Shown one piece after another: positions 1-64,000 of a stretch of DNA of 64,000 nt. The notes beneath the pieces were generated by a model that saw only the letters and a program-made list of their open reading frames with translations, searched no databases and was not told the origin of the DNA. The position numbers and the translations under genes were made by a program. The stretch is from Nothopassalora personata (taxonomy: Eukaryota > Ascomycota > Dothideomycetes > Mycosphaerellales > Mycosphaerellaceae), in contig CM066293.1 in assembly GCA_033816765.1 (NCBI GenBank), positions 1,550,001 to 1,614,000 of the forward strand. The letters run 5' to 3'. Within the stretch, counting starts at the first letter, position 1, and each line of letters starts with the position of its first letter.

Positions 1-1
1 C

Positions 2-463
2 TACCTGCTGCCGGAGGGAGTCAAGGCCAAGTTCATCCGAAGTGAGTTCCACGCTCTACTGCCAGGCGAGTTTTCCGAAGCTGGTAGGGGCTTTGGCCTC
101 TTTCCGGGTACACATCTGAAACCAGCTGGCATGAATGACGAGAACCTGGAGGACATCACCAAGTACACTGATGTGAGCGACTGCAGGTTCATTGTGGACT
201 CACACTTGCCAAGCACGGAAGTCACAGCCCTGGAGCCAAGCTACATCCATGATGTCGAGCATTGGGAGAAGGTGAAGTGCTTACCATACCTGGACGCCGC
301 TTCGACGGGCATTATTGGACGTCTAGGTTGGGTTCCCGACCTCCCTTTGCTGCCATCCAAAGTGAGACGAGTCTGGGGCGACTATTGCTTGTTGAAGCGT
401 AAGACCTCACCCCGACAACCGCCAGGTCGAGCTGCGGTACCGAACAAGGAGACACTTCTGTAA
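2..463 (+). CDS. Partial hypothetical protein, C-terminal part, cut by the left window edge
   Basis: An open frame runs from the first bases of the window to a TAA at 461-463 and encodes about 153 residues. The first in-window ATG is at 131, but the frame is open upstream of it with plausible protein sequence, so the real start is probably outside the window. The chain is hydrophilic, has no obvious membrane segment, and ends in a basic, proline-rich tail. I do not recognise the family. It could be the last exon of a larger gene or a relic. The coding call rests only on the open frame. Confidence 0.35.
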   Translation, partial: YLLPEGVKAKFIRSEFHALLPGEFSEAGRGFGLFPGTHLKPAGMNDENLEDITKYTDVSDCRFIVDSHLPSTEVTALEPSYIHDVEHWEKVKCLPYLDAASTGIIGRLGWVPDLPLLPSKVRRVWGDYCLLKRKTSPRQPPGRAAVPNKETLL

Positions 464-794
464 TAATCGACAATTGCATGACAGTATCAACGTGATCAAG
501 TGCTCTTTCTTGCCCGAAGTCGCATCGTATTGCTATCTGAAACTCCCCCGGACCGGGCAACGAGAGGACCCACAGCACACGCGCTGATCAGTCAACGTCA
601 GAACGTTTTGAAGGGTATATCGGCTTATCGCTGTGCATACTTGGCCTCGTGCCACAACAGTCGAGCCATAGGCAGAACGCGGAGGCTTTGTGGAGTCCCA
701 TTGCCTGCACACGATGTATCTGTAAACGTGCTACATCCATGATTCTGGACGCTCTTCCTCAGCAGGAGGTACTTCAAGGCTCTCGTCAGACAAC
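464..794. other. Intergenic, nothing recognised
   Basis: Spacer between the left-edge frame and the DUF3445 gene. Only short overlapping frames are present. It presumably carries the promoter of the downstream gene. Confidence 0.5.
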
Positions 795-2188
795 ATGGAA
801 GTATCGCAAGCGCAAGTCCAGTTCTATGCGCAACGGTTCAAGGACTTCGTTCCGAGGGTGACTGATGGTCTCTTCGGCATGACTTGGCTGCATGTGTATC
901 TTGCGCTTTCAGCAGCCACGACAGTATTCATTATTGTGCACCATCTGGCCCGCATCGTTGTTCCCAAGGCATGGCTGAAGACGAGGTCTGGCTCATTGGA
1001 TCCAGAGAAGCTTTCAAATGCTTCCAGGCATCCTGAAAGGCGGGCAAAATCTGCAGAGCGACCTCCAGGAAGTCAGTATCTCACCTCCCGAGCAATATCA
1101 TGCCGCTAAGCTTGTCATATATAGCATGGCCACCCAACGACTTCCGTCGGCCTCAGCCCCAAGCATACTCAGACTGGTCAGTCACAGAGACTGCCCCAAA
1201 ACCATATCGTCCCTTCCGCTACGGCCCATACCACATCACGATGGGCCTCCGAAACATGCACTGGGACGGATGGATCGAACTAGACAACCACTATCTTCGA
1301 TATCACGCCGACAAAGCCCATCGTATACATGAGCGCGGTCCCAAATGCAGCTACACCGATCCCTCACCTCGCGTCTTCGATGGCGCCGTAGAGCTTCTCG
1401 AAGAACTCGCCTTATACCTCCCGGAACGATACCCGAGCATCTTCGCCAAAACTCCCACTGGCATCACCAACACCCTTACGAACGAGCACTTCGACCTCCG
1501 CCCTGACCACCTCACCATGAACGGTATTCGAGAAGACCCCATGCAACTCTGCGCCCGCCTCATCCAAGACGACCTCGCCATCATGTTCGAGAAAGAAGAT
1601 GGTCAGTACTACCTCCTCGCCGGGAGTATTCTTCTTGCAGGTTTCTGGAGGCTTGAAGATAAGCTCGGCATGCCGTTGAGTGAGATCCACACCTCTGGCG
1701 ATGTCCCTGGCTACAAGGAAAAACTGGAGAAGGGAATGATGAACTTCTTCCGTCGCGCGCAGCCTGAGAAGCCAGTGCTGAGGAACAACTATTTCATTCA
1801 GGTTGACGACAACCTCGCGTGGTCACATAGCATCGGCGACGAGGACTCGAGCAGTGCGAGCTGGTCTACGGCGGAGAAGAATAAAGCTATCGAACACCAC
1901 TATTTCCGCTCTGAACGGCAGTCTCTGCGAAGACTTCCGAGAAGTGGTGGAGTGGTGTTCGCGATTCGGACCTACTATCATCCTATTACTGAGATCGCGC
2001 AAGAGAAAGGTGTGCCGGGGCGTTTGGCGAACGCGATTAGAAGCTGGGGTGAGGATGTGAGTAGGTATAAGGGTAGGGAGAGGTATGGGGATGTCCTTCT
2101 TGAGTACCTGGATCGGAAGCATGAGGAGCAGGTTGAGGCTGGGTTGGATGTGGAAAAAGTGGAGGAGGGGAGGGGGTATCCGTTTTAA
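795..2188 (+). CDS. Heme-dependent oxidative N-demethylase-like protein (DUF3445 family), membrane anchored
   Basis: Two exons, 795-1071 and 1125-2188, joined over a 53-nt intron (donor GTCAGT, acceptor ATATAG, branch-like GCTAAGC) that keeps the frame; 446 residues. Near residues 28-60 there is one hydrophobic segment (around TWLHVYLALSAATTVFIIVH) that looks like an N-terminal membrane anchor. The rest matches the fungal DUF3445/HDOD pattern. The block ERQSLRRLPRSGGVVFAIRT is the typical conserved core, and the GLRNMHWDGWIELD segment is typical of the N-terminal half. Known members oxidatively demethylate amines using heme; the substrate of this fungal branch is unknown to me. The residues just before the intron are poorly conserved-looking, so the 5' splice choice is less certain than the second exon. 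Confidence 0.8.
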
Positions 2189-2248
2189 GGCGGCATTGAG
2201 TTGAACGCTTCGAAGAGTGCGCACTTTTCGCAACTACGACCCGATCAC

Positions 2249-3034
2249 ATGCCGACACATGACCCACAGCTTCACCTGCAGCACGCGTCAACCTTTCCCG
2301 CACCGTCAGAACAGATCGGTGCCCCGAATCGTGCTTTCCTTTCCTTCTTCCACCACCTGACTCACACAAGACCACGCAGAAGACTTTTCACATCACCGCT
2401 TGCTACAGCGAGCATCACCACGGCAACCGCACCCTTCAACCAAATCACATGCGCCGGAGCGACCACGAAGTTTGACTACCTCCTCTTTCAATTTGTCATC
2501 TTCGTCACCGCCATCCTGCATGGATTGGGCTACGCCCTCATCTCGATGCGTACTGCAAGTCTATCGTACACACTCTCACTAATGAACTCACGTACACCTC
2601 GAGTCACACTAAAATCTTCCTGTCCATATACCATCCGCCTCGCCTTCCCGCCCGCCATTGCCGCACTCGGCATTGCCGTCATTCTTCTCATACGCTGCAT
2701 GCTCCACTCCAAGCACGAGCGGAAGACTCTGGCTTGCTATCTCGTTGCTATGGGAATTTTCATGTTTCAGGTCTTGTTCTTGCTGTATCTCCACGCCATC
2801 ATCGATTTGAGCCGCATGGAGGGTTTCTCGCGTGCGGTCTTGTTCGGGATGAGTGCTGTGGTGATGTTGGGGGTTGGGGTTCTAGAGGTCGAAGTTGGGC
2901 TACAGATTGAGAAGATACATGGGTTTGTGTTCGGCCGCGATATGGAGGCTGTGAAGGAGCAGGTCGAGACGGAGGGCGTTGAGGGTGCAAGAGAGGTTGA
3001 GGTGGTCCAGAGAGGGAAGGGGAGGATGGGTTGA
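2249..3034 (+). CDS. Small multi-span membrane protein, paralogue A
   Basis: Single open frame of about 261 residues from the first in-frame ATG at 2249 to TGA. The hydrophobicity suggests four membrane spans: around FDYLLFQFVIFVTAI, around IAALGIAVILLI, around YLVAMGIFMFQVLFLLYL, and around VLFGMSAVVMLGVGVL. The tail is charged and rich in Glu and Val. Residues before about 80 look like low-complexity or untranslated sequence, so the true start may be later. It shares a layout with the next two genes: a loop with H..E, then FQ-x2-F-x2-YL in the third span, then a last span of small residues. No known family recognised. It lies only 60 bp after the DUF3445 gene. Confidence 0.5.
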   Translation: MPTHDPQLHLQHASTFPAPSEQIGAPNRAFLSFFHHLTHTRPRRRLFTSPLATASITTATAPFNQITCAGATTKFDYLLFQFVIFVTAILHGLGYALISMRTASLSYTLSLMNSRTPRVTLKSSCPYTIRLAFPPAIAALGIAVILLIRCMLHSKHERKTLACYLVAMGIFMFQVLFLLYLHAIIDLSRMEGFSRAVLFGMSAVVMLGVGVLEVEVGLQIEKIHGFVFGRDMEAVKEQVETEGVEGAREVEVVQRGKGRMG

Positions 3035-3287
3035 AACAGACGCTTGCTCTGAGGACATGGAAGTCATGTTACTATTGACCTTTCAGGCAAGCAGTACTGG
3101 GTAAGCATCCCGACGTTCTCGCCTTACCTGCTGGTCCTCAGATTCCCTCATCATCTTCGGACTTGCTCTTTCTCTCGACTTTTCCTCATTCCACAATATC
3201 GAGAAGCACATAACGAGCATCGTCAGCACCTCGGAAAACACCAACTTTCGCACATCCAGTGCAGGTATCCTTTACACCATCAGCACA

Positions 3288-3828
3288 ATGTCGCACCTCA
3301 GCCCAACCGTCGCAACCACGATGATCACAACGACATCCACCGCAGCACCGACATCTCCTGCAGCGATCACGACCCCGGCGAACTTCTTCCACCAACTCTT
3401 CGCATTTGTCGGGGACCTGCTTCGCGTAATCGGCTATCTCCTGGCTGGGGGCACTCATTCTCTCGCTCTCCTTTGTTATTGGCGGTGGCGGCTACCTCCT
3501 CTGCTACTCGACGATGAGGCACGAATCTGAGAGTCACGGACACAAATCAGAACAAGGGTTCATCACGGCCGCTTTCGGCACGGTGGCGTTTCAGTTCATC
3601 TTTTTCTGCTATCTTGGCTATACCGACGAGCGTGATGCGTTCCAGACTTGGACGAGTATAAGGTTGCTGGGTTTGAGTACAGTCGGGATACTGGTAGTGT
3701 GGGCATTGATTGTTGTGGTTTTGTGGGTCGGAATGGGGGCCGCGAAGGTGTATAGGGCTATGAGAAGGAAGGGGGAAGTTGCAGGTGAGGATGGAGAGGC
3801 TGAGGTGAGGATGGAGATGCTGAGGTGA
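3288..3828 (+). CDS. Small multi-span membrane protein, paralogue B, broken by a one-base frameshift
   Basis: Translation from ATG 3288 gives a Thr/Ala-rich start and then a hydrophobic span, and leaves frame at a run of five G (3447-3451). Reading with one G fewer continues as hydrophobic sequence into the frame that carries the loop around STMRHESESHGHKSEQG, then FQFIFFCYLGY, then a last span around GILVVWALIVVVLW, ending at TGA 3826-3828. Corrected length is about 179 residues. No splice pair explains the shift. It is either a sequencing or assembly indel in the homopolymer or a real recent pseudogene. It resembles its neighbours at 2249-3034 and 4082-4546. Confidence 0.5.
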
Positions 3829-4081
3829 GAGATGGTGCGGCTGAAGACGCTGCCTAGAGCCGATGGAAGAGATGTTCAAGCGTACATCTACGATAGGTGC
3901 GTACCGAATAGCTCAAAGCCTCGTCGACTGACACATACGTCGGCCAGATTCCCATACCGGCGCCAATCTTGGAACGTTATTAATCAATTCTTTTGAGTAG
4001 ACAAAGACCTTTCTGCTGTGCCCGTGCTTCCTCTTGCAAGAGCACGCACACCAGCCTAAATTTGCCATCAATCATGCTGCT

Positions 4082-4546
4082 CTATACTTTCTCTCCCGCG
4101 CTTTCAGCCTCAGCCTCCCGAACCACACTCTTTCGGCCACTTTTCCGGCAGACAGCCGTCAAAATCTGACAGATGCCCGCAACGACGAGCACCAAAACGA
4201 GCACCACCCCCAAACTTGCCATCACTGCAACAATGCTATAACCCAGCGTCTCCAAGTCCCTCAATTCCTCCGCGACACTGGCGAGGTAGATCAAGAAAGC
4301 GAGCTGAAAGACTCCAGTCGGCCAGAAACCCGCCCAGAACGCGCGAGGAGGGTCGCCTTTCTGCCAGCTCTTGCCCTCCGGACACCTGTCCTTGTCTTGT
4401 TACCTGGTATCTCTGGCTGTCAGTTGGGTTCGTTAAGATATCGCCGCCACCTGAGTCCTGGATGGCGCTGACACTTCTGCGAGCATGGTGCGAAGCGTCG
4501 ATGGCTTGGGCGCGTCAAGGCTCTGGGAGTACTGCAGTCTCTGCAT
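4082..4546 (-). CDS. Small multi-span membrane protein, paralogue C (exon structure uncertain)
   Basis: On the minus strand a frame running from about 4400 down to the stop at 4082 encodes a soluble loop, then FQLAFLIYLASVAEEL, then a long hydrophobic span around ASLGVVLVLVLVVAGI and a basic-acidic tail. This matches the last two spans of paralogues A and B. A candidate first exon starts with ATG at 4546-4544 (start MQRLQYSQ) and must be joined by an intron near 4390-4450. Several donor and acceptor choices exist and I could not settle one. Family unknown. Confidence is for a gene being here, not for the exact model. Confidence 0.4.
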
Positions 4547-4970
4547 TGCTTCCTCAAGCTTCTTCAGCTTCTAGCCTTGCGTATGGCGCTCAAGTAAAAA
4601 GACACTTCCCAAAGCCGCAAGCGGGTCTCTACCGGGAGAAGTGAAAAAAAGAGACTGTCGCGTACCTACCTACCTCCACGCAGGTTCTCGCCTTCTTCGT
4701 CGTGATGAGACTCTTCCTTTTGGGCAAGATTTTGAAATTTCCATGTCTGACCAAGAGATTACGCCAAGAGGTAGTTACAATTATACACGATATACCATCC
4801 CGCTCAAAACACAAATAGCCGTTGACCAACACATTCACACTCCGTCGGGAAGTAGTGATAAAAAACCTTCACCATAAAACTCCTTTTCTGTACAACGCAA
4901 ATGCTGCCGATATCTTCTATGCAAGCACAAACAGGGAACGCCGTGCGCTAAATGTCGCTATCAAGTATCT

Positions 4971-7243
4971 TTAAAACGCTCTTCCAAACTGTAGGTCCGG
5001 TAATCGCGGTTGCCGCGACTCGACTGAGGGACTTCTGCTGTGGAGACTCCTCTCCTCGTCGTGATGTGAGAAGGGCGCTGCGGCCGGCATGAGAGCTTCG
5101 TCGTCTCTGTATCGTCCAGCGGGTGAGGCGTCCCGCTCCTGCACGGGGTTGTAGCGACCTCGTGCGTCTGCGAAGGGGGAGGCGGAGACGAGAGGTGCTT
5201 TGTATGAAGTGTCTGGGAATTTCTGGACCATGGGATCCATGAGAAGGCTATTCCGTGCATGAAGGGGCGTGAGGTTATCCAGATCGCGTTCCAGCCTCTC
5301 CTGCTCCTTGCGCTTCTTTCTGTGAGGGTTCTCTTTCACGCAGGTGATAATCGCGTTGATGGCGATCAAGACGGCGAGAATGCCGGTCAAAGAAGCTTGC
5401 ACCGCGATCAGAACCACTCCAGTGACCGTCTTTGTGGTTTGCGAAATGCCAAGTTCCTCGACAAAGATCAACACCATGACGACCGATGCGACACGGACGA
5501 TCTGAATGACGATGTTGATCCATTTTCCAGATCGGCGCTGCCAGGGCCGTGCCCAGAGCAGGAGGCAAAGCATGAGAGCCTCCACGATGAGCTGTCCAGA
5601 CACCTGGATGAGACCATGTCCATTTGCGCCAGCGATGATGGCTCCTCGCGCAAACATGTAGATGATGGTAGGAATGAAGATCCACCAGTAGCTCTTCTTG
5701 TAGTTATCGTAAAAGAGCGAGTACTTGATCCACGTATCCTTGTCATCGTAGAGTTTGTCCGTCGTGCCTTCCATCTTCTTCGCAGCACGGGCTTTGCTCC
5801 AAATCTTCCACGTGAAGCCAGCCAAAACCGCCGTGAAGATGGCGAAAGTGACACCAGCAAGTACCTGAGCAGCCCAAGAATCTCCGTTCGACCATTGGTA
5901 GACACACCACAAAGTCCAGACGCCGTACAGCAGCAGCATCAAGTTCGTGATAGCTTTCGCCATGCGCCACCAGTATCGCTTGCGCCAGGACTCCATAGCT
6001 GGGGAGAGCTTGCCGAACTGGGCCCATGCTTCGAGGATGGCTTTGAAAAGCAGAATGAGAACGATGATGCCTGCAACCGCGATCGCCCATACCAAGAGAA
6101 TGGTCATGAAAGTGTTCGAGCTGGGGATTGACAGCTGTTCGGCGAAGGCGCGCAATCCGGAAACGAAGCGCTGGTCCTTGCTATCGGCAGATGAACCATG
6201 ACTCGTCGTCGAGCCGTCACCTACATCCTGCGAGGTGCCGTTGACGTCGACCGTCGCTCCGTCTCGAGCGAAGAGAAGGCTCGTAGCCGCACTCAGCGCC
6301 CTCCTGCTGACACTCGAATTCGTTCCATCGTTGTAGACCAGGGTAACATTATTCTTGAGGTACTCGTAGCTGTTTTTGGTCGTGTTGCCGCCTGTCTTGG
6401 CTCGGAAGTTATCAATCGCTGTCTGCAGCGCACCCCACTGAACCAGACCGCAGGAGAAGCCGAAGTTGGTAGTGAATGACTGGTACACTTTCGGATACTG
6501 CACACTCAACATGCCGTTGGTCGCCATCGATTGGAACCAACCAATGACCTCGCCAAAGGTTGGCGATGGTGTTGTTGCGCCCGCTCCTCCTCCCGATGCA
6601 ATCGCGCCAATAGCTGACATGGCCAAAGCTGCAGCCGCCATACCAGCGGCCGCATATTGTGCTGCCGGCAGGTTGATTGTGTGTCCATTCCCTACGCTTG
6701 ACTGTATACAGCCCAGCTCGGCTCCTGAATCGGCGCTCGTTACTTGCAGTTTGACAAGTCCATCGAGGTCGGGCACTTGGAACGCTATCGAAGGGATCTT
6801 GCTCGCGTATTCTTCGGGGACTGTCTGCACGCCTTGCGATGCGAACGTACCAGCAGGTACTGCGACTCTGTCAGCGGCCCATACTCGTCTTTAAAGGGAA
6901 CATCCTGATACGTACTTGGACACATCTGCTCCATGGCACCCTCGCTTATGCCTGTGCTATTGTCACATGGGTTGAACTCTTTGGTATAGATCTCTCGTCC
7001 ATATGCGGTAACGACCAGGTTCAATAGAACCTTCTGACTCTCCGCACTTGAGCCGGCCACGTCGAATGTGATGTGCCTGTTGGATCGGTCATACTGCACA
7101 TCGAGTGTTTTCACTGTGATGTCAGGGTCCGAAACACATGTCGAGACTCCCTTGGTGCTAAGGATATCGCCTGCCAATACGCTGACCGGCAGCGCAGCAG
7201 CAGCAAGTATAAAGGGAACAACATATGGTCGGAAAGACGGCAT
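4971..7243 (-). CDS. TRP-like ion channel of the flavin carrier (FLC) family
   Basis: Two exons on the minus strand, 7243-6916 and 6859-4971, with a 56-nt intron (donor GTACGT, acceptor CGCAG) that restores the frame at ..MCP-I-PAGTF..; 738 residues. Residues 1-22 are a signal peptide. Residues about 23-190 form the lumenal ML-like lipid-binding domain with several cysteines and N-glycosylation sites. A cluster of about eight membrane spans follows (from about residue 325, for example around FMTILLVWAIAVAGIIVLIL), and then a cytosolic tail with a basic-acidic stretch and Arg/Ser-rich repeats. Yeast FLC proteins act in ER/cell-surface FAD transport, calcium homeostasis and wall maintenance. 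The start at 7243 is chosen because it opens directly on the signal peptide. Confidence 0.88.
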
Positions 7244-7643
7244 GGTCGCGTGAGATAGGCTTTCGCCTGCCGCCTGCCCCAGGCGTTGTTTCGTGGCCCT
7301 TCTCTTGCTCAGGATGATTACTGACTTGGTAATACAGGTCGAAGAACAAAAAGTGATGCTGTACAAGAGGTTCGGTGGATCGTTGCCTACACCCGGCTGT
7401 CACTGGTGGTGTTCTGGACGGCGTATCTCGAGCGTTTCGGTGTTTTCGTAATGGACTTGGCGAAGGAATACCCCTGTCGGAGTTCCACAAAGAAAAGAAC
7501 GGTAAGAATATGTGGTCGTGAAAGGGTAGAAGGGAAGATATTCAAACAATGGAGTGCGCAAAGGGAATCAACGAGAGGGGGTATCATCGAGACACGAGTA
7601 GACAGACGGTCTCAAAGGAAGATGCAACGCTAATGCAAATGGT

Positions 7644-7647
<4 letters not shown>

Positions 7648-7694
<47 letters not shown>
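7648..7694. repeat. (GA)n microsatellite
   Basis: About 23 uninterrupted GA dinucleotides upstream of the FLC gene. Confidence 0.95.
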
Positions 7695-7697
<3 letters not shown>

Positions 7698-7815
7698 CCA
7701 GAGGGTCGTCTGCTGCAATTGGTTGAGGGAGTGCTCGCGTCCACCGGTAGCACACCCAGAAGGAGTCTCTCAACTTGTCTAGAACCTTGTCACACTTGTC
7801 CGATGTTCTGCACTA

Positions 7816-7845
7816 CAGTACAGTACAGTACAGTACAGTACAGTA
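7816..7845. repeat. (CAGTA)6 pentanucleotide repeat
   Basis: Six perfect head-to-tail copies of CAGTA in the divergent intergenic region. Confidence 0.95.
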
Positions 7846-8300
7846 CAACATCAACTTCATCATCAGCCTGATTCTGATGAGGTGACTCCCTGATGCTCCC
7901 AAGGAGATGTGTATGTCCGTGTACATACAGATCCCGATCCCTCGTGGCCTAGTCGTACTAGTAGAACTAAGTACTACAGGTATATCACAGGCTTGTTTGA
8001 CTTGTTGCGACTACTCTGTAAGCAATATTCGACGAGGTCTCGCCTAATCATTAGTTTCCCGGCTGCTATACTTTAGTTAAATCGTCCCCGAAATCCCCGT
8101 GTGAGACACACATGTACCATCATCAGCCCACCCGCCGATCCAGATCCACCGCTGACTGGTGTGAATTCCGCCGCGCCCCCGCGTCATGCTGTTGCTTTAC
8201 CACCACGAGTTCTTGATATCATCATCGACCAAAGACATGTGTATCTGAGATCGAAGCTGCTACTTTTGTGACCAGAATATACATACACGGCTTGCCGAGA

Positions 8301-9318
8301 ATGGGCAGCCAACCGGCGATTCCCTGCGCCAATATGCAGCTTTGGGCCATTGCCGACATACATCTGAGCTGGAAAAGCAACCGCGAAGAATGGGCAAAGC
8401 TGGAGCATAAAGAGGACGACGGGCTCATCCTGGCTGGCGATGGTATGTGCATATGTGCGGTCGATAGTATGTAGTGACTGACAGGAAACAGTGGGCGAAT
8501 CGCTGGACCATCTGAAGGAAGCTTTTCGGAAAGCCACGAGAAGATTCAAACACGTGTTCTGGGTGCCTGGGAATCATGAGCTGTACACTTCCTCCTCATC
8601 AAGTATCAGCGACAAGGAGAAGAAGCTCAGGGGCGAGGCAAAGTATCGGGCGTGCATCAAGGTCGCTCGTCATTATGGTGTACTCACTCCGGAGGACGAC
8701 TACATGACCTGGCCTTACGAAGGTGCCGACGGAAGCCAAGAGCGTGCACTCATCTGTCCGATCTTCACACTCTATGACTACTCGTTCCGGCCCGAGCATG
8801 TGACGAGAGAAAAGGCGCTAGAGTGGGCGTCGGAGGAGGGCATCCTGGCAACGGACGAGCAGTTGCTGCATCCGGATCCTTACGCCACCCGGGATGCATG
8901 GTGTACCCGACTCGTGTCAGAGGCTGAAGCCAAACTGGAGAAGGCTGCGGCCACAGGACTTCCACTCGTCATCATCAACCACTGGCCACTACGAGAGGAT
9001 ACAGTCTTCATCCCAAGAGTGCCTCGCTTCAGCCTATGGTGTGGCACCAAGGAGACCAACGACTGGCATACTCGGTTCAACGCCAAGGTCATAGTGACTG
9101 GCCATCTGCATGTGAGGCGCACCGACTGGATCGATGGCGTGCGTTTCGAAGAGGTCAGCTTGGGCTATCCGCGTCAGTGGCAGGACGCGAAGAATGTCGG
9201 CAATGATGTGAACTCCATGCTGCGAGAAATCTTGCCGGGTCCAGCTCCTCCTCCGCCGGGACAAGTACCTGCTACCCTATTCAGACGACTTGGCTGGGGC
9301 GAGCCAATCTGCATGTAA
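8301..9318 (+). CDS. Calcineurin-like metallophosphoesterase
   Basis: Two exons, 8301-8442 and 8492-9318, joined over a 49-nt intron (GTATGT..ACAG, branch GACTGAC). The junction rebuilds the motif GDVGE. About 322 residues. The full set of metal-binding motifs is visible: D-I-H (residues 19-21), GD at the exon junction, GNHE soon after, NHWPL in the second half and GHLH near the C-terminus. These ligate a dinuclear metal centre. No signal peptide, so probably cytosolic. The substrate cannot be told from sequence. An alternative start at ATG 8334 would remove 11 poorly conserved residues and leave all motifs. Confidence 0.85.
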
Positions 9319-9407
9319 TCATGTACCCTACAGAACGGACGTCCTCCAACCTTACTCTCGCCAAGGCCGAACATGGGTGGTCTGTAGCCACGCACGCGCG
9401 TGAGCGA

Positions 9408-10518
9408 TCATGGGAGCGCCCTTGACGAGTATTGTGTCGTGTTTACATCGCGCCCGTACGCCCAGTTTTGCGCAATAAACGCACCTCGACGAAGGGCTGG
9501 AACCCATACAGAGCAGAGCCACCCTTCGGTGGTTCCAATGCGACGGAACTCCAGCGACTCCAAGTCCACTTTAGGATCAAGCACTTCGCGAATTGGTCTC
9601 TGCCAGTCAAGATCGGTAAAGTCCAAGCCGGTCAGTCGCAAGTTCCGCAATGAAGCTTGGTGTGCTACCGTGGAACTCCCTGGGTCCGAGTCACGGCATA
9701 AGGAACCCTTGAAAAGCGACATTGCGCAGCTTTGGCAGTCTTTTGTCGCTAAGCATTGAGTGCCGCGTATGTACCGGCCGCACCCTTTTTAAACAGACTA
9801 TGTTCGACGTCCAACCGAAGGTATTCCAGGATTGGCATTCCGGCCAACATTTTGGCTATTGTGAAAGAGCTCGCTCCAGGATTTCAGCTGAACTCACGGG
9901 TGTGGACCTCAAGTTGAAGGCTGGTCAGCGCCATGAGCATACTATCGGCGTCTGGAATCAGGCGCGCCAAGGCTCCCGACCCGACTCTTTCAAAGTCGGC
10001 AGGAAGCGGTGGCTTTCGAGCTTCCTCTCGATAGATCTCAATCCTATCGAGCTTCACCAGCTTCTGGAAAACAGCGTTAGAAACTCAAGGTGTCTCCACC
10101 ATGCTTCAGAAAAGCGTTCCGTCGTTCGAGGACCTCGGAGTGTGCTCGCTCAGCCTCTGCTCTCAGGCGCTTCATCTCCCTGGCCTCAAGGAGCCTTTCT
10201 CCATGCTCCACACCTGACGCCCTCACTTTGCCTGTGCTGACCGGAATGCCGCCTCGCTGAAGAGGTATGCGTAATGCGGCATCAACCTCAGAGTCCGGAC
10301 CACGCTCAAGAATCCACCATGCTGGCTGATCACCAGAAGCCTGTTCTGGCCTCCTTCATCGGTATCTACATTGAGCTCGCTGAAATAGAGCCGTGCGAAG
10401 TCATCTAGAGTCTTGGCAAGATCGTTCTGCAGACCAAGCGCAAGTTTTTTTCTGGAGAGTCTGTGTCGAGGCAATCGCAAATAGTGGTCAACAGCTCGAC
10501 TGGCAAGCGCAGCAACAT
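9408..10518 (-). pseudogene. Relic of an F-box/leucine-rich-type gene
   Basis: An ATG at 10518-10516 opens a clear F-box start (LRLPVELLTTICDCLD, then NLRLVCRTI). The frame then shifts by one base near 10430-10450 into a second frame (DDFARLYFSELNVDTDEGG) and shifts again near 10222 into a frame with a charged helix (EAREMKRLRAEAERAH). A candidate intron ends at a TTCCAG acceptor near 10060. After it, LRR-like text continues to an in-frame TGA (after EVHTREFS), and a last piece is open at 9722-9408. The repeated frame changes and stop indicate a decayed gene, though introns may explain one of them. Confidence 0.45.
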
Positions 10519-11479
10519 TGGCTCATTTATTGCTGAGGTGCGAAAGTTGCGAAACTCTGTAGTGAGGTGTTGTTGTAGCAGCAGAACTACGAAAATTCTT
10601 GCCCACTAAGCTGAAAGATTTGTCTCAGAGAGTCTCGAAACACTGCGCCGATGCGCAGGAGGAGACAGGTCAGAATACGTGCACAATGCAGTAGGCTCTA
10701 GCGCATTCCGCTGGACTCGTCTCTGTTGCAAGCTAACAATTCAGCATGGCTTCACACCGTCTGCCCAGAACTGCCACAGAAGTGACAACTAGTCTATTGT
10801 CCTTCCCCGAAACCAGGCACCCAGTATCCCCAGATGCAGAACAAGCTCGAACGTACTTTGAATCAAGACGTCGAGCCTCATGTCGTCACCGGCAACTGTG
10901 TCGAGGACATCACCCCGTTCTTAGGTCCATATCGTGACAGACTGGCACAAATCTTTGGAGCACCCTCCGGTCCAATATAGCGAATTCTCAGCGTAAGTCG
11001 CTCCAGCATGCGTAGCGTCGAATTTGCCTATGCCGGGAATACCACTTAGAATGGGCTTACCGCTGAGCGTCCAGTCTTCGAGTTTCGCAATATCAGGGCG
11101 AGACTCCAATAGAGAGCCTCAGTGTCAGGAGTGTCCTCTGGTAGACCCGAGATATTCTGCGGGAGATCGAATTGACTTCTGCAGCAGCTGCGAGGCCCGG
11201 CTTAAGCCTCTATTGCTTTAGAATGCTGACGCACCGATACTGTCTCCAGACTGTCCGGTCTGCAAGTCGCGGATGGCGGAAGAGCTCAATCAAGGCTTCG
11301 AGCACTATTGCCAGTGCTCGATTGGTTTTACCACAGAAGGAAGGATGGCGTTGTCTGATGAGGATCTGTTCAGTGCAGTCGCTAAGCCGCTCTGGTCGAC
11401 CTTGTGCGTTGATGGTTGACGGTAATGTCAATTCCATGCACACAGAGAATGATATTTTATGTACAATCATCAAGCACAG
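10519..11479. other. Gene-poor stretch, possible decayed fragments
   Basis: Only short frames, none with a recognised motif. Some minus-strand pieces (10921-11109 and 11210-11473) have protein-like composition and may be further relics of orphan genes. I could not assign them. Confidence 0.4.
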
Positions 11480-12590
11480 CTAGATATGTGACATAGGGTA
11501 ATATCTCTCGCAGCAAACCATCTCAATCCTCTTCCCCGCGGTGCCGAAAATCTTATCCCACAGCAACGTCTGCTTGCCATAGTTGTGACTCTTCCTCCTC
11601 CATCCCTGACGATGGTGCAGGTCATGATCCTCCGTCACCAGCTCAGCGCCACACTGTCTCAAGAACCAAGCATTCGTCGATGGCGGAGTGGAGTAGACTC
11701 TCACGCCTGAATGGCCCCAGAGCTCGGTGAAGACAATGTATTGGTGGCAGATCCACCAGTCGTAGAAGCCCATTGGGAAGCCCATGAGCTTCAACGTCCC
11801 GTATGTAAGGAGTGGGATGACTGCGATGTCAAAGATCTCCTGCTCGGTGTCGGCGTAGATTGTCAGAAGGGGGGTTAGGGTGCTTCGTGAGGTGGTGTGT
11901 ACGGTGGAACTTCCAGAGGCCATCGTATTCGTGCATGGAGCGCTGGTACCAGTAGAACCAGAAGTCCAGGACAATGCCGTAGAGTCCCAGCTCGACGGGA
12001 ACCCACCAGCTGATGGTGGAGGGTGCTTGGCTGGGGCGGCAGGCCAGGAAGACGCTCATGAGTGGGCGAAATGTCGAGGTTGACATGAGTGCATGGGCTA
12101 CCTTCGAGACTCCGTCGTCTGGGACCTCGTCTCGGGCATGCTTGTCGCCGTCGAGGAAGCCATACTTGTGGCCGAGGCCGCGAAGCATGTGAATCTCGTG
12201 CTAGATACCGTCAGCAGGGGCTTCTCGGAGTAGAGGCAGAAGCCATTGATATCCTGTGTATCTCTAACGAATGGCGCCATGACTTCTTTACGCGGTATTG
12301 CTTACGATTGCATTGGCTTTGAAAGCGATCGTGTAGAAGAGGAAAGCCACCATAGCTGGAAGGTTCATGCCAGTATATGAGACGTAGGCTTGGTGAACGA
12401 GCATGGGCCAGATAGCATGGACTAGGACCCATTTGTGCTGTTGGAGTTGCGAGAGGTATGGCATTTTGTCCGTCTTTTGGTGGACAGGCACTTCTTGTCC
12501 CTTATTGGTCGGATGGAGGTGCAATATTTCCTGTAGATAATGATGGCGATTCCATTGACTGCGATCGCCATTGCGCCAGGTTGACTTCAT
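11480..12590 (-). CDS. Fatty acid hydroxylase / sterol desaturase superfamily protein with a one-base frameshift
   Basis: Minus-strand gene. Exon 1 runs from ATG 12590 (or 12464) to 12306. A 105-nt intron (GTAAGC..TCTAG) follows, and exon 2 starts at 12200 with HEIHMLRGLGHKYGF. The iron-binding histidine boxes are present: HRTHH-x2-KHPNP and, near the C-terminus, HDLHH. Membrane-type segments include WWVPVELGLYGIVLDFWFYW. Translation breaks at a run of six C on the coding strand (11869-11874 on the plus strand). With one C fewer the frame continues from KHPNP into LLTIYADTEQE and on to the stop at 11480, giving about 334 residues, the usual family size. The shift is a homopolymer error or a fresh null allele. 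The exact substrate (sterol or alkyl lipid) is unknown. Confidence 0.75.
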
Positions 12591-13567
12591 TTGCGGGACA
12601 AGAGGACAATGATATGGTGTGGAGAATGAGTTGTTACTGTACACAATAGAAGTTGACCAGGTGAGGTCAGTGTTTACATATATTTGCCACAATCAGACTT
12701 TCGGCGTTGCCAAGTGGCGAGTGAACATGTGAAGCAAACTGCTCTCAGGCAGCCAAATGACTGCTCAGGAGCGAGCGTAGCATTTTGGTTGGATATTTCC
12801 TATGCTGTGGCGTCATGGCATGTTGTGGCATGAGAAACTCCTCACCTCGGCGGCGAGCCAATTGCTTGTCGTCGCAGCAGCAGCGGTGCTGACTTCGCGG
12901 ACAGCGTTCAGAACTCTGGAGCCTGCCATATTCTTTTCGTGCAGCGCTCGATCGGGGTCGAGATAGCGACGATCGTGACCGTATGCGGCATGTAGCGTGG
13001 GACCAGAAGAGAGGTGCCGAGGCTCTGCACCGCAAGACCGCAAGCTGAGTGGCTGATGAGCAAACGACTGCCTCAGGCTTGTCTCCAGCCGGCAACGAGG
13101 ATGGTCGAGCAAGGATGGCAGAGGCGTACTGTACCTTTTGTTCGATGCAAGTCAGAACGATAGTTGAGACACACAGCCACTCAGGAAACGGCTCGGGCCT
13201 GCGATTCTTCGTTGTAGACAGTCGTGCAGCTCATACCCGAGTCTTTCTCAAGGAGTCTCCGGTCTTGCGTGCCAGGGACTGCTAAACGCAGCACATCCTT
13301 GTGACGTCTTCTGAAGTAACGTCGTCTCATATATCGGCCGGAAAACAGCGATCGCTCGCATGACACGATTGTGCGAGCATCGCGTTGCTGGTACAATCTG
13401 TTTGAAGTCGAAGCCGCATAGAGATACCGAAGGGCCGAAGGCGAAAGAGAATGCTGCATACGCAGGAGCGTAAGCACAAAAAAAAGTATTAGTACCACCA
13501 TATGGAGGCAGATAACAAGGTTCGCTGCCACTTCCCTGTTCCAGTCTTGACAACTTCGCTAATGTCT
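12591..13567. other. Intergenic, nothing recognised
   Basis: Short overlapping frames only. No motif, repeat or RNA gene that I can support. Confidence 0.5.
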
Positions 13568-14371
13568 TCACTGAAAGATGATCAGCGAAAATTCTAGGAC
13601 CACCAGTATCCCACCAACGCCTGCGCCTAGAGGTATCGGCCAAGAGGACGCAGCCCGTGAAGAACTTCCACTAGTCGAGCTGTCGCTGCTGCCCTCGGCT
13701 GCAACACTAGAAGGTGTAGGCGAGCCGGAAGCGGGGATAGTGGTTGGACGCGTGGTCGAAGTCGTTGGTGTATATGTACTTGCGGCGATAGCTGCTGTTC
13801 TGGTTCTTGTTGATGAGGTTTCAGTAGCGCCACGATCGAGGCTGCATTGATTGTCGCTCGTGCAAACGAAGCCCGCGGCACAGAAGGTCAATCCGCCACT
13901 GCAACAGGTAGATCCAGCCGTCATGCATCGATCTCCGCATGGCTCCTCGAACGCACTGCGAGATGGGCCCGATCCATTCCCAGAAGACGCCGGGCTAGTC
14001 GACCCATCGGTGCATGTCTCGCTTTCAGGAATGCAGTCGTCGCCGCATCGTATGGATGAATCAGTGCATTCTGCGCTCATGCCAGTGCATGTCTCGCCGT
14101 CCTTACAACAGCCAAGGCTGTCGCAATAGTAGCCGTTCGGACAAGAGCCGAGCACGCCACAGCATTCGCTGGTGCTCAAGATGCAACCAAGGGAGCACAC
14201 TTTGTACCTAGACTCGCAAGAATCCAACTGCCGTTGAAAGATGATGACACCCAAGAGTCCTTTAGGTGTGGAAGACTGCAGCCGATCTGGTCGATGAGCG
14301 ATCGCTTGCTTGCCTTCAGATGCGTCAACTAGGACTGCTCCCAGGAGGGCAAGTTGTATGGCTCGAAGCAT
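13568..14371 (-). CDS. Secreted cysteine-rich protein with Ser/Thr-rich stalk and C-terminal hydrophobic anchor (GPI type)
   Basis: Single exon, 267 residues, ATG at 14371. A hydrophobic start (MLRAIQLALLGAVLVDA) looks like a signal peptide. Residues about 50-180 hold more than 20 cysteines in two clusters with patterns such as CCGVLGSCPNGYYC and CCSGGLTFCAAGFVC. These have the spacing of small disulfide modules seen in fungal surface proteins, including chitin-binding-like ones. A Ser/Thr/Pro-rich stretch follows, and then a terminal hydrophobic segment (GAGVGGILVVLEFSLII) preceded by small residues. This architecture suggests a wall- or membrane-anchored surface protein. I cannot name a specific family or ligand. 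Confidence 0.7.
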   Translation of the reverse strand: MLRAIQLALLGAVLVDASEGKQAIAHRPDRLQSSTPKGLLGVIIFQRQLDSCESRYKVCSLGCILSTSECCGVLGSCPNGYYCDSLGCCKDGETCTGMSAECTDSSIRCGDDCIPESETCTDGSTSPASSGNGSGPSRSAFEEPCGDRCMTAGSTCCSGGLTFCAAGFVCTSDNQCSLDRGATETSSTRTRTAAIAASTYTPTTSTTRPTTIPASGSPTPSSVAAEGSSDSSTSGSSSRAASSWPIPLGAGVGGILVVLEFSLIIFQ

Positions 14372-14689
14372 GATCGGAAGTGTTGTATTCGTTGATCTCC
14401 CGATAATAATAGAACACGAATTGATTTAAGCTCAATGCGGCGGAGCTGAGATGTGTCAAAACAATATTGACCATGTGCGCTGCCACATTAACTGTGTAGC
14501 GCAGGCAGAATCTGCGTGTCCGGGATGATCGAGCTTACCATTTTGGATTACATCTTAGACATACAGCGAGGGATCAGAGGCCACCGTGTTGCATTTCTGA
14601 AAGAATTTCAGTGCCAGCAGAGCATCAGGCGCTGTTGGATGATTTGGCATCAGGGATGCCTGGATGAAGTGCCTCCAGTGAACTAATCA
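14372..14689. other. Intergenic, nothing recognised
   Basis: Upstream region of the cysteine-rich gene. No feature seen. Confidence 0.5.
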
Positions 14690-15105
14690 ACTTGATCTGT
14701 TTTGACTGCTTGCTTGACAAATTTCCCCTTCAAGTCAATCAAGCAAGGTTGTATAACATCTAGTCAAGTAACATGCGATATTGTTAGTTAAGTTAAGCAA
14801 GTATAGCTGAGCCGCTATAGCCCGCGATCCCGTGACCCTATGACCCCGGGATCCTATAACCCATGACCCCGAGAATTTAGTAATCTTAATCATACGCATA
14901 GACAACACCGGAGCTATACCTCCTATATAATCTACGATTATATGTTAAAACGACCTACCCGCGAGAGCACCGCTAGGCCTTCAAATATCAAGTCAAGTTA
15001 GTTAAGCATAGGCCCCCAATATCAGTCAAGCAAGTAACTAGTCATTTATCCAAGCAAGTATCGCATTTTACGTCAGTAAAGTAACTTGATTGCTTGATGA
15101 CAGCA
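14690..15105. repeat. Candidate non-autonomous repeat element with inverted CAAG-rich ends
   Basis: About 400 bp, richer in A+T than its surroundings. Both ends are dense in CAAG/CTTG words (for example CAAGCAAGTAAC on the right and GCTTGCTTGAC on the left). An inverted pair ATGCGATA (left) and TATCGCAT (right) sits inside these ends. The centre repeats words such as TGACCC and GACCCCG. It carries no ORF. The inverted-repeat symmetry is imperfect and I could not fix a target-site duplication, so a MITE-like element is inference. Confidence 0.35.
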
Positions 15106-15258
15106 CTGAGTGCCTCTTCTCGATGTCTCCCACGAAGACTGGTAAAGATGTCCAGAACCAATGGAAAGCCGAAGGAGATAGGCGGGCATGCCTACGTATC
15201 AGCTGTCTCTGAAGCCAGAAACCAGCTGTCTGCAGCGGCATACAAGGAGTCTCACTGG

Positions 15259-15671
15259 TCATTGTGGCCTTGGACACCTTGAGGCCTTGACTAAAGTATC
15301 GCACTGCCTGACCAGTAGGCTGTAGATCCCACCATGTCTACCATGACCACACCCTCCAGAGGCCTTTCTCGTTGAAAGTCCAGGATCGAGCGAATTCCGG
15401 AATGAGAGGAACGACAGCCATTGCCACACTGTGTCCGCCTTGCCTTGGCCGACAAGACAATGAATGAGCGCTCTTCTGAAGCGAATGTATGCGGACAAGT
15501 CGTAGTTGTCGTACGCGCCAGGATCTACGAACCACTCCAGAGCGTGTGTACCTGGCTTCGCTTGTCGGTACAACTCTTGTGTCTCTACCTCATCGCGCTC
15601 AAAGGCATCGATGAATTCTTCCAGTGCTAAGCGAACATCCTCCAGCTCAGCGGAGGGGTTTTGGAAGACCT
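15259..15671 (-). pseudogene. Fragment of an unidentified fungal gene
   Basis: A minus-strand frame that could start after an AG acceptor near 15672 encodes acidic helix-like text (VRLALEEFIDAFERDEVE), then ALEWFVDPGAYDNYDL and VGQGKADTVWQWLSFL, and ends at 15259. A further piece with protein-like sequence (around AGFWLQRQLIRRHARLSP) lies at 15090-15250 in another frame. It abuts the CAAG-rich repeat at 14690-15105. This looks like the 5' part of a gene truncated by, or lying next to, that repeat. Family not recognised. Confidence 0.35.
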
Positions 15672-16194
15672 AGGCGACCTCTGTTTCTCGCTATTCTCGA
15701 GTGCGAACTAAGCAGCATCAGAGCGCGATCTCGTGTAGTCCGTCTGCAAGCCATGATGGTCGCGTGAAGATGGCGTGCTGTATTGCTGCAAGAGTAGTAC
15801 TGAGGCTTTTTGGTCCGCAAACCTTGAGAGATACAGGGCGATACCAATGCCCTTAGGCGATGGAAGCTAAGTGTTGTCTAGGCGACACTAGTTAATATTT
15901 GATCGGAATGCCCTAAATTTAGTGGAGGTGTGCGCGCCGTGCCGCTGTGCACTACTACTACTACTCGCGTAGGACTTCTGCGCGACCGATCGCGGTCATG
16001 GAACGCGATCTGTGACATCACATATACCAAACGTAACGGCAACGGCAAGGCGACATCGGCTACGAACAATGTAAGCTCTCTTCGCTGTAGACTGCACATT
16101 TCTTCTGCTCCATTCCCACTAGCTTCTCATCTTCTCACCCGTGCTCTACTCAACTCTGCTTCGACACTACCCAATTCGTCACTCCTCACACACA
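15672..16194. other. Intergenic, nothing recognised
   Basis: Upstream region of the six-exon gene. The last 150 bases before its ATG are C/T-rich, as in many fungal leaders. Confidence 0.5.
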
Positions 16195-17984
16195 ATGGCA
16201 GGCGCGCGATCATCCGCAAACAATACGCCGGAGAAGGCAGGCACGAAGCGCAAAGCAACGGCAAGCAGCCCAGAAGGCAAGAGCAAAGGTCGTCCCTCCA
16301 AAGGTCAGAAGACACTGGAAGAGACGGTCGATCCTTCCCCAAAGGATGAAGACCTGATCGATGACGATGTCAAGGACGAAGACATGAAGGAAGTCGAAGC
16401 CAACACGACTGCCACGAAAGAGGATGAAGACCCGCTGAAGGAAGGCGAGAAGGAGACTGCGTTCGATCAAGTCAAGGCCGATGAGAACGAGGAGGGCACG
16501 ACTAGCAAGCCGGAGCAGGAGGACGCGAACGATACCAACGGTACTGCGGAAAGCACTGCTGTGCAAGAGGATAAGGAGCGAGAGAAGGCGCAACCATCAA
16601 ATATCATGGAGAAGGGCATTATCTACTTCTTCACGAGAGGTAGAGTCGGTGTTGAGGTACATTTTGCTGGTTTAGAGCGCTTCGTGCAACACGCACTCCC
16701 TTAGTGAAGCTGGTTCACAGTCACAAGCGCTGTGATCTTGCTCGCGAGAGTGAATCCGTGTAGCTAATGCTTGTCACAGGATCCCAACAGTGTCTCCGAT
16801 CTCCAACGTAGCTTCTTCGTTCTACGACCGCTACCGCCTGGAGGCAAGCTTGGAGAGGGTGCTATTCAAGATGTTGGTAACAATCGTCTCATCGCGCTGC
16901 CAAAGAAGGTGTGGCCCAAGAGCGGTGCAGACAGGTTCATGGCGTTTATCGAGAAAGCCAAGGTATGTACTGCTCCACGCCCTGCAAACCGTGAGGCGAT
17001 GTCCTCAGCCATTTCGGCCAAGCTGCGTCGCCACCTCCACTCCGCTGGAGTGACTAGCGTGTGTACTGACAGCTCTCTAGACCGGCATGGACGACTTGAA
17101 GGAGACGTTCTTCCAGGGGTCGTCGTATAGCACAAAGACCACTGGCACTCGCCACACTCCAGAAGTGACGCCATTGGGTGAGGGAGTGTATGCTCTCGTC
17201 TCGACCGGAGAAGGCCGGACCACCACACACCTGGCGTATCAGCTCACGATCCCCAAAGAGCTTGGAGAAGTGCAGAAGGACGTTGGACTCAACGAGAAAG
17301 GCAGCTTCGTGATATCCATGAAGAATCCTGAGGGTGGTGCACCGTCGTACGCTCTGCCTGCCACAGCTGAGTACCCGAAGGAGGTATGCACATGAGTCGA
17401 CCTCACCCAAAGCGCTTCGATACTGACCAGCTTCCAGATTCTCGAGGAGTTCGGTAGTCTCGCATGGCTCCCCGCCAGACCAGAGCACTTGGTAAGTCCT
17501 CTGCAGCTTGCAAGGGACCATAAGAAAGATGCGCGTTTTGCTTTTCGCTCAACAGTCCTTGCTGGGGCGCTGCTGTGTGCTTGTATAGCGTTGCTGACAA
17601 GCTTCATTTCGTAGGACTACGACAATGCCGCCTTCCTGTTGATTGGTGAAAGCTTCGACGATGGCAAAGGCAAAGCTCTCGAGCCAAAAGCTCAAGATGA
17701 GCAAAAGGACGACAAGAACGTGCCGAAGGAGGAGCTCGAGCAGCTTGAGAAGGAAGATGAGCATCGTATCGATGCGCTGAAAGGTAAGCTACTGTCGCGC
17801 ATCCCCGTCGCCTCCCAGAAGGCATCGAGCAAAAGACATCGAGAGCTGTGCTGCCGAGTAGCATGCGCAACAAGCTCCCGGCCATCTAGAACGATCGGCT
17901 GACTTTGAGATAGGTGACGATACGATCTTCGAAGATCTTGGCATCTCGTCCAAAGATTACCCTAAGGTCCCATCGACTTGGTAG
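16195..17984 (+). CDS. Conserved fungal nuclear-type protein (often labelled BTB-domain transcription factor)
   Basis: Six exons: 16195-16656, 16780-16962, 17081-17383, 17438-17491, 17615-17783 and 17914-17984. All junctions keep the frame, with GT..AG ends and branch-like GCTAATG or GCTGAC. 413 residues. Residues 1-140 are a low-complexity basic then acidic tail (Lys/Glu/Asp-rich) with no fold expected. A conserved core follows, beginning MEKGIIYFFTRGRVGVE and including SFFVLRPLPPGGKLGEGAIQ, TRHTPEVTPLGEGVYAL and AYQLTIPKELGEVQKDVG. I recall this core from Dothideomycete and Eurotiomycete proteins annotated under the BTB name, but no BTB fold is evident. A second charged segment follows, and the short C-terminus is FEDLGISSKDYP. 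Function unknown; a nuclear location is inferred from composition. Confidence 0.78.
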
Positions 17985-20654
<2,670 letters not shown>

Positions 20655-20754
20655 TTTTAGAGCCCTAATTTTTGACACGAATTTCTTTGCCGTTGCCATC
20701 TAAAACGTAATATAACACTGCCCATTCGATTGCTGGTGCTAATGGCTTCTACAG

Positions 20755-20962
20755 GAACAAATCTTTCCCCGGATCTCCTGCCAAATACCTCCGACCTACC
20801 AGACACGACACCGGCCTGACTAGTACTGCCGAAGACGACTCAGCTTCTACCCCGAAGAAGGACTCTGCTAGTGGCAACACGTCCACCTCTACTACTTCCG
20901 GCGACATCCAGGTCTATCTCGACTCCAACCCACTCCTCGGGAAGCGGCCCTTCACTTGCTAG
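20755..20962 (+). other. Possible alternative third exon of the MAP kinase, adding 68 residues
   Basis: If GTAGTT at 20651 is used as a donor with the acceptor CTACAG ending at 20754 (branch-like GCTAATG just upstream, 104-nt intron), the terminal AGG codon is rebuilt and the stop is removed. The frame then stays open for 68 codons to TAG at 20960-20962. The tail begins NKSFPGSPAKYLRP, is rich in Ser, Thr, Asp and Lys, and ends LLGKRPFTC. Retaining the intron gives the standard 354-residue kinase; splicing gives 422 residues. This is inference from splice signals and an open frame. Confidence 0.4.
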
Positions 20963-21562
20963 GGATGCGCGGACGCGGCGAAGAATGTTGCAAGCAAGGA
21001 TGTGTCTACACCGTGGTATTCTACCATGTGGCGTTGGCTTTCTTGAGCTTGCTGTTTGCTGTGTCCGATATTTTGGCACTCGACTTGTTCGATTCTACTA
21101 CTTTGGGCTATTGGGATGCTGCCAGACTGATGGCGGCCGAAACCGGCGATGCTGCGATGCATTGCAAAGGCGCATGGCAAGGGGCTCAGAAGGCACATGA
21201 TGAGAACAGTCTGCGGCGCGAGTGATCCACGAGTGATATGGCTGACGTTGGTGACTGCCATTTCCCGGGTCATGCATCTGTCTGGAAGTATCATTGGTCT
21301 TCCAAGCTGACGTACGGTAATCTCAAACTCAATAGAGGTACACAGCGTTCCCAGATCGACAGATTCGTGCAGGAATTCATGGAAGCCGCCGTGCCTCACT
21401 GCACTTTTCACGACCTTATTGACATGGCTGAGTCTGACCTTTGCATATTTGTGTTGCACGGTCCACGTAGAGCAGCGCGATTACGATGGGACGTGTGTAG
21501 CGCTTGCTTCGACTACTAAGCTGAGCCCCTAGCTCATTGTGTCAGTCGTCCTCAGCAATAAC

Positions 21563-21589
21563 AACCACCACCACCACCACCACCACCAC
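21563..21589. repeat. (CCA)n trinucleotide repeat
   Basis: About nine consecutive CCA units. Confidence 0.9.
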
Positions 21590-21896
21590 GACCAACAACA
21601 CAGCCACTCGCACATCATCGCACGAGGAGAGCGGAAGTAGCTGATGGACACCAGCCAATCAAGCGTCGTCCCGGGCTTGTTGTTCGGCGTGCAAAAGCAG
21701 CCACAGATCTTGCGATCTTGCTTCGTGCTGCACTTCCGACGTCATCACAGCCACTCAATAACAATTCAATGTTTAACTTCGTACACGAGCCAGTTTGTTG
21801 ACCCGCCATGAACTCTCACGCGACCATAAGCTAATCACAAGTCTCTCTTATCTCTTGCTTGTCGTTCCTTGTTTCCCTTTGGTATTCCTCTCTGGT

Positions 21897-21930
21897 AGGA
21901 AGAAGAAGAAGAAGAAGAAGAAGAAGAAGA
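21897..21930. repeat. (GAA)n trinucleotide repeat
   Basis: About eleven consecutive GAA units, about 50 bp upstream of the App1-domain gene. Confidence 0.9.
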
Positions 21931-21978
21931 ATTGTTTTCTATTCACTTCTTCTCTGACAACAGCATAGCATAGCAGAC

Positions 21979-23669
21979 ATGCCGGCCCTCAATATGCGCA
22001 GTTCACTCCTCCTAGCATCGCTCCTCACCGTCCTCGTCTCGGCGAATCCACGACCAACACCCCGACAAGCCCCCGACGCGAACGCCCTTCTCCCACGCGA
22101 GACACCTACTGCAGTGCGGAGAGATGTCACCAAGACCTACAAGAACAGGAGGGACATCATCGATGACATCAAATCGGACGTTGGCGGCATCTTGAGCGAC
22201 CTAGGAAACGTTCCGTCCTACGTAGCGAGTGGCGTGGCCCCGTTCTTCCAAGGCTTCCCTACAGGCGATGCAGTCCAGAGCTCTCTTGGTGTGGACGACG
22301 ACCAGCTTGCGGCGGCTCCCACGCAGGCTCTGAACATTCCTCCTTATGCGAATTTCACGGATCAAGGATGGAATGTGAGGTTTCACGGGAATATCTACAA
22401 GCAGCCTCCTACTTCGAATGAGACTTTGGATGATTTGGCAGACGCTCTATTCATCTATGGAACGAAACTGTCAGATCTCCCGGAGAGTCAGCAGGCAATG
22501 GCACGAAACGTTACGGCAGCCATCTTTGTGGTGCAACAAGGCGATGTCGCAGTATCGCCGATCGAACTTGCACCCTACGACGGAGACCATGCCGCGACTG
22601 GAGGAAGCCAGAACATCACACTGCCGTACAACACAACCGCACAGGGCGATTTTGATGTGTTCATGCCAATTCAGAGCAATGGCCTCATGAACGGCAACGA
22701 GACTCAACAGCTCCAAAAGCTGAACACTCGGGTGACAAACACGACCAACGGCAATGCGACTGCATATCTCGTGCCCAACGAAGGCCTGACGATCGTCTCC
22801 GACATCGACGATATCCTTCGAGTTACCAAGATTTACGATCCCAAGGAAGGTCTGCTGAACTCCTTCGCCCGGCCATTCGTTGCGTGGGAGAACATGCCTG
22901 AGATCTATGCCAACTGGTCGCAAGCGCTCCCGAATGCCCACTTCCATTACTTGACTACGCTGCCGGAGCAAGTCACTCGCAACTACGAATCGTTCATATA
23001 CGACACTTAGTGAGTAAAATTTAGAGTGTTAAACACCTTCATATGTCTTCGATGACATCTGCTGACCTGAGACTTTACTTGTAGCCCTGCTGGCTCGTTC
23101 GACACAAGACCGCTGAACTTCAGCGACATCAGCGCTACATTGAGCATCAGGCAGTTCCTCCTGACCAAGATCTTTGAGACCTTCCCGCAGCGAAAATTCG
23201 TGCTCGTGGCAGACACTTCGAACAGTGATGTTATGCGCGATTACCCAAAGTGAGTGAATCGCTCTGGAATATAGGACCAAGTTAACACGATCACAGGATG
23301 TACCACGACTACCCGAACCAAGTTCAGTGCATCTTCCTCCGCAACACGTCCGCAACCGACGACTCGGACAAATTCCCATACAATACGGACGGATTCAAGG
23401 GCATTCCACAAGAGCGGTACATGTTCATCGTGAACGCCAACGACCTTGCGAACATCAACATCGCTGGAGACTCTTGCTACAATCAGTCGATCGCACAGAA
23501 CTTGACTTTCGGATACCAAGGACTGCCATTGGGAATTGGAAACGATGCCTCTGTGAACGGCAGTGCCAATGGCGAGGGCAACAAGAGCAGCGCGGCTTAC
23601 TCGCTGCCCGCGAACACTGGCATGACGTTCTTCGCGTTCGTGAGCATGCTGTTTTGGCAGCTGCTATAA
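21979..23669 (+). CDS. Secreted protein with an App1-type (DUF2183) phosphatase catalytic domain
   Basis: Three exons: 21979-23009, 23085-23249 and 23297-23669. Donors are GTGAGT in both introns; the junctions rebuild Y-PAGSFD and K-MYHDYP. 522 residues. A signal peptide (about residues 1-22, SSLLLASLLTVLVSA) precedes a long N-terminal part with many N-glycosylation sites. The App1 core follows: SDIDDI with D275 and D277 (the DxD pair of the HAD-like phosphatidate phosphatase), FVAWENMPEIYANWSQ, HYLTTLPEQ, QRKFVLVADTSNSD and NVQCIFLRN-like text. The C-terminus is hydrophobic (TFFAFVSMLFWQLL), so it is membrane- or GPI-anchored. Yeast App1 converts phosphatidate to diacylglycerol in the cytoplasm; this secreted form must act outside or in the secretory route. 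Confidence 0.85.
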
Positions 23670-24236
23670 TTGAGGGAACGTTGATGCGATCTGCGGATGA
23701 TGTGATGAGTTTAATGTGTTATAGACAGTCCAGTCGAGACAGCGGGCACCTGACAGAGCGACAGAGATGAAGTTGAGAGCCAGCAGTATCTAACATTCTT
23801 TTCATTATTATATCTTTCTTCCTTGAGCAAGGCCTCGACGAGCCGCTTTAGCTTCCTCCTAGCGCTCCCCGGGCCTCATCAATCTTCATCATCATGTTCC
23901 ATGTACTCCAAGAGGACTATGAGCAGAAGGAGGTCCTCTGAGCGGCTTGATACATGGTGTTACCATCAGATGGGCTCCAAAATGCCCCCAAGCCGAGTCC
24001 GAGGCCAAGCAAGACACTTCCTTAGCCGGCCGTCGACATCATTGCCAAGCAGCTCAATAGAAAGGATCGTCATCTGGTGCCCGAGTCTCCATTACGGTAA
24101 GACTGCGCAATAGGAACCTGACGTTGTGACGTATTGACAAATGCCGTAAGAAGCACGTCAAGATAGAGGTAGGACAAGCTCTCGTCCCCTTGTTGATTCT
24201 TTTCTCGCCTGTGAAACACATTGACGAGGTTGCAAG
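23670..24236. other. Intergenic, nothing firmly recognised
   Basis: Holds the terminator region of the App1-domain gene and the promoter of the next gene. A short minus-strand frame with a hydrophobic end (LLLLIVLLEYM) lies near 23890-23960. I could not build a gene from it. Confidence 0.4.
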
Positions 24237-24571
24237 ATGGTCTGCAGCACGCTCATCGCCCTCGCTGGCTTCAGCTCAATAGCCGTTGCTCAGTTTGAGC
24301 CCAACTGGGTCAAGAATGGAGAGATCTGGGAGGATACTGTCAAGTACGGACCAGAGATTGAGCTCCAGCATCTCTACTACGACCAATTCCCAACAGGTGA
24401 GGCTATCGAAGAGGGAACCACCGAAGCTACACACTGACCTAGTGCAGGCATCGCTGTCTCTCGCGAAGGCCGCAAGTTCTCCAACTACCCACCAGGCCTC
24501 GACGGCAATAACACGAACAATGGCTCCAACGGCAAGTACACGATTGCAGAGCTGATTGGCAACAACACAGA

Positions 24572-24576
24572 GCGCC
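24572..24576. repeat. Left target-site duplication GCGCC
   Basis: The five bases directly before the left terminal repeat match the five directly after the right one (28733-28737). This is the usual size for Ty1/copia integration. Confidence 0.85.
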
Positions 24577-24714
24577 AGATAATGTGAGTAGATTGATGTA
24601 TTGAGAAGGATCTACGAGAATGCGAAGAACAGCTAGCTATAAGAAAGTGCAAGAAAGCGCGCTAGTGGCTTGGCATCCAAAGAACTGCTGGGACACAGCC
24701 AGCCAGCATCAAGT
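24577..24714 (-). repeat. 3' LTR of the copia element
   Basis: 138 bp. On the plus strand it starts AGATAATGTGAG and ends GCATCAAGT. No difference from the right copy was found by eye, implying a young insertion. Confidence 0.88.
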
Positions 24715-24997
24715 CACCCCCATGCCGAGGCTCTAGGTGCTTGAAACAGGTGTATACACCCCACAGAAAGCATGCCGCCCCTCGCTCTCACCATGTCACT
24801 GTCCTCCATGTCGTCATACCGTTGGTTGCGCGGGAAGTGCCGGTGTAGCAGTGCGGCTGCTGTTGCTGAATGTTGAAGGTGTTTCTCGTGCGCTAATTGG
24901 CTGCACGGACACCGCGGTCCTCAGTAAGTAACCGCCGTTGAGTTGAGTCGATTGGCGCAGTGTTGCTGTCGTCCAATGAGAGGCCTGAGAATAGGTG

Positions 24998-27900
24998 TCA
25001 ACCAGGCTTGATAGCATAGACCCATCTGCCACGCAGCACACGTGTGCCAGTTGGCAGTGTTGTCTTGTCCTTGTACAGCCATGTCTCGTATTGCTCGAGA
25101 CTGGCGAATTCAGCTTCTTCGGCTGCACGCCACTCGGCGTGTTGTGGTGTTGCCATTGCGGCCTTGTGGCTCTTCGGTATGAGCACCGTTGCTGGATCTG
25201 GCCAGTCGGTTGCTGCCATGAAAGCAGTCACAGTCGCATGTGGCATCTCAGCAAGTTGCTTGCGGGTCGTCTTGCTGAGTGAGTGACACAGGGCCCTACG
25301 CTGCTTGCGGTTGGCTTCATATTGATAGCCGTTCAATGGGTCTCGAACTTCCGCAGGAGGGCGACGATTGCGCTGTGGCCGACCTGATGGCGTAGGTGGC
25401 ACAGGTTGCCGAGCTGGCTGTGCCGGAGGTGTCGTGAAGTCGTCTTCATCGTCATCCTCAACAGAAGGTCTCGGAGGTGTTGTTGGTTGCACTTCCGGAA
25501 AGTCGTCAGGCGTCTCATCTTGATAGGAGTCCACTACTTCCTGTGAAAGGTCCTCATCCGACTGCTCGAGTGGTGAGTCCGCTGGACGGTCGATGACGGT
25601 GATGTTCTTCGGTGCTGTAACACCCCCAGAATCACCACCCCCAGGAGTCACACCGCGCTCAGCACCTGCTCGCCGTAGTCCTGTCTTGCGGTTGCGCTCC
25701 ACTGGAAAGATGTCTTCTCGAGTGATGAGCTCGTCGTCTTGATCTTGCTCAGTCTCAGAGTCACCGTCTTGGGCTGCCATAGGGTCGTTGCCCTCGATGA
25801 ATTGAACGTCCTTGGTTCTGAACACTCTATGCGCCTTAGCAACATAGGCACGGTAGATGGTGCGGCTTTCGTATCCAACAAGCTTGCCCTGCAACGAGCG
25901 GGCGTCAAACTTCTCACCGCGACCGACGTTATGGTCGTACACGAAGGCGCGGCAGCCGTATGCTTTGAGGTGTGACAGGGAAGGCTTCACTGGTTGAGTG
26001 CCCTGCCAAGCGTTGATAACTTCTAGTGGTGACAGGCCCTTGATTGCTGCACTTGGTGTCAAGTTAAGAAGATAGACCGAAGCTTTCACTGCTTCTGGCC
26101 ATAGGCTAGGTGGAAGGCCAGCGTCGATGAGCAGCTTACGTGCCATGACACAAACGATGTGGTTGCTGACTTCCGCACCACCATTCTGCTCTGAAGAATG
26201 AGGTGCTGTGACTTGAAGAGCGAAGCCCTCATCGCGTGAGAGCTGCGTGAGTGAGTGTCCTCCATATTCGCCACCCCCATCTATGCGGAAGATCACAATT
26301 GCTGTGCCATATTGTGTCTTCACATGACGGTGGACCACTCGAATATGCTGCGCAGCACCGTCCTTCTGTGCGGAAGCGAATACTGTGCGTTGTAGGCTGG
26401 CCAGGCAGGTGAATAGCGTGAAGTAACGCTCCTTGCCAATGCCAAGGTTGCGGACCGTGACAACATCCACAGCAACAATATAGTATGGTGTTGTTGGCCG
26501 CACCATCGGAATGCGGTTGTAGACCTTGTGACCCATCCCCTTACGACAGGGGATGCACTCGCGTGGGTGCTTGCTGAGGTCGCTATCACTGTTGCCAACA
26601 ATGGTGATGCGCTTGTCGTTGTGAAGCTGCAGCAACTTGCGGCTGTGGATGTGTCCAAGTCGGCGGTGCCACAGGTCTCCTGTAGCAGCTGTCGATGGCT
26701 CGACCTTGGACGAAGTGAGGGCTGTCGCTGAGTCCTTCATCTTCAAGAATGGCAGTCCATTGTGGGTGTAGCAGTGTGCCACCGTACGCGCAGCAGTCCC
26801 CTTTGTGAATAGGATCTGCTCGTCGTTGCGATAATAGACACCCTTGCGGCGAAGAGCCTCTGTCGAAATCAGATTGGCTGCAAGGCCTGGTACGTACAAC
26901 ACCTGTGAGAAGCCAGTGATGCCGCATCCATACAGATCCAGTTGGACGATGCCACAAGCTGTAGCAGTGATGGTGCCACTGCCTGTCTTGATAAGAACAG
27001 TGCAGGGCCGGTAGTCCATCATATTGCTCAGCTTGTTTGTCATGTGAGAAGTGCAGCCAGAGTCCACAACCCAGTCGGTGTTGCTCTTCGCTGCAAGCAG
27101 CGCTGAGGTGTCTTGAATGATGTCGTCCTGGCCCACAGTCATATACATGCTGTGAGAGCCGTTGAATGGAGTCATCAAGTCCTCGAAGTTGGTAGCGCCG
27201 TGAGCCGCAAACTGTGCGGTCTCAGTGTGCTGTGCGTCAGTGGTGTTGTTGACTTGCTGACGCTGTTGTTGATTGCCCTGCTGCTTCTTCTTCCAGGTAG
27301 CAGGTGCAAGCTCAGGGTGTAGGTTCCAGCAACCAGCTGGTTGGTGAGTGGTCATGCCACAACCACTGCAGGGGTCGTATTGAGGCTTCTGCTGTTGGTT
27401 GTTGTTGCCACCACCATTCTGATTACCACCACGAGCGCCGTTGCCGTTGCCGCGGCCTCCACGACCTCCTCGTCCGCCGCGTCCGTTACCACGTGGTGCG
27501 CCGCCGCCGCGAGGGGTGTTGCCGTTGCCCTGTGGGTTGGCAGGGTTGGCGTTGTTTTGTTGCTTCACTGCGAGATTGGCTGACTCGGACTGTTGCGCAG
27601 TCGCCTCATCAAGCAGATCACTGATCACCTTGTCGAGTGTGATAGTGGTACTGTCCTCGATCTTTCCAGTAAGCTGCCTCATCTGTTCACGCTTTGAGGA
27701 CGCGAATGTTGGGAAGTATGGTGAGATCTGATACAGGAAGCGGAAGAGAGCTTGAGCCTTTGATATGGCTAACTCGGTGTTCTTGAGGTTGGCCAGCTTC
27801 GACTGATATTGCTGGCAGAACTTGTCAAGGTTGGAGCCACCATATGTGTGTGACTCGAAGTCCAGGTACAACGAGTACTCTTCGGACTTGCCAGTTTGAC

Positions 27901-28381
27901 CGTATGTGGACTTCAGATGGTCCCATAGGTCTTCCGGTTGTTGGTAGGCTTTGCAGTTGTCTGCAATAGACTGACTGCAGTTAGCAATAATGAGGGCGCG
28001 GGCTTGATACTTCTTTGCCTCCCATGCCTCGATACGCTCTTCGAGTTCATAGTCTTCCTCATTCTTGCGCTTCGTGGGCTTCGGCTTGAGGGCAGTCTTG
28101 TCGACAAACCCCCATAGCAGGTCACCTCGCAGGACTGACTGTAACATATCAGCCCATCTCGAGTAGTCGTCCTTGCCTTGAAGTTTGGAGACACCAGGGG
28201 TGCCGTTGTTGTTACGGCCGACCATGTTGCTAAAGCCGCGAGTTGATACAGCAGGCTTCTTGGTCTTTCGGGTAGCAGCCGACTCGGTCTGCTGTTGTTG
28301 CTGGCTCGGAGTGGCGACAGACTGCTGCGCCAGCGGTATTTCGAGTCCAGTGAGGTCAGTGTTGTTACCGTCAGTATCCAT
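24998..28381 (-). CDS. Copia Gag-protease-integrase polyprotein, truncated at the start of the RT domain
   Basis: 1,127 codons read on the minus strand. Residues 1-270 are Gag. An RGG-rich basic stretch (about 290-320) is followed by a CCHC zinc knuckle (C338-x2-C-x4-H-x4-C351). The aspartic protease motif DSG is at 440-442. A GAG-pre-integrase HRRLGH motif is near 580 and CIPCRKG follows. The integrase core has its D..D..E residues in VAVDVVT, RIDGGGEYGG and SSEQNGGAEV (about 640-740). After a Pro/Glu-rich linker, the start of the reverse transcriptase domain appears (RGRWVYAIKPG) and stops at once. The roughly 280 bases left before the LTR hold no RT or RNase H. So the copy is internally deleted and cannot copy itself unaided. 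Confidence 0.88.
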   Translation of the reverse strand: MDTDGNNTDLTGLEIPLAQQSVATPSQQQQQTESAATRKTKKPAVSTRGFSNMVGRNNNGTPGVSKLQGKDDYSRWADMLQSVLRGDLLWGFVDKTALKPKPTKRKNEEDYELEERIEAWEAKKYQARALIIANCSQSIADNCKAYQQPEDLWDHLKSTYGQTGKSEEYSLYLDFESHTYGGSNLDKFCQQYQSKLANLKNTELAISKAQALFRFLYQISPYFPTFASSKREQMRQLTGKIEDSTTITLDKVISDLLDEATAQQSESANLAVKQQNNANPANPQGNGNTPRGGGAPRGNGRGGRGGRGGRGNGNGARGGNQNGGGNNNQQQKPQYDPCSGCGMTTHQPAGCWNLHPELAPATWKKKQQGNQQQRQQVNNTTDAQHTETAQFAAHGATNFEDLMTPFNGSHSMYMTVGQDDIIQDTSALLAAKSNTDWVVDSGCTSHMTNKLSNMMDYRPCTVLIKTGSGTITATACGIVQLDLYGCGITGFSQVLYVPGLAANLISTEALRRKGVYYRNDEQILFTKGTAARTVAHCYTHNGLPFLKMKDSATALTSSKVEPSTAATGDLWHRRLGHIHSRKLLQLHNDKRITIVGNSDSDLSKHPRECIPCRKGMGHKVYNRIPMVRPTTPYYIVAVDVVTVRNLGIGKERYFTLFTCLASLQRTVFASAQKDGAAQHIRVVHRHVKTQYGTAIVIFRIDGGGEYGGHSLTQLSRDEGFALQVTAPHSSEQNGGAEVSNHIVCVMARKLLIDAGLPPSLWPEAVKASVYLLNLTPSAAIKGLSPLEVINAWQGTQPVKPSLSHLKAYGCRAFVYDHNVGRGEKFDARSLQGKLVGYESRTIYRAYVAKAHRVFRTKDVQFIEGNDPMAAQDGDSETEQDQDDELITREDIFPVERNRKTGLRRAGAERGVTPGGGDSGGVTAPKNITVIDRPADSPLEQSDEDLSQEVVDSYQDETPDDFPEVQPTTPPRPSVEDDDEDDFTTPPAQPARQPVPPTPSGRPQRNRRPPAEVRDPLNGYQYEANRKQRRALCHSLSKTTRKQLAEMPHATVTAFMAATDWPDPATVLIPKSHKAAMATPQHAEWRAAEEAEFASLEQYETWLYKDKTTLPTGTRVLRGRWVYAIKPG

Positions 28382-28594
28382 ACACTGCAGAGCACCAACT
28401 AGGTGTCACTGCGATACTTGCCGCGTTGCCCACTGGGTCGCGACTTTGTCGTTTGCTATTTGCTGCAGTCGCGTTTTGTCGCAATCACCAACCAGGCGTT
28501 GTCGACATACACGCGATCAGCAGGATCACATACACACTATCAAGTGTCTTTCGGAGGTATGCGCGCAGTTGATAAGCGCGAGGGCGTCATAACC

Positions 28595-28732
28595 AGATAA
28601 TGTGAGTAGATTGATGTATTGAGAAGGATCTACGAGAATGCGAAGAACAGCTAGCTATAAGAAAGTGCAAGAAAGCGCGCTAGTGGCTTGGCATCCAAAG
28701 AACTGCTGGGACACAGCCAGCCAGCATCAAGT
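28595..28732 (-). repeat. 5' LTR of the copia element
   Basis: 138 bp, same sequence as 24577-24714. On the minus strand, internal sequence starts directly after it. The bases 28733-28737 are the right target-site copy GCGCC. Confidence 0.88.
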
Positions 28733-29867
28733 GCGCCCATGGCCAAGCGCCGAGATGAATAATCCTCCCGGGGGAGCGATTAATTATACTACCTACCCGC
28801 CAACAGGCGCCAATTACCAGCAATACATCATCGGCTCCCAATCCATCGTCATCGACGCGAAGAATCGCGCCTGGATTCTCGACACCGGCCGTTCCCTCAC
28901 TCCCAACGGCACCCTCGTTCCAGCCTCTTACGGTGGTCCTAAACTCATCGGCGTGGACGTCGCATCCGGAAACGTCTTCCAAACGATTGTATTCCCCATC
29001 ACCGTCGCCTACGCCGATACATACCTCAACGACGTCCGCATCGATCTAGAGCATGGAGGAGGATATGCCTACATCACAGACAGCTCTGTCGAAGGTCGCA
29101 ACGGTATCATCATCGCGGACCTTGCCACGGGCGAGTCCTGGCGCCATCTCGATGGAAATTCGAAAGTCAAGCCTGAGGACCAGAATCTGCCATTTACGTG
29201 GGGTGTGCCGCTCTATGGTTTCACCCCGGGCAAGCCCATCTCATATGTCGCTTTTGGATCTGACGGCATCGCCTTGTCTGCGGACTCGAACACATTGTAC
29301 TGGAAGGTTGTTGGTGGACGGTATCTGTACTCGATCCCGACGGCACGGCTCCGAGACCATAGCGCGCATAGCGAAATTCTCGCGCAGAACTCGATCTCAC
29401 AGCTCGGTCAGTGCGGTATCTCGGATGGGATGGAGACGGATACGAATGAGTACATCTACCATGGAAACATGGAGCAGAATGCTATCGGATTGTATAATCC
29501 GAAGAACGGGACGAGTCAGCTGTTCGTGAGGGATAAGAGGTTGAACTGGATTGATACATTCAGCGTGGGCTTTGATGGGTAAGTGGTCGAGGGTATACCT
29601 ATCGCTTCGTGAGACATAGCAAGTGCATACCTCACGATGACGCTATGGATGCTCATTCCCCAAAACTTACGGATGTGTATACTAACACTGGCCAGTTATC
29701 TCTACTTTACGGTGAACCAGCTTGTATTTGGCAGCGGGCAGTATCCCGGCACAGACAGGAGACAGCTCCCATTCAGCCTCTGGAGAGTGAAGTTGCCCGA
29801 GGGAGGCAATAAGCCCGGTGTTGCTGGCAGGAACAGTACGACGGATGCTGCTGCGATAGCGTCCTAG

Positions 29868-31122
29868 GATGACATGGAAATGAGAAGACGGCAGAAAGAA
29901 GTTCGTGAGCTTAATGTATGTACGACTTTAACGAATCCATAACGACCTGGACCCAGCACAAGCAATTTATGCCGTTCGCGCTCCGCCTTTGCAATCGATA
30001 ACGTCTCAACTTGATCCGGGTTGTTTGTGCTCGAGACTTCTTCAAGCCAGTACCTCAGACTTTCTTCGAACTCGTCCTGCCATGGGTGTGAGGGGCATCG
30101 GCGACCATTTGACAGTGTAATGCCAAAGGCAAGCATGCGCCAATGGGCGTCTCGGGAGAGAACATCCTCTGCTCGGTGAAAAGTCATTAAGCTGTGTGCA
30201 CTCGGCGATATTGGAACTCACCTAGTAGATTCAAGGCCGCAGCACTGTGCGGCGGGATCCAAGTGCTGGGTGAGAACTTGTTCCATAGGGTGCTGCCCGA
30301 CAATATGCTCCCAAGGCGGGCGTATGTGAAGACTCTAACATTGGCTGGGTACCTGTGCTTTTCATCGTCGGGCTTGAAGCGCGGAATCGTTGAAGTTGAC
30401 GGGGGGGGGGGGGGGGTGCCTGCGGTCAGGACTTTGCGTGTACCGTTGCTCTATGATGGGGTGGTGTTCTAGCTCCAGTCTCTGATGTCGCGCGTTCAGG
30501 ATTCAGTTGTTATATAAAGTAGCCCTGCTGTCTGCCATGGTATGTATGTATGGCTTTCGGGCCCATCAGCGAGGAGTGTGATGGACCGCGTAGAAGTGCC
30601 GTGCCGTCGATGATGACCAGCTTCTAGAAGCTTTTCGGCATTTGTAAGGCTCGATCTTGACCTCTGTGGGTTTGGAATGCCATGGTGAAACCTCGAAGGG
30701 ATGTTGCCAGCTCTTTGGCATTGATCTTTGGCTCGTGAAGGGCGGCTACTTCTATGAAAGGTCGATCGATGCTGCAGCAAATGTCGATGCCTTCTTCACA
30801 TATTAGGCGTTTCTCTTCTGCTTTTCTCGGAAACATGGCTTTCCCTAGGTCATCGAAGCGTGCCAGGCCAATCTGCATCCTTTTCGAGCAGAGGACTGTA
30901 TGCAATGTCTTAGTGGGTGCTTACCTTGAACGTAAAGTCGACCTCTTCCAGTATTTCAGAAGGCGTCAGACTCAGCTGCAGTCGAATTTCTGCGCTCTTT
31001 GGCTTGGTTCTCATCTCTGTCAAGGTCAGTGATGAGATTAGGGAAGGCGCGTTGAGTTCCAGCTGCAGCGAAGAGCTTTCTGCGGCACAGAGCTCCTGTC
31101 AACGCCAACGAGTGTATCATGT
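29868..31122. other. Gene-poor stretch with a poly-G run
   Basis: No gene supported. A minus-strand frame at 29864-30187 has protein-like text (EFEESLRYWLEEV, AKAERERHKLLVLG) but no recognised family, and may be a relic. Confidence 0.4.
30401..30416. repeat. Homopolymer of 16 G
   Basis: A run of 16 G on the plus strand. Such runs are prone to length errors in sequencing. Confidence 0.95.
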
Positions 31123-31946
31123 TCATTTCTCTCTGTCATCGTGTACTGTATTGTATATACACGGCTTAGCACGCCAAATGTGCCTGCACGCATCTCGCAC
31201 CATATTGTTTGCAGATGCAGGGCCCGTGCTCACATAATGTGCGGTATACGGCGGTTTGGTACTGAATCGATAAATCAGACCACTGTAATTCTCTTTAGCA
31301 GAGAGACTGCCATCCGGCGTTGCGTAAATCGCGCCGATTCCGACCTGTGTTCCACCAGCAATCATCGGACCATATCCGCAAAGCGTTGTGCAGTTTTTGG
31401 TTGTAGTATTGAACAGCTGCAACCATGCTTGTCCAGTGACTTGTGTCCCAGAAGTCGTGCCAATGCTGTAGAGGGCGTTACCGCCACCAGGCACCCATGC
31501 TCAGTCTAGGAAGAGATAGGTGCAGCCGTCAGCAGGTCCAGAAGATATGACTGTGCCATAGGTGGCGGGTCGGTTTGGATTGACGTCAACCTGGATGTAT
31601 GTTACTCTTCCAAACTGCCCAGCAGTCGTGGCAGCCCGGTAGTAACCATTGTTGTCAACATCTCCGCAGTGCCAGAGGTCATTGCTAGGGGCGTCGCTTC
31701 CTACGAGCCTGGTGTACAAACCGTTGTCCGCAATTCGAATGATTGAGGCAGGGTCGCGCCTGATCTGGCGAGACATCCGTACAAGGACCCACCAATGGAG
31801 TTATAAACAATGGCGTTGACAAGGAGTGAACCATCGCCAATCTGCATGGGTGCGTCAAGAGTACCCGCGCAAAGGTTAACCTGATAAAGCCTGGTGGTCT
31901 GGATGATGTAACCGTATGGACCGCAGGCTGCAGGTAGTGAAGTCAC
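31123..31946 (-). pseudogene. Relic of a secreted DUF6923-like repeat protein
   Basis: Minus-strand pieces in order are: CGPYGYIIQTTRLYQVNL..NAIVYNSIGGSLYG (31946-31750), then in another frame RDPASIIRIADNGLYTRLV..GYYRAATTAGQFGRVTYIQVDV (to 31501), then after an in-frame TGA (31503-31501) AWVPGGGNALYSIGTTSG (to 31123). The pattern of short repeats with LY, N-A-I-x-Y-N and G-x-L-Y-G is that of fungal DUF6923 secreted proteins. The text around the stop (FLD-stop-AWVPGGGNALY) suggests a lost Trp codon. One frameshift near 31765 and at least one nonsense codon make it non-functional as read. Upstream to about 32400 similar decayed text exists (FNPGYPALYAANNG). Confidence 0.55.
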
Positions 31947-33099
31947 GACAACTTCCTTATTGGTTGTGCATCAGGCTCCGTCGCTACTGGCCGCACCAAG
32001 TCCCTATGCTCCAGTCAGTCTCTATGCAATCCGATAGTCAATGCATGATCTACGTTCGCTAGCCAAGTTGCGTTGTACGTGGGTCTCGAGAAAAAGCGTT
32101 GAATCCACCAGTAGAATCTTCACTGGCGGAACAATGACCGTTGTTGGCAGCGTATAACGCTGGATAGCCGGGATTAAATTGACCCGTAATTGTCGTGCCG
32201 TTGCTAGCTATGGAGGTGCTGAAGTGCATGAGTTAGGTGTTTCCATTTGTCAATTCCGACTTCATAGAGGAACCCTGTGCGACCTGGTATGAGCACCCAG
32301 TCCTCGCCACCGTCAGAAGGCCGGTTGCTAGCGGTATACCGGCCGGCAATTTGGCTGCCTATAAGTCAGCACAGCATTAATTCTCCCGTACAGAAACGAC
32401 GCTTATCCATAGCTTGGCAGTAATGTATGAAAGAGCTTCAACTTCGAGAGGCCTCGACGCGTAAGAGCCAGCCAAAACATGGTCTAGGTCCCACATTCAA
32501 GCACGTGACCCTCATACTCAGTCGGAAGCAGCTGGAAAGAGTCGGGGCGAGTGGACTTGAAAGCGGTGTTACGGTGCAATGGCCGATCGAGTTGCAATGG
32601 ATGGTGATGGTCCAAAGATGGATTCACTCCGACACTTTTCCTAGTTAGTGGACTTCGCGAAAGCCATCCGAGGTTTTGCCGTCGCAGGCAATCACATCCA
32701 TACTCCCCTGAGAGCAAACACCAGATTGACATGGTCCAACAGACTGGCTGACAGAGCCGGTGATAACAAGCTTGAACAGTGGTCATGGTCTCCAGCGACA
32801 TCTCGTGCGAATGTCGTGGTGTTAGCCGGAGCAGCATTATCGCCGCTCCTTGACGAATACGAAGATGGGTTAGCGCGGTCGAAGGATTGCATGTGAGGTT
32901 GGAGGCGCTGGTCATACCATGCGATCAAGAGATCGCGCGGTAAGTATCAGAGGCACGATGGCAGGGTATAAATATGTCAAGTGAACGCAGCAGACAATCT
33001 CAAGCACTCATAACCATCACTTCCCATCATCCCAAGTCCATCAAAGCGACCCCGACTGCAATTCCCGAGAGCACATCACATCACCACCTTCCCATCAAC
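31947..33099. other. Gene-poor stretch
   Basis: Contains decayed coding-like text near 32060-32340 on the minus strand, probably the 5' part of the DUF6923-like relic. The promoter of the epimerase gene lies at the right end (a TATAAATAT motif near 32967). No other gene supported. Confidence 0.4.
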
Positions 33100-34002
33100 A
33101 TGCGTGCCTTCGTCACAGGCGCTTCCGGCTTCATTGGCCAAGCCGTAACCAAAGAACTCGTCGCCCACGGCCACCAAGTTCTTGGCCTAGCCCGCAGTGA
33201 TGCAGGGGCCGAGATCGTCCGCGAGGCAGGAGGCGAGCCGATCCAAGGAAGTTTGACCGATCTGGACAGCTTGAAGAAAGGCTCGGCCGCCACGGACGGC
33301 ACCATCCATCTTGCCTTCGTCCACGATTTCTCCGGAATCGACGGCTACATCGAAGCCTGTGACATAGACAGAGCGGCCATCACAGCCATGGGAGAGGTTC
33401 TCGCTAGCACAGGCAAAGCTCTCATCATCGCCGGAGGGACGCTTGGGCTGAAGGAGGGTGTAATTGGGACTGAAGATTCTGAGGATGACAAAGGCTCGGC
33501 GTTCTCAGGCCGTTCGCTGAATGCAGAGATGGTCAGAGATCTTAGCCGGGAGAAGAATATACGAGGTATCGTTGTCCGCTTGTCTCCAATCGTCCACGAA
33601 GCCGGCTACGGAGGACTTCTCGAACTTCTCAAAGATTCTGCCCGTAAGAATGGCTTCTCGGGCTACGTTGGCGATGGTCAGACAGTCTGACCAGCTATGC
33701 ACCGGCAGGATGGCGCAGCTCTGTTCCGCTTGATCTTCGAGAAAGGTCAGGCCGGGGCTACGTACCATGGCGTCAGCGAACAAAGCGTTCGTATGAAGGA
33801 CTTGGCTACCGTCGTTGGCAAGAAGCTGGGTGTGCCAGTCGAAAGCAAGACTGCCGAGGCAGCTGGCAAGACAATGGGATTTGCGGCTGCCACCATCGTG
33901 AAGGATAACCCTTGTTCCAGTGAGAAGACACAGAAGGAGCTCGACTCCAAGCCAGTCCATGGTAACTTGCTGTCCGAGGTCGAAGCTAGTGATATTGCTT
34001 AG
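33100..34002 (+). CDS. NAD(P)-dependent epimerase/dehydratase (extended SDR) with an in-frame TGA
   Basis: ATG at 33100 (start MRAFVTGASGFIGQAV). The nucleotide-binding motif TGxxGxxG is at residues 6-13. Single exon, 300 residues if the TGA at codon 197 (33688-33690) is read through or repaired. The frame continues directly as PAMHRQDGAALFRLIFEKG, the usual family segment, which in relatives is preceded by a Trp (..RWPAVHR..). So the stop most likely replaces TGG. Family members act on small carbonyl or sugar-nucleotide substrates; the specific substrate is unknown. Truncation at residue 196 would remove part of the substrate-binding half. Pseudogene, allele or sequence error are all possible; the context is TGA followed by C. 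Confidence 0.75.
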
Positions 34003-34036
34003 ATAGTACTAGAATCATTGTGATATTGAGTCTCGT

Positions 34037-34821
34037 CTACGCCGCTGAGTCATCATTGTCCTTCGTGAGAGCTTGCCAGACTGCGATCAAGTCGGTAGCT
34101 TGCAGCGTTCGATCTGTAGAGGTCCAAGAGCTACAGATCTCGGTCCGAGATAGATCTTCTGCGGTACTGTTCCAACAGCCATGGGCTTCATTCGAACAAA
34201 GCCAGTTGATGGGTGTGTAAAGGCGACTCCAGGTATCGCGGCTCATGTCGAGATCTGCTTTGCGATGGCAGTAGTCGGTACTTTGACGAATCGTCAGCCT
34301 GGGCGCTGGCATGACATAGCGTGGGCATGACAAGACATGGGCGTGACAAGTCTGCCATCCGATCGCGAGCCGATGTGCTTGATGCTGAGACTGAAGATGA
34401 TGCACACCACTCATTTGTATGGGAATTGCTTTGAGAACAGAGACTGGCATAAAGAATCATTCGAGACTTACTCTGGCGTCAACCCATACATGCTGCACTT
34501 CGCATAGCACTCAAAAACAACCCTCTTCGTGCAAGCCACCGCATCTTCACCGATTACCACGAGCCAATCTCGCAGCTTCTGCTCTGTAAACCCATCAATA
34601 AGCTCGAATCGCACTTGCTGATAGAAGATTGGCAATGCCTCAGCACGAGACTGTCTGTTGATGTGCATTATAGACCATGGATGGTGGCTTTCGATGTCCT
34701 CGTTGATGTGCCGATGGCAGAGCTGGACGTGGGCACCCTCAAGAGCGTACTCGAAGATGACGACGCGCAGCTCGGTGGGCAGACCGAGAAGGCTCGCTCT
34801 TCCAGGGAGAGTGCCACCCAT
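34037..34821 (-). CDS. 2EXR/F-box-like orphan protein
   Basis: ATG at 34821; the first exon to 34472 encodes LLGLPTELRVVIFEYALEG, a typical 2EXR/F-box-like helix, then SIMHINRQSRAEALPIFYQQ and a domain ending AKCSMYGLTP. The frame meets GTAAGT at 34471, a good donor. A downstream open piece (ending DLIAVWQALTKDNDDSAA at 34037) is a plausible second exon, but its acceptor is not settled. This family is abundant and rapidly evolving in Dothideomycetes, with no known function. Confidence 0.5.
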
Positions 34822-35380
34822 TTCACAGAGGCGTGCAATGCGATGTGAGGATGAGATGAAGTCGAAGGTCGAAGTCGAGGTGTCTCTCGGCTAAACGTGG
34901 GAAGTCGCCAAGCATCGTGGCATCGTGAACCTGAGCACCATCTCACCCTTCATCGCAACCTCCCCATTTCCATCATCTCACATAAGACTGAGCTCGTCGT
35001 AGGATTATGCCATGTGTAACGCTTGGTAATATACGATATTAGAGACAAATTATGCTGCGCATCGCCGCCTCGCGGCCATTGAGAAGGACGCCGTTGTGAG
35101 AAGGACATACGAAACACGATCGATGCCCGGAAGCCGTACGGGGAGACGATATCCTAGAATCTTACGCAGTCAATTTGTCCTTTTGATAGCTGAGACATCC
35201 CTGGTCTACGAATACAAAATTTTTTCTCGTACAATACTCTAGCTGGACGAAGAGGCACGACACAATGCCGAAGCTCCGACAAACATGTACGAAATGCTCC
35301 CATGAGACGACAGCGATTTTATGAAAACCAGCCCCTGTGGTGAGGTGCGCGTCAGCCGGAGGAGCCGAAGAATGTAGAGA
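34822..35380. other. Intergenic, nothing recognised
   Basis: Promoter side of the 2EXR-like gene and spacer. No gene supported. Confidence 0.5.
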
Positions 35381-37078
35381 ATGTACCCGAATTTTTGGTC
35401 GAAGGGCTACGACCCACGCATATATTGCTCATGTGCATGGCGCGAGGAACAAGTTGAAGAAGGGTTGAAGGGTGGCAAAGATAGCATCATCTTCGACTAT
35501 CACGATATGAAGTGGTTTGCTTTGCGCTTCGCCGTCTTGGCCGTGAGCTTGACCTGCATGCCAACCGACCAAGCTAAGCCATTGGGGCTCGGTGCTGCAC
35601 AGAAAGCATATCTAAGTAGAGTATGGCACGAAGCGGCAATGGAGAGTCTTGTTCTTGGCGAGTACGCCTCCAAGTCCAGTGCATTCTCAGTTCAGACCCT
35701 TCAGGTGCTAGCTTTCGCTTCCCATAACCTTGTAATTGTCTAATGAACAGTTCGTAATGTTCGGTACCTCAGTCAGAGTGGCGCAGACTCTTGGACTGCA
35801 TAGGCTACCATTGCGGCTGGAGGCAAGCTCAAGCAACGACTCTGGTGAGGTTTGAGGGCAAGAGAGACGAGCAGGCACATGTGCTGGACTCTCGTCATCC
35901 AGGACTGATTGGTAGTCTCGATCACCAGCTGATAGTTTGCTACCGACCATCCGATCCAGGTTCTCGATATGTCCCACCGATATTCACAGCATACCACCTG
36001 GACATCCGACAATTTCAGATGTCCAGGCCACAACCATACGACACGCTCTGCCAAGAAGATGCTGCGCTCGCAGAATACAACAACCACATCATTGATGTTG
36101 CTACCGTAATGGTCGACTTCCATGTCGCCACGCTAGCCTGCACGGATGACAGCTCGCGCTACCAGGAAGTCCTCAAACACGATGCCCGGCGACGCCAGCT
36201 TGAGGAACGCCCATCTGCCCAGCCAACACGATATCGGTGTGGCAACCCTGGGCACGAAGCGTCTGTCGAGTTTGCACCAGTCACAAGACGATCATACCGC
36301 ATCGAAAGCTTCTTGGTAGAAGCTTTCGCGATCCGCTGTATTCCTTCACCAGGTAGGCATCGATCAATGCCTCGAAGTCCATCTTCCGAGAGCTGTGCGC
36401 CGCAATCAAGGACTTACCGAAGACGCTTTGTCTCGATCTCAAGCATTGCCCTCCAGGACAGACAGAACTGACAGAGCATCGAGCACTAAACGAAAAAAGG
36501 CCATGTCCATCCTCAGCGAAAGCAAAGACAGACAGCGTGCTAGCATCTCGCAGCCACAAACTCCTGTTTTCAATGCAGAAGAAATCGCAGCGTGGAGTCC
36601 AACCAGGGAAGCCATGGCAACAACACTGGCGAACGAGAGCATGCCCTAGCCAATCGCAAGTAGTGACAGCCTGCAACCGGTCGCTGAGAGCTCTTTGCCA
36701 CCTCAGACAGCCAGACCGAGGAGGTGCCAGCAATGCAGCACCCACGCAAACCCTTATCTAACACCCAACTTCGGCCTCGCCAGCGTCGACGACGTCTTGA
36801 ATAATATGTACACCCCGCCGATCTCCTCACATACCAACCATTGCCCAGACGAGCCCCTGGGGCTTCTGCAAGGCCTCGAACTTCACAAACCCCCCATCCA
36901 CAACACCCTGGGTCCATCCAAATACTGGGCCTCATCCCTCTGCTCCTTGCAAATGTCATCATCCATCCGGTTTCCCAGACCACCCGAACGAGTTGAATCG
37001 CATCATCTTACCCGATTAGATAAAGCGACGATCCCTTGCATCCATATGCCAATTTCTTGGACCGTAGTGCTTGTGTGA
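35381..37078 (+). pseudogene. Relic of a fungal-specific (zinc-cluster type) transcription factor
   Basis: Pieces in several plus-strand frames follow the order of a fungal_trans middle homology region: FALRFAVLAVSLTCMPTDQA, then YLSRVWHEAAMESLVLGEYASKSSAFSVQTLQVLAF, a stop, then VRVAQTLGLHRLPLRL. Later come LAEYNNHIIDVATVMVDFHV and a C-terminal-like end (NFGLASVDDVLNNMYTPP). Several stops and frame changes separate them. No Zn2Cys6 motif remains visible upstream, so the 5' end seems lost. Introns may account for a minority of the breaks. Confidence 0.45.
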
Positions 37079-37773
37079 AACGGTGACACATGATGCAGGA
37101 GCTTTCTGCTTCTGGGATGACCTCGCGTGGCTGAGACGTCGATGAAGCACAGCCCGTCGCACAGTGGCGTGGCGGTGACCATGATTAGAGGCGGCCATCG
37201 CGAAGAGCGTGATGCGATGCGATGCGACAGCTGAGTCACGATGATGGGGCCATTAGATTCTGCAATGCAGCACGCGGAGGATGATGTATGATGTACTTTG
37301 GGAGCTGGTCAAGGTTAATTGTGAGAGATGAGATGCGACCGAGTGGCGATTACGGGATGAGAAAGAAGATCCTTGTCGACGTCGACGTTAGCCCGTGATC
37401 GAAGACCATGAGAATCGATTACAAGAGGATGTTGATACAAGTGAAAAAGTGCCGGTAAGAACTCGTCATCCAGAGGCGTGAATTACATATTACAGCCGTA
37501 GCACTCCATCTAGTGAGGGTATCTAATGCTACGCCTTTGACGCCAAAGGCTTGTCAGAAGCCGAGACCATACCGCGCAAAACAATATATGAGCTGCCACC
37601 GTATCCCAGCCTGTCATTAAGTGCTCGCACAAGAGCATTATGCCTGAAGGTACAAGAAGGTAACCGCTTGTGTCATGTCGTGTGATGAGTACATGTAGCC
37701 GTGGGTCTCGACACCAAGAGATGAAGGACAGGTCCTGTCGTACCATATGCCAACCATTGCCGATGCAATCCGC
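37079..37773. other. Intergenic, nothing recognised
   Basis: No gene supported. The right part is the 3' flank of the CCG-6-like gene. Confidence 0.5.
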
Positions 37774-38535
37774 TTAGAGGGCGGCAACGAGACCAGCAGC
37801 GGCCAAGAGACCGGCAACACCGAAGGAGGCCTTGTTAGCAGCACCGGTGTAGCTGGGTGGGGCAGTGGTGTATGAGCCTAAGACGCCGTTAGTCAACATG
37901 TCCCAATGAAAGCGATGCCGTCATGCTCACCAGTGCCAGTTGGCTTGCTTGGGCTGTATGGGGTGGTGTTGTTGCCCTGATATGGGGGTGGAGCTGGGTA
38001 GCTGGCTGCTGGCTGCGATGGAGCGGGAGGAGCTGGGTAGCTTGTTGGCTGCGATGGGTTCACAGCTGGGGTGGTTGGCTGGTACACTGGCGCAGAGGTA
38101 CTATTCGGCTGTTAGCTGAATTCACGACATCCCACAGAGTACGAATGTACCAAGTAGAGCAGGCGGTGACCACTGACGTGTAAACTGGCTTGGTGATAGT
38201 GCATGGGCAGTCGGTGATCGTGAAGGTGGTGGCCTCGGTGATGGTGTAGGTAGAACCGCCGTGGGTGATCTGAGTGGGGCCTGAAGTCACGTTAGCCGCA
38301 TTATCGCCGGAGTGGAACTGGACCACATACCAGGGCAGTAAGTTGTGTACTCGGTAACGACCTCAGTCACGTAGCTTGGCTTCTGGTAGTAAGCAGAGGT
38401 GGCGTTGGCGGGTGGAGTGGTGTAGGCTGGTGGTGCATAGGCTGGGGGAGCCTCGTACTCTGGAGCCTTTGGTGGAGGAGCGTAGCTGGCGGAGGCAACG
38501 GCGGCGCCGGCGAGGACGGCGGCGATGAACTGCAT
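37774..38535 (-). CDS. CCG-6-like GPI-type cell wall protein
   Basis: Four exons on the minus strand: 38535-38331, 38280-38178, 38100-37931 and 37877-37774. All GT..AG junctions keep the frame; 193 residues. A signal peptide ([16 protein letters not shown]) precedes a Pro/Ala/Tyr-rich stretch ([17 protein letters not shown]). The conserved core [19 protein letters not shown] and [14 protein letters not shown] follows, then a second Pro-rich region with SYPAPP repeats, and a hydrophobic end ([16 protein letters not shown]) expected to be replaced by a GPI anchor. The core resembles the Neurospora clock-controlled protein CCG-6 group, an abundant surface protein; that label is from memory. The gene is intact although its surroundings are decayed. 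Confidence 0.8.
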
Positions 38536-41500
38536 CTTGATGGTTGAGATGGTTGTGTGGTTGGGGATTACAGTTATTGCTGGTTGTTTGCGGTACGTTG
38601 ATGAGCTCTTCGTTCACACGTCGGTTATTATAACGAGTGAAATCGGCAGAAAGACCGGAGTGGGATGATTGTCAGTGGAACGGAAGTGCTGTGAGGGAAG
38701 AAAGAAGGAAGAGACGGTTGGTGGCAGCAAGCAGGCGAGCCTTTATCAGCGGGCAGCACCTGCCTGCGCGAGCCTTCTTCATTCGGCGGCGACCCAGTCA
38801 CACGGCAGGCGCACTCCTGGACAACCGTTGGTGGCTTGCTCCAGACAGCCAAGGTTGCGTCGACGCTTCTGCAAGGAACGCGCTGCGACTTGATGCCGCA
38901 GACACGCCCGAACCTTCCTGCAGCTCAGCGCATGGACACGCGAGCAGCCCAGCGAACCCTCACACCATGTGCCAATGTGCCATGGCCTGCGACGTCGTCG
39001 GAGAAAGGGGCAATAATAATATGATTATTATGCTGAATGAGGTTTGTGGAGGGCAGCCGCCGCCCGAGCGCCCTGCTCCTTCCTACTACTGGCCGGTGAG
39101 CCACAGGGCGTGATGAGATTCTGTTGATGATGAGAGTGCTTGGTCCATCGCAGCGAATCACCGCAATGACCACATCCTTCCGCCACTGCTCACTCTGTTG
39201 ATCTTGCTTGATGATGTCTCCCCGTCGCGCTGTGGTCGAGCGGGCGCGGTCTCGTGGAGGCTGATCTACCAAACCACGACCGCCCACCGCAATCTCCTGC
39301 GGGTCGGCGGCGCGTGTGATTCGTCTGGCAACACCTGCCTCCCGCCGTTGCCGTCGTCAATGTCGGTGGCGCTCACCACGGTTGAGATGATGATCCTCTT
39401 CTTGACAGACCAGGACCGCGGCGTCACAATGCCGATGCCGCGGAGGCGTTCGTTTCGCCTGCGCAAAAGCCATCGCCCGTGATGCATTTCCACATGAGGC
39501 AGGTACGTGGCTCAAGCGGTTATCCACCATCTCACAGTCTGTATCAAGCGAAATGAGCGTGGACCGCGCCCGCTCGACCAAGAGTTTCTCAACGGATTGT
39601 TTGTTGGTCGAGTTTGTCTAAAAACATCTATGCAACAAGCTAGCACACCCTTGGCAATCTGCTGCAAGGGGGCTGGACCACGTGCAGGGAATGGTCGATC
39701 TGCAGTCTGCATCACTGTAATCATGGAGCACGCCGCGGGCTGCTGCAGAAACATCACTCTCCTATATCGGACTCCGGCATGTTGTGACTTAGCAGCAGCG
39801 ACAACATCATCGTGCCACGTCGCCGAAGTTCGTAAAGTCTATGAGAAACAAGACTGCAACAAGCGCGTACTGGTACAGCATCCTACCGCAGCGATGCCGT
39901 CAAGGAACAACAGGACACTTCGCGACGGAAGAGGGTTGAGCAGCAGTACTGTAAAAAATCCTTGTCACAAAGATCCATGAGCCATATGATCCCAGCTGTG
40001 TCTCCAGGCTCCAGCCCACTTCCGGTAGAACTTGGATGTTTAGTTGCGGAGGCGGCAGATCATGGAAATTATTATGAGCCTTCTTGAGGGTCTTTAACGC
40101 ATGGATGACTGTGCTGCGAGTTCCGACCGCCATCGGTGAAAAGTTGCGCGCTCTTTTACCGTCGTCATCAGATCACCTCAAGCGGTAAGCACAAGGTCGG
40201 AGAAGTCGCTCATCTTGCAGGGTCGGATACGAATTGTGGAGAGGCCCACAATGAGGAAACGCCATTATTCGACTTCCCCAGGTCAAACATGCTATGAGGA
40301 ACGTGCGACCGGACAAGCACGGCTCCAGCTGCGTCTGCCAATGACATCCTTCGTACTTTGTCGACCTGGACAACCAGTCCTTGATGGCAAAGTCGTAGAC
40401 CAATACTCAGCTGTTATGCACGGCGACGTTATGTGTGGCTGCAAAGAAATCGGCGCTGTAGCTTCAATAGCATGCAGGATCCATGGTGGCGTGATACATG
40501 TGCTGACATGACAGCTCTCAGATTCCCACGCGCCGCAGGCCACCAAGCCACGACGACGCAGTGTCGCGACTCTGGCCGACCCCTTTCCGAACCCCATGGC
40601 TGAAAGGGCGTACTTTAGGTATTCAGACCATTTGAGGAGAATGCGAAAGCAGTATGCCACGTCCAGGAATTCATGCCATGGGGCAGATATAGGAGGCCAC
40701 GGCTACTGAAGGCGTAGAAGAGATGGATGAAGAACTGCATGATGCATGAAGAGCAGTGCAGAGCAGATGTACACGCGCGACATGTTCGAATGTCGGCTTC
40801 GCGATATCTGTAGGTCACTGTCCGAGATACGCAGTATTTGCAACACGCAGAGCGACTCGGTTGTATACTTTGCGATGTTGGCTTGCGAGCGCATCGTACC
40901 TTCCTGCTTCACCTCACTGATGACACGCGCTAGCTGACTTTGACCTCAACTGTGCGAAGCATCACGCGATGAAAATCCGTTGACACCCACCTGCTCATGA
41001 GCTGGAGCCATGTTCGGAAGTTCGATGCCTTGCGGCTGTGTGTTGGCGAGCTCGGCAGCATGTTCGTCAGCTGACGACGTCAGGACTTGGAGGGAATCGG
41101 CGGCCTTGTATCTCACCAGCTCACCAGTGTTGAACGAAAATGAAGTGTGAGTATTTGACTTGATTTCACCATAGTTCACCAACAATCGATAGCATCCTTA
41201 TTGTGAACCAACTACGAGAAATGGCAGCCAGACCTGAACGACACGTTCGAAACTTGCCGAAGAATTGTCTTCATGGGCTATGCTGGGAACGACTAGATAG
41301 GAGGCAACCACAGTACGTCGATGGCTGCAGCAGGAATTACGCAACGGCATCCTTGGCATTGCCGGCGATGTCGTCCGTCGCGGCAGGAACATTATGCAGG
41401 CCGAACGCGCTTCTTGAACATTGCATCATGGCGAACAAAGCAACAACACCACCCTGACAACCCAAACCTGACCATGACTTCGACGTTGGCGACGAAAATT

Positions 41501-42217
41501 CGTACTTAGCGGATCTAAGCGGGGATCCCGTCGTTATCAAAATGTGACCCTTCCGGGGCGAAGAACGAGAACGAAGACGAGCAGGACTGCGAAGCTATGA
41601 CAGCTCTGCCTTTCGGAGACCTTGAGTTGCAGCAGCTGCCAGCAGCCAGGCAGCGAGCTGCGTTATCAGGCGAAGAAAATGAGTTTGACCTGTCAAGTGC
41701 TGAAGAGTACTTTCATTTCACCGCGAATCAGATGGCATCACTATAGAGACACGCTTGGCAAGGGAGAGGGCACTGTGCTGACGTGCTACCATATCGCTTT
41801 TGTAGGTATTGAAACATCGCGAGAGCATGAACATTATCCAGAATCGTGTCCAATTCATTGCTGGGCACCAGCACGTCCGTTACGATTTGATTCTAGCATT
41901 TCGAAGCCGACATCCATGTCCAACGTACCTGCAGCTTCCTCATGGACCTACGACTTCTTGACAATTTCGATGTCAGCACGTACTAATTCACTTCGAAACA
42001 CCAGCCAAGACTGCACCGATTGCTCACCTTGTCGCGAGGTCTTATTCTTGCTCCTATCCATGACTCGGAACACCACAGCTGCCGACCGGCAGCTTCTTCA
42101 ACGTGCCACCGCACCAGGCTTGCTCATCAACACATACATAGTAGAGGAACTCACCAGGCCCCTCCACGTACCACCCACCCACCCAGATACTTGCTCTCCG
42201 TAGCACTTACGAAGGTT
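38536..42217. other. Long gene-poor region, possible relics only
   Basis: About 3.7 kb where I cannot support a gene. Short frames occur on both strands (for example 39507-39980 plus, 40173-40403 minus and 41622-42203 plus), with no motif, no credible splice structure and opposing overlaps. Some minus-strand text near 39950-40660 is protein-like and may be a decayed orphan gene. Confidence 0.4.
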
Positions 42218-43012
42218 ATGGCCAACACACGGTCTCGCAACAGCAAGCTTCTCCCAGAAAGAAGCGCAAGCTCAACTCATCTGCACTCACGACATCCACC
42301 CACAGCATGCGTACACGCACTCGCGCGAAGATCTTCCGCTTCATGGATCAACCTGCGAAGATCCGTCACTTGATCTATGAGAAGACGTATGCCGCCGAAG
42401 CACCGATACCGCTGCGGGCAATTCGGCTCCCACAGCATCTGAAGGTGCCTTAGATCTTCAGCGAAGCATTACCGTTCTTCTTCGAGAATACCCCGATCAT
42501 CCTTGACGTGCGTAGTAATTGGTGCGTTCGCTATGGTAAGCTACCCGCCCAGTATTCCCATCTCCTTCGGGACTGACTCAACCCTCAGTGCACCGTCACC
42601 ATGCTAGACACGAACGCTATTCGACCACCGGGAAGATCACACTGCCTAAGCTGGCGACCGCGAAGACCCCGACGGTGCAATTCGCTTCCGAGACGTCGAC
42701 TTCGAGGTCACTTGCTGCTGCTGCGATGAGCCCAAAGTAATTGCAAATGTGAAAGTGAAGGTGGACTACTTTAACCGAGCCGTGTAGTCTGCTCAAGTCG
42801 TGGAGGCGGATCTTGTCCATGATCCGGCACGAAACAATGCGAAGATCCGCGACAGTCTTGAGAAGATGTTTGAGAATGAGAGGAAGACGCTGGAGATGGT
42901 CAGTCGTCAGCATGGCTTCAACGGGTTGAGACTGCTGGACTTGCAGCGCTTGGCTCGTTCGTTCAGAGATATCACCAACGACTATAATGATCATGATACG
43001 GACGATGAGTAG
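42218..43012 (+). pseudogene. Relic of a 2EXR/F-box-like orphan gene
   Basis: Coding-like pieces in the plus direction are SPRKKRKLN (nuclear-signal-like), FRFMDQPAKIRHLIYEKTY (the 2EXR-type helix), ALPFFFENTPIILDV, then DGAIRFRDVDFEVTCCCCDE and KVKVDYFNRAV followed by TAG. Last comes a helical end (KIRDSLEKMFENERKTLEMV) that stops at 43012. Frame changes near 42450-42650 and the internal stops show decay. It sits directly beside the secreted-protein array. Confidence 0.45.
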
Positions 43013-43559
43013 TCGTCAGGCTGGCTGCATTGGGTTGCAGATTTGGGGTTCGTATTGCTGTGTCAGGTTGTTCGGGGACATCAGCAAGGATGAGAGTGAT
43101 CGGGGTGCGGAAGACGAGCGATATACTGTAGAAGCCAGTGGTCGCGTGGAAAGACTGTCGGGCGAAGCAAATTGATCTTCAAGCAAGTGTCGATCGTACC
43201 TAAGAATAGCACCCACTTTAAGACTGATGAAGGAGACTGTTCTAGATCACTTTAGTGTGCTTCTAATTAGGACGTGAGAACCACGTTTATTTGGGGTAAC
43301 ATTGAGAATTCGCGCATATGAGGGCGGGACTTTTCTTACTAGGTCATCTCGCGAATTTTCGCTTGAGTAGATGCGTCGGGCGCTGTTGTAGATAGGCAAC
43401 ATATGTACCATCATTCGAGAGCTGCAATGAGATAGTATACTCTACTATACTTCAAGACGTAGCAAAATGGAGGACAATGTCATCGAGGGATAAAAACTGG
43501 TAATAGTAGGACTATACTCGCCAAAAGAACACCGATACTACACCCACGTTAAGGGCGTA
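43013..43559. other. Spacer before the tandem array
   Basis: A+T-richer sequence without a supportable gene. Confidence 0.5.
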
Positions 43560-43707
43560 AGCTCGCTTCGCGATACCACGATGCGTAGCCCATGTCTTAC
43601 ATTGGAAAGACTACTTCGAAAAGGGTATATGGACTAGATATTTCAATAAAAGAAGCTCGCCGCACTCTCGTAGTAGATAGATCGTAACCGACAACAAGTC
43701 TTCGTTT

Positions 43708-43892
43708 CGCTATATATAGTTTCGCGATACGTAGTCCTAGCCTATGTCTTACATCGGAAAGACTAGGGTATATAGACTAGATATTTAATAAGAGCTCGCC
43801 GCGCCTTTGTAGTAGATAGATCGTAACCGACAACAAGTCTTCCTCAGATAAAACTACCTTCCGTACCAAGAATACCTCCGACGTAAACAGCT
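43708..43892 (+). promoter_or_regulatory. Repeated promoter block of array unit 1
   Basis: This block recurs before each array gene. It has CTATATATAG (a palindrome), TCGCGATACG, a shared CTTACATCGGAAAGAC word, and a TATATAG box at 43769-43775, about 120 bp before the ATG. Its conservation between units suggests co-regulation of the copies. Confidence 0.5.
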
Positions 43893-44244
43893 ATGGAGTT
43901 CCTCTCGCTTATACTATACGCAACACTTTCTACAGCAAATAGTGGCATGTGGTGCAATGACGGCACGAGCGGTGACGGAACATGCGAATCAATTGGCGAA
44001 TTTACCTTTTGTGTAAGTACTATAAAGTATAGATAGAGACAGCGCATCTCTAGTATTATTAATACGTACGTATTCTTTATAGTGCCGATGGCAGAACTCT
44101 TCAGTCTTCCGGATCTGGAGGAATGTTTCGGAACTCACGACTGATCCGTATGGGCAAGATACGTGCGCTGTTAAAGACGATATTTACTATTCGGGTCTTA
44201 TAGGCTGTGCCGCCGCGTATGGAAATGCTACAGGCGATAACTAA
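43893..44244 (+). CDS. Small secreted cysteine-rich protein, array copy 1
   Basis: Exon 1 is 43893-44012 and exon 2 is 44083-44244, with a 70-nt intron (GTAAGT..TTATAG) between codons; 93 residues. The signal peptide is about residues 1-15 (MEFLSLILYATLSTA). The mature chain of about 78 residues has six cysteines at 21, 31, 40, 41, 68 and 82. The pattern is C-x9-C-x8-CC-x26-C-x13-C, and the intron lies exactly between the two adjacent cysteines. One N-glycosylation site lies in exon 2 (NSS) and another in NVS. The even number of cysteines suggests three disulfides. This is a candidate effector or surface-defence protein; no known family recognised, so function is unknown. Confidence 0.8.
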
Positions 44245-44449
44245 GATACTATAGAAGTGCGTTTCGCTATATATAGTCTCGCGATACGTAGTCCTAGCCT
44301 ATGTCTTACATCGGAAAGACTAGGGTATATAGACTAGATATTTAATAAGAGCTCGCCGCGCCTTTGTAGTAGATAGATCGTAACCGACAACAAGTCTTCC
44401 TCCGATAAAACTACCTTCCGTACCAAGAATACCTCCGACGTAAACAGCT

Positions 44450-44798
44450 ATGGAGTTCCTCTCGCTTATACTATACGCAACACTTTCTACAGCAAGTGGC
44501 ATGTGGTGCAATAACGGCACGAGCGGTGACGGATCATGCGAATCAATTGGCGAATTTACCTTTTGTGTAAGTACTATAAAGTATAGATAGAGACAGCGCA
44601 TCTCTAGTATTATTAATACGTACGTATTCTTTATAGTGCCGATGGCAGAACTCTTCAGTCTTCCGGATCTGGAGGAATGTTTCGGAACTCACGACTGATC
44701 AGTATGGGCAAGATATCTGCGGTGTTGAAGACGCTCATTACAATTGGGGTCTTATAGGCTGTGCCGCCGCGTATGGAAATGCTACAGGCGATAACTAA
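44450..44798 (+). CDS. Small secreted cysteine-rich protein, array copy 2
   Basis: Exons 44450-44566 and 44637-44798 with a 70-nt intron; 92 residues. It has the same signal peptide, six cysteines and CC-splitting intron as copy 1, but lacks one Asn codon after the signal peptide. In exon 2 it differs from copy 1 at eight codons clustered between the CC pair and the last cysteine (for example Pro to Gln, Thr to Ile, Lys to Glu, Ser to Trp). None of these differences is silent. Reading frame and splice signals are intact. Confidence 0.8.
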
Positions 44799-44998
44799 GA
44801 TAGAAGTGCGTTTCGCTATATATAGTCTCGCGATACGTAGTCCTAGCCTATGTCTTACATCGGAAAGACTAGGGTATATAGACTAGATATTTAATAAGAG
44901 CTCGCCGCGCCTTTGTAGTAGATAGATCGTAACCGACAACAAGTCTTCCTCAGATAAAACTACCTTCCGTACCAAGAATACCTCCGACGTAAACAGCT

Positions 44999-45347
44999 AT
45001 GGAGTTCCTCTCGCTTATACTATACGCAACACTTTCTACAGCAAGTGGCATGTGGTGCAATGACGGCACGAGCGGTGACGGAACATGCGAATCAATTGGC
45101 GAATTTACCTTTTGTGTAAGTACTATAAAGTATAGATAGAGACAGCGCATCTCTAGTATTATTAATACGTACGTATTCTTTATAGTGCCGATGGCAGAAC
45201 TCTTCAGTCTTCCGGATCTGGAGGAATGTTTCGGAACTCACGACTGATCCGTATGGGCAAGATACGTGCGCTGTTAAAGACGATATTTACTATTCGGGTC
45301 TTATAGGCTGTGCCGCCGCGTATGGAAATGCTACAGGCGATAACTAA
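44999..45347 (+). CDS. Small secreted cysteine-rich protein, array copy 3
   Basis: Exons 44999-45115 and 45186-45347; 92 residues. Exon 2 is identical to that of copy 1. Exon 1 differs from copy 1 only by lacking the three-base Asn codon. This suggests recent duplication or gene conversion between copies 1 and 3 across the diverged copy 2. Confidence 0.8.
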
Positions 45348-45351
45348 GATA

Positions 45352-45480
45352 GAAGTGCGTTTCGCTATATATAGTCTCGCGATACGTAGTCCTAGCCTGT
45401 GTCTCACATCGGAAACAGAAGTGCGTTTCGCTATATATAGTCTCGCGATACGTAGTCCTAGCCTGTGTCTCACATCGGAA
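45352..45480. repeat. Direct duplication of a ~63-bp promoter segment before copy 4
   Basis: The block that runs from GAAGTGCGTTTCGC to CACATCGGAAA occurs twice head to tail here and once before the other units. This explains the larger 607-bp spacing to copy 4. Confidence 0.85.
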
Positions 45481-45605
45481 AGGCTACTTCGTTACGGGCA
45501 TATAGACTAGAATATATAACAGCTCGCCGCACCCTTCTAGTAGATACATCGTAACCGATAAAAAGTCTACCTTCAATAGCAAGACTACCTCCGTTGTAAA
45601 CAGCT

Positions 45606-45937
45606 ATGGAGTTCCTCTCGCTTGTACTATACGCAACACTTTCTACAGCAATTGGCATGTACTGCAATGACGGCACGAGCGGTAACGGAACATGCGAGGA
45701 CAAGGGCGAATATACCTTTTGTGTAAGTACTATAGAGGATTTCTATGTATACACGAGCATTTACTAGTATCGCTAATACGTACGTATTCTCTATAGTGCC
45801 AATGGGAGAACTCTACAACCTACCAGACCTGGAGGAATGTTACGGGCTACACGTCTGATCAGTATGGGAGCGATACGTGCGGTGATGATGGCCTCGATGT
45901 TGAGGATTATAGATTCATAGGCTGTGCCGCCGCGTAA
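45606..45937 (+). CDS. Small secreted cysteine-rich protein, array copy 4 (subtype 2, shorter C-terminus)
   Basis: Exons 45606-45722 and 45797-45937 with a 74-nt intron; 85 residues. Signal peptide and all six cysteines are kept (..MYCNDGTSG.., ..TFC|CQWENS.., ..DTCGDDG.., ..IGCAAA). The codon that is Tyr in copies 1-3 right after GCAAA is TAA here, so the last Tyr-Gly-Asn-rich residues are lost. The residues between cysteines 4 and 6 differ strongly from copies 1-3. Confidence 0.75.
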
Positions 45938-46153
45938 GGAAATACTTTAGGCGGTATCTAAGATAGAAGTGCGTTTCGCTATATATAGTCTCGCGATACG
46001 TAGTCCTAGCCTGTGTCTCACATCGGAAAGGCTACTTCGTTACGGGCATATAGACTAGAATATATAACAGCTCGCCGCACCCTTCTAGTAGATACATCGT
46101 AACCGATAAAAAGTCTACCTTCAATAGCAAGACTACCTCCGTTGTAAACAGCT

Positions 46154-46485
46154 ATGGAGTTCCTCTCGCTTGTACTATACGCAACACTTTCTACAGCAAT
46201 TGGCATGTAGTGCAATAACGGCACGAGCGGTGACGGAACATGCGAGGACAAGGGCGAACGTACCTTTTGTGTAAGTACTATAGAGGATTTCTATGTATAC
46301 ACGAGCATTTCCTAGTATCGCTAATACGTACGTATTCTCTATAGTGCCAATGGGAGGAGGACTCTATAATCTACCCGACCTGGAGGAATGTTTCGGAACT
46401 CACGAATAATCAGCATGGAGGAAATACGTGCGGTGAAACTAGCTATAATAATCTTCATGGTTATGTAGGCTGTGCCGCCGCGTAA
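46154..46485 (+). pseudogene. Small secreted cysteine-rich protein, array copy 5, early stop
   Basis: Exons 46154-46270 and 46345-46485, subtype 2. Splice sites and six cysteine codons remain, but codon 19, Tyr or Trp in the other copies, is TAG, so the product would end just after the signal peptide. Exon 2 has its own set of changes relative to copy 4 and the same early TAA end. Recently lost copy. Confidence 0.75.
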
Positions 46486-46697
46486 GGGAGTACGTCAGAC
46501 GGGATGCTATACTCGCTACAAGAAGGCTGGAGATATACCGACGTCCAAGACGGAAGTGCGTTTCGCCATATATAATAGAGTCTAAGTGCGTTTCGCGATA
46601 CGTAGCCGATGTTTTACATTAGAAAGACCGCGCCCTTCTAGTAGACAGATCGTAATTAACGACAAGACTACCTCTACCTTCGACGCAAATAAAAGCG

Positions 46698-46993
46698 ATG
46701 GAATTCCTCTCGCTTCTACTACACGTAACACGTTCTACAGCATATGGCATGTGGTGCGATAGCGCCTCGAGCGGTGACGGATCATGCGAGGCGAATGTCG
46801 ACCATGCCTATTGTGTAAGTACTACAAAGGATATACATAGAGACAGCGCATCTCTGGTACTCCTTGGCGAGAGGTCCCTATATATACACGAGCATTTCCT
46901 AGTATCACTAATACGTCTTCTCTATAGTGCCTAGCTAAGAACAGTTCAATCTACCAAACCTGGGGGGATGTTACGTATGGAGCGTATACTTAG
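46698..46993 (+). pseudogene. Small secreted cysteine-rich protein, array copy 6, diverged and truncated
   Basis: Exon 1 is 46698-46814 (MEFLSLLLHVTRSTAYG start, C-x9-C spacing kept) and exon 2 starts at 46928 after a 113-nt intron enlarged by about 40 bases. Exon 2 reaches TAG at 46991-46993 after 21 codons, before cysteines 5 and 6, although text resembling the rest follows. A 60-residue product with four cysteines would result, so it is probably inactive. Confidence 0.6.
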
Positions 46994-47249
46994 GATGGGA
47001 GCCCCTACTGCGATGGTAAAGCACAGCGAGAGAATGGGGAATATAAATTACTGTGCTGTGCGTGAGGAAATACGTCAGGCGGTTTATCGTAGATGGGTAA
47101 CAGCGCAGGCGCAAATTGGGAGTTACAGCAACCCTGCCCTTGCTGCATTTACAACATCCTCCCGTTGACAGCTTTTTCGCGTCAAATCCCATTTCGGCCC
47201 CCAGGGTAGCACTGGTGGCCACACGTCCCGTCACTAAATAGTTTCAGGA
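46994..47249. other. Spacer after the array
   Basis: Decayed tail of unit 6 and unassigned sequence. Confidence 0.4.
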
Positions 47250-47615
47250 GAGTCGGCTTATACGAGTCAGCTGACTACTATACATAACTCATCGGTCGAA
47301 GGTATCCCTCTCTTGTTGGCGCGAGCCTGCACAGCAAGGAATGGCGATCTCTACGGGCCACCTCTTTCAGCATCATCTTCGAATGAGGGCGTCGCGGCAC
47401 CTCTTTACAACTCTCCTGACCATACCTGGAGGACGCATGCCGATGACTTCACTGACCTAAACTCCGGCGACTACCACGTCGGAGCTCGACGACTCAAGCA
47501 GTGTCTCCCACAAAATGTATGCTGCGAGAGCTGTGGTCAGTGCGAGGACTACTCGAGAATTTTTGGGGACTGTATAACTTGTAGGAACAAGGATATGTTG
47601 TGCTGGGCGTGGTGA
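47250..47615 (+). CDS. Possible cysteine-rich small protein fragment
   Basis: An open frame follows a TTTCAG acceptor-like site near 47248 and ends at TGA 47613-47615. The last 37 residues hold eight cysteines (CLPQNVCCESCGQC, then CITCRNKDMLCW). The in-frame start is not ATG, so if real this is a second exon whose first exon I cannot place. It may be unrelated to the array. Confidence 0.25.
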   Translation, partial: ESAYTSQLTTIHNSSVEGIPLLLARACTARNGDLYGPPLSASSSNEGVAAPLYNSPDHTWRTHADDFTDLNSGDYHVGARRLKQCLPQNVCCESCGQCEDYSRIFGDCITCRNKDMLCWAW

Positions 47616-48018
47616 GTGCGGAGAATTGAGAGCTGAGGAGCGGCGTGGGTGCGTAGGCTGATGCGGCCGCGTTGTAATAGGGAGGTGTGGGGTTCCTAAT
47701 GATCGGGTCGTGGATAAGATGCTATTGCTGGTGCTGATGCCGATGTGTGGTGGGAGCGGATTGAGATCTATTATGATATTGTAACGAATACTAGACGAGG
47801 CGGTGCGGATGAAGAGATGAGGAGGCGAGGTGAGGGCGAAGAAGGTTTTGGTGGTAAAGAGCGGCAGGCAAAGGGGTCTAGTAGTTTATGACCTACATCA
47901 AAGTGCTTGCTGTAATACAGCCGAGTGTGCGGAATTTACCATGTCGTCTGCGCGCACTGTAGCGACCTGGCTAGATCACCGAAGCAGATCCATTGACAGG
48001 GGTCCTTCGACGCCGTTC
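47616..48018. other. Intergenic, nothing recognised
   Basis: No supportable feature. Confidence 0.4.
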
Positions 48019-48903
48019 TCAGAAATAGGTAGGCGTCCTGCGAGCCAGATAGCCCAAGAACTGCCCGGTCCGTTGGCCCTCACTATTGACCCAGACTACG
48101 GTCGTTCGAGTACGCAGGTACGGACGAATCCCAGCGCGTCCATCATCTGGAGAGAGCGAAACACGTTTCCCGACTAAAGCCTGAACGCGGACCTCCGTTT
48201 TGGCGTTGATCCATCTCAACGGCTCGCCGACGTCACACATCAAAGGACAGAAAGAAGCGCCTCTGCGGAGACCTATGCTTCTGTCTCGGCGATACGCTGT
48301 TTCGATTGCAGTCTCCTGAGGTAGACCCACATCGCCAGGCACCAGACATCGGCGGATGTATGGCTTGTGCTGTATCTTGATCCGCGCCCATTGTTCCTTG
48401 TCGGCTGACATTGTGCGTTTGCCGTACAGCGCTTCAGCTGCTTCGTGATACAGCTGCCAGCAGACTCGGAGGAGCGGCGGAGAGACCTTGCTCCTCTTAC
48501 CTCTATCTGGGCCGAACGTGAGGATGGGAGGGACGTTGTCGAAGATGAATCGATGATCATATCTCGAAGTTCCCGTGGACGGCTTAGTAGGCGGGAGGCA
48601 GCGGTGCGATCCTTGATGAGGTATGGCATGTATGGTAACAAGGTGTGTTGGAGGTCGTGGCGGAAGTTGCCGGGAGGATGTTCGAGTTGCTTGATGAGCA
48701 CTGGTACGTTTGCCACCAGCCAATATCCAGGCTTGTTCAGCAACTTCTTGCGAATGCTGGTGCTCGGAATGTTCTCGAGTAGCGACTTCATCTCTTGGTC
48801 ACTTGGAAGTGCCTGCGATGGTAGCGATTCTGCTTCAATGTCAGCGCTCTCACAGTGTTGTGTAGAGAAACTTGCCGTCTGCTTTCTTCTTGCGAGGGGC
48901 CAT
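48019..48903 (-). pseudogene. 2EXR-like orphan gene, broken copy 1
   Basis: ATG at 48903 (MAPRKKKADG). The frame shifts within about 20 codons and then reads ALPSDQEMKSLLENIPSTSI and LLPYMPYLIKDRTAAS up to RPRELRDMIID. It shifts again by one base near 48560 into FDNVPPILTFG..LLRVCWQLYHEAAEALYGKRTM, ending at 48019. The same block order exists in the neighbour at 49181-49930 (shared PYLxKDRT, RELRD and LLRVCWQL.HE). Two independent frame changes mark it as a pseudogene. Confidence 0.5.
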
Positions 48904-49180
48904 CTCAGGCTAAGTAGTTGGTGATTGCGTAGTTGCTGATAGTGATGGTCGCGAACTTGAGTGGAAAGTGGTGGATTTATGTGCGGTCTTAGTGCTTCTT
49001 CGAAGAGAGAAGACCGGAGTCGGGTGGGGCAACGTTGCGATCAAGTGACAGACTAGCCTGTGCTAATCGAGTGAATGGCAACATAAAAAGTTTGGGCCGA
49101 GTCTCGCTATTCTGACAACGCATGCGGCTGCAACCCAATAGTGAGCTCTTAAATAAACTTCTTCGCACAAGCGAAGGATA
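48904..49180. other. Spacer between the two 2EXR-like copies
   Basis: Nothing recognised. Confidence 0.4.
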
Positions 49181-49930
49181 TCAATGTAAAACAAGCGGTC
49201 TCATGTGAGTGCCTGTGTCGGTGCTTTTTTGTTCACCAAAGCCCCGGGAATCCCGCAATGTGATCGAGCCTCTCTCGCCCTTGACGTTCACCCACGGCAC
49301 CTCCAATGCGCTGATCCAGTGCATCGACATGATGTCCCGACAGAAGACGGTACCCATCTCCAACCCGTACTTGGGATCCCAGTAAGCGGCCGTATCCTTT
49401 GCAGTCTCGCCGTCGATGGGCCAAAGGTTATAAGCACTGAGGAGCACTCGGCTCAAGACCTGCTTGTGCTGGAATTTGGTGTTGAAGGCGTTGACATCGA
49501 TGAAGAAGATGGTCTTGGCTTTGTAGAGAGGCTCGATTGTCTCATGACACAGCTGCCAGCAGACACGAAGCAATGACAAGGAATGCTTTGGCTTGTGGTT
49601 ACCGAGGAACAGTACTTCCGGGACATGCTCTATGGCGAAGCCAAAGACGATGTCTCGCAGCTCGCGAGGAAGACGAGCAGCGCCGGCTCTTTGGTTCGGT
49701 CCTTGGTCAGGTAGGGCATGAAAGGCAGAAGTTTCTCTTGGATCACACGGTGGCTGTGCGCTGGATGATTCTGCAGTATCTTGAGGATCTGTCCGGTGTT
49801 GCGGGATGCTTTGATAAGTTTGTATACGATCTTCCGGCGAATACTGGTCGGCGCTTCTTGGAATAGCTTCAGCATCTGGGGATAGTCTGCGAGGACTTGC
49901 GATGGTGGTTGGTCTGATGGTTGTTAGCGC
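49181..49930 (-). pseudogene. 2EXR-like orphan gene, broken copy 2
   Basis: The N-terminal part (QVLADYPQMLKLFQEAPTSI and LLPFMPYLTKDRTKEPA) is in one frame. After a one-base shift near 49690 the domain continues as RLPRELRDIVFGFAIEHVPE, SLLRVCWQLCHETIEPLYKA and on to the stop at 49181. The shift site differs from that of copy 1, so the two copies decayed independently after a tandem duplication. Confidence 0.5.
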
Positions 49931-50645
49931 TGGTTGCACTCTTGAGAGGCACGCATAGCAGGTATCTGGGTCTCAGTGGCCGCCATCTTGATTCAGCTAG
50001 AGCGTCTGTGGTGGAGCTTTCGTAGTTGAAGTCAAATGGCTGGTGCACACGGAGAACTGATAGGAGGTCTGAATCTGTTAAGTATGTAGGCACGAGTTCG
50101 GACTCAGATCTTGCTAAATACTGGTGTACCGGAGGGGTTTCACATGCCGTCAGCAGTCTTCATTCTGTTCGATTGTTTCCGGCACATGCATCTGAAATCC
50201 TCACCGTGGGAGCCAGGATGCAGTGCCACGTGGCCAAATTGACCGAAGAATATGGTCTTGCTTCAATTGATCAACGACACGACTGTTCCGCGCGTGGCAC
50301 ACACTGCATTTGCATGTACCTTGCTGTGACCTGGGTATCCTGTATTTGCAAGGCTTGAAAATGCAACATCGATGATCGATATCTTTGTGATATCGTCTCG
50401 CGGTTTCAATGCTCGGCAACTCATTCGATGACGGGATGGGGTGATGTGCATGTGAAAGAAGACGTGAAGTGAAGGCGACAAGTGAAGGCGCCATGCGGCA
50501 AGGTTAAACCTCGGGCGATTGCCTGATGACATCCAATGGGCATTACAATCCAACACAGTCAAAGGAACATCCCAAAGCACAAACAAATCAAGATCCCCAC
50601 CAATCCTCCACGATCACACCTCCTACCTGACACAACACCGCCACC
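49931..50645. other. Intergenic
   Basis: No gene supported. The right end is the NEDD8 promoter. Confidence 0.5.
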
Positions 50646-51004
50646 ATGCAAATCAAGTACGTCTCCAGACCCCTCCCAACCCCCTCACCTCTAACACCGG
50701 CCCAGAGTCCGCACTCTCACCGGCAAAGAGATCGAACTCGACATCGAGCCAGACTACAAGGTATGCCACCGCTATACCTCCTCACGCCCCACTCCTCCTC
50801 CTCCTCGTTCAGCTAATCTAATCTTCTGTCCTCCAGGTTGTCAAGATAAAGGAACGCGTCGAAGAAAAGGAAGGCATCCCACCCGCCCAACAGCGTCTCA
50901 TCTTCGGTGGAAAGCAAATGAACGACGACAAGACTGCCGCCGAGTACAACCTTGAGGGAGGTGCGACACTGCATCTGGTATTGGCGCTGCGTGGTGGTTG
51001 CTGA
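50646..51004 (+). CDS. RUB1: NEDD8/RUB1 ubiquitin-like modifier
   Basis: Three exons: 50646-50656 (11 nt only), 50706-50760 and 50837-51004. Introns are 49 and 76 nt; 77 residues. Sequence features are [36 protein letters not shown] and [11 protein letters not shown]. The Gly-Gly at the C-terminus is followed by one residue (Cys), which must be removed by a hydrolase before conjugation to cullins. Ala at the position that is Arg in ubiquitin before QQRL fits NEDD8 rather than ubiquitin. The tiny first exon is typical of fungal RUB1/ubiquitin genes. Confidence 0.93.
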
Positions 51005-52345
51005 GGAGTGGAAGAGGGGCTCGACTTGGGGGCCGAGCGATCAAGGCCATTTTTGGGTCGTGAGGTTCCGCGCACAATAAGCAAGAGCATGGCTGTGCAT
51101 GGATGACATGAGACGAGCAAGAGGATATGAGCATATGGTATGGCGTTTCGGCGCTGAAATGAGCGCCTACGATTATCTACGGGCAGTTTCGCGCGGACAC
51201 AAGAGGTATGATGAAAGGTGGTGGCTCCGGATATGCATATTGAAAACACCAACTTCGAGATGCTACGCAAGATTGAGTGGCGATGGAAAACTCCCCACTG
51301 AGGCTGGCCTGCTCTCCAATGCTCTGCATCGACCCATACCATCAGCATGTCCCAGCACTGGCACTAGACCATCCTTTCATCAACCCTTTGCTCGCAACCC
51401 GCAGCCCTTTACTTCCCCGCAGACGCCTTTCTCACAGAATCACCATTACCCTCCCTTACCTGAGCCCCTCACCTCTTCGCAGCACCCTTACATACCCCAG
51501 AAACCCACAGTAACAACAGCAACGAAGCCGGCCTCTCAGCGACGAACAACCGCACTCACGCGCATTCTCTATCTGCAGCACGCGAAATCTCTCTCAATTT
51601 AACAATCTGGATTTCGTCCTTCAGGCAGCAATTCTTTCGACCGAGAGAGCAAGGCGAGGTATGAATCGATGACGACGCGCGATCAATCCGTGCGACATTT
51701 TCGGCCCTAAGTTTTACGTCGGCGATTCTCGACCAGGAGCCTCTTGCGCACGGCTTGATGGGGATTTTAGGAGTCATGGCAGACACTTCTGCGAGCAGGA
51801 CGCACGGGTTGGTCTTTTTGGGGCATGGCGACGGTGTTGTGCGTGGCGCTTGTTGTGGGGTGTAGGATATGGGATTGGAGCAGTCATCAAGAGGGACGTT
51901 CAGTCGGCAGTAGACATCTTACAAAACAAACACATTCGCATCTATTGGAATCTAGTCCATGACTCAAGGAGTGTACTCCAAAGGCTGGCTCCAAGAACTG
52001 AGAACAAGGAAGCTCATGAGCTCAAGCACGGCCTTGACCAAGACCTCCGTTGGTGGCATGCGTAGAGAGGATGCCAATTCTTCGATGCGTGTACAGCGTG
52101 ATGATGTTGATGAAGCGTTCAGCAGACGAACAGGGTGCCTATGCACCAAGCGAGGTATGGCACATCTTTGAAAAATCCAGCTGTACGATGGATAGAGCAG
52201 AAACAAGTATATGCATACCAACACTCGCTACCAGAGACCACTTATGTTCACCCAACTATCAGACCAAAACTCGCAACGGCCAGCCCTGTGATCAACGAAC
52301 CTTCCCTGACATGTCCATGTTTATGCTCATCAACATCATCACCCC
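51005..52345. other. Intergenic, nothing recognised
   Basis: About 1.3 kb with only short frames. The right end is the 3' flank of MCM4 (opposite strand). Confidence 0.5.
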
Positions 52346-55300
52346 CTACACAACCCCCGTAATCCTCCTAATACTGCGTCTCGGCCCCTCACCCACAATC
52401 TGTACCTTACCCTCCTGCTCCAAACTCCTCACAGCCTCCGCAAACTCCTGCCCCTCAACGGGAACACTGCTCTGCTCACTGAGCGTGCGGACAACATCGC
52501 CGTACCTCGCACTAGCCCCACCGTTCCTTAACATCTCATCCAGCACCCCAAGAACACCATTCTTCAAATCCTCCCTCCTCTTCCTCTCGCTTGCACTCGT
52601 CCCCTCGGTCAAAAGGCCCATATCAATTAGTCCAGTCCTCGAGTCCGTAGCAGCTTGCTTGAGCGCAGATTGAATGAGGCGGACAGCTTCGTTGACGTCG
52701 GATTCTTCTACGGTCAGAGAGAGACGCATTTTTGCGTGAGCCTCGGAGAGACGGATCATGGATTCGAGTTGACGGGTTGTGGCGGTGATGCGGCGTTCGG
52801 CGGCGCGGATGTCTTCGCCAAGCTTGCGCATTGCTACGTAGGATTTGACGAGGGCGTCGGCGGCGGGTTGCGTTATGGTTGGGTGGATGTTGGCGCGGGC
52901 GTAGGAGATGTAGGAGGTGAGGAATTCGATGGGCTGAGATAGAGTATTAGTAGGAACTTTTGTGATGGATGTTTGCCACGACTTACGAGGATCTCCTCTC
53001 TGTTGGCGTTTTCTGGCGAGTCTTCCAGGTACATGCCGACCAAATGGCGTGCCAGCTTGCGGTCTGCGGACTCGTCGATGCGGTCGAGGACGAGGTAGAC
53101 CAAGTCGAATCTGGACAGCAGGGTCGGTGGCAGGTCGATGTTCTGCGGCACTGGCAAGTTGACGTTGTACTTGCTGCCGATGGGGTTGGCAGAAGCAAGA
53201 ATGCTGGTCCTGGCGTTCAGTGTCGTGATGATCCCAGCCTTTGCAATAGACACCGTCTGCTGCTCCATGACTTCGTGCAGCACCGATCGAGTGGAGTTAG
53301 ACATCTTGTCAAACTCATCAATGCAGCAGACACCGCCGTCACTGAGGACCAGCGCACCGGACTCAAGCACCAAGCTGCGAGTTTCGGGATCGCGAGTGAC
53401 ATAGGCCGTCAAACCGACTGCAGAAGATCCTTTCCCGGATGTGTAGACACCTCGAGGTGCAATCTTGTGAACGTACTCCAGCATCTTCGACTTGGCTGTG
53501 GATGGGTCACCACAGAGCAAGACGTTGATGTCACCACGGTACTTGGGCGAGCCACCTTTTTGGAAGCTCTTGTTGGTGCCACCGAAGAGCTGGAGGAGGA
53601 TGCCCTTTTTGACGTCGTCCATCTCGTGCATTGACGGCGCGAGTGATCGTGAAAGCAGGTCGTAGAGATCAGGACGCGCCGCAGTCGCTCTGATCTTGGC
53701 CTCCTCTTCTTCGCTGACCTTGCGAGTCTCCTCAGTGTTGCCAGCGGCTTGTTCCGAGAGCCCCTCCTCGATAGTGGACGGATCGATGCCCATTCGCCTC
53801 TTGTCGGTCTTTTGCACGTGCAGGCAATCAACGTAAGTTTTGAATAGATTCTTGACAGATCGTTGCCGTGGGTTGACACGGACTTGATTGCACTTGAAGA
53901 TGCCAGTGATCTCCACTCTGTCACCGGCTTTGCAAGTGTCGACCAGCTCATCGTAGGCGCACAGGCTGACCGAGTGCGGTGTCTGACCATCAGGCACAGA
54001 GTCTGGAGTTTCTTGCAGCTTGATGACCTGCTTGTCTGCGAAGCCAGAGCGGTTGTGCACGATTTGCATACTGTTGCTGGCGCTGCACACTTCACGCGGG
54101 CATCGTGTTGGCTCAGTGATTTTGCCACGGTCGATGTCGACCTTGACTGTATGATGGCAGACCGAGCAGCGGAAGAAGGCGTCCTTCATGTCTGGGATGA
54201 TTGGTGTCGTGCGGATGACGAGACCCTTGATTGAGACAAGCTGGTCCATGTCGCCGGGGTTGAGGTCTCGAAGGTTGATGGTCTTGTCCAAGCCAAAAGG
54301 TCTGGTGCGGTAGATGTTCTGCTCGACTTCCGCTACCAAGTCGGGCTCATCGGCCACTGGCTGAGCTGCAGGTCTGGGAGTGCCACCGCCCATGTTATCA
54401 ACATCAGAGCTAGGCATTGGTGGCATTGAGCTGGAGTGTCTTGCACGATCCGGGGTCTGCTGTGACTGCTGTGTTCGTCTCTCTCCCATCTTCTTCTCTG
54501 CCAGCTCGACCAGCGTGTCCTTGACCACAGCATCCATCAGTGGGACAATTTCACTTGGAAATGACTGAAGTTGATGCCACAGCTTTCTCGTCGCTGGATA
54601 TGCCTTTAGGTTGCGGCAGTCCAGGTAGAAAGCCTTCGTGCCAAGCTCCAACATAGTATCCAGCATGTTCAGGTAGTCCTTCTCGAGGCCAGGATGTCCA
54701 GCATTCAAGTCCTCGCCTTCCATGACTTCACCATCTTGTATCAAGCGGTACTTGCGCTGGAAATTGTACAGGAAGTCCTTCATGGCGGAGAAGGAGTCCG
54801 AGATGGAAACATCAGTACCCCAGATAAATCGCGTCGAGCGACCACCAAGAGCAGCGGCATCAGAGGTGTCTGGATTGAGGTTCGAGAAGGTTGCGGCGTC
54901 TGAATCGCCCTGGACTGGCATGCCATTCTCGTCGACGAGTTGCTGTCTTCTCCTGCCGCTGCTCTCGAGCACATCGGAGTTGATATCGTGTCTCCTGTCT
55001 CTTGCGCTTGGTGGGCCAGACCGCCCAGATCGGACAAACAGACCAGTGGAGTCAGATCGTGGGTCATTGGGAAGGCCATGTGCTCGTGGAGTCGCTGCTT
55101 CAGAGCTTGTTCCGTAATGGATAGGCGACGAGTCTGTTCCGATGAGTACGTTTCCCCATCGCGGCTGCCCGGGTGTACTCACCTCCAATGCCTCGATTGG
55201 CTCGCGGTGTCCTGCCACCGTCGCTGCTCAACAGACCAGGCGTCGCAGCATCCGTTCTCTGTCGCAGCGGACTGCTGCCATTGACGTTGTTGGCAGTCAC

Positions 55301-55618
55301 GCCCAACGATTGCGATTGGCTCTGACTCTGGCTGCCAGCTGGACTGCTCCTGAAGAACAGCGGCGAGCTGGTTGGCGGCGCTTGGCTTTGGCTCTGACTC
55401 TGACTCTGACTCTGTGAAGCTCGCGGAGTGCCTCGTTGACTGGTGGCAGCTCTGTCGTCCGGTTGACTGTTGGGAAAATCGTCTGCTGCGTCTGGTAGAG
55501 GCGGATCGCTCGCTGGCGGCTCCGACGAACGCGGTGCTTGCGAAGAGCGCTGGCTGCGGCGCTGAGGTGTGTTGTGTGCAGACGACCGCGTCGAGCGTCT
55601 GTTCGCTGGCGACGACAT
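52346..55618 (-). CDS. MCM4: DNA replication licensing factor MCM4 (CDC54)
   Basis: Three exons on the minus strand: 55618-55183, 55133-52987 and 52933-52346. Introns are 49 and 53 nt and all phases are consistent; 1,056 residues. The N-terminal 250 residues are a Ser/Gln-rich, disordered region with SQ repeats, a likely target of DDK/CDK kinases. A zinc ribbon C-x2-C-x18-C-x4-C lies at about 468-495, Walker A GDPSTAKSK at about 687, Walker B CIDEFDKM at about 750 and the arginine finger SRFD at about 819. It forms part of the MCM2-7 helicase. ATG 55618 was chosen over an upstream in-frame start at 55666 because MSSPANRRS is the usual kind of N-terminus. It shares a 265-bp divergent promoter with the tubulin cofactor gene. 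Confidence 0.96.
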
Positions 55619-55883
55619 CTTTGCGCGTGTATGTGTCTTGGGGATGCGATGTTGGTGTTGGTGCAAGTGGTCAAGGTCGATGGGCAGATAGAACTACAGT
55701 GGGCTTTTCACGCGTCGAAGGGCTCCGCGAGAAACACGCGAGACGCGTCCACAGCGGCGCTTGGCCAATTTCACCTCTGTTAGGAAAGGTCCATCGCCGT
55801 ACCTGCCGTGACTGAGTAGCCAACCAACCCACTTAACATTGCCAAACAGAGGACCAGCGAGAAATACATCGACAACACACGCC
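55619..55883. promoter_or_regulatory. Divergent promoter between MCM4 and tubulin cofactor A
   Basis: 265 bp between two start codons on opposite strands. It contains ACGCGT at 55744-55749, and the shorter words ACGCG and CGCGT at 55708-55740, matching the MluI-box core known from yeast G1/S replication genes. Function in this fungus is inference. Confidence 0.4.
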
Positions 55884-56426
55884 ATGCCAGCCCCATCACA
55901 GCTCGCAATCGCCACCTCATCGCTGAACAGACTGGTCAAGGAGGAAGCCAGCTACCACAAAGAGTCACAGCACCAACAAGAACGAATTGCTAAACTCGAA
56001 GCAGGCGGCAACGGAGACGACGAGAATGCCGAGTACACACTGAAGCAGGAGGTATGTATACTCTGTTCTCTTCATGTCATACATACATGGTGTATAATGC
56101 GCGTCGTTGCTATCATACATTGTCGTCTCATCCTTCTATGTTCTATCCTGCTCGTTCCACACTAACCCCTAATCTAGCGTAAAGCCCTCGAAGAGACAAA
56201 AGCCGTCATGCCCCAGCTCAAGCAGAAGATCGAAGAGGCCAAATCAAAGCTCGAGGCTCAGTTGGTCAGTGTACAGCGCTGCACATGCTATAATGCGTAA
56301 TGTGGTAGCTGATATTTTGTGCAGGAGCAAGACAAGGGTCCTGGCGATCAAAGTTCCCCAGGAGATGTCACCAAAGCTAAGGAGGCCATTGCTGCTGCCT
56401 TGGCCGCCATTCGGGAGACCTCGTAA
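55884..56426 (+). CDS. RBL2: Tubulin-specific chaperone A (TBCA/Rbl2)
   Basis: Exons 55884-56051, 56178-56264 and 56325-56426; 118 residues, the normal family size. It is an all-helical protein: MPAPSQLAIATSSLNRLVKE, HKESQHQQERIAKLEAGG, then ALEETKAVMPQLKQKIEEAK and the end KEAIAAALAAIRETS. The family captures beta-tubulin released from the folding machinery. It converges with ELA1, with 117 bp between stop codons. Confidence 0.9.
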
Positions 56427-56543
56427 TATGGTGATCGAAGTCAGGATGTCTGCTGGCACTATGATGCTCTGGTAGAGCGTGTCGTACACAGGTCGTAAAG
56501 CAAATGACATGCGTCTGTGGCGTCTGTGCCTGTGTGCTGCTTC

Positions 56544-57767
56544 TCAAACTTTGCGCTTCTTTATCGGTGGTGCGAAGATATTGGTCGCTGGCCGCTTTCT
56601 GACAGCCTTGGTTGGTGCTGGACTAGACTGTGGGCTGACAGACTGTGCTGCGGGCGGCTTGCTTCCGGAAACGAGCTCTGAGCTGCCCTCGGTGGACTTC
56701 ACTACGGGTGGAGAGGCTGCCTTGGGAGTCTCTGCCGACTTGATGCCTCGGGAGCCCGACTCAGCAAGCGTCTTGTCGTCCATAGTAGATTGAACTTCGA
56801 CCCTTTGTAGAGGCATGTCATCGACAGCTGGCGTAGGGGAAAAGTCAAAGCGCCGTGGTGGTGGCGATGGTGCAGACCGTTTCTGAGTCCGAGTCTGAGT
56901 CAAGGCGCGAAGCCTAGCTTCCTTCTCATCACGTGCTTTCTGCGCTGCGTCCTCGACAGCACGATCTCTCCGCGCTGTCTGGCCAGCTGCTTTGCGAGCT
57001 GCCGGGATGATGCGGTTGATGGTTTGTGCTGCCTGGCGCTCGCGTATGAGTGCTTGTTCATGTGGTAGTAGCTCACGAGGGGCAACGGTGAGTGGCTTGC
57101 GGGTGCGAGCAATGTCCTGGACCATACTGACGGGAGCTGCTATGATCTGACGTTTTGCGGTGTTGAGGTGCTGAGACTGTGTCGTACGCATGACAGGCTG
57201 GCTGTTCATCTTGACCTTCGCGTGCATAGCAGTCTGCCGGCGGATGGCGGCGAGAGCATCCTTGCCAGTCTTGGAGTTCTTCAACGTTGGCGCCCTGCTA
57301 GCTCCCCAGCCGTTCGCGGTGCTCTTGGGCACGCCGTCCACTATGCCAGTGTTGTTCTCTCGCTTGTGTGGAAGCACCTTTGGCACGAACAGAGCTTCTG
57401 ACTTGGCCTTCTTCAGGGTCTCGCCCTGCAGAGTCTTGCGTAGGTTCTCCTCATCTACTTCGGCCTGGCGTTGTTCTGCACGTTGCAGCTTCGCATAGAC
57501 CTTGTGCCAGTTGGATGGGTTCTTCGGCTCGATGATCTTGTTCTGCCAGTCTGGAATATCACGAGCGATGAAGTTCTTCCAGATTTCTGCATCGGCCTCG
57601 GCAATTTCGGGGTTGGCAAGCTCGATGTCGCGGAGTTGTTGTGGGTTTTGGACCTTGAGGAGGATAGGGCGTGCAAGGTGGTACGGGACCTGGCCCAAGT
57701 TGTCAATCTGGCTGACAAGACGGATAGCGGTTGCGGTCGCCATCTTGAGGAGTGTTGCTGCTGGCAT
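56544..57767 (-). CDS. ELA1: Elongin-A-like protein (RNA polymerase II elongation factor / ubiquitin ligase subunit)
   Basis: Single exon, 407 residues. The conserved N-terminal elongin A domain is visible: IDNLGQVPYHLARPILLKVQ, NPQQLRDIELANPEI with a BC-box-like stretch, then WKNFIARDIPDW and NWHKVYAKLQRAE. The remainder is a basic, Ala/Arg-rich low-complexity region with a KKRKV nuclear signal at the very end. Elongin A binds elongin C and, in yeast, helps remove stalled polymerase. Confidence 0.88.
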   Translation of the reverse strand: MPAATLLKMATATAIRLVSQIDNLGQVPYHLARPILLKVQNPQQLRDIELANPEIAEADAEIWKNFIARDIPDWQNKIIEPKNPSNWHKVYAKLQRAEQRQAEVDEENLRKTLQGETLKKAKSEALFVPKVLPHKRENNTGIVDGVPKSTANGWGASRAPTLKNSKTGKDALAAIRRQTAMHAKVKMNSQPVMRTTQSQHLNTAKRQIIAAPVSMVQDIARTRKPLTVAPRELLPHEQALIRERQAAQTINRIIPAARKAAGQTARRDRAVEDAAQKARDEKEARLRALTQTRTQKRSAPSPPPRRFDFSPTPAVDDMPLQRVEVQSTMDDKTLAESGSRGIKSAETPKAASPPVVKSTEGSSELVSGSKPPAAQSVSPQSSPAPTKAVRKRPATNIFAPPIKKRKV

Positions 57768-58260
57768 GATTGCGAGGTGCGTCCGAAGACGACTTTTAGT
57801 AGTGTCTATTCGTGGTGGCTGGGTCCTCGTTCAGTATTGTCCTCGAAGCTACAATAGAAGCTGGTAGCTAGTGTTGAACAATAGGGAACAGCAACGCCCG
57901 GCAATACGTCAACCTGCCGACAATTGGTGTATAAGAAGTGTTTGTGGCATATGAGCGCGTGCAAGCATTGTGTGGTCCGACAGCGAGCACACGGGGGCAG
58001 GTATCATGTGTCTCTGTGAAGGTGAAGGAGGAGACCAGTCGGCGTGAAAGGTGAAGTGATCAGCCAGCGCCCTGTCAGCTGGACGCAGTGCATAGTCTGA
58101 TCAAAGCCAATCGTTGTCCAGGTGACCCAAATAAAGGCTTGATGAGAACTAACTAAGTTTGGTGCAAAGTGTGGTGTCAGGGCAAATGTTTATACCGTCC
58201 ATATCGATATAACACACATCACTAACGTACCTGAAGCAGTCCAACTCCAGATTCGGGCCA
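57768..58260. other. Divergent intergenic region between ELA1 and THOC7
   Basis: About 490 bp between two divergent starts. No other feature supported. Confidence 0.5.
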
Positions 58261-59380
58261 ATGGCTAATCAGGAGATTCAAGAGCTCAAGGCGCTGCCAG
58301 AACAGGCGCAAGAAGGTATACACCTCTCAGACATAGATGCGACATGCACGAATGCAGATTTGCTAACCTCGTTGACCAGATGCACTCCACGCGAATCGTC
58401 TCCTGGCCATCGAGGAGCGCCCGTTCCAGCGTGTCACCACCAGACTGCTCGGCAAGAACTCGATCCTGCGACCGTCTTTGACATATCTTCCCTCTCCACC
58501 GCCCGAGGGCGAGGAGGAAATCGAGTTTGACGCGCAAAAGGTGCACAAGTTCCGCGAGGATGTCTTGATCGACTTCGCCAATCTCGAAAGTATCATCGTC
58601 CGCATCCAGCTGATTCTGTCATCAAACGAGCGCGAGAGGGAGCGGTATGCAGAGGAGAAAGCAAAGATCTTGGAGACTGCACAAGCCGTGCGCGACAACA
58701 CGATCGAGCTGAGAAGACAGCTGGCGCAGGCGCAGCAGGTGCTGGAGCAGAGAAAAGGCTACGACAAGGAAGCCGCCAAGATCTTGAACGACAAAAACCT
58801 GAAGAGCCGTGACGAGACCAAGGCAGATATCGAGAAGCTGGACAAGGAGATCGAAGACTTGCAACACGAGAGCGCACAATATGAGGAGACATGGGTCACT
58901 AGGAGGGAACACTTCGACCAGGTTGTGCGCGAGGGTGAGAACATGATCAAGCTCATCAAAGGCATCAAGGACGAGCCAGAGAAGGACGAGACCATGGACG
59001 ATGCAGACGATGATGCCAAAGCAGATACCAGCAGGATGGGTACACCAGCGCCAGATGGACGTTCGCCGCAGCCGACAGATACTGGCGACAGGACGCCGAT
59101 GGTCGGTGGAGTCGTTGATTCTGGAGGTGGAACACCGCGCCCCGCGAACAAATTTCTAGAGGTTGACGATGCCACGCGCTCAAACAGTCGCATGGCTTCA
59201 CCCCTGATGCAGGCCACACCGTCACACGATGATGTGGACATGGGCGACTCCAATCTGAGCATATCCGGAGAAGCGCAGCAGCCGTCGAAGATGACTGAGG
59301 GCATGGAAGTGACTGTGGACCAGGTCGCTACACCTCAAGACTCGACACCTGGCGCAGACGTCGCCATGGATGGAACATGA
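58261..59380 (+). CDS. THO complex subunit 7-like protein
   Basis: Exon 1 is 58261-58315 and exon 2 is 58380-59380, with a 64-nt intron (branch TTGCTAACC); 351 residues. The Tho7 core is visible: LLAIEERPFQRVTTRLLGKN, KFREDVLIDFANLESIIVRI, SSNERERERYAEEKAKIL, then long coiled coils (about residues 130-240) including DETKADIEKLDKEIEDLQHE. The acidic Ser/Thr-rich tail is disordered. THO couples transcription with mRNA export. Confidence 0.87.
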
Positions 59381-59676
59381 GTCCCTTGCTTAGAGCTTGC
59401 AGTTACCTTTCAAATCAGCCAAGACTTCCAACTCGCGCGACGCTGTTGGTCAGCAATTGCCGCCCTTCGTATGTCATTTCGTCGCGCTTGGCTTCTTTTG
59501 TGGTCACCGCCCTGTGGTTGCCTCAAACGCTGTTGCAATGATTTCCTGAACTGGCTCCAAAGCTGGCAATCTCAGGCGAACAGGAAACAAGCGTTCGCCT
59601 ATCAGCGTTGTCAGATTTGGCAGCATCAGATTTCCCGACATCGAAACCCGCGTCTTAAAACTACCAGAAAACGAAC

Positions 59677-60351
59677 ATGTGCCCATCAGCACCTTCGGTA
59701 ATGGCAGCACAAAGTTCTCCCACGTCGAACAACATCCCTGGATCAGAATTTCTACCCGAGGACGATTTGACGCAAGCGGCGTACAGCCAGGCTAAGCAGC
59801 ACCTCCACCCAGACATCCTCGCTCACAGCATCAGAGTGTGCTTATACGCTATGGATCTGTCCAAGATAGAAGGCAACATATGGCACAAAGACTCCGGTCT
59901 ACCACTGCTCACCACCGCATGCCTCCTCCACGACATGGGGACGGCGGACAAGTATAGCACCGTCCCAATACGCTTCGAGGTCGCAGGTGCGAAGGCCGCG
60001 CAGGAACTCTTGACACAGCGAGGCGTGTCGATGGAAGACGCACGAGAGGTGTGGATTGCGATTGCGATGCACACTACGCCACAGATTGCGACGCTGATCT
60101 CGCCACTGGCTCGTTTGGTGAGATTGGCAGTGTTGACAGATTTTGGGCAGAGGGATCCCAGTGGCACAACGACCAAGGAGAAACTTGACCAAGCGTGCCC
60201 AAGAGGAGATATCGAGAAGGTGCTTGGTGAGGCTGTGGTGGCCCAGGCAATCAAGGAGCCGAAGAAGGCACCAAAGCATTGCTGGCCTGGAGATCTTTAT
60301 CAAGCGAAGCTGAAGGAGCCGGAGTACAAGGGTATCAACAGGGAATTTTGA
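59677..60351 (+). CDS. HD-domain protein of the cyanamide hydratase (DDI2-like) type
   Basis: Single exon, 224 residues (216 if ATG 59701 is the start). The HD motif is ACLLHDMGT. Upstream is HPDILAHSIRVCLYAMD with a conserved His, and downstream IAIAMHTTPQIATLISP supplies further metal ligands. This set and length match yeast Ddi2/Ddi3, which hydrate cyanamide to urea. The true substrate is unknown. Confidence 0.8.
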   Translation: MCPSAPSVMAAQSSPTSNNIPGSEFLPEDDLTQAAYSQAKQHLHPDILAHSIRVCLYAMDLSKIEGNIWHKDSGLPLLTTACLLHDMGTADKYSTVPIRFEVAGAKAAQELLTQRGVSMEDAREVWIAIAMHTTPQIATLISPLARLVRLAVLTDFGQRDPSGTTTKEKLDQACPRGDIEKVLGEAVVAQAIKEPKKAPKHCWPGDLYQAKLKEPEYKGINREF

Positions 60352-60653
60352 GCCTATAGGCTTGAGTAGCACATACTGACGACAGATGTCCATACGACAA
60401 TGGGAACGACCAGATTAGTGAGGACATGGTCGGCGGAGTGGATGGAGAGATTGGTGGTAGTTTAGGCGTACAGCATCGCATGAGCCAGCAATGGGTTCCG
60501 CCGCCCCGCATTGTCCTCTAAAGCTAGTGTACGATATGGCTTTATGCGCACCATTTATCGCACGATCAGTAAGCAGTATCGTTACATACAAAGCGATGAC
60601 GATGCAGGTACAGTAGAAGCTCCACACACTCTGTTCCGGCACGATCGCGGGCG

Positions 60654-60687
60654 CGTGGCGTGGCGTGGCGTGGCGTGGCGTGGCGTG
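60654..60687. repeat. (GTGGC)n pentanucleotide repeat
   Basis: About six copies of GTGGC on the plus strand. Confidence 0.9.
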
Positions 60688-61040
60688 TCGCGTGGAAGTT
60701 CGTGACACGACCAGCCTCCTCCCAAGGCGGCGGCAGCGGCTGAAATGGCGAGATTCTCCGCGACGGCCAGAACTCGCACTCGAGCTGACCATGACCATCA
60801 AACAGCGAGCGAGACGTCCAGATCATCCATCGGCATAAACGCATGGGGGAGTGAGAAGTTGCCGAGATACGGCCGTTGCGCAACAGTCACTCGCCCTCTC
60901 GCTCTTGAGAAGGTCAAATGCCGAAGGGCGTCGTGACAATTCCTCTCAGCGAGCGCTCCTCTTGAGCTGTTTATCCGCAGAGGCAGGTGGGTGAGCACGG
61001 GGAGCAGCACGCGGATCCTGACGGGCGCACAAGAGCAAGT

Positions 61041-61052
61041 GGTGTGTGTGCG

Positions 61053-61093
<41 letters not shown>
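61041..61093. repeat. (GT)n microsatellite with interruptions
   Basis: About 26 GT dinucleotides with two C interruptions, some 300 bp before the GND1 start. Confidence 0.93.
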
Positions 61094-61094
<1 letters not shown>

Positions 61095-61170
61095 TGCAGA
61101 GCGTGCCTTTCCGGGGTGGGAAAACAGCGATCAGTCAGAGATGATTAACTGATTGTTGACTGATTGTCGG

Positions 61171-61211
61171 CACAGCACAGCACAGCACAGCACAGCAAAG
61201 CACAGCACAGC
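61171..61211. repeat. (CACAG)n pentanucleotide repeat
   Basis: Eight copies of CACAG, one imperfect (CAAAG). Confidence 0.92.
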
Positions 61212-61402
61212 TTGCCTTCTGCGTGTCTTCTCGGAAAACGAGCCCCACCATGCTCAACACATGCACTTCCTCCGAACGCTCTACTTCCACTTCCTCTTCA
61301 CTACCACAACCACCACCACCACCACACACATCAGCCTCTGCTGCCCATCACCGCATTGCATCTCTCGCACAGCACCTCACACCGACCGGAACATCACCCA
61401 CC

Positions 61403-63287
61403 ATGTCGTCCACTGAGGCAGTGTAAGTCCCACCCTTCACAATTCCCGCATCTGATGTCACCAGCCAGCAACCCCGCTAGAAGATTTTTTGTTGGTGAGC
61501 AACACATTGTAGCTGCAGCCACCAGACGGTGGTCGAGCAAGAGGGAAGCATCGGACCGCCCGGCAATGGCCTGCCAGACATGATTCACAACACCGTCTAC
61601 TGCCATCACTGCACAAGACCCCAATCCCGAAGCACTGCCTCACCACAAACACTTCTCCGACGCTCAGACAAGATGGTAGCACAATCAGCTGACAATGCTC
61701 CTCCTGCAGCGGAGACTTCGGTCTCATTGGTCTGGCTGTCATGGGTCAGAACCTGATCCTCAACGCCGCCGACCACGGCTTCACCGTCGTTGCATTCAAC
61801 CGTACCGTCGCCAAGGTCGACCGATTCTTGGACAACGAGGCCAAGGGCAAGAGCATTGTAGGCGCACACAGCATCAAGGAGTTCGTCTCGAAGCTCAAGA
61901 AGCCACGCCGCATGATGTTGCTCGTCATGGCAGGCAAGCCCGTCGACGACTTCATCGAGACTCTCCTCACAGAGGGCGGCGTTGAGCCCGGCGACATTAT
62001 CATCGACGGTGGCAACTCCCACTTCCCAGACACCAACCGCCGCACCAAGTACCTCGCCGCGAAGGGCATTCGATTCGTCGGTTCCGGTGTCTCGGGTGGT
62101 GAGGAAGGTGCCCGCTACGGCCCATCCATCATGCCGGGTGGTAACGAGGAGGCATGGCCATACATCAAGGACGTCCTCCAGAGCATCTCTGCCAAGTCTG
62201 ACGGCGAGCCATGCTGTCAGTGGGTCGGCGACGAGGGTGCTGGTCATTACGTCAAGATGGTGCACAACGGTATTGAGTACGGTGACATGCAGCTGATCTG
62301 CGAGGTATGTTGAGAAAGTGCAAGTCAGGAGAAGGAAGATTCTGACATCACTACTACAGGCCTACGACATCCTTAAGCGCGGTCTCGGCCTCAAGGGCAA
62401 GGAGATTGCCGATGTATTCGCCAAGTGGAACAAGGGCGTGCTCGACTCTTTCCTCATCGAGATCACCCGCGATATCCTCTACTTCAACGATGACGACGGT
62501 GAACCACTTGTTGAGAAGATCCTCGATGCTGCAGGTCAGAAGGGTACCGGCAAGTGGACTGCCATTAACGCGTTGGACATGGGTCAGCCAGTGACTCTCA
62601 TTGGTGAGGCTGTGTTCTCGAGATGTTTGTCTTCGCTCAAGGGTGAGCGCACCCGTGCCAGCGAGAGACTCTCCGGCCCGACTCCAAAATTCGAGGGCAA
62701 CAAGGAGCAATTCCTTGAGAACCTCGAGCAGGCTCTTTATGCTTCCAAGATCATCTCCTACGCACAGGGCTTCATGCTCATGCAAGCTGTAAGTAAACCC
62801 AGGCAAGAGATAGAAGCAGGGATGAACGCTGATATATCGTTCACAGGCCGCCAAGGAGTACGGCTGGAAGCTCAACAAGCCAGAGATCGCCCTCATGTGG
62901 CGCGGTGGCTGCATCATCCGATCCGTCTTCCTCAAGGACATCACCAGCGCCTACCGCCAGAATCCAGATCTCGAGAACCTGCTCTTCAGTGACTTCTTCC
63001 ACAGCGCCATCGACAAGGCCCAGCCAGGCTGGAGAGACGTCGTCTCCAAGGGCGCTCTCTGGGGTGTCCCAACTCCAGCTTTCTCCACCGCCCTATCCTT
63101 CTACGACGGCTTCAGGACAAAGAATCTCCCAGCCAACCTCCTCCAGGCACAGCGTGACTACTTCGGCGCTCACACTTTCCGCATCAAGCCAGAACACGCC
63201 AGCGACAAGTACCCAGAAGGCAAGGACATTCACGTCAACTGGACCGGCCGCGGTGGCAATGTTTCGGCTTCGACGTATAATGCTTAA
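61403..63287 (+). CDS. GND1: 6-phosphogluconate dehydrogenase, decarboxylating
   Basis: Four exons: 61403-61422, 61710-62304, 62360-62788 and 62847-63287. The first intron is long (287 nt), the others 55 and 58 nt; 494 residues. The Rossmann motif GLAVMGQN is at residues 14-21, followed by VVAFNRT. Further signatures are IIDGGNSHFPDTNRR, GSGVSGGEEGARYGPSIMPGG, the catalytic region GAGHYVKMVHNGIEYGDMQL, and MWRGGCIIRSVFL. It converts 6-phosphogluconate to ribulose 5-phosphate with NADPH formation in the pentose phosphate pathway. The C-terminus is ..GNVSASTYNA. Confidence 0.96.
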
Positions 63288-63727
63288 ATGGGCTGAAGAG
63301 CTTGGTGGATGGATATGCTTATGGCCCACTGCATGCGTTATGACATGGTATATAAAATCTAGCCCACAGAGGCAGGTTGATGATGCAGATGGGTTAGGAT
63401 GGGGCCGAGGCAGTCCTCATGCCTGATGGTTGGGACTCTTTTTTGATAGACAAAGCTGCATGTAGCGAATGCTGAAATGAAATAGCAAGTGTAACGAAGA
63501 GTTTCTGTCAATTCTTATGACATTGCACTACGCAAATGCTGTGCGCGGCGTCGAAACGGCGTGCGGTTCGGATCCTGAGTGGACAGAGACCCTGCGCCTC
63601 TTTCCCCACAGGCCACTTCTTGGTTGTCCTCGCCAGCTCAAACATATGACCGCTGCATGGAAAGTTGCATGCCTCACCTCGGAAGCATTCATCTTTTATC
63701 TCAAAGAAGAACTTCCTCTCCCTCCCA
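63288..63727. other. Convergent intergenic region
   Basis: Between the stop of GND1 and the stop of the right-edge gene. No further gene supported. Confidence 0.5.
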
Positions 63728-64000
63728 CTAGACCACGGTCTCGGACACCTCGTCGAGAGTAAATTTTTCCGTAGGCTCGTTGGCCGTGCCTCTGGTGAGG
63801 AGGACTCCGAGGGCCTGGATGGCTTGAGAAGGTGGATTTAGGTGTGATGAGGACAGGGGAGGCGAGAGGCGGGAAGATTTAGGGCTAGGATGTTGACTGC
63901 GTTGTGGATTTTTGTCTTGCGTTCTTCCGCCGGGCAAGCATATCGTGCTCTGTTCCTCTTGAGTACCCACACCACCTGAGGAGAGATAGATGGTGGATGG
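63728..64000 (-). CDS. Partial gene, C-terminus of an unidentified protein, cut by the right edge
   Basis: A minus-strand frame is open from the window end to a stop at 63728. It encodes a Ser/Pro-rich stretch (SRLSPPLSSSHLNPPS) followed by a conserved-looking end (QAIQALGVLLTRGTANEPTE, then KFTLDEVSETVV). Composition suggests a real C-terminal exon. Family not recognised. Confidence 0.45.
   Translation of the reverse strand, partial: PSTIYLSSGGVGTQEEQSTICLPGGRTQDKNPQRSQHPSPKSSRLSPPLSSSHLNPPSQAIQALGVLLTRGTANEPTEKFTLDEVSETVV

Follow-up and report, generated by a model that had tools for sequence, protein, structure and literature searches.

Conotoxin-type superfamilies combine a conserved leader and conserved non-coding parts with a fast-evolving mature part and the cysteine order C-C-CC-C-C, which is also found in some knottin toxins. 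Hydrophobins carry eight cysteines in the order C-CC-C-C-CC-C, and PAF/AFP-type antifungal proteins have a basic, cationic mature protein. RIP leakage and a compartmented genome were described for Cladosporium fulvum, whose Race 5 assembly measures 67.2 Mb with 48.9% GC (PMC9453070, in part), and the DUF6413 domain was annotated in eight wheat-blast effector candidates (PMC12999787, in part). Here, a tandem array of small cysteine-rich genes was analyzed in a 64,000-nucleotide window (the whole stretch of DNA under study), and the array turned out to be one cluster of a genome-wide family. With a probability of about 0.6, we consider these loci to be a family under birth-and-death evolution that encodes small, disulfide-rich, probably secreted proteins, most likely of the apoplastic effector type, in a Dothistroma-related fungus.

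The array (43,893-47,065) consists of six two-exon units arranged head-to-tail on the plus strand, with ATG codons at 43893, 44450, 44999, 45606, 46154, and 46698 and repeat spacings of 554, 549, 607, 548, and 544 bp. This confirmed the six same-strand, two-exon units at 544-607 bp spacing proposed in the initial annotation. The features are as follows, in positions of the window.

43586..43703, + strand: upstream block without its own gene (partial promoter-region copy; repeat families D8/D9, DNA match)
43793..43805, + strand: shared element of copy 1, AGCTCGCCGCGCC (exact-element scan, G000:C7:1593793)
43893..44012, + strand: copy 1 exon 1, with the leader and C1-C3
44013..44082, + strand: copy 1 intron, 70 nt
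44083..44244, + strand: copy 1 exon 2, with C4-C6; 93 aa product, open
44350..44362, + strand: shared element of copy 2 (element scan)
44450..44566, + strand: copy 2 exon 1
44637..44798, + strand: copy 2 exon 2; 92 aa product, open
44899..44911, + strand: shared element of copy 3 (element scan)
44999..45115, + strand: copy 3 exon 1
45186..45347, + strand: copy 3 exon 2; 92 aa product, open; no difference from copy 1 exon 2
45351..45481, + strand: tandem duplication of a 66-bp upstream piece
45521..45533, + strand: shared element of copy 4, A variant (element scan)
45606..45722, + strand: copy 4 exon 1
45797..45937, + strand: copy 4 exon 2; 85 aa product, open
46069..46081, + strand: shared element of copy 5, A variant (element scan)
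46154..46270, + strand: copy 5 exon 1, broken (TAG 46208-46210)
46345..46485, + strand: copy 5 exon 2
46698..46814, + strand: copy 6 exon 1
46928..47065, + strand: copy 6 exon 2, broken (TAG 46991-46993)

In all six units, exon 1 ends with TGT, exon 2 opens with TGC, a hydrophobic start follows the ATG, and a GTAAGT..AG intron is present (70, 70, 70, 74, 74, and 113 nt in copies 1-6). Copies 1-4 are open, with products of 93, 92, 92, and 85 aa. The spacing C-x9-C-x8-CC-x26-C-x13-C is exact in copies 1-3, and copy 4 keeps the six cysteines with a last gap of 14. Moreover, copies 1-3 continue for eight residues beyond the point at which copies 4 and 5 terminate, having GCGTAT in place of GCGTAA. 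The gene structure, leader-like start, and cysteine frame described earlier therefore hold in the array copies. The earlier count of six genes was right for the units, but only four of them are open, since copies 5 and 6 are each interrupted by a single in-frame TAG, in exon 1 and exon 2, respectively. Position 46993, previously taken as the end of the array, belongs to the in-frame TAG of copy 6, whose frame continues to 47065. The GC content of the array is 0.44 vs. 0.50-0.57 in 2-kb windows outside it, in agreement with the A+T-richer setting noted before, and the longest ATG-started frame inside the array is antisense (93 aa), as the remark on longer opposite-strand frames had implied.

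The assembly (54.5 Mb in 40 contigs, with the window at G000:C7:1550001-1614000) was searched with one DNA unit and three proteins, followed by an exact-element scan and reading of the loci. At least 39 loci were obtained, comprising 24 open models (4 in the array and 20 dispersed) and 15 decayed loci (2 in the array and 13 dispersed) that showed stops, a frameshift, a non-ATG start, or no splice model. These counts are lower bounds, as the search scores its best candidates only; the weak matches C9:1527k and C7:1735k were excluded, and genome searches with divergent members as queries added no further locus. Other small clusters were located at C8:66.3-66.9 kb, C2:2376.7-2384 kb, C3:848 kb, and C4:4257-4262 kb. 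Because 20 dispersed loci also carry this two-exon frame in open form, the array is more than a chance arrangement, with the reservation that the splice pattern was imposed by the search scripts and the intron position between cysteine codons was a search condition.

Two alignments were built, A1 with 18 members and A2 with 22 open members; the open loci C2:1652k and C5:5604k lie outside A2, and many counts accordingly cover 37 loci and 22 open members. M1, the six cysteines, a single G, the E following C2, and the A following C6 are invariant in 22/22 sequences of A2. The two open loci outside A2 retain the CC pair and the final CA, and one of them has P for the E after C2 and x7 for x8. In C2:1652k, the leader has grown into a long run of leucines, and extra cysteines are present; C8:478336 and C4:4257567 each carry one extra cysteine between C4 and C5. 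The aligned members share a hydrophobic N-terminal start as judged by eye, and in the array copies the leader has a charge of -1 and lacks basic residues close to its start. Among 19 introns examined, 15 contain a CTRAY branch-like site 20-27 nt upstream of the acceptor; the site is missing from the remaining four, which belong to copies 1-3 and C6:2669491.

The family is matched on several contigs, in part by upstream DNA alone, and some leader-like loci carry other chains, as would also be expected of a transposon-like repeat with fortuitous frames. The initial annotation had named a genome-wide repeat without conserved frames as the finding that would speak against it. The sequence is genome-wide, but its frames are conserved: the frame and cysteine pattern are kept in the 22 aligned members, although the dispersed ones are only 31-48% identical to copy 1 (alignment A2), and no ATG-started frame in the array exceeds 93 aa. 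A transposon-like origin is therefore very improbable.

A further feature shared by the loci is a 12-base upstream element, GCTCGCCGC(G/A)CC. With at most two mismatches, it was found upstream of 24/37 loci vs. 0.8% of base shuffles (scored over the 200 bp before the start, or 119-125 bp in four loci at a sequence end, with 200 shuffles per locus), and in 18/30 loci when the array and the locus found through the element were removed. A close copy is absent from 13/37 loci. For copy 6, the best match in the preceding 200 bp has five mismatches, and C2:1652k, which like C5:5604k is outside the 37-locus count, has three. The element lies 44-139 bp from the start, most commonly 69 bp, and TATA(T/A) stands exactly 25 bases before it in 8/37 loci and 26 bases before it in one. 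This position suggests that the element marks the transcription start region.

The 13-mer AGCTCGCCGCRCC has 19 exact sites in the 54.5 Mb, compared with one for the reversed control. Five of these are in the array, and seven are found in front of six further members, with two of the seven at C9. Another three stand ahead of a leader resembling that of the family, after which comes either a stop or a chain that lacks the cysteine frame (L082, L087, and L086), and four are in unrelated sequence, two of them being copies of one sequence. The exact-element scan exposed a new open member, C1:2599808, which had escaped the first three protein searches and which came within reach of a later protein search with a divergent member. 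The promoter-leader cassette precedes chains without the family cysteine frame at two loci, C4:3299529 and C6:3431626; at C11:810501 the leader is broken.

Divergence among the array copies is unevenly distributed. Copies 4 and 5 show 0/180 differences upstream, 0/45 in the leader, 5/72 in the rest of exon 1, 1/74 in the intron, and 34/138 in exon 2; with other bounds, the comparison was 12/391 vs. 40/135 (Fisher P 2.7e-16). Synonymous sites of exon 2 were also changed (6.5 of 27.5), so that the data favour an exchanged exon 2 or a homogenised 5' part over selection acting on point changes alone. No donor sequence for the exon 2 difference was found. Copies 2 and 3 differ at 14/549 positions, and 10 of the 14 fall within 46 nt of exon 2, a clustering matched in 0 of 100,000 random placements. 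This 46-nt cluster holds 9.5 non-synonymous and 0.5 synonymous changes, and an all-non-synonymous outcome has P of about 0.09 under neutrality. Copies 1 and 3 differ at 1/539 aligned positions and by a single gap of 3 bases in exon 1. The upstream, leader, and intron sequences are thus near-identical while the mature chain differs in some array copies, which is an arms-race-like pattern.

Nucleotide identity above shuffle was also calculated for 15 of the 18 dispersed open genes then modelled, three being dropped for misfit to the donor pattern. The values were 0.13-0.17 at the intron ends, 0.16 in the leader, 0.14 in the rest of exon 1, 0.07 in the 60 bases before the ATG, and 0.05, the lowest, in exon 2. 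Pairs of array copies thus have a fixed upstream part; dispersed members do not, the element excepted.

The contribution of RIP was evaluated by base-composition indices and by comparison of an open and a broken copy. The non-coding DNA of the array has a TpA/ApT of 1.65 and a CpA index of 0.40 and looks RIP-scarred, whereas the coding DNA of copies 1-4 (0.81 and 1.14) is not RIP-like and the flanks are ordinary (TpA/ApT 0.68-0.75, CpA index 1.18). Between C8:478k (open) and C1:5684k (broken), 69 differences were counted in 870 bp, of which 52 are RIP-type changes toward the broken copy and 2 run the opposite way. RIP as the source of the differences between open array copies was considered and rejected, RIP-type changes being few there.

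These strong non-coding indices, together with the 15 decayed loci among 39 and the loss of the stop codon in copies 1-3, could be read as the remains of an old secreted family decaying under RIP, whose open frames are functionless leftovers. Such a relic is improbable. The coding DNA is spared where the non-coding DNA is scarred, so that the array frames look maintained; 24 frames are open and retain six cysteines through deep divergence; and the near-identity of copies 1 and 3 argues that the open copies 1-3 were recently amplified.

Relationships to described families were sought at several levels. The statement of the initial annotation that no described family is recognisable remained valid at database cut-offs, but it had missed a recurrent sub-threshold similarity to Pfam PF19951 (DUF6413), the nearest described family and one of unknown function, which was matched at E up to 1 by 11/22 members vs. 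0/22 cysteine-preserving shuffles. The scan covered 22 members that are not independent (four are array copies), with C2:1652k and C5:5604k outside it. The best member reached 19.1 bits (E 0.0024), below the curated cut-off of 28.1 bits, and copy 4 aligned to profile positions 8-74 of 75. One cysteine-preserving shuffle matched Hydrophobin_2 at E 0.00083, and therefore a lone weak match means little and it is the recurrence of DUF6413 that counts. Taken together, the matches make DUF6413 a likely distant relative rather than the family to which these proteins belong. An exon-by-exon genome search with DUF6413 gave no match here and none in 14 controls, the blank controls making it uninformative.

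A search of the protein database, which includes Dothistroma, Zasmidium, Cercospora, and other relatives, with the A1 profile gave 117 word-sharing candidates and none at E up to 0.01, at limited sensitivity. C8:66946, chosen for having two or more words in common with most of its kin, shared three words with no entry in that database. In the PDB, copy 3 had two chance-level matches (E 0.39 and 0.56) and profiles A1 and A2 had none. A description of the family was not found in literature titles and abstract openings, which weighs little for a family without a name to search by. A hydrophobin identity was rejected, as the cysteine order is C-C-CC-C-C and no hydrophobin model is among the six families listed for the 22 members. 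As a side observation, the TRP/FLC-type protein encoded at 4974-6890 of the window shares 89% identity with a protein of the pine-needle pathogen Dothistroma septosporum and 73% with one of Zasmidium cellare, and its top match, at 93%, is a sequence listed without a name. A search for rDNA found none. The fungus is probably close to Dothistroma, a genus of the Mycosphaerellaceae, with its lifestyle taken from the relatives of this one protein.

The mature chain is acidic in 21/22 members (mean net charge -4.3), which counts against a PAF/AFP-type antifungal identity. This charge also bears on whether the proteins are secreted antagonists of other microbes (antifungal, antibacterial, or killer-like) instead of plant-directed effectors. 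Small, leader-bearing, cysteine-rich, multi-copy, and varied proteins would suit such a role, as would the cysteine order C-C-CC-C-C. This knottin order, with six cysteine columns in 22/22 members, is a common one and weak evidence by itself. The acidic charge, unlike that of the cationic PAF/AFP proteins, lowers the cationic antifungal reading, and no killer or antimicrobial family was matched in Pfam, the PDB, or the protein database. Overall, we regard antagonism as unlikely, though worth keeping in view.

We infer secretion, disulfides, splicing, expression, and function from sequence features. If the loci are a birth-and-death family of apoplastic effector-type proteins, each gene would be a self-contained expression cassette of TATA, start-proximal element, leader, and intron. 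Tandem copies would arise by unequal crossing-over, exon 2 would receive new sequence through recombination or conversion, and other copies would be lost to RIP or to stop mutations. The protein would be exported and fold with three disulfides, possibly in cystine-knot order given the C-C-CC-C-C arrangement, and would act outside the cell on the host or a competing microbe, with its distal part meeting a changing partner. More tentatively, the family may be a factory for secreted proteins, in which the cassette (TATA, 12-mer, leader, and the intron in the CC pair) is fixed by conversion plus selection, exon 2 is exchanged or diversified, and RIP prunes the copies.

Effector families usually shed recognisable sequence fast, and here a short DNA element flags members that protein search can miss. 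Scanning for the element offers a direct route to a list of the members and to predictions of co-regulation. Furthermore, gain, exchange, and RIP loss of members can be observed within one genome, for genes whose short exons are easily overlooked by annotation.

The family resembles the small secreted cysteine-rich effectors of Dothideomycetes in size, leader-like start, cysteine richness, and A+T-richer, RIP-scarred setting. It is set apart from that class by the start-proximal DNA element and the intron inside the CC pair, and its role in a host is putative. The resemblance to conotoxin-type superfamilies, in the conserved leader and non-coding parts, the fast mature part, and the cysteine order, is an analogy of how the two work; the cysteine gaps here are far longer (26 and 13 in copies 1-3) and the proteins are fungal.

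The branch-like site reads TTAAT in the introns of array copies 1–3 and CTAAT in those of copies 4–6, and splicing efficiency could vary between the two groups. The TTAAT introns lie at:

44013-44082 (+), intron of copy 1
44567-44636 (+), intron of copy 2
45116-45185 (+), intron of copy 3

An open frame adjoins the 3' side of the array (47280-47615, +), with closely spaced cysteines at its end (..QCLPQNVCCESCGQC..CITC..LCWAW). Its sole Pfam match was weak (Agouti, E 0.13), and the genome search indicated a single copy. Two further features were noted in the window:

48273-49972 (-), a pair of related-looking frames sharing LLP(Y/F)MPYL(I/T)KDRT; the stretch has a weak DUF7730 match
25001-28405 (-), a 1135-aa gag-pol frame from a Copia-type retrotransposon

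Among the dispersed loci, the open family member on contig 2 (L057, C2:1652100-1652620, minus strand) has a leader that CTC repeats have lengthened into a long leucine run, preceded by a histidine run; such repeat enlargement of a secretion leader is odd. At another locus (L082 1-501), the family-type upstream element and a leader precede a lysine-rich frame of ~90 residues lacking the cysteine pattern.

A broken family member occurs as identical sequence, offset by one base, at C5:3756570 (L090 1-501) and C5:5023110 (L091 1-501), an internal duplication of contig 5. Identical coding-like sequence is present at C5:5018120 (minus; L083) and C35:90 (L088); contig 5 and the small contig 35 have a segment in common.
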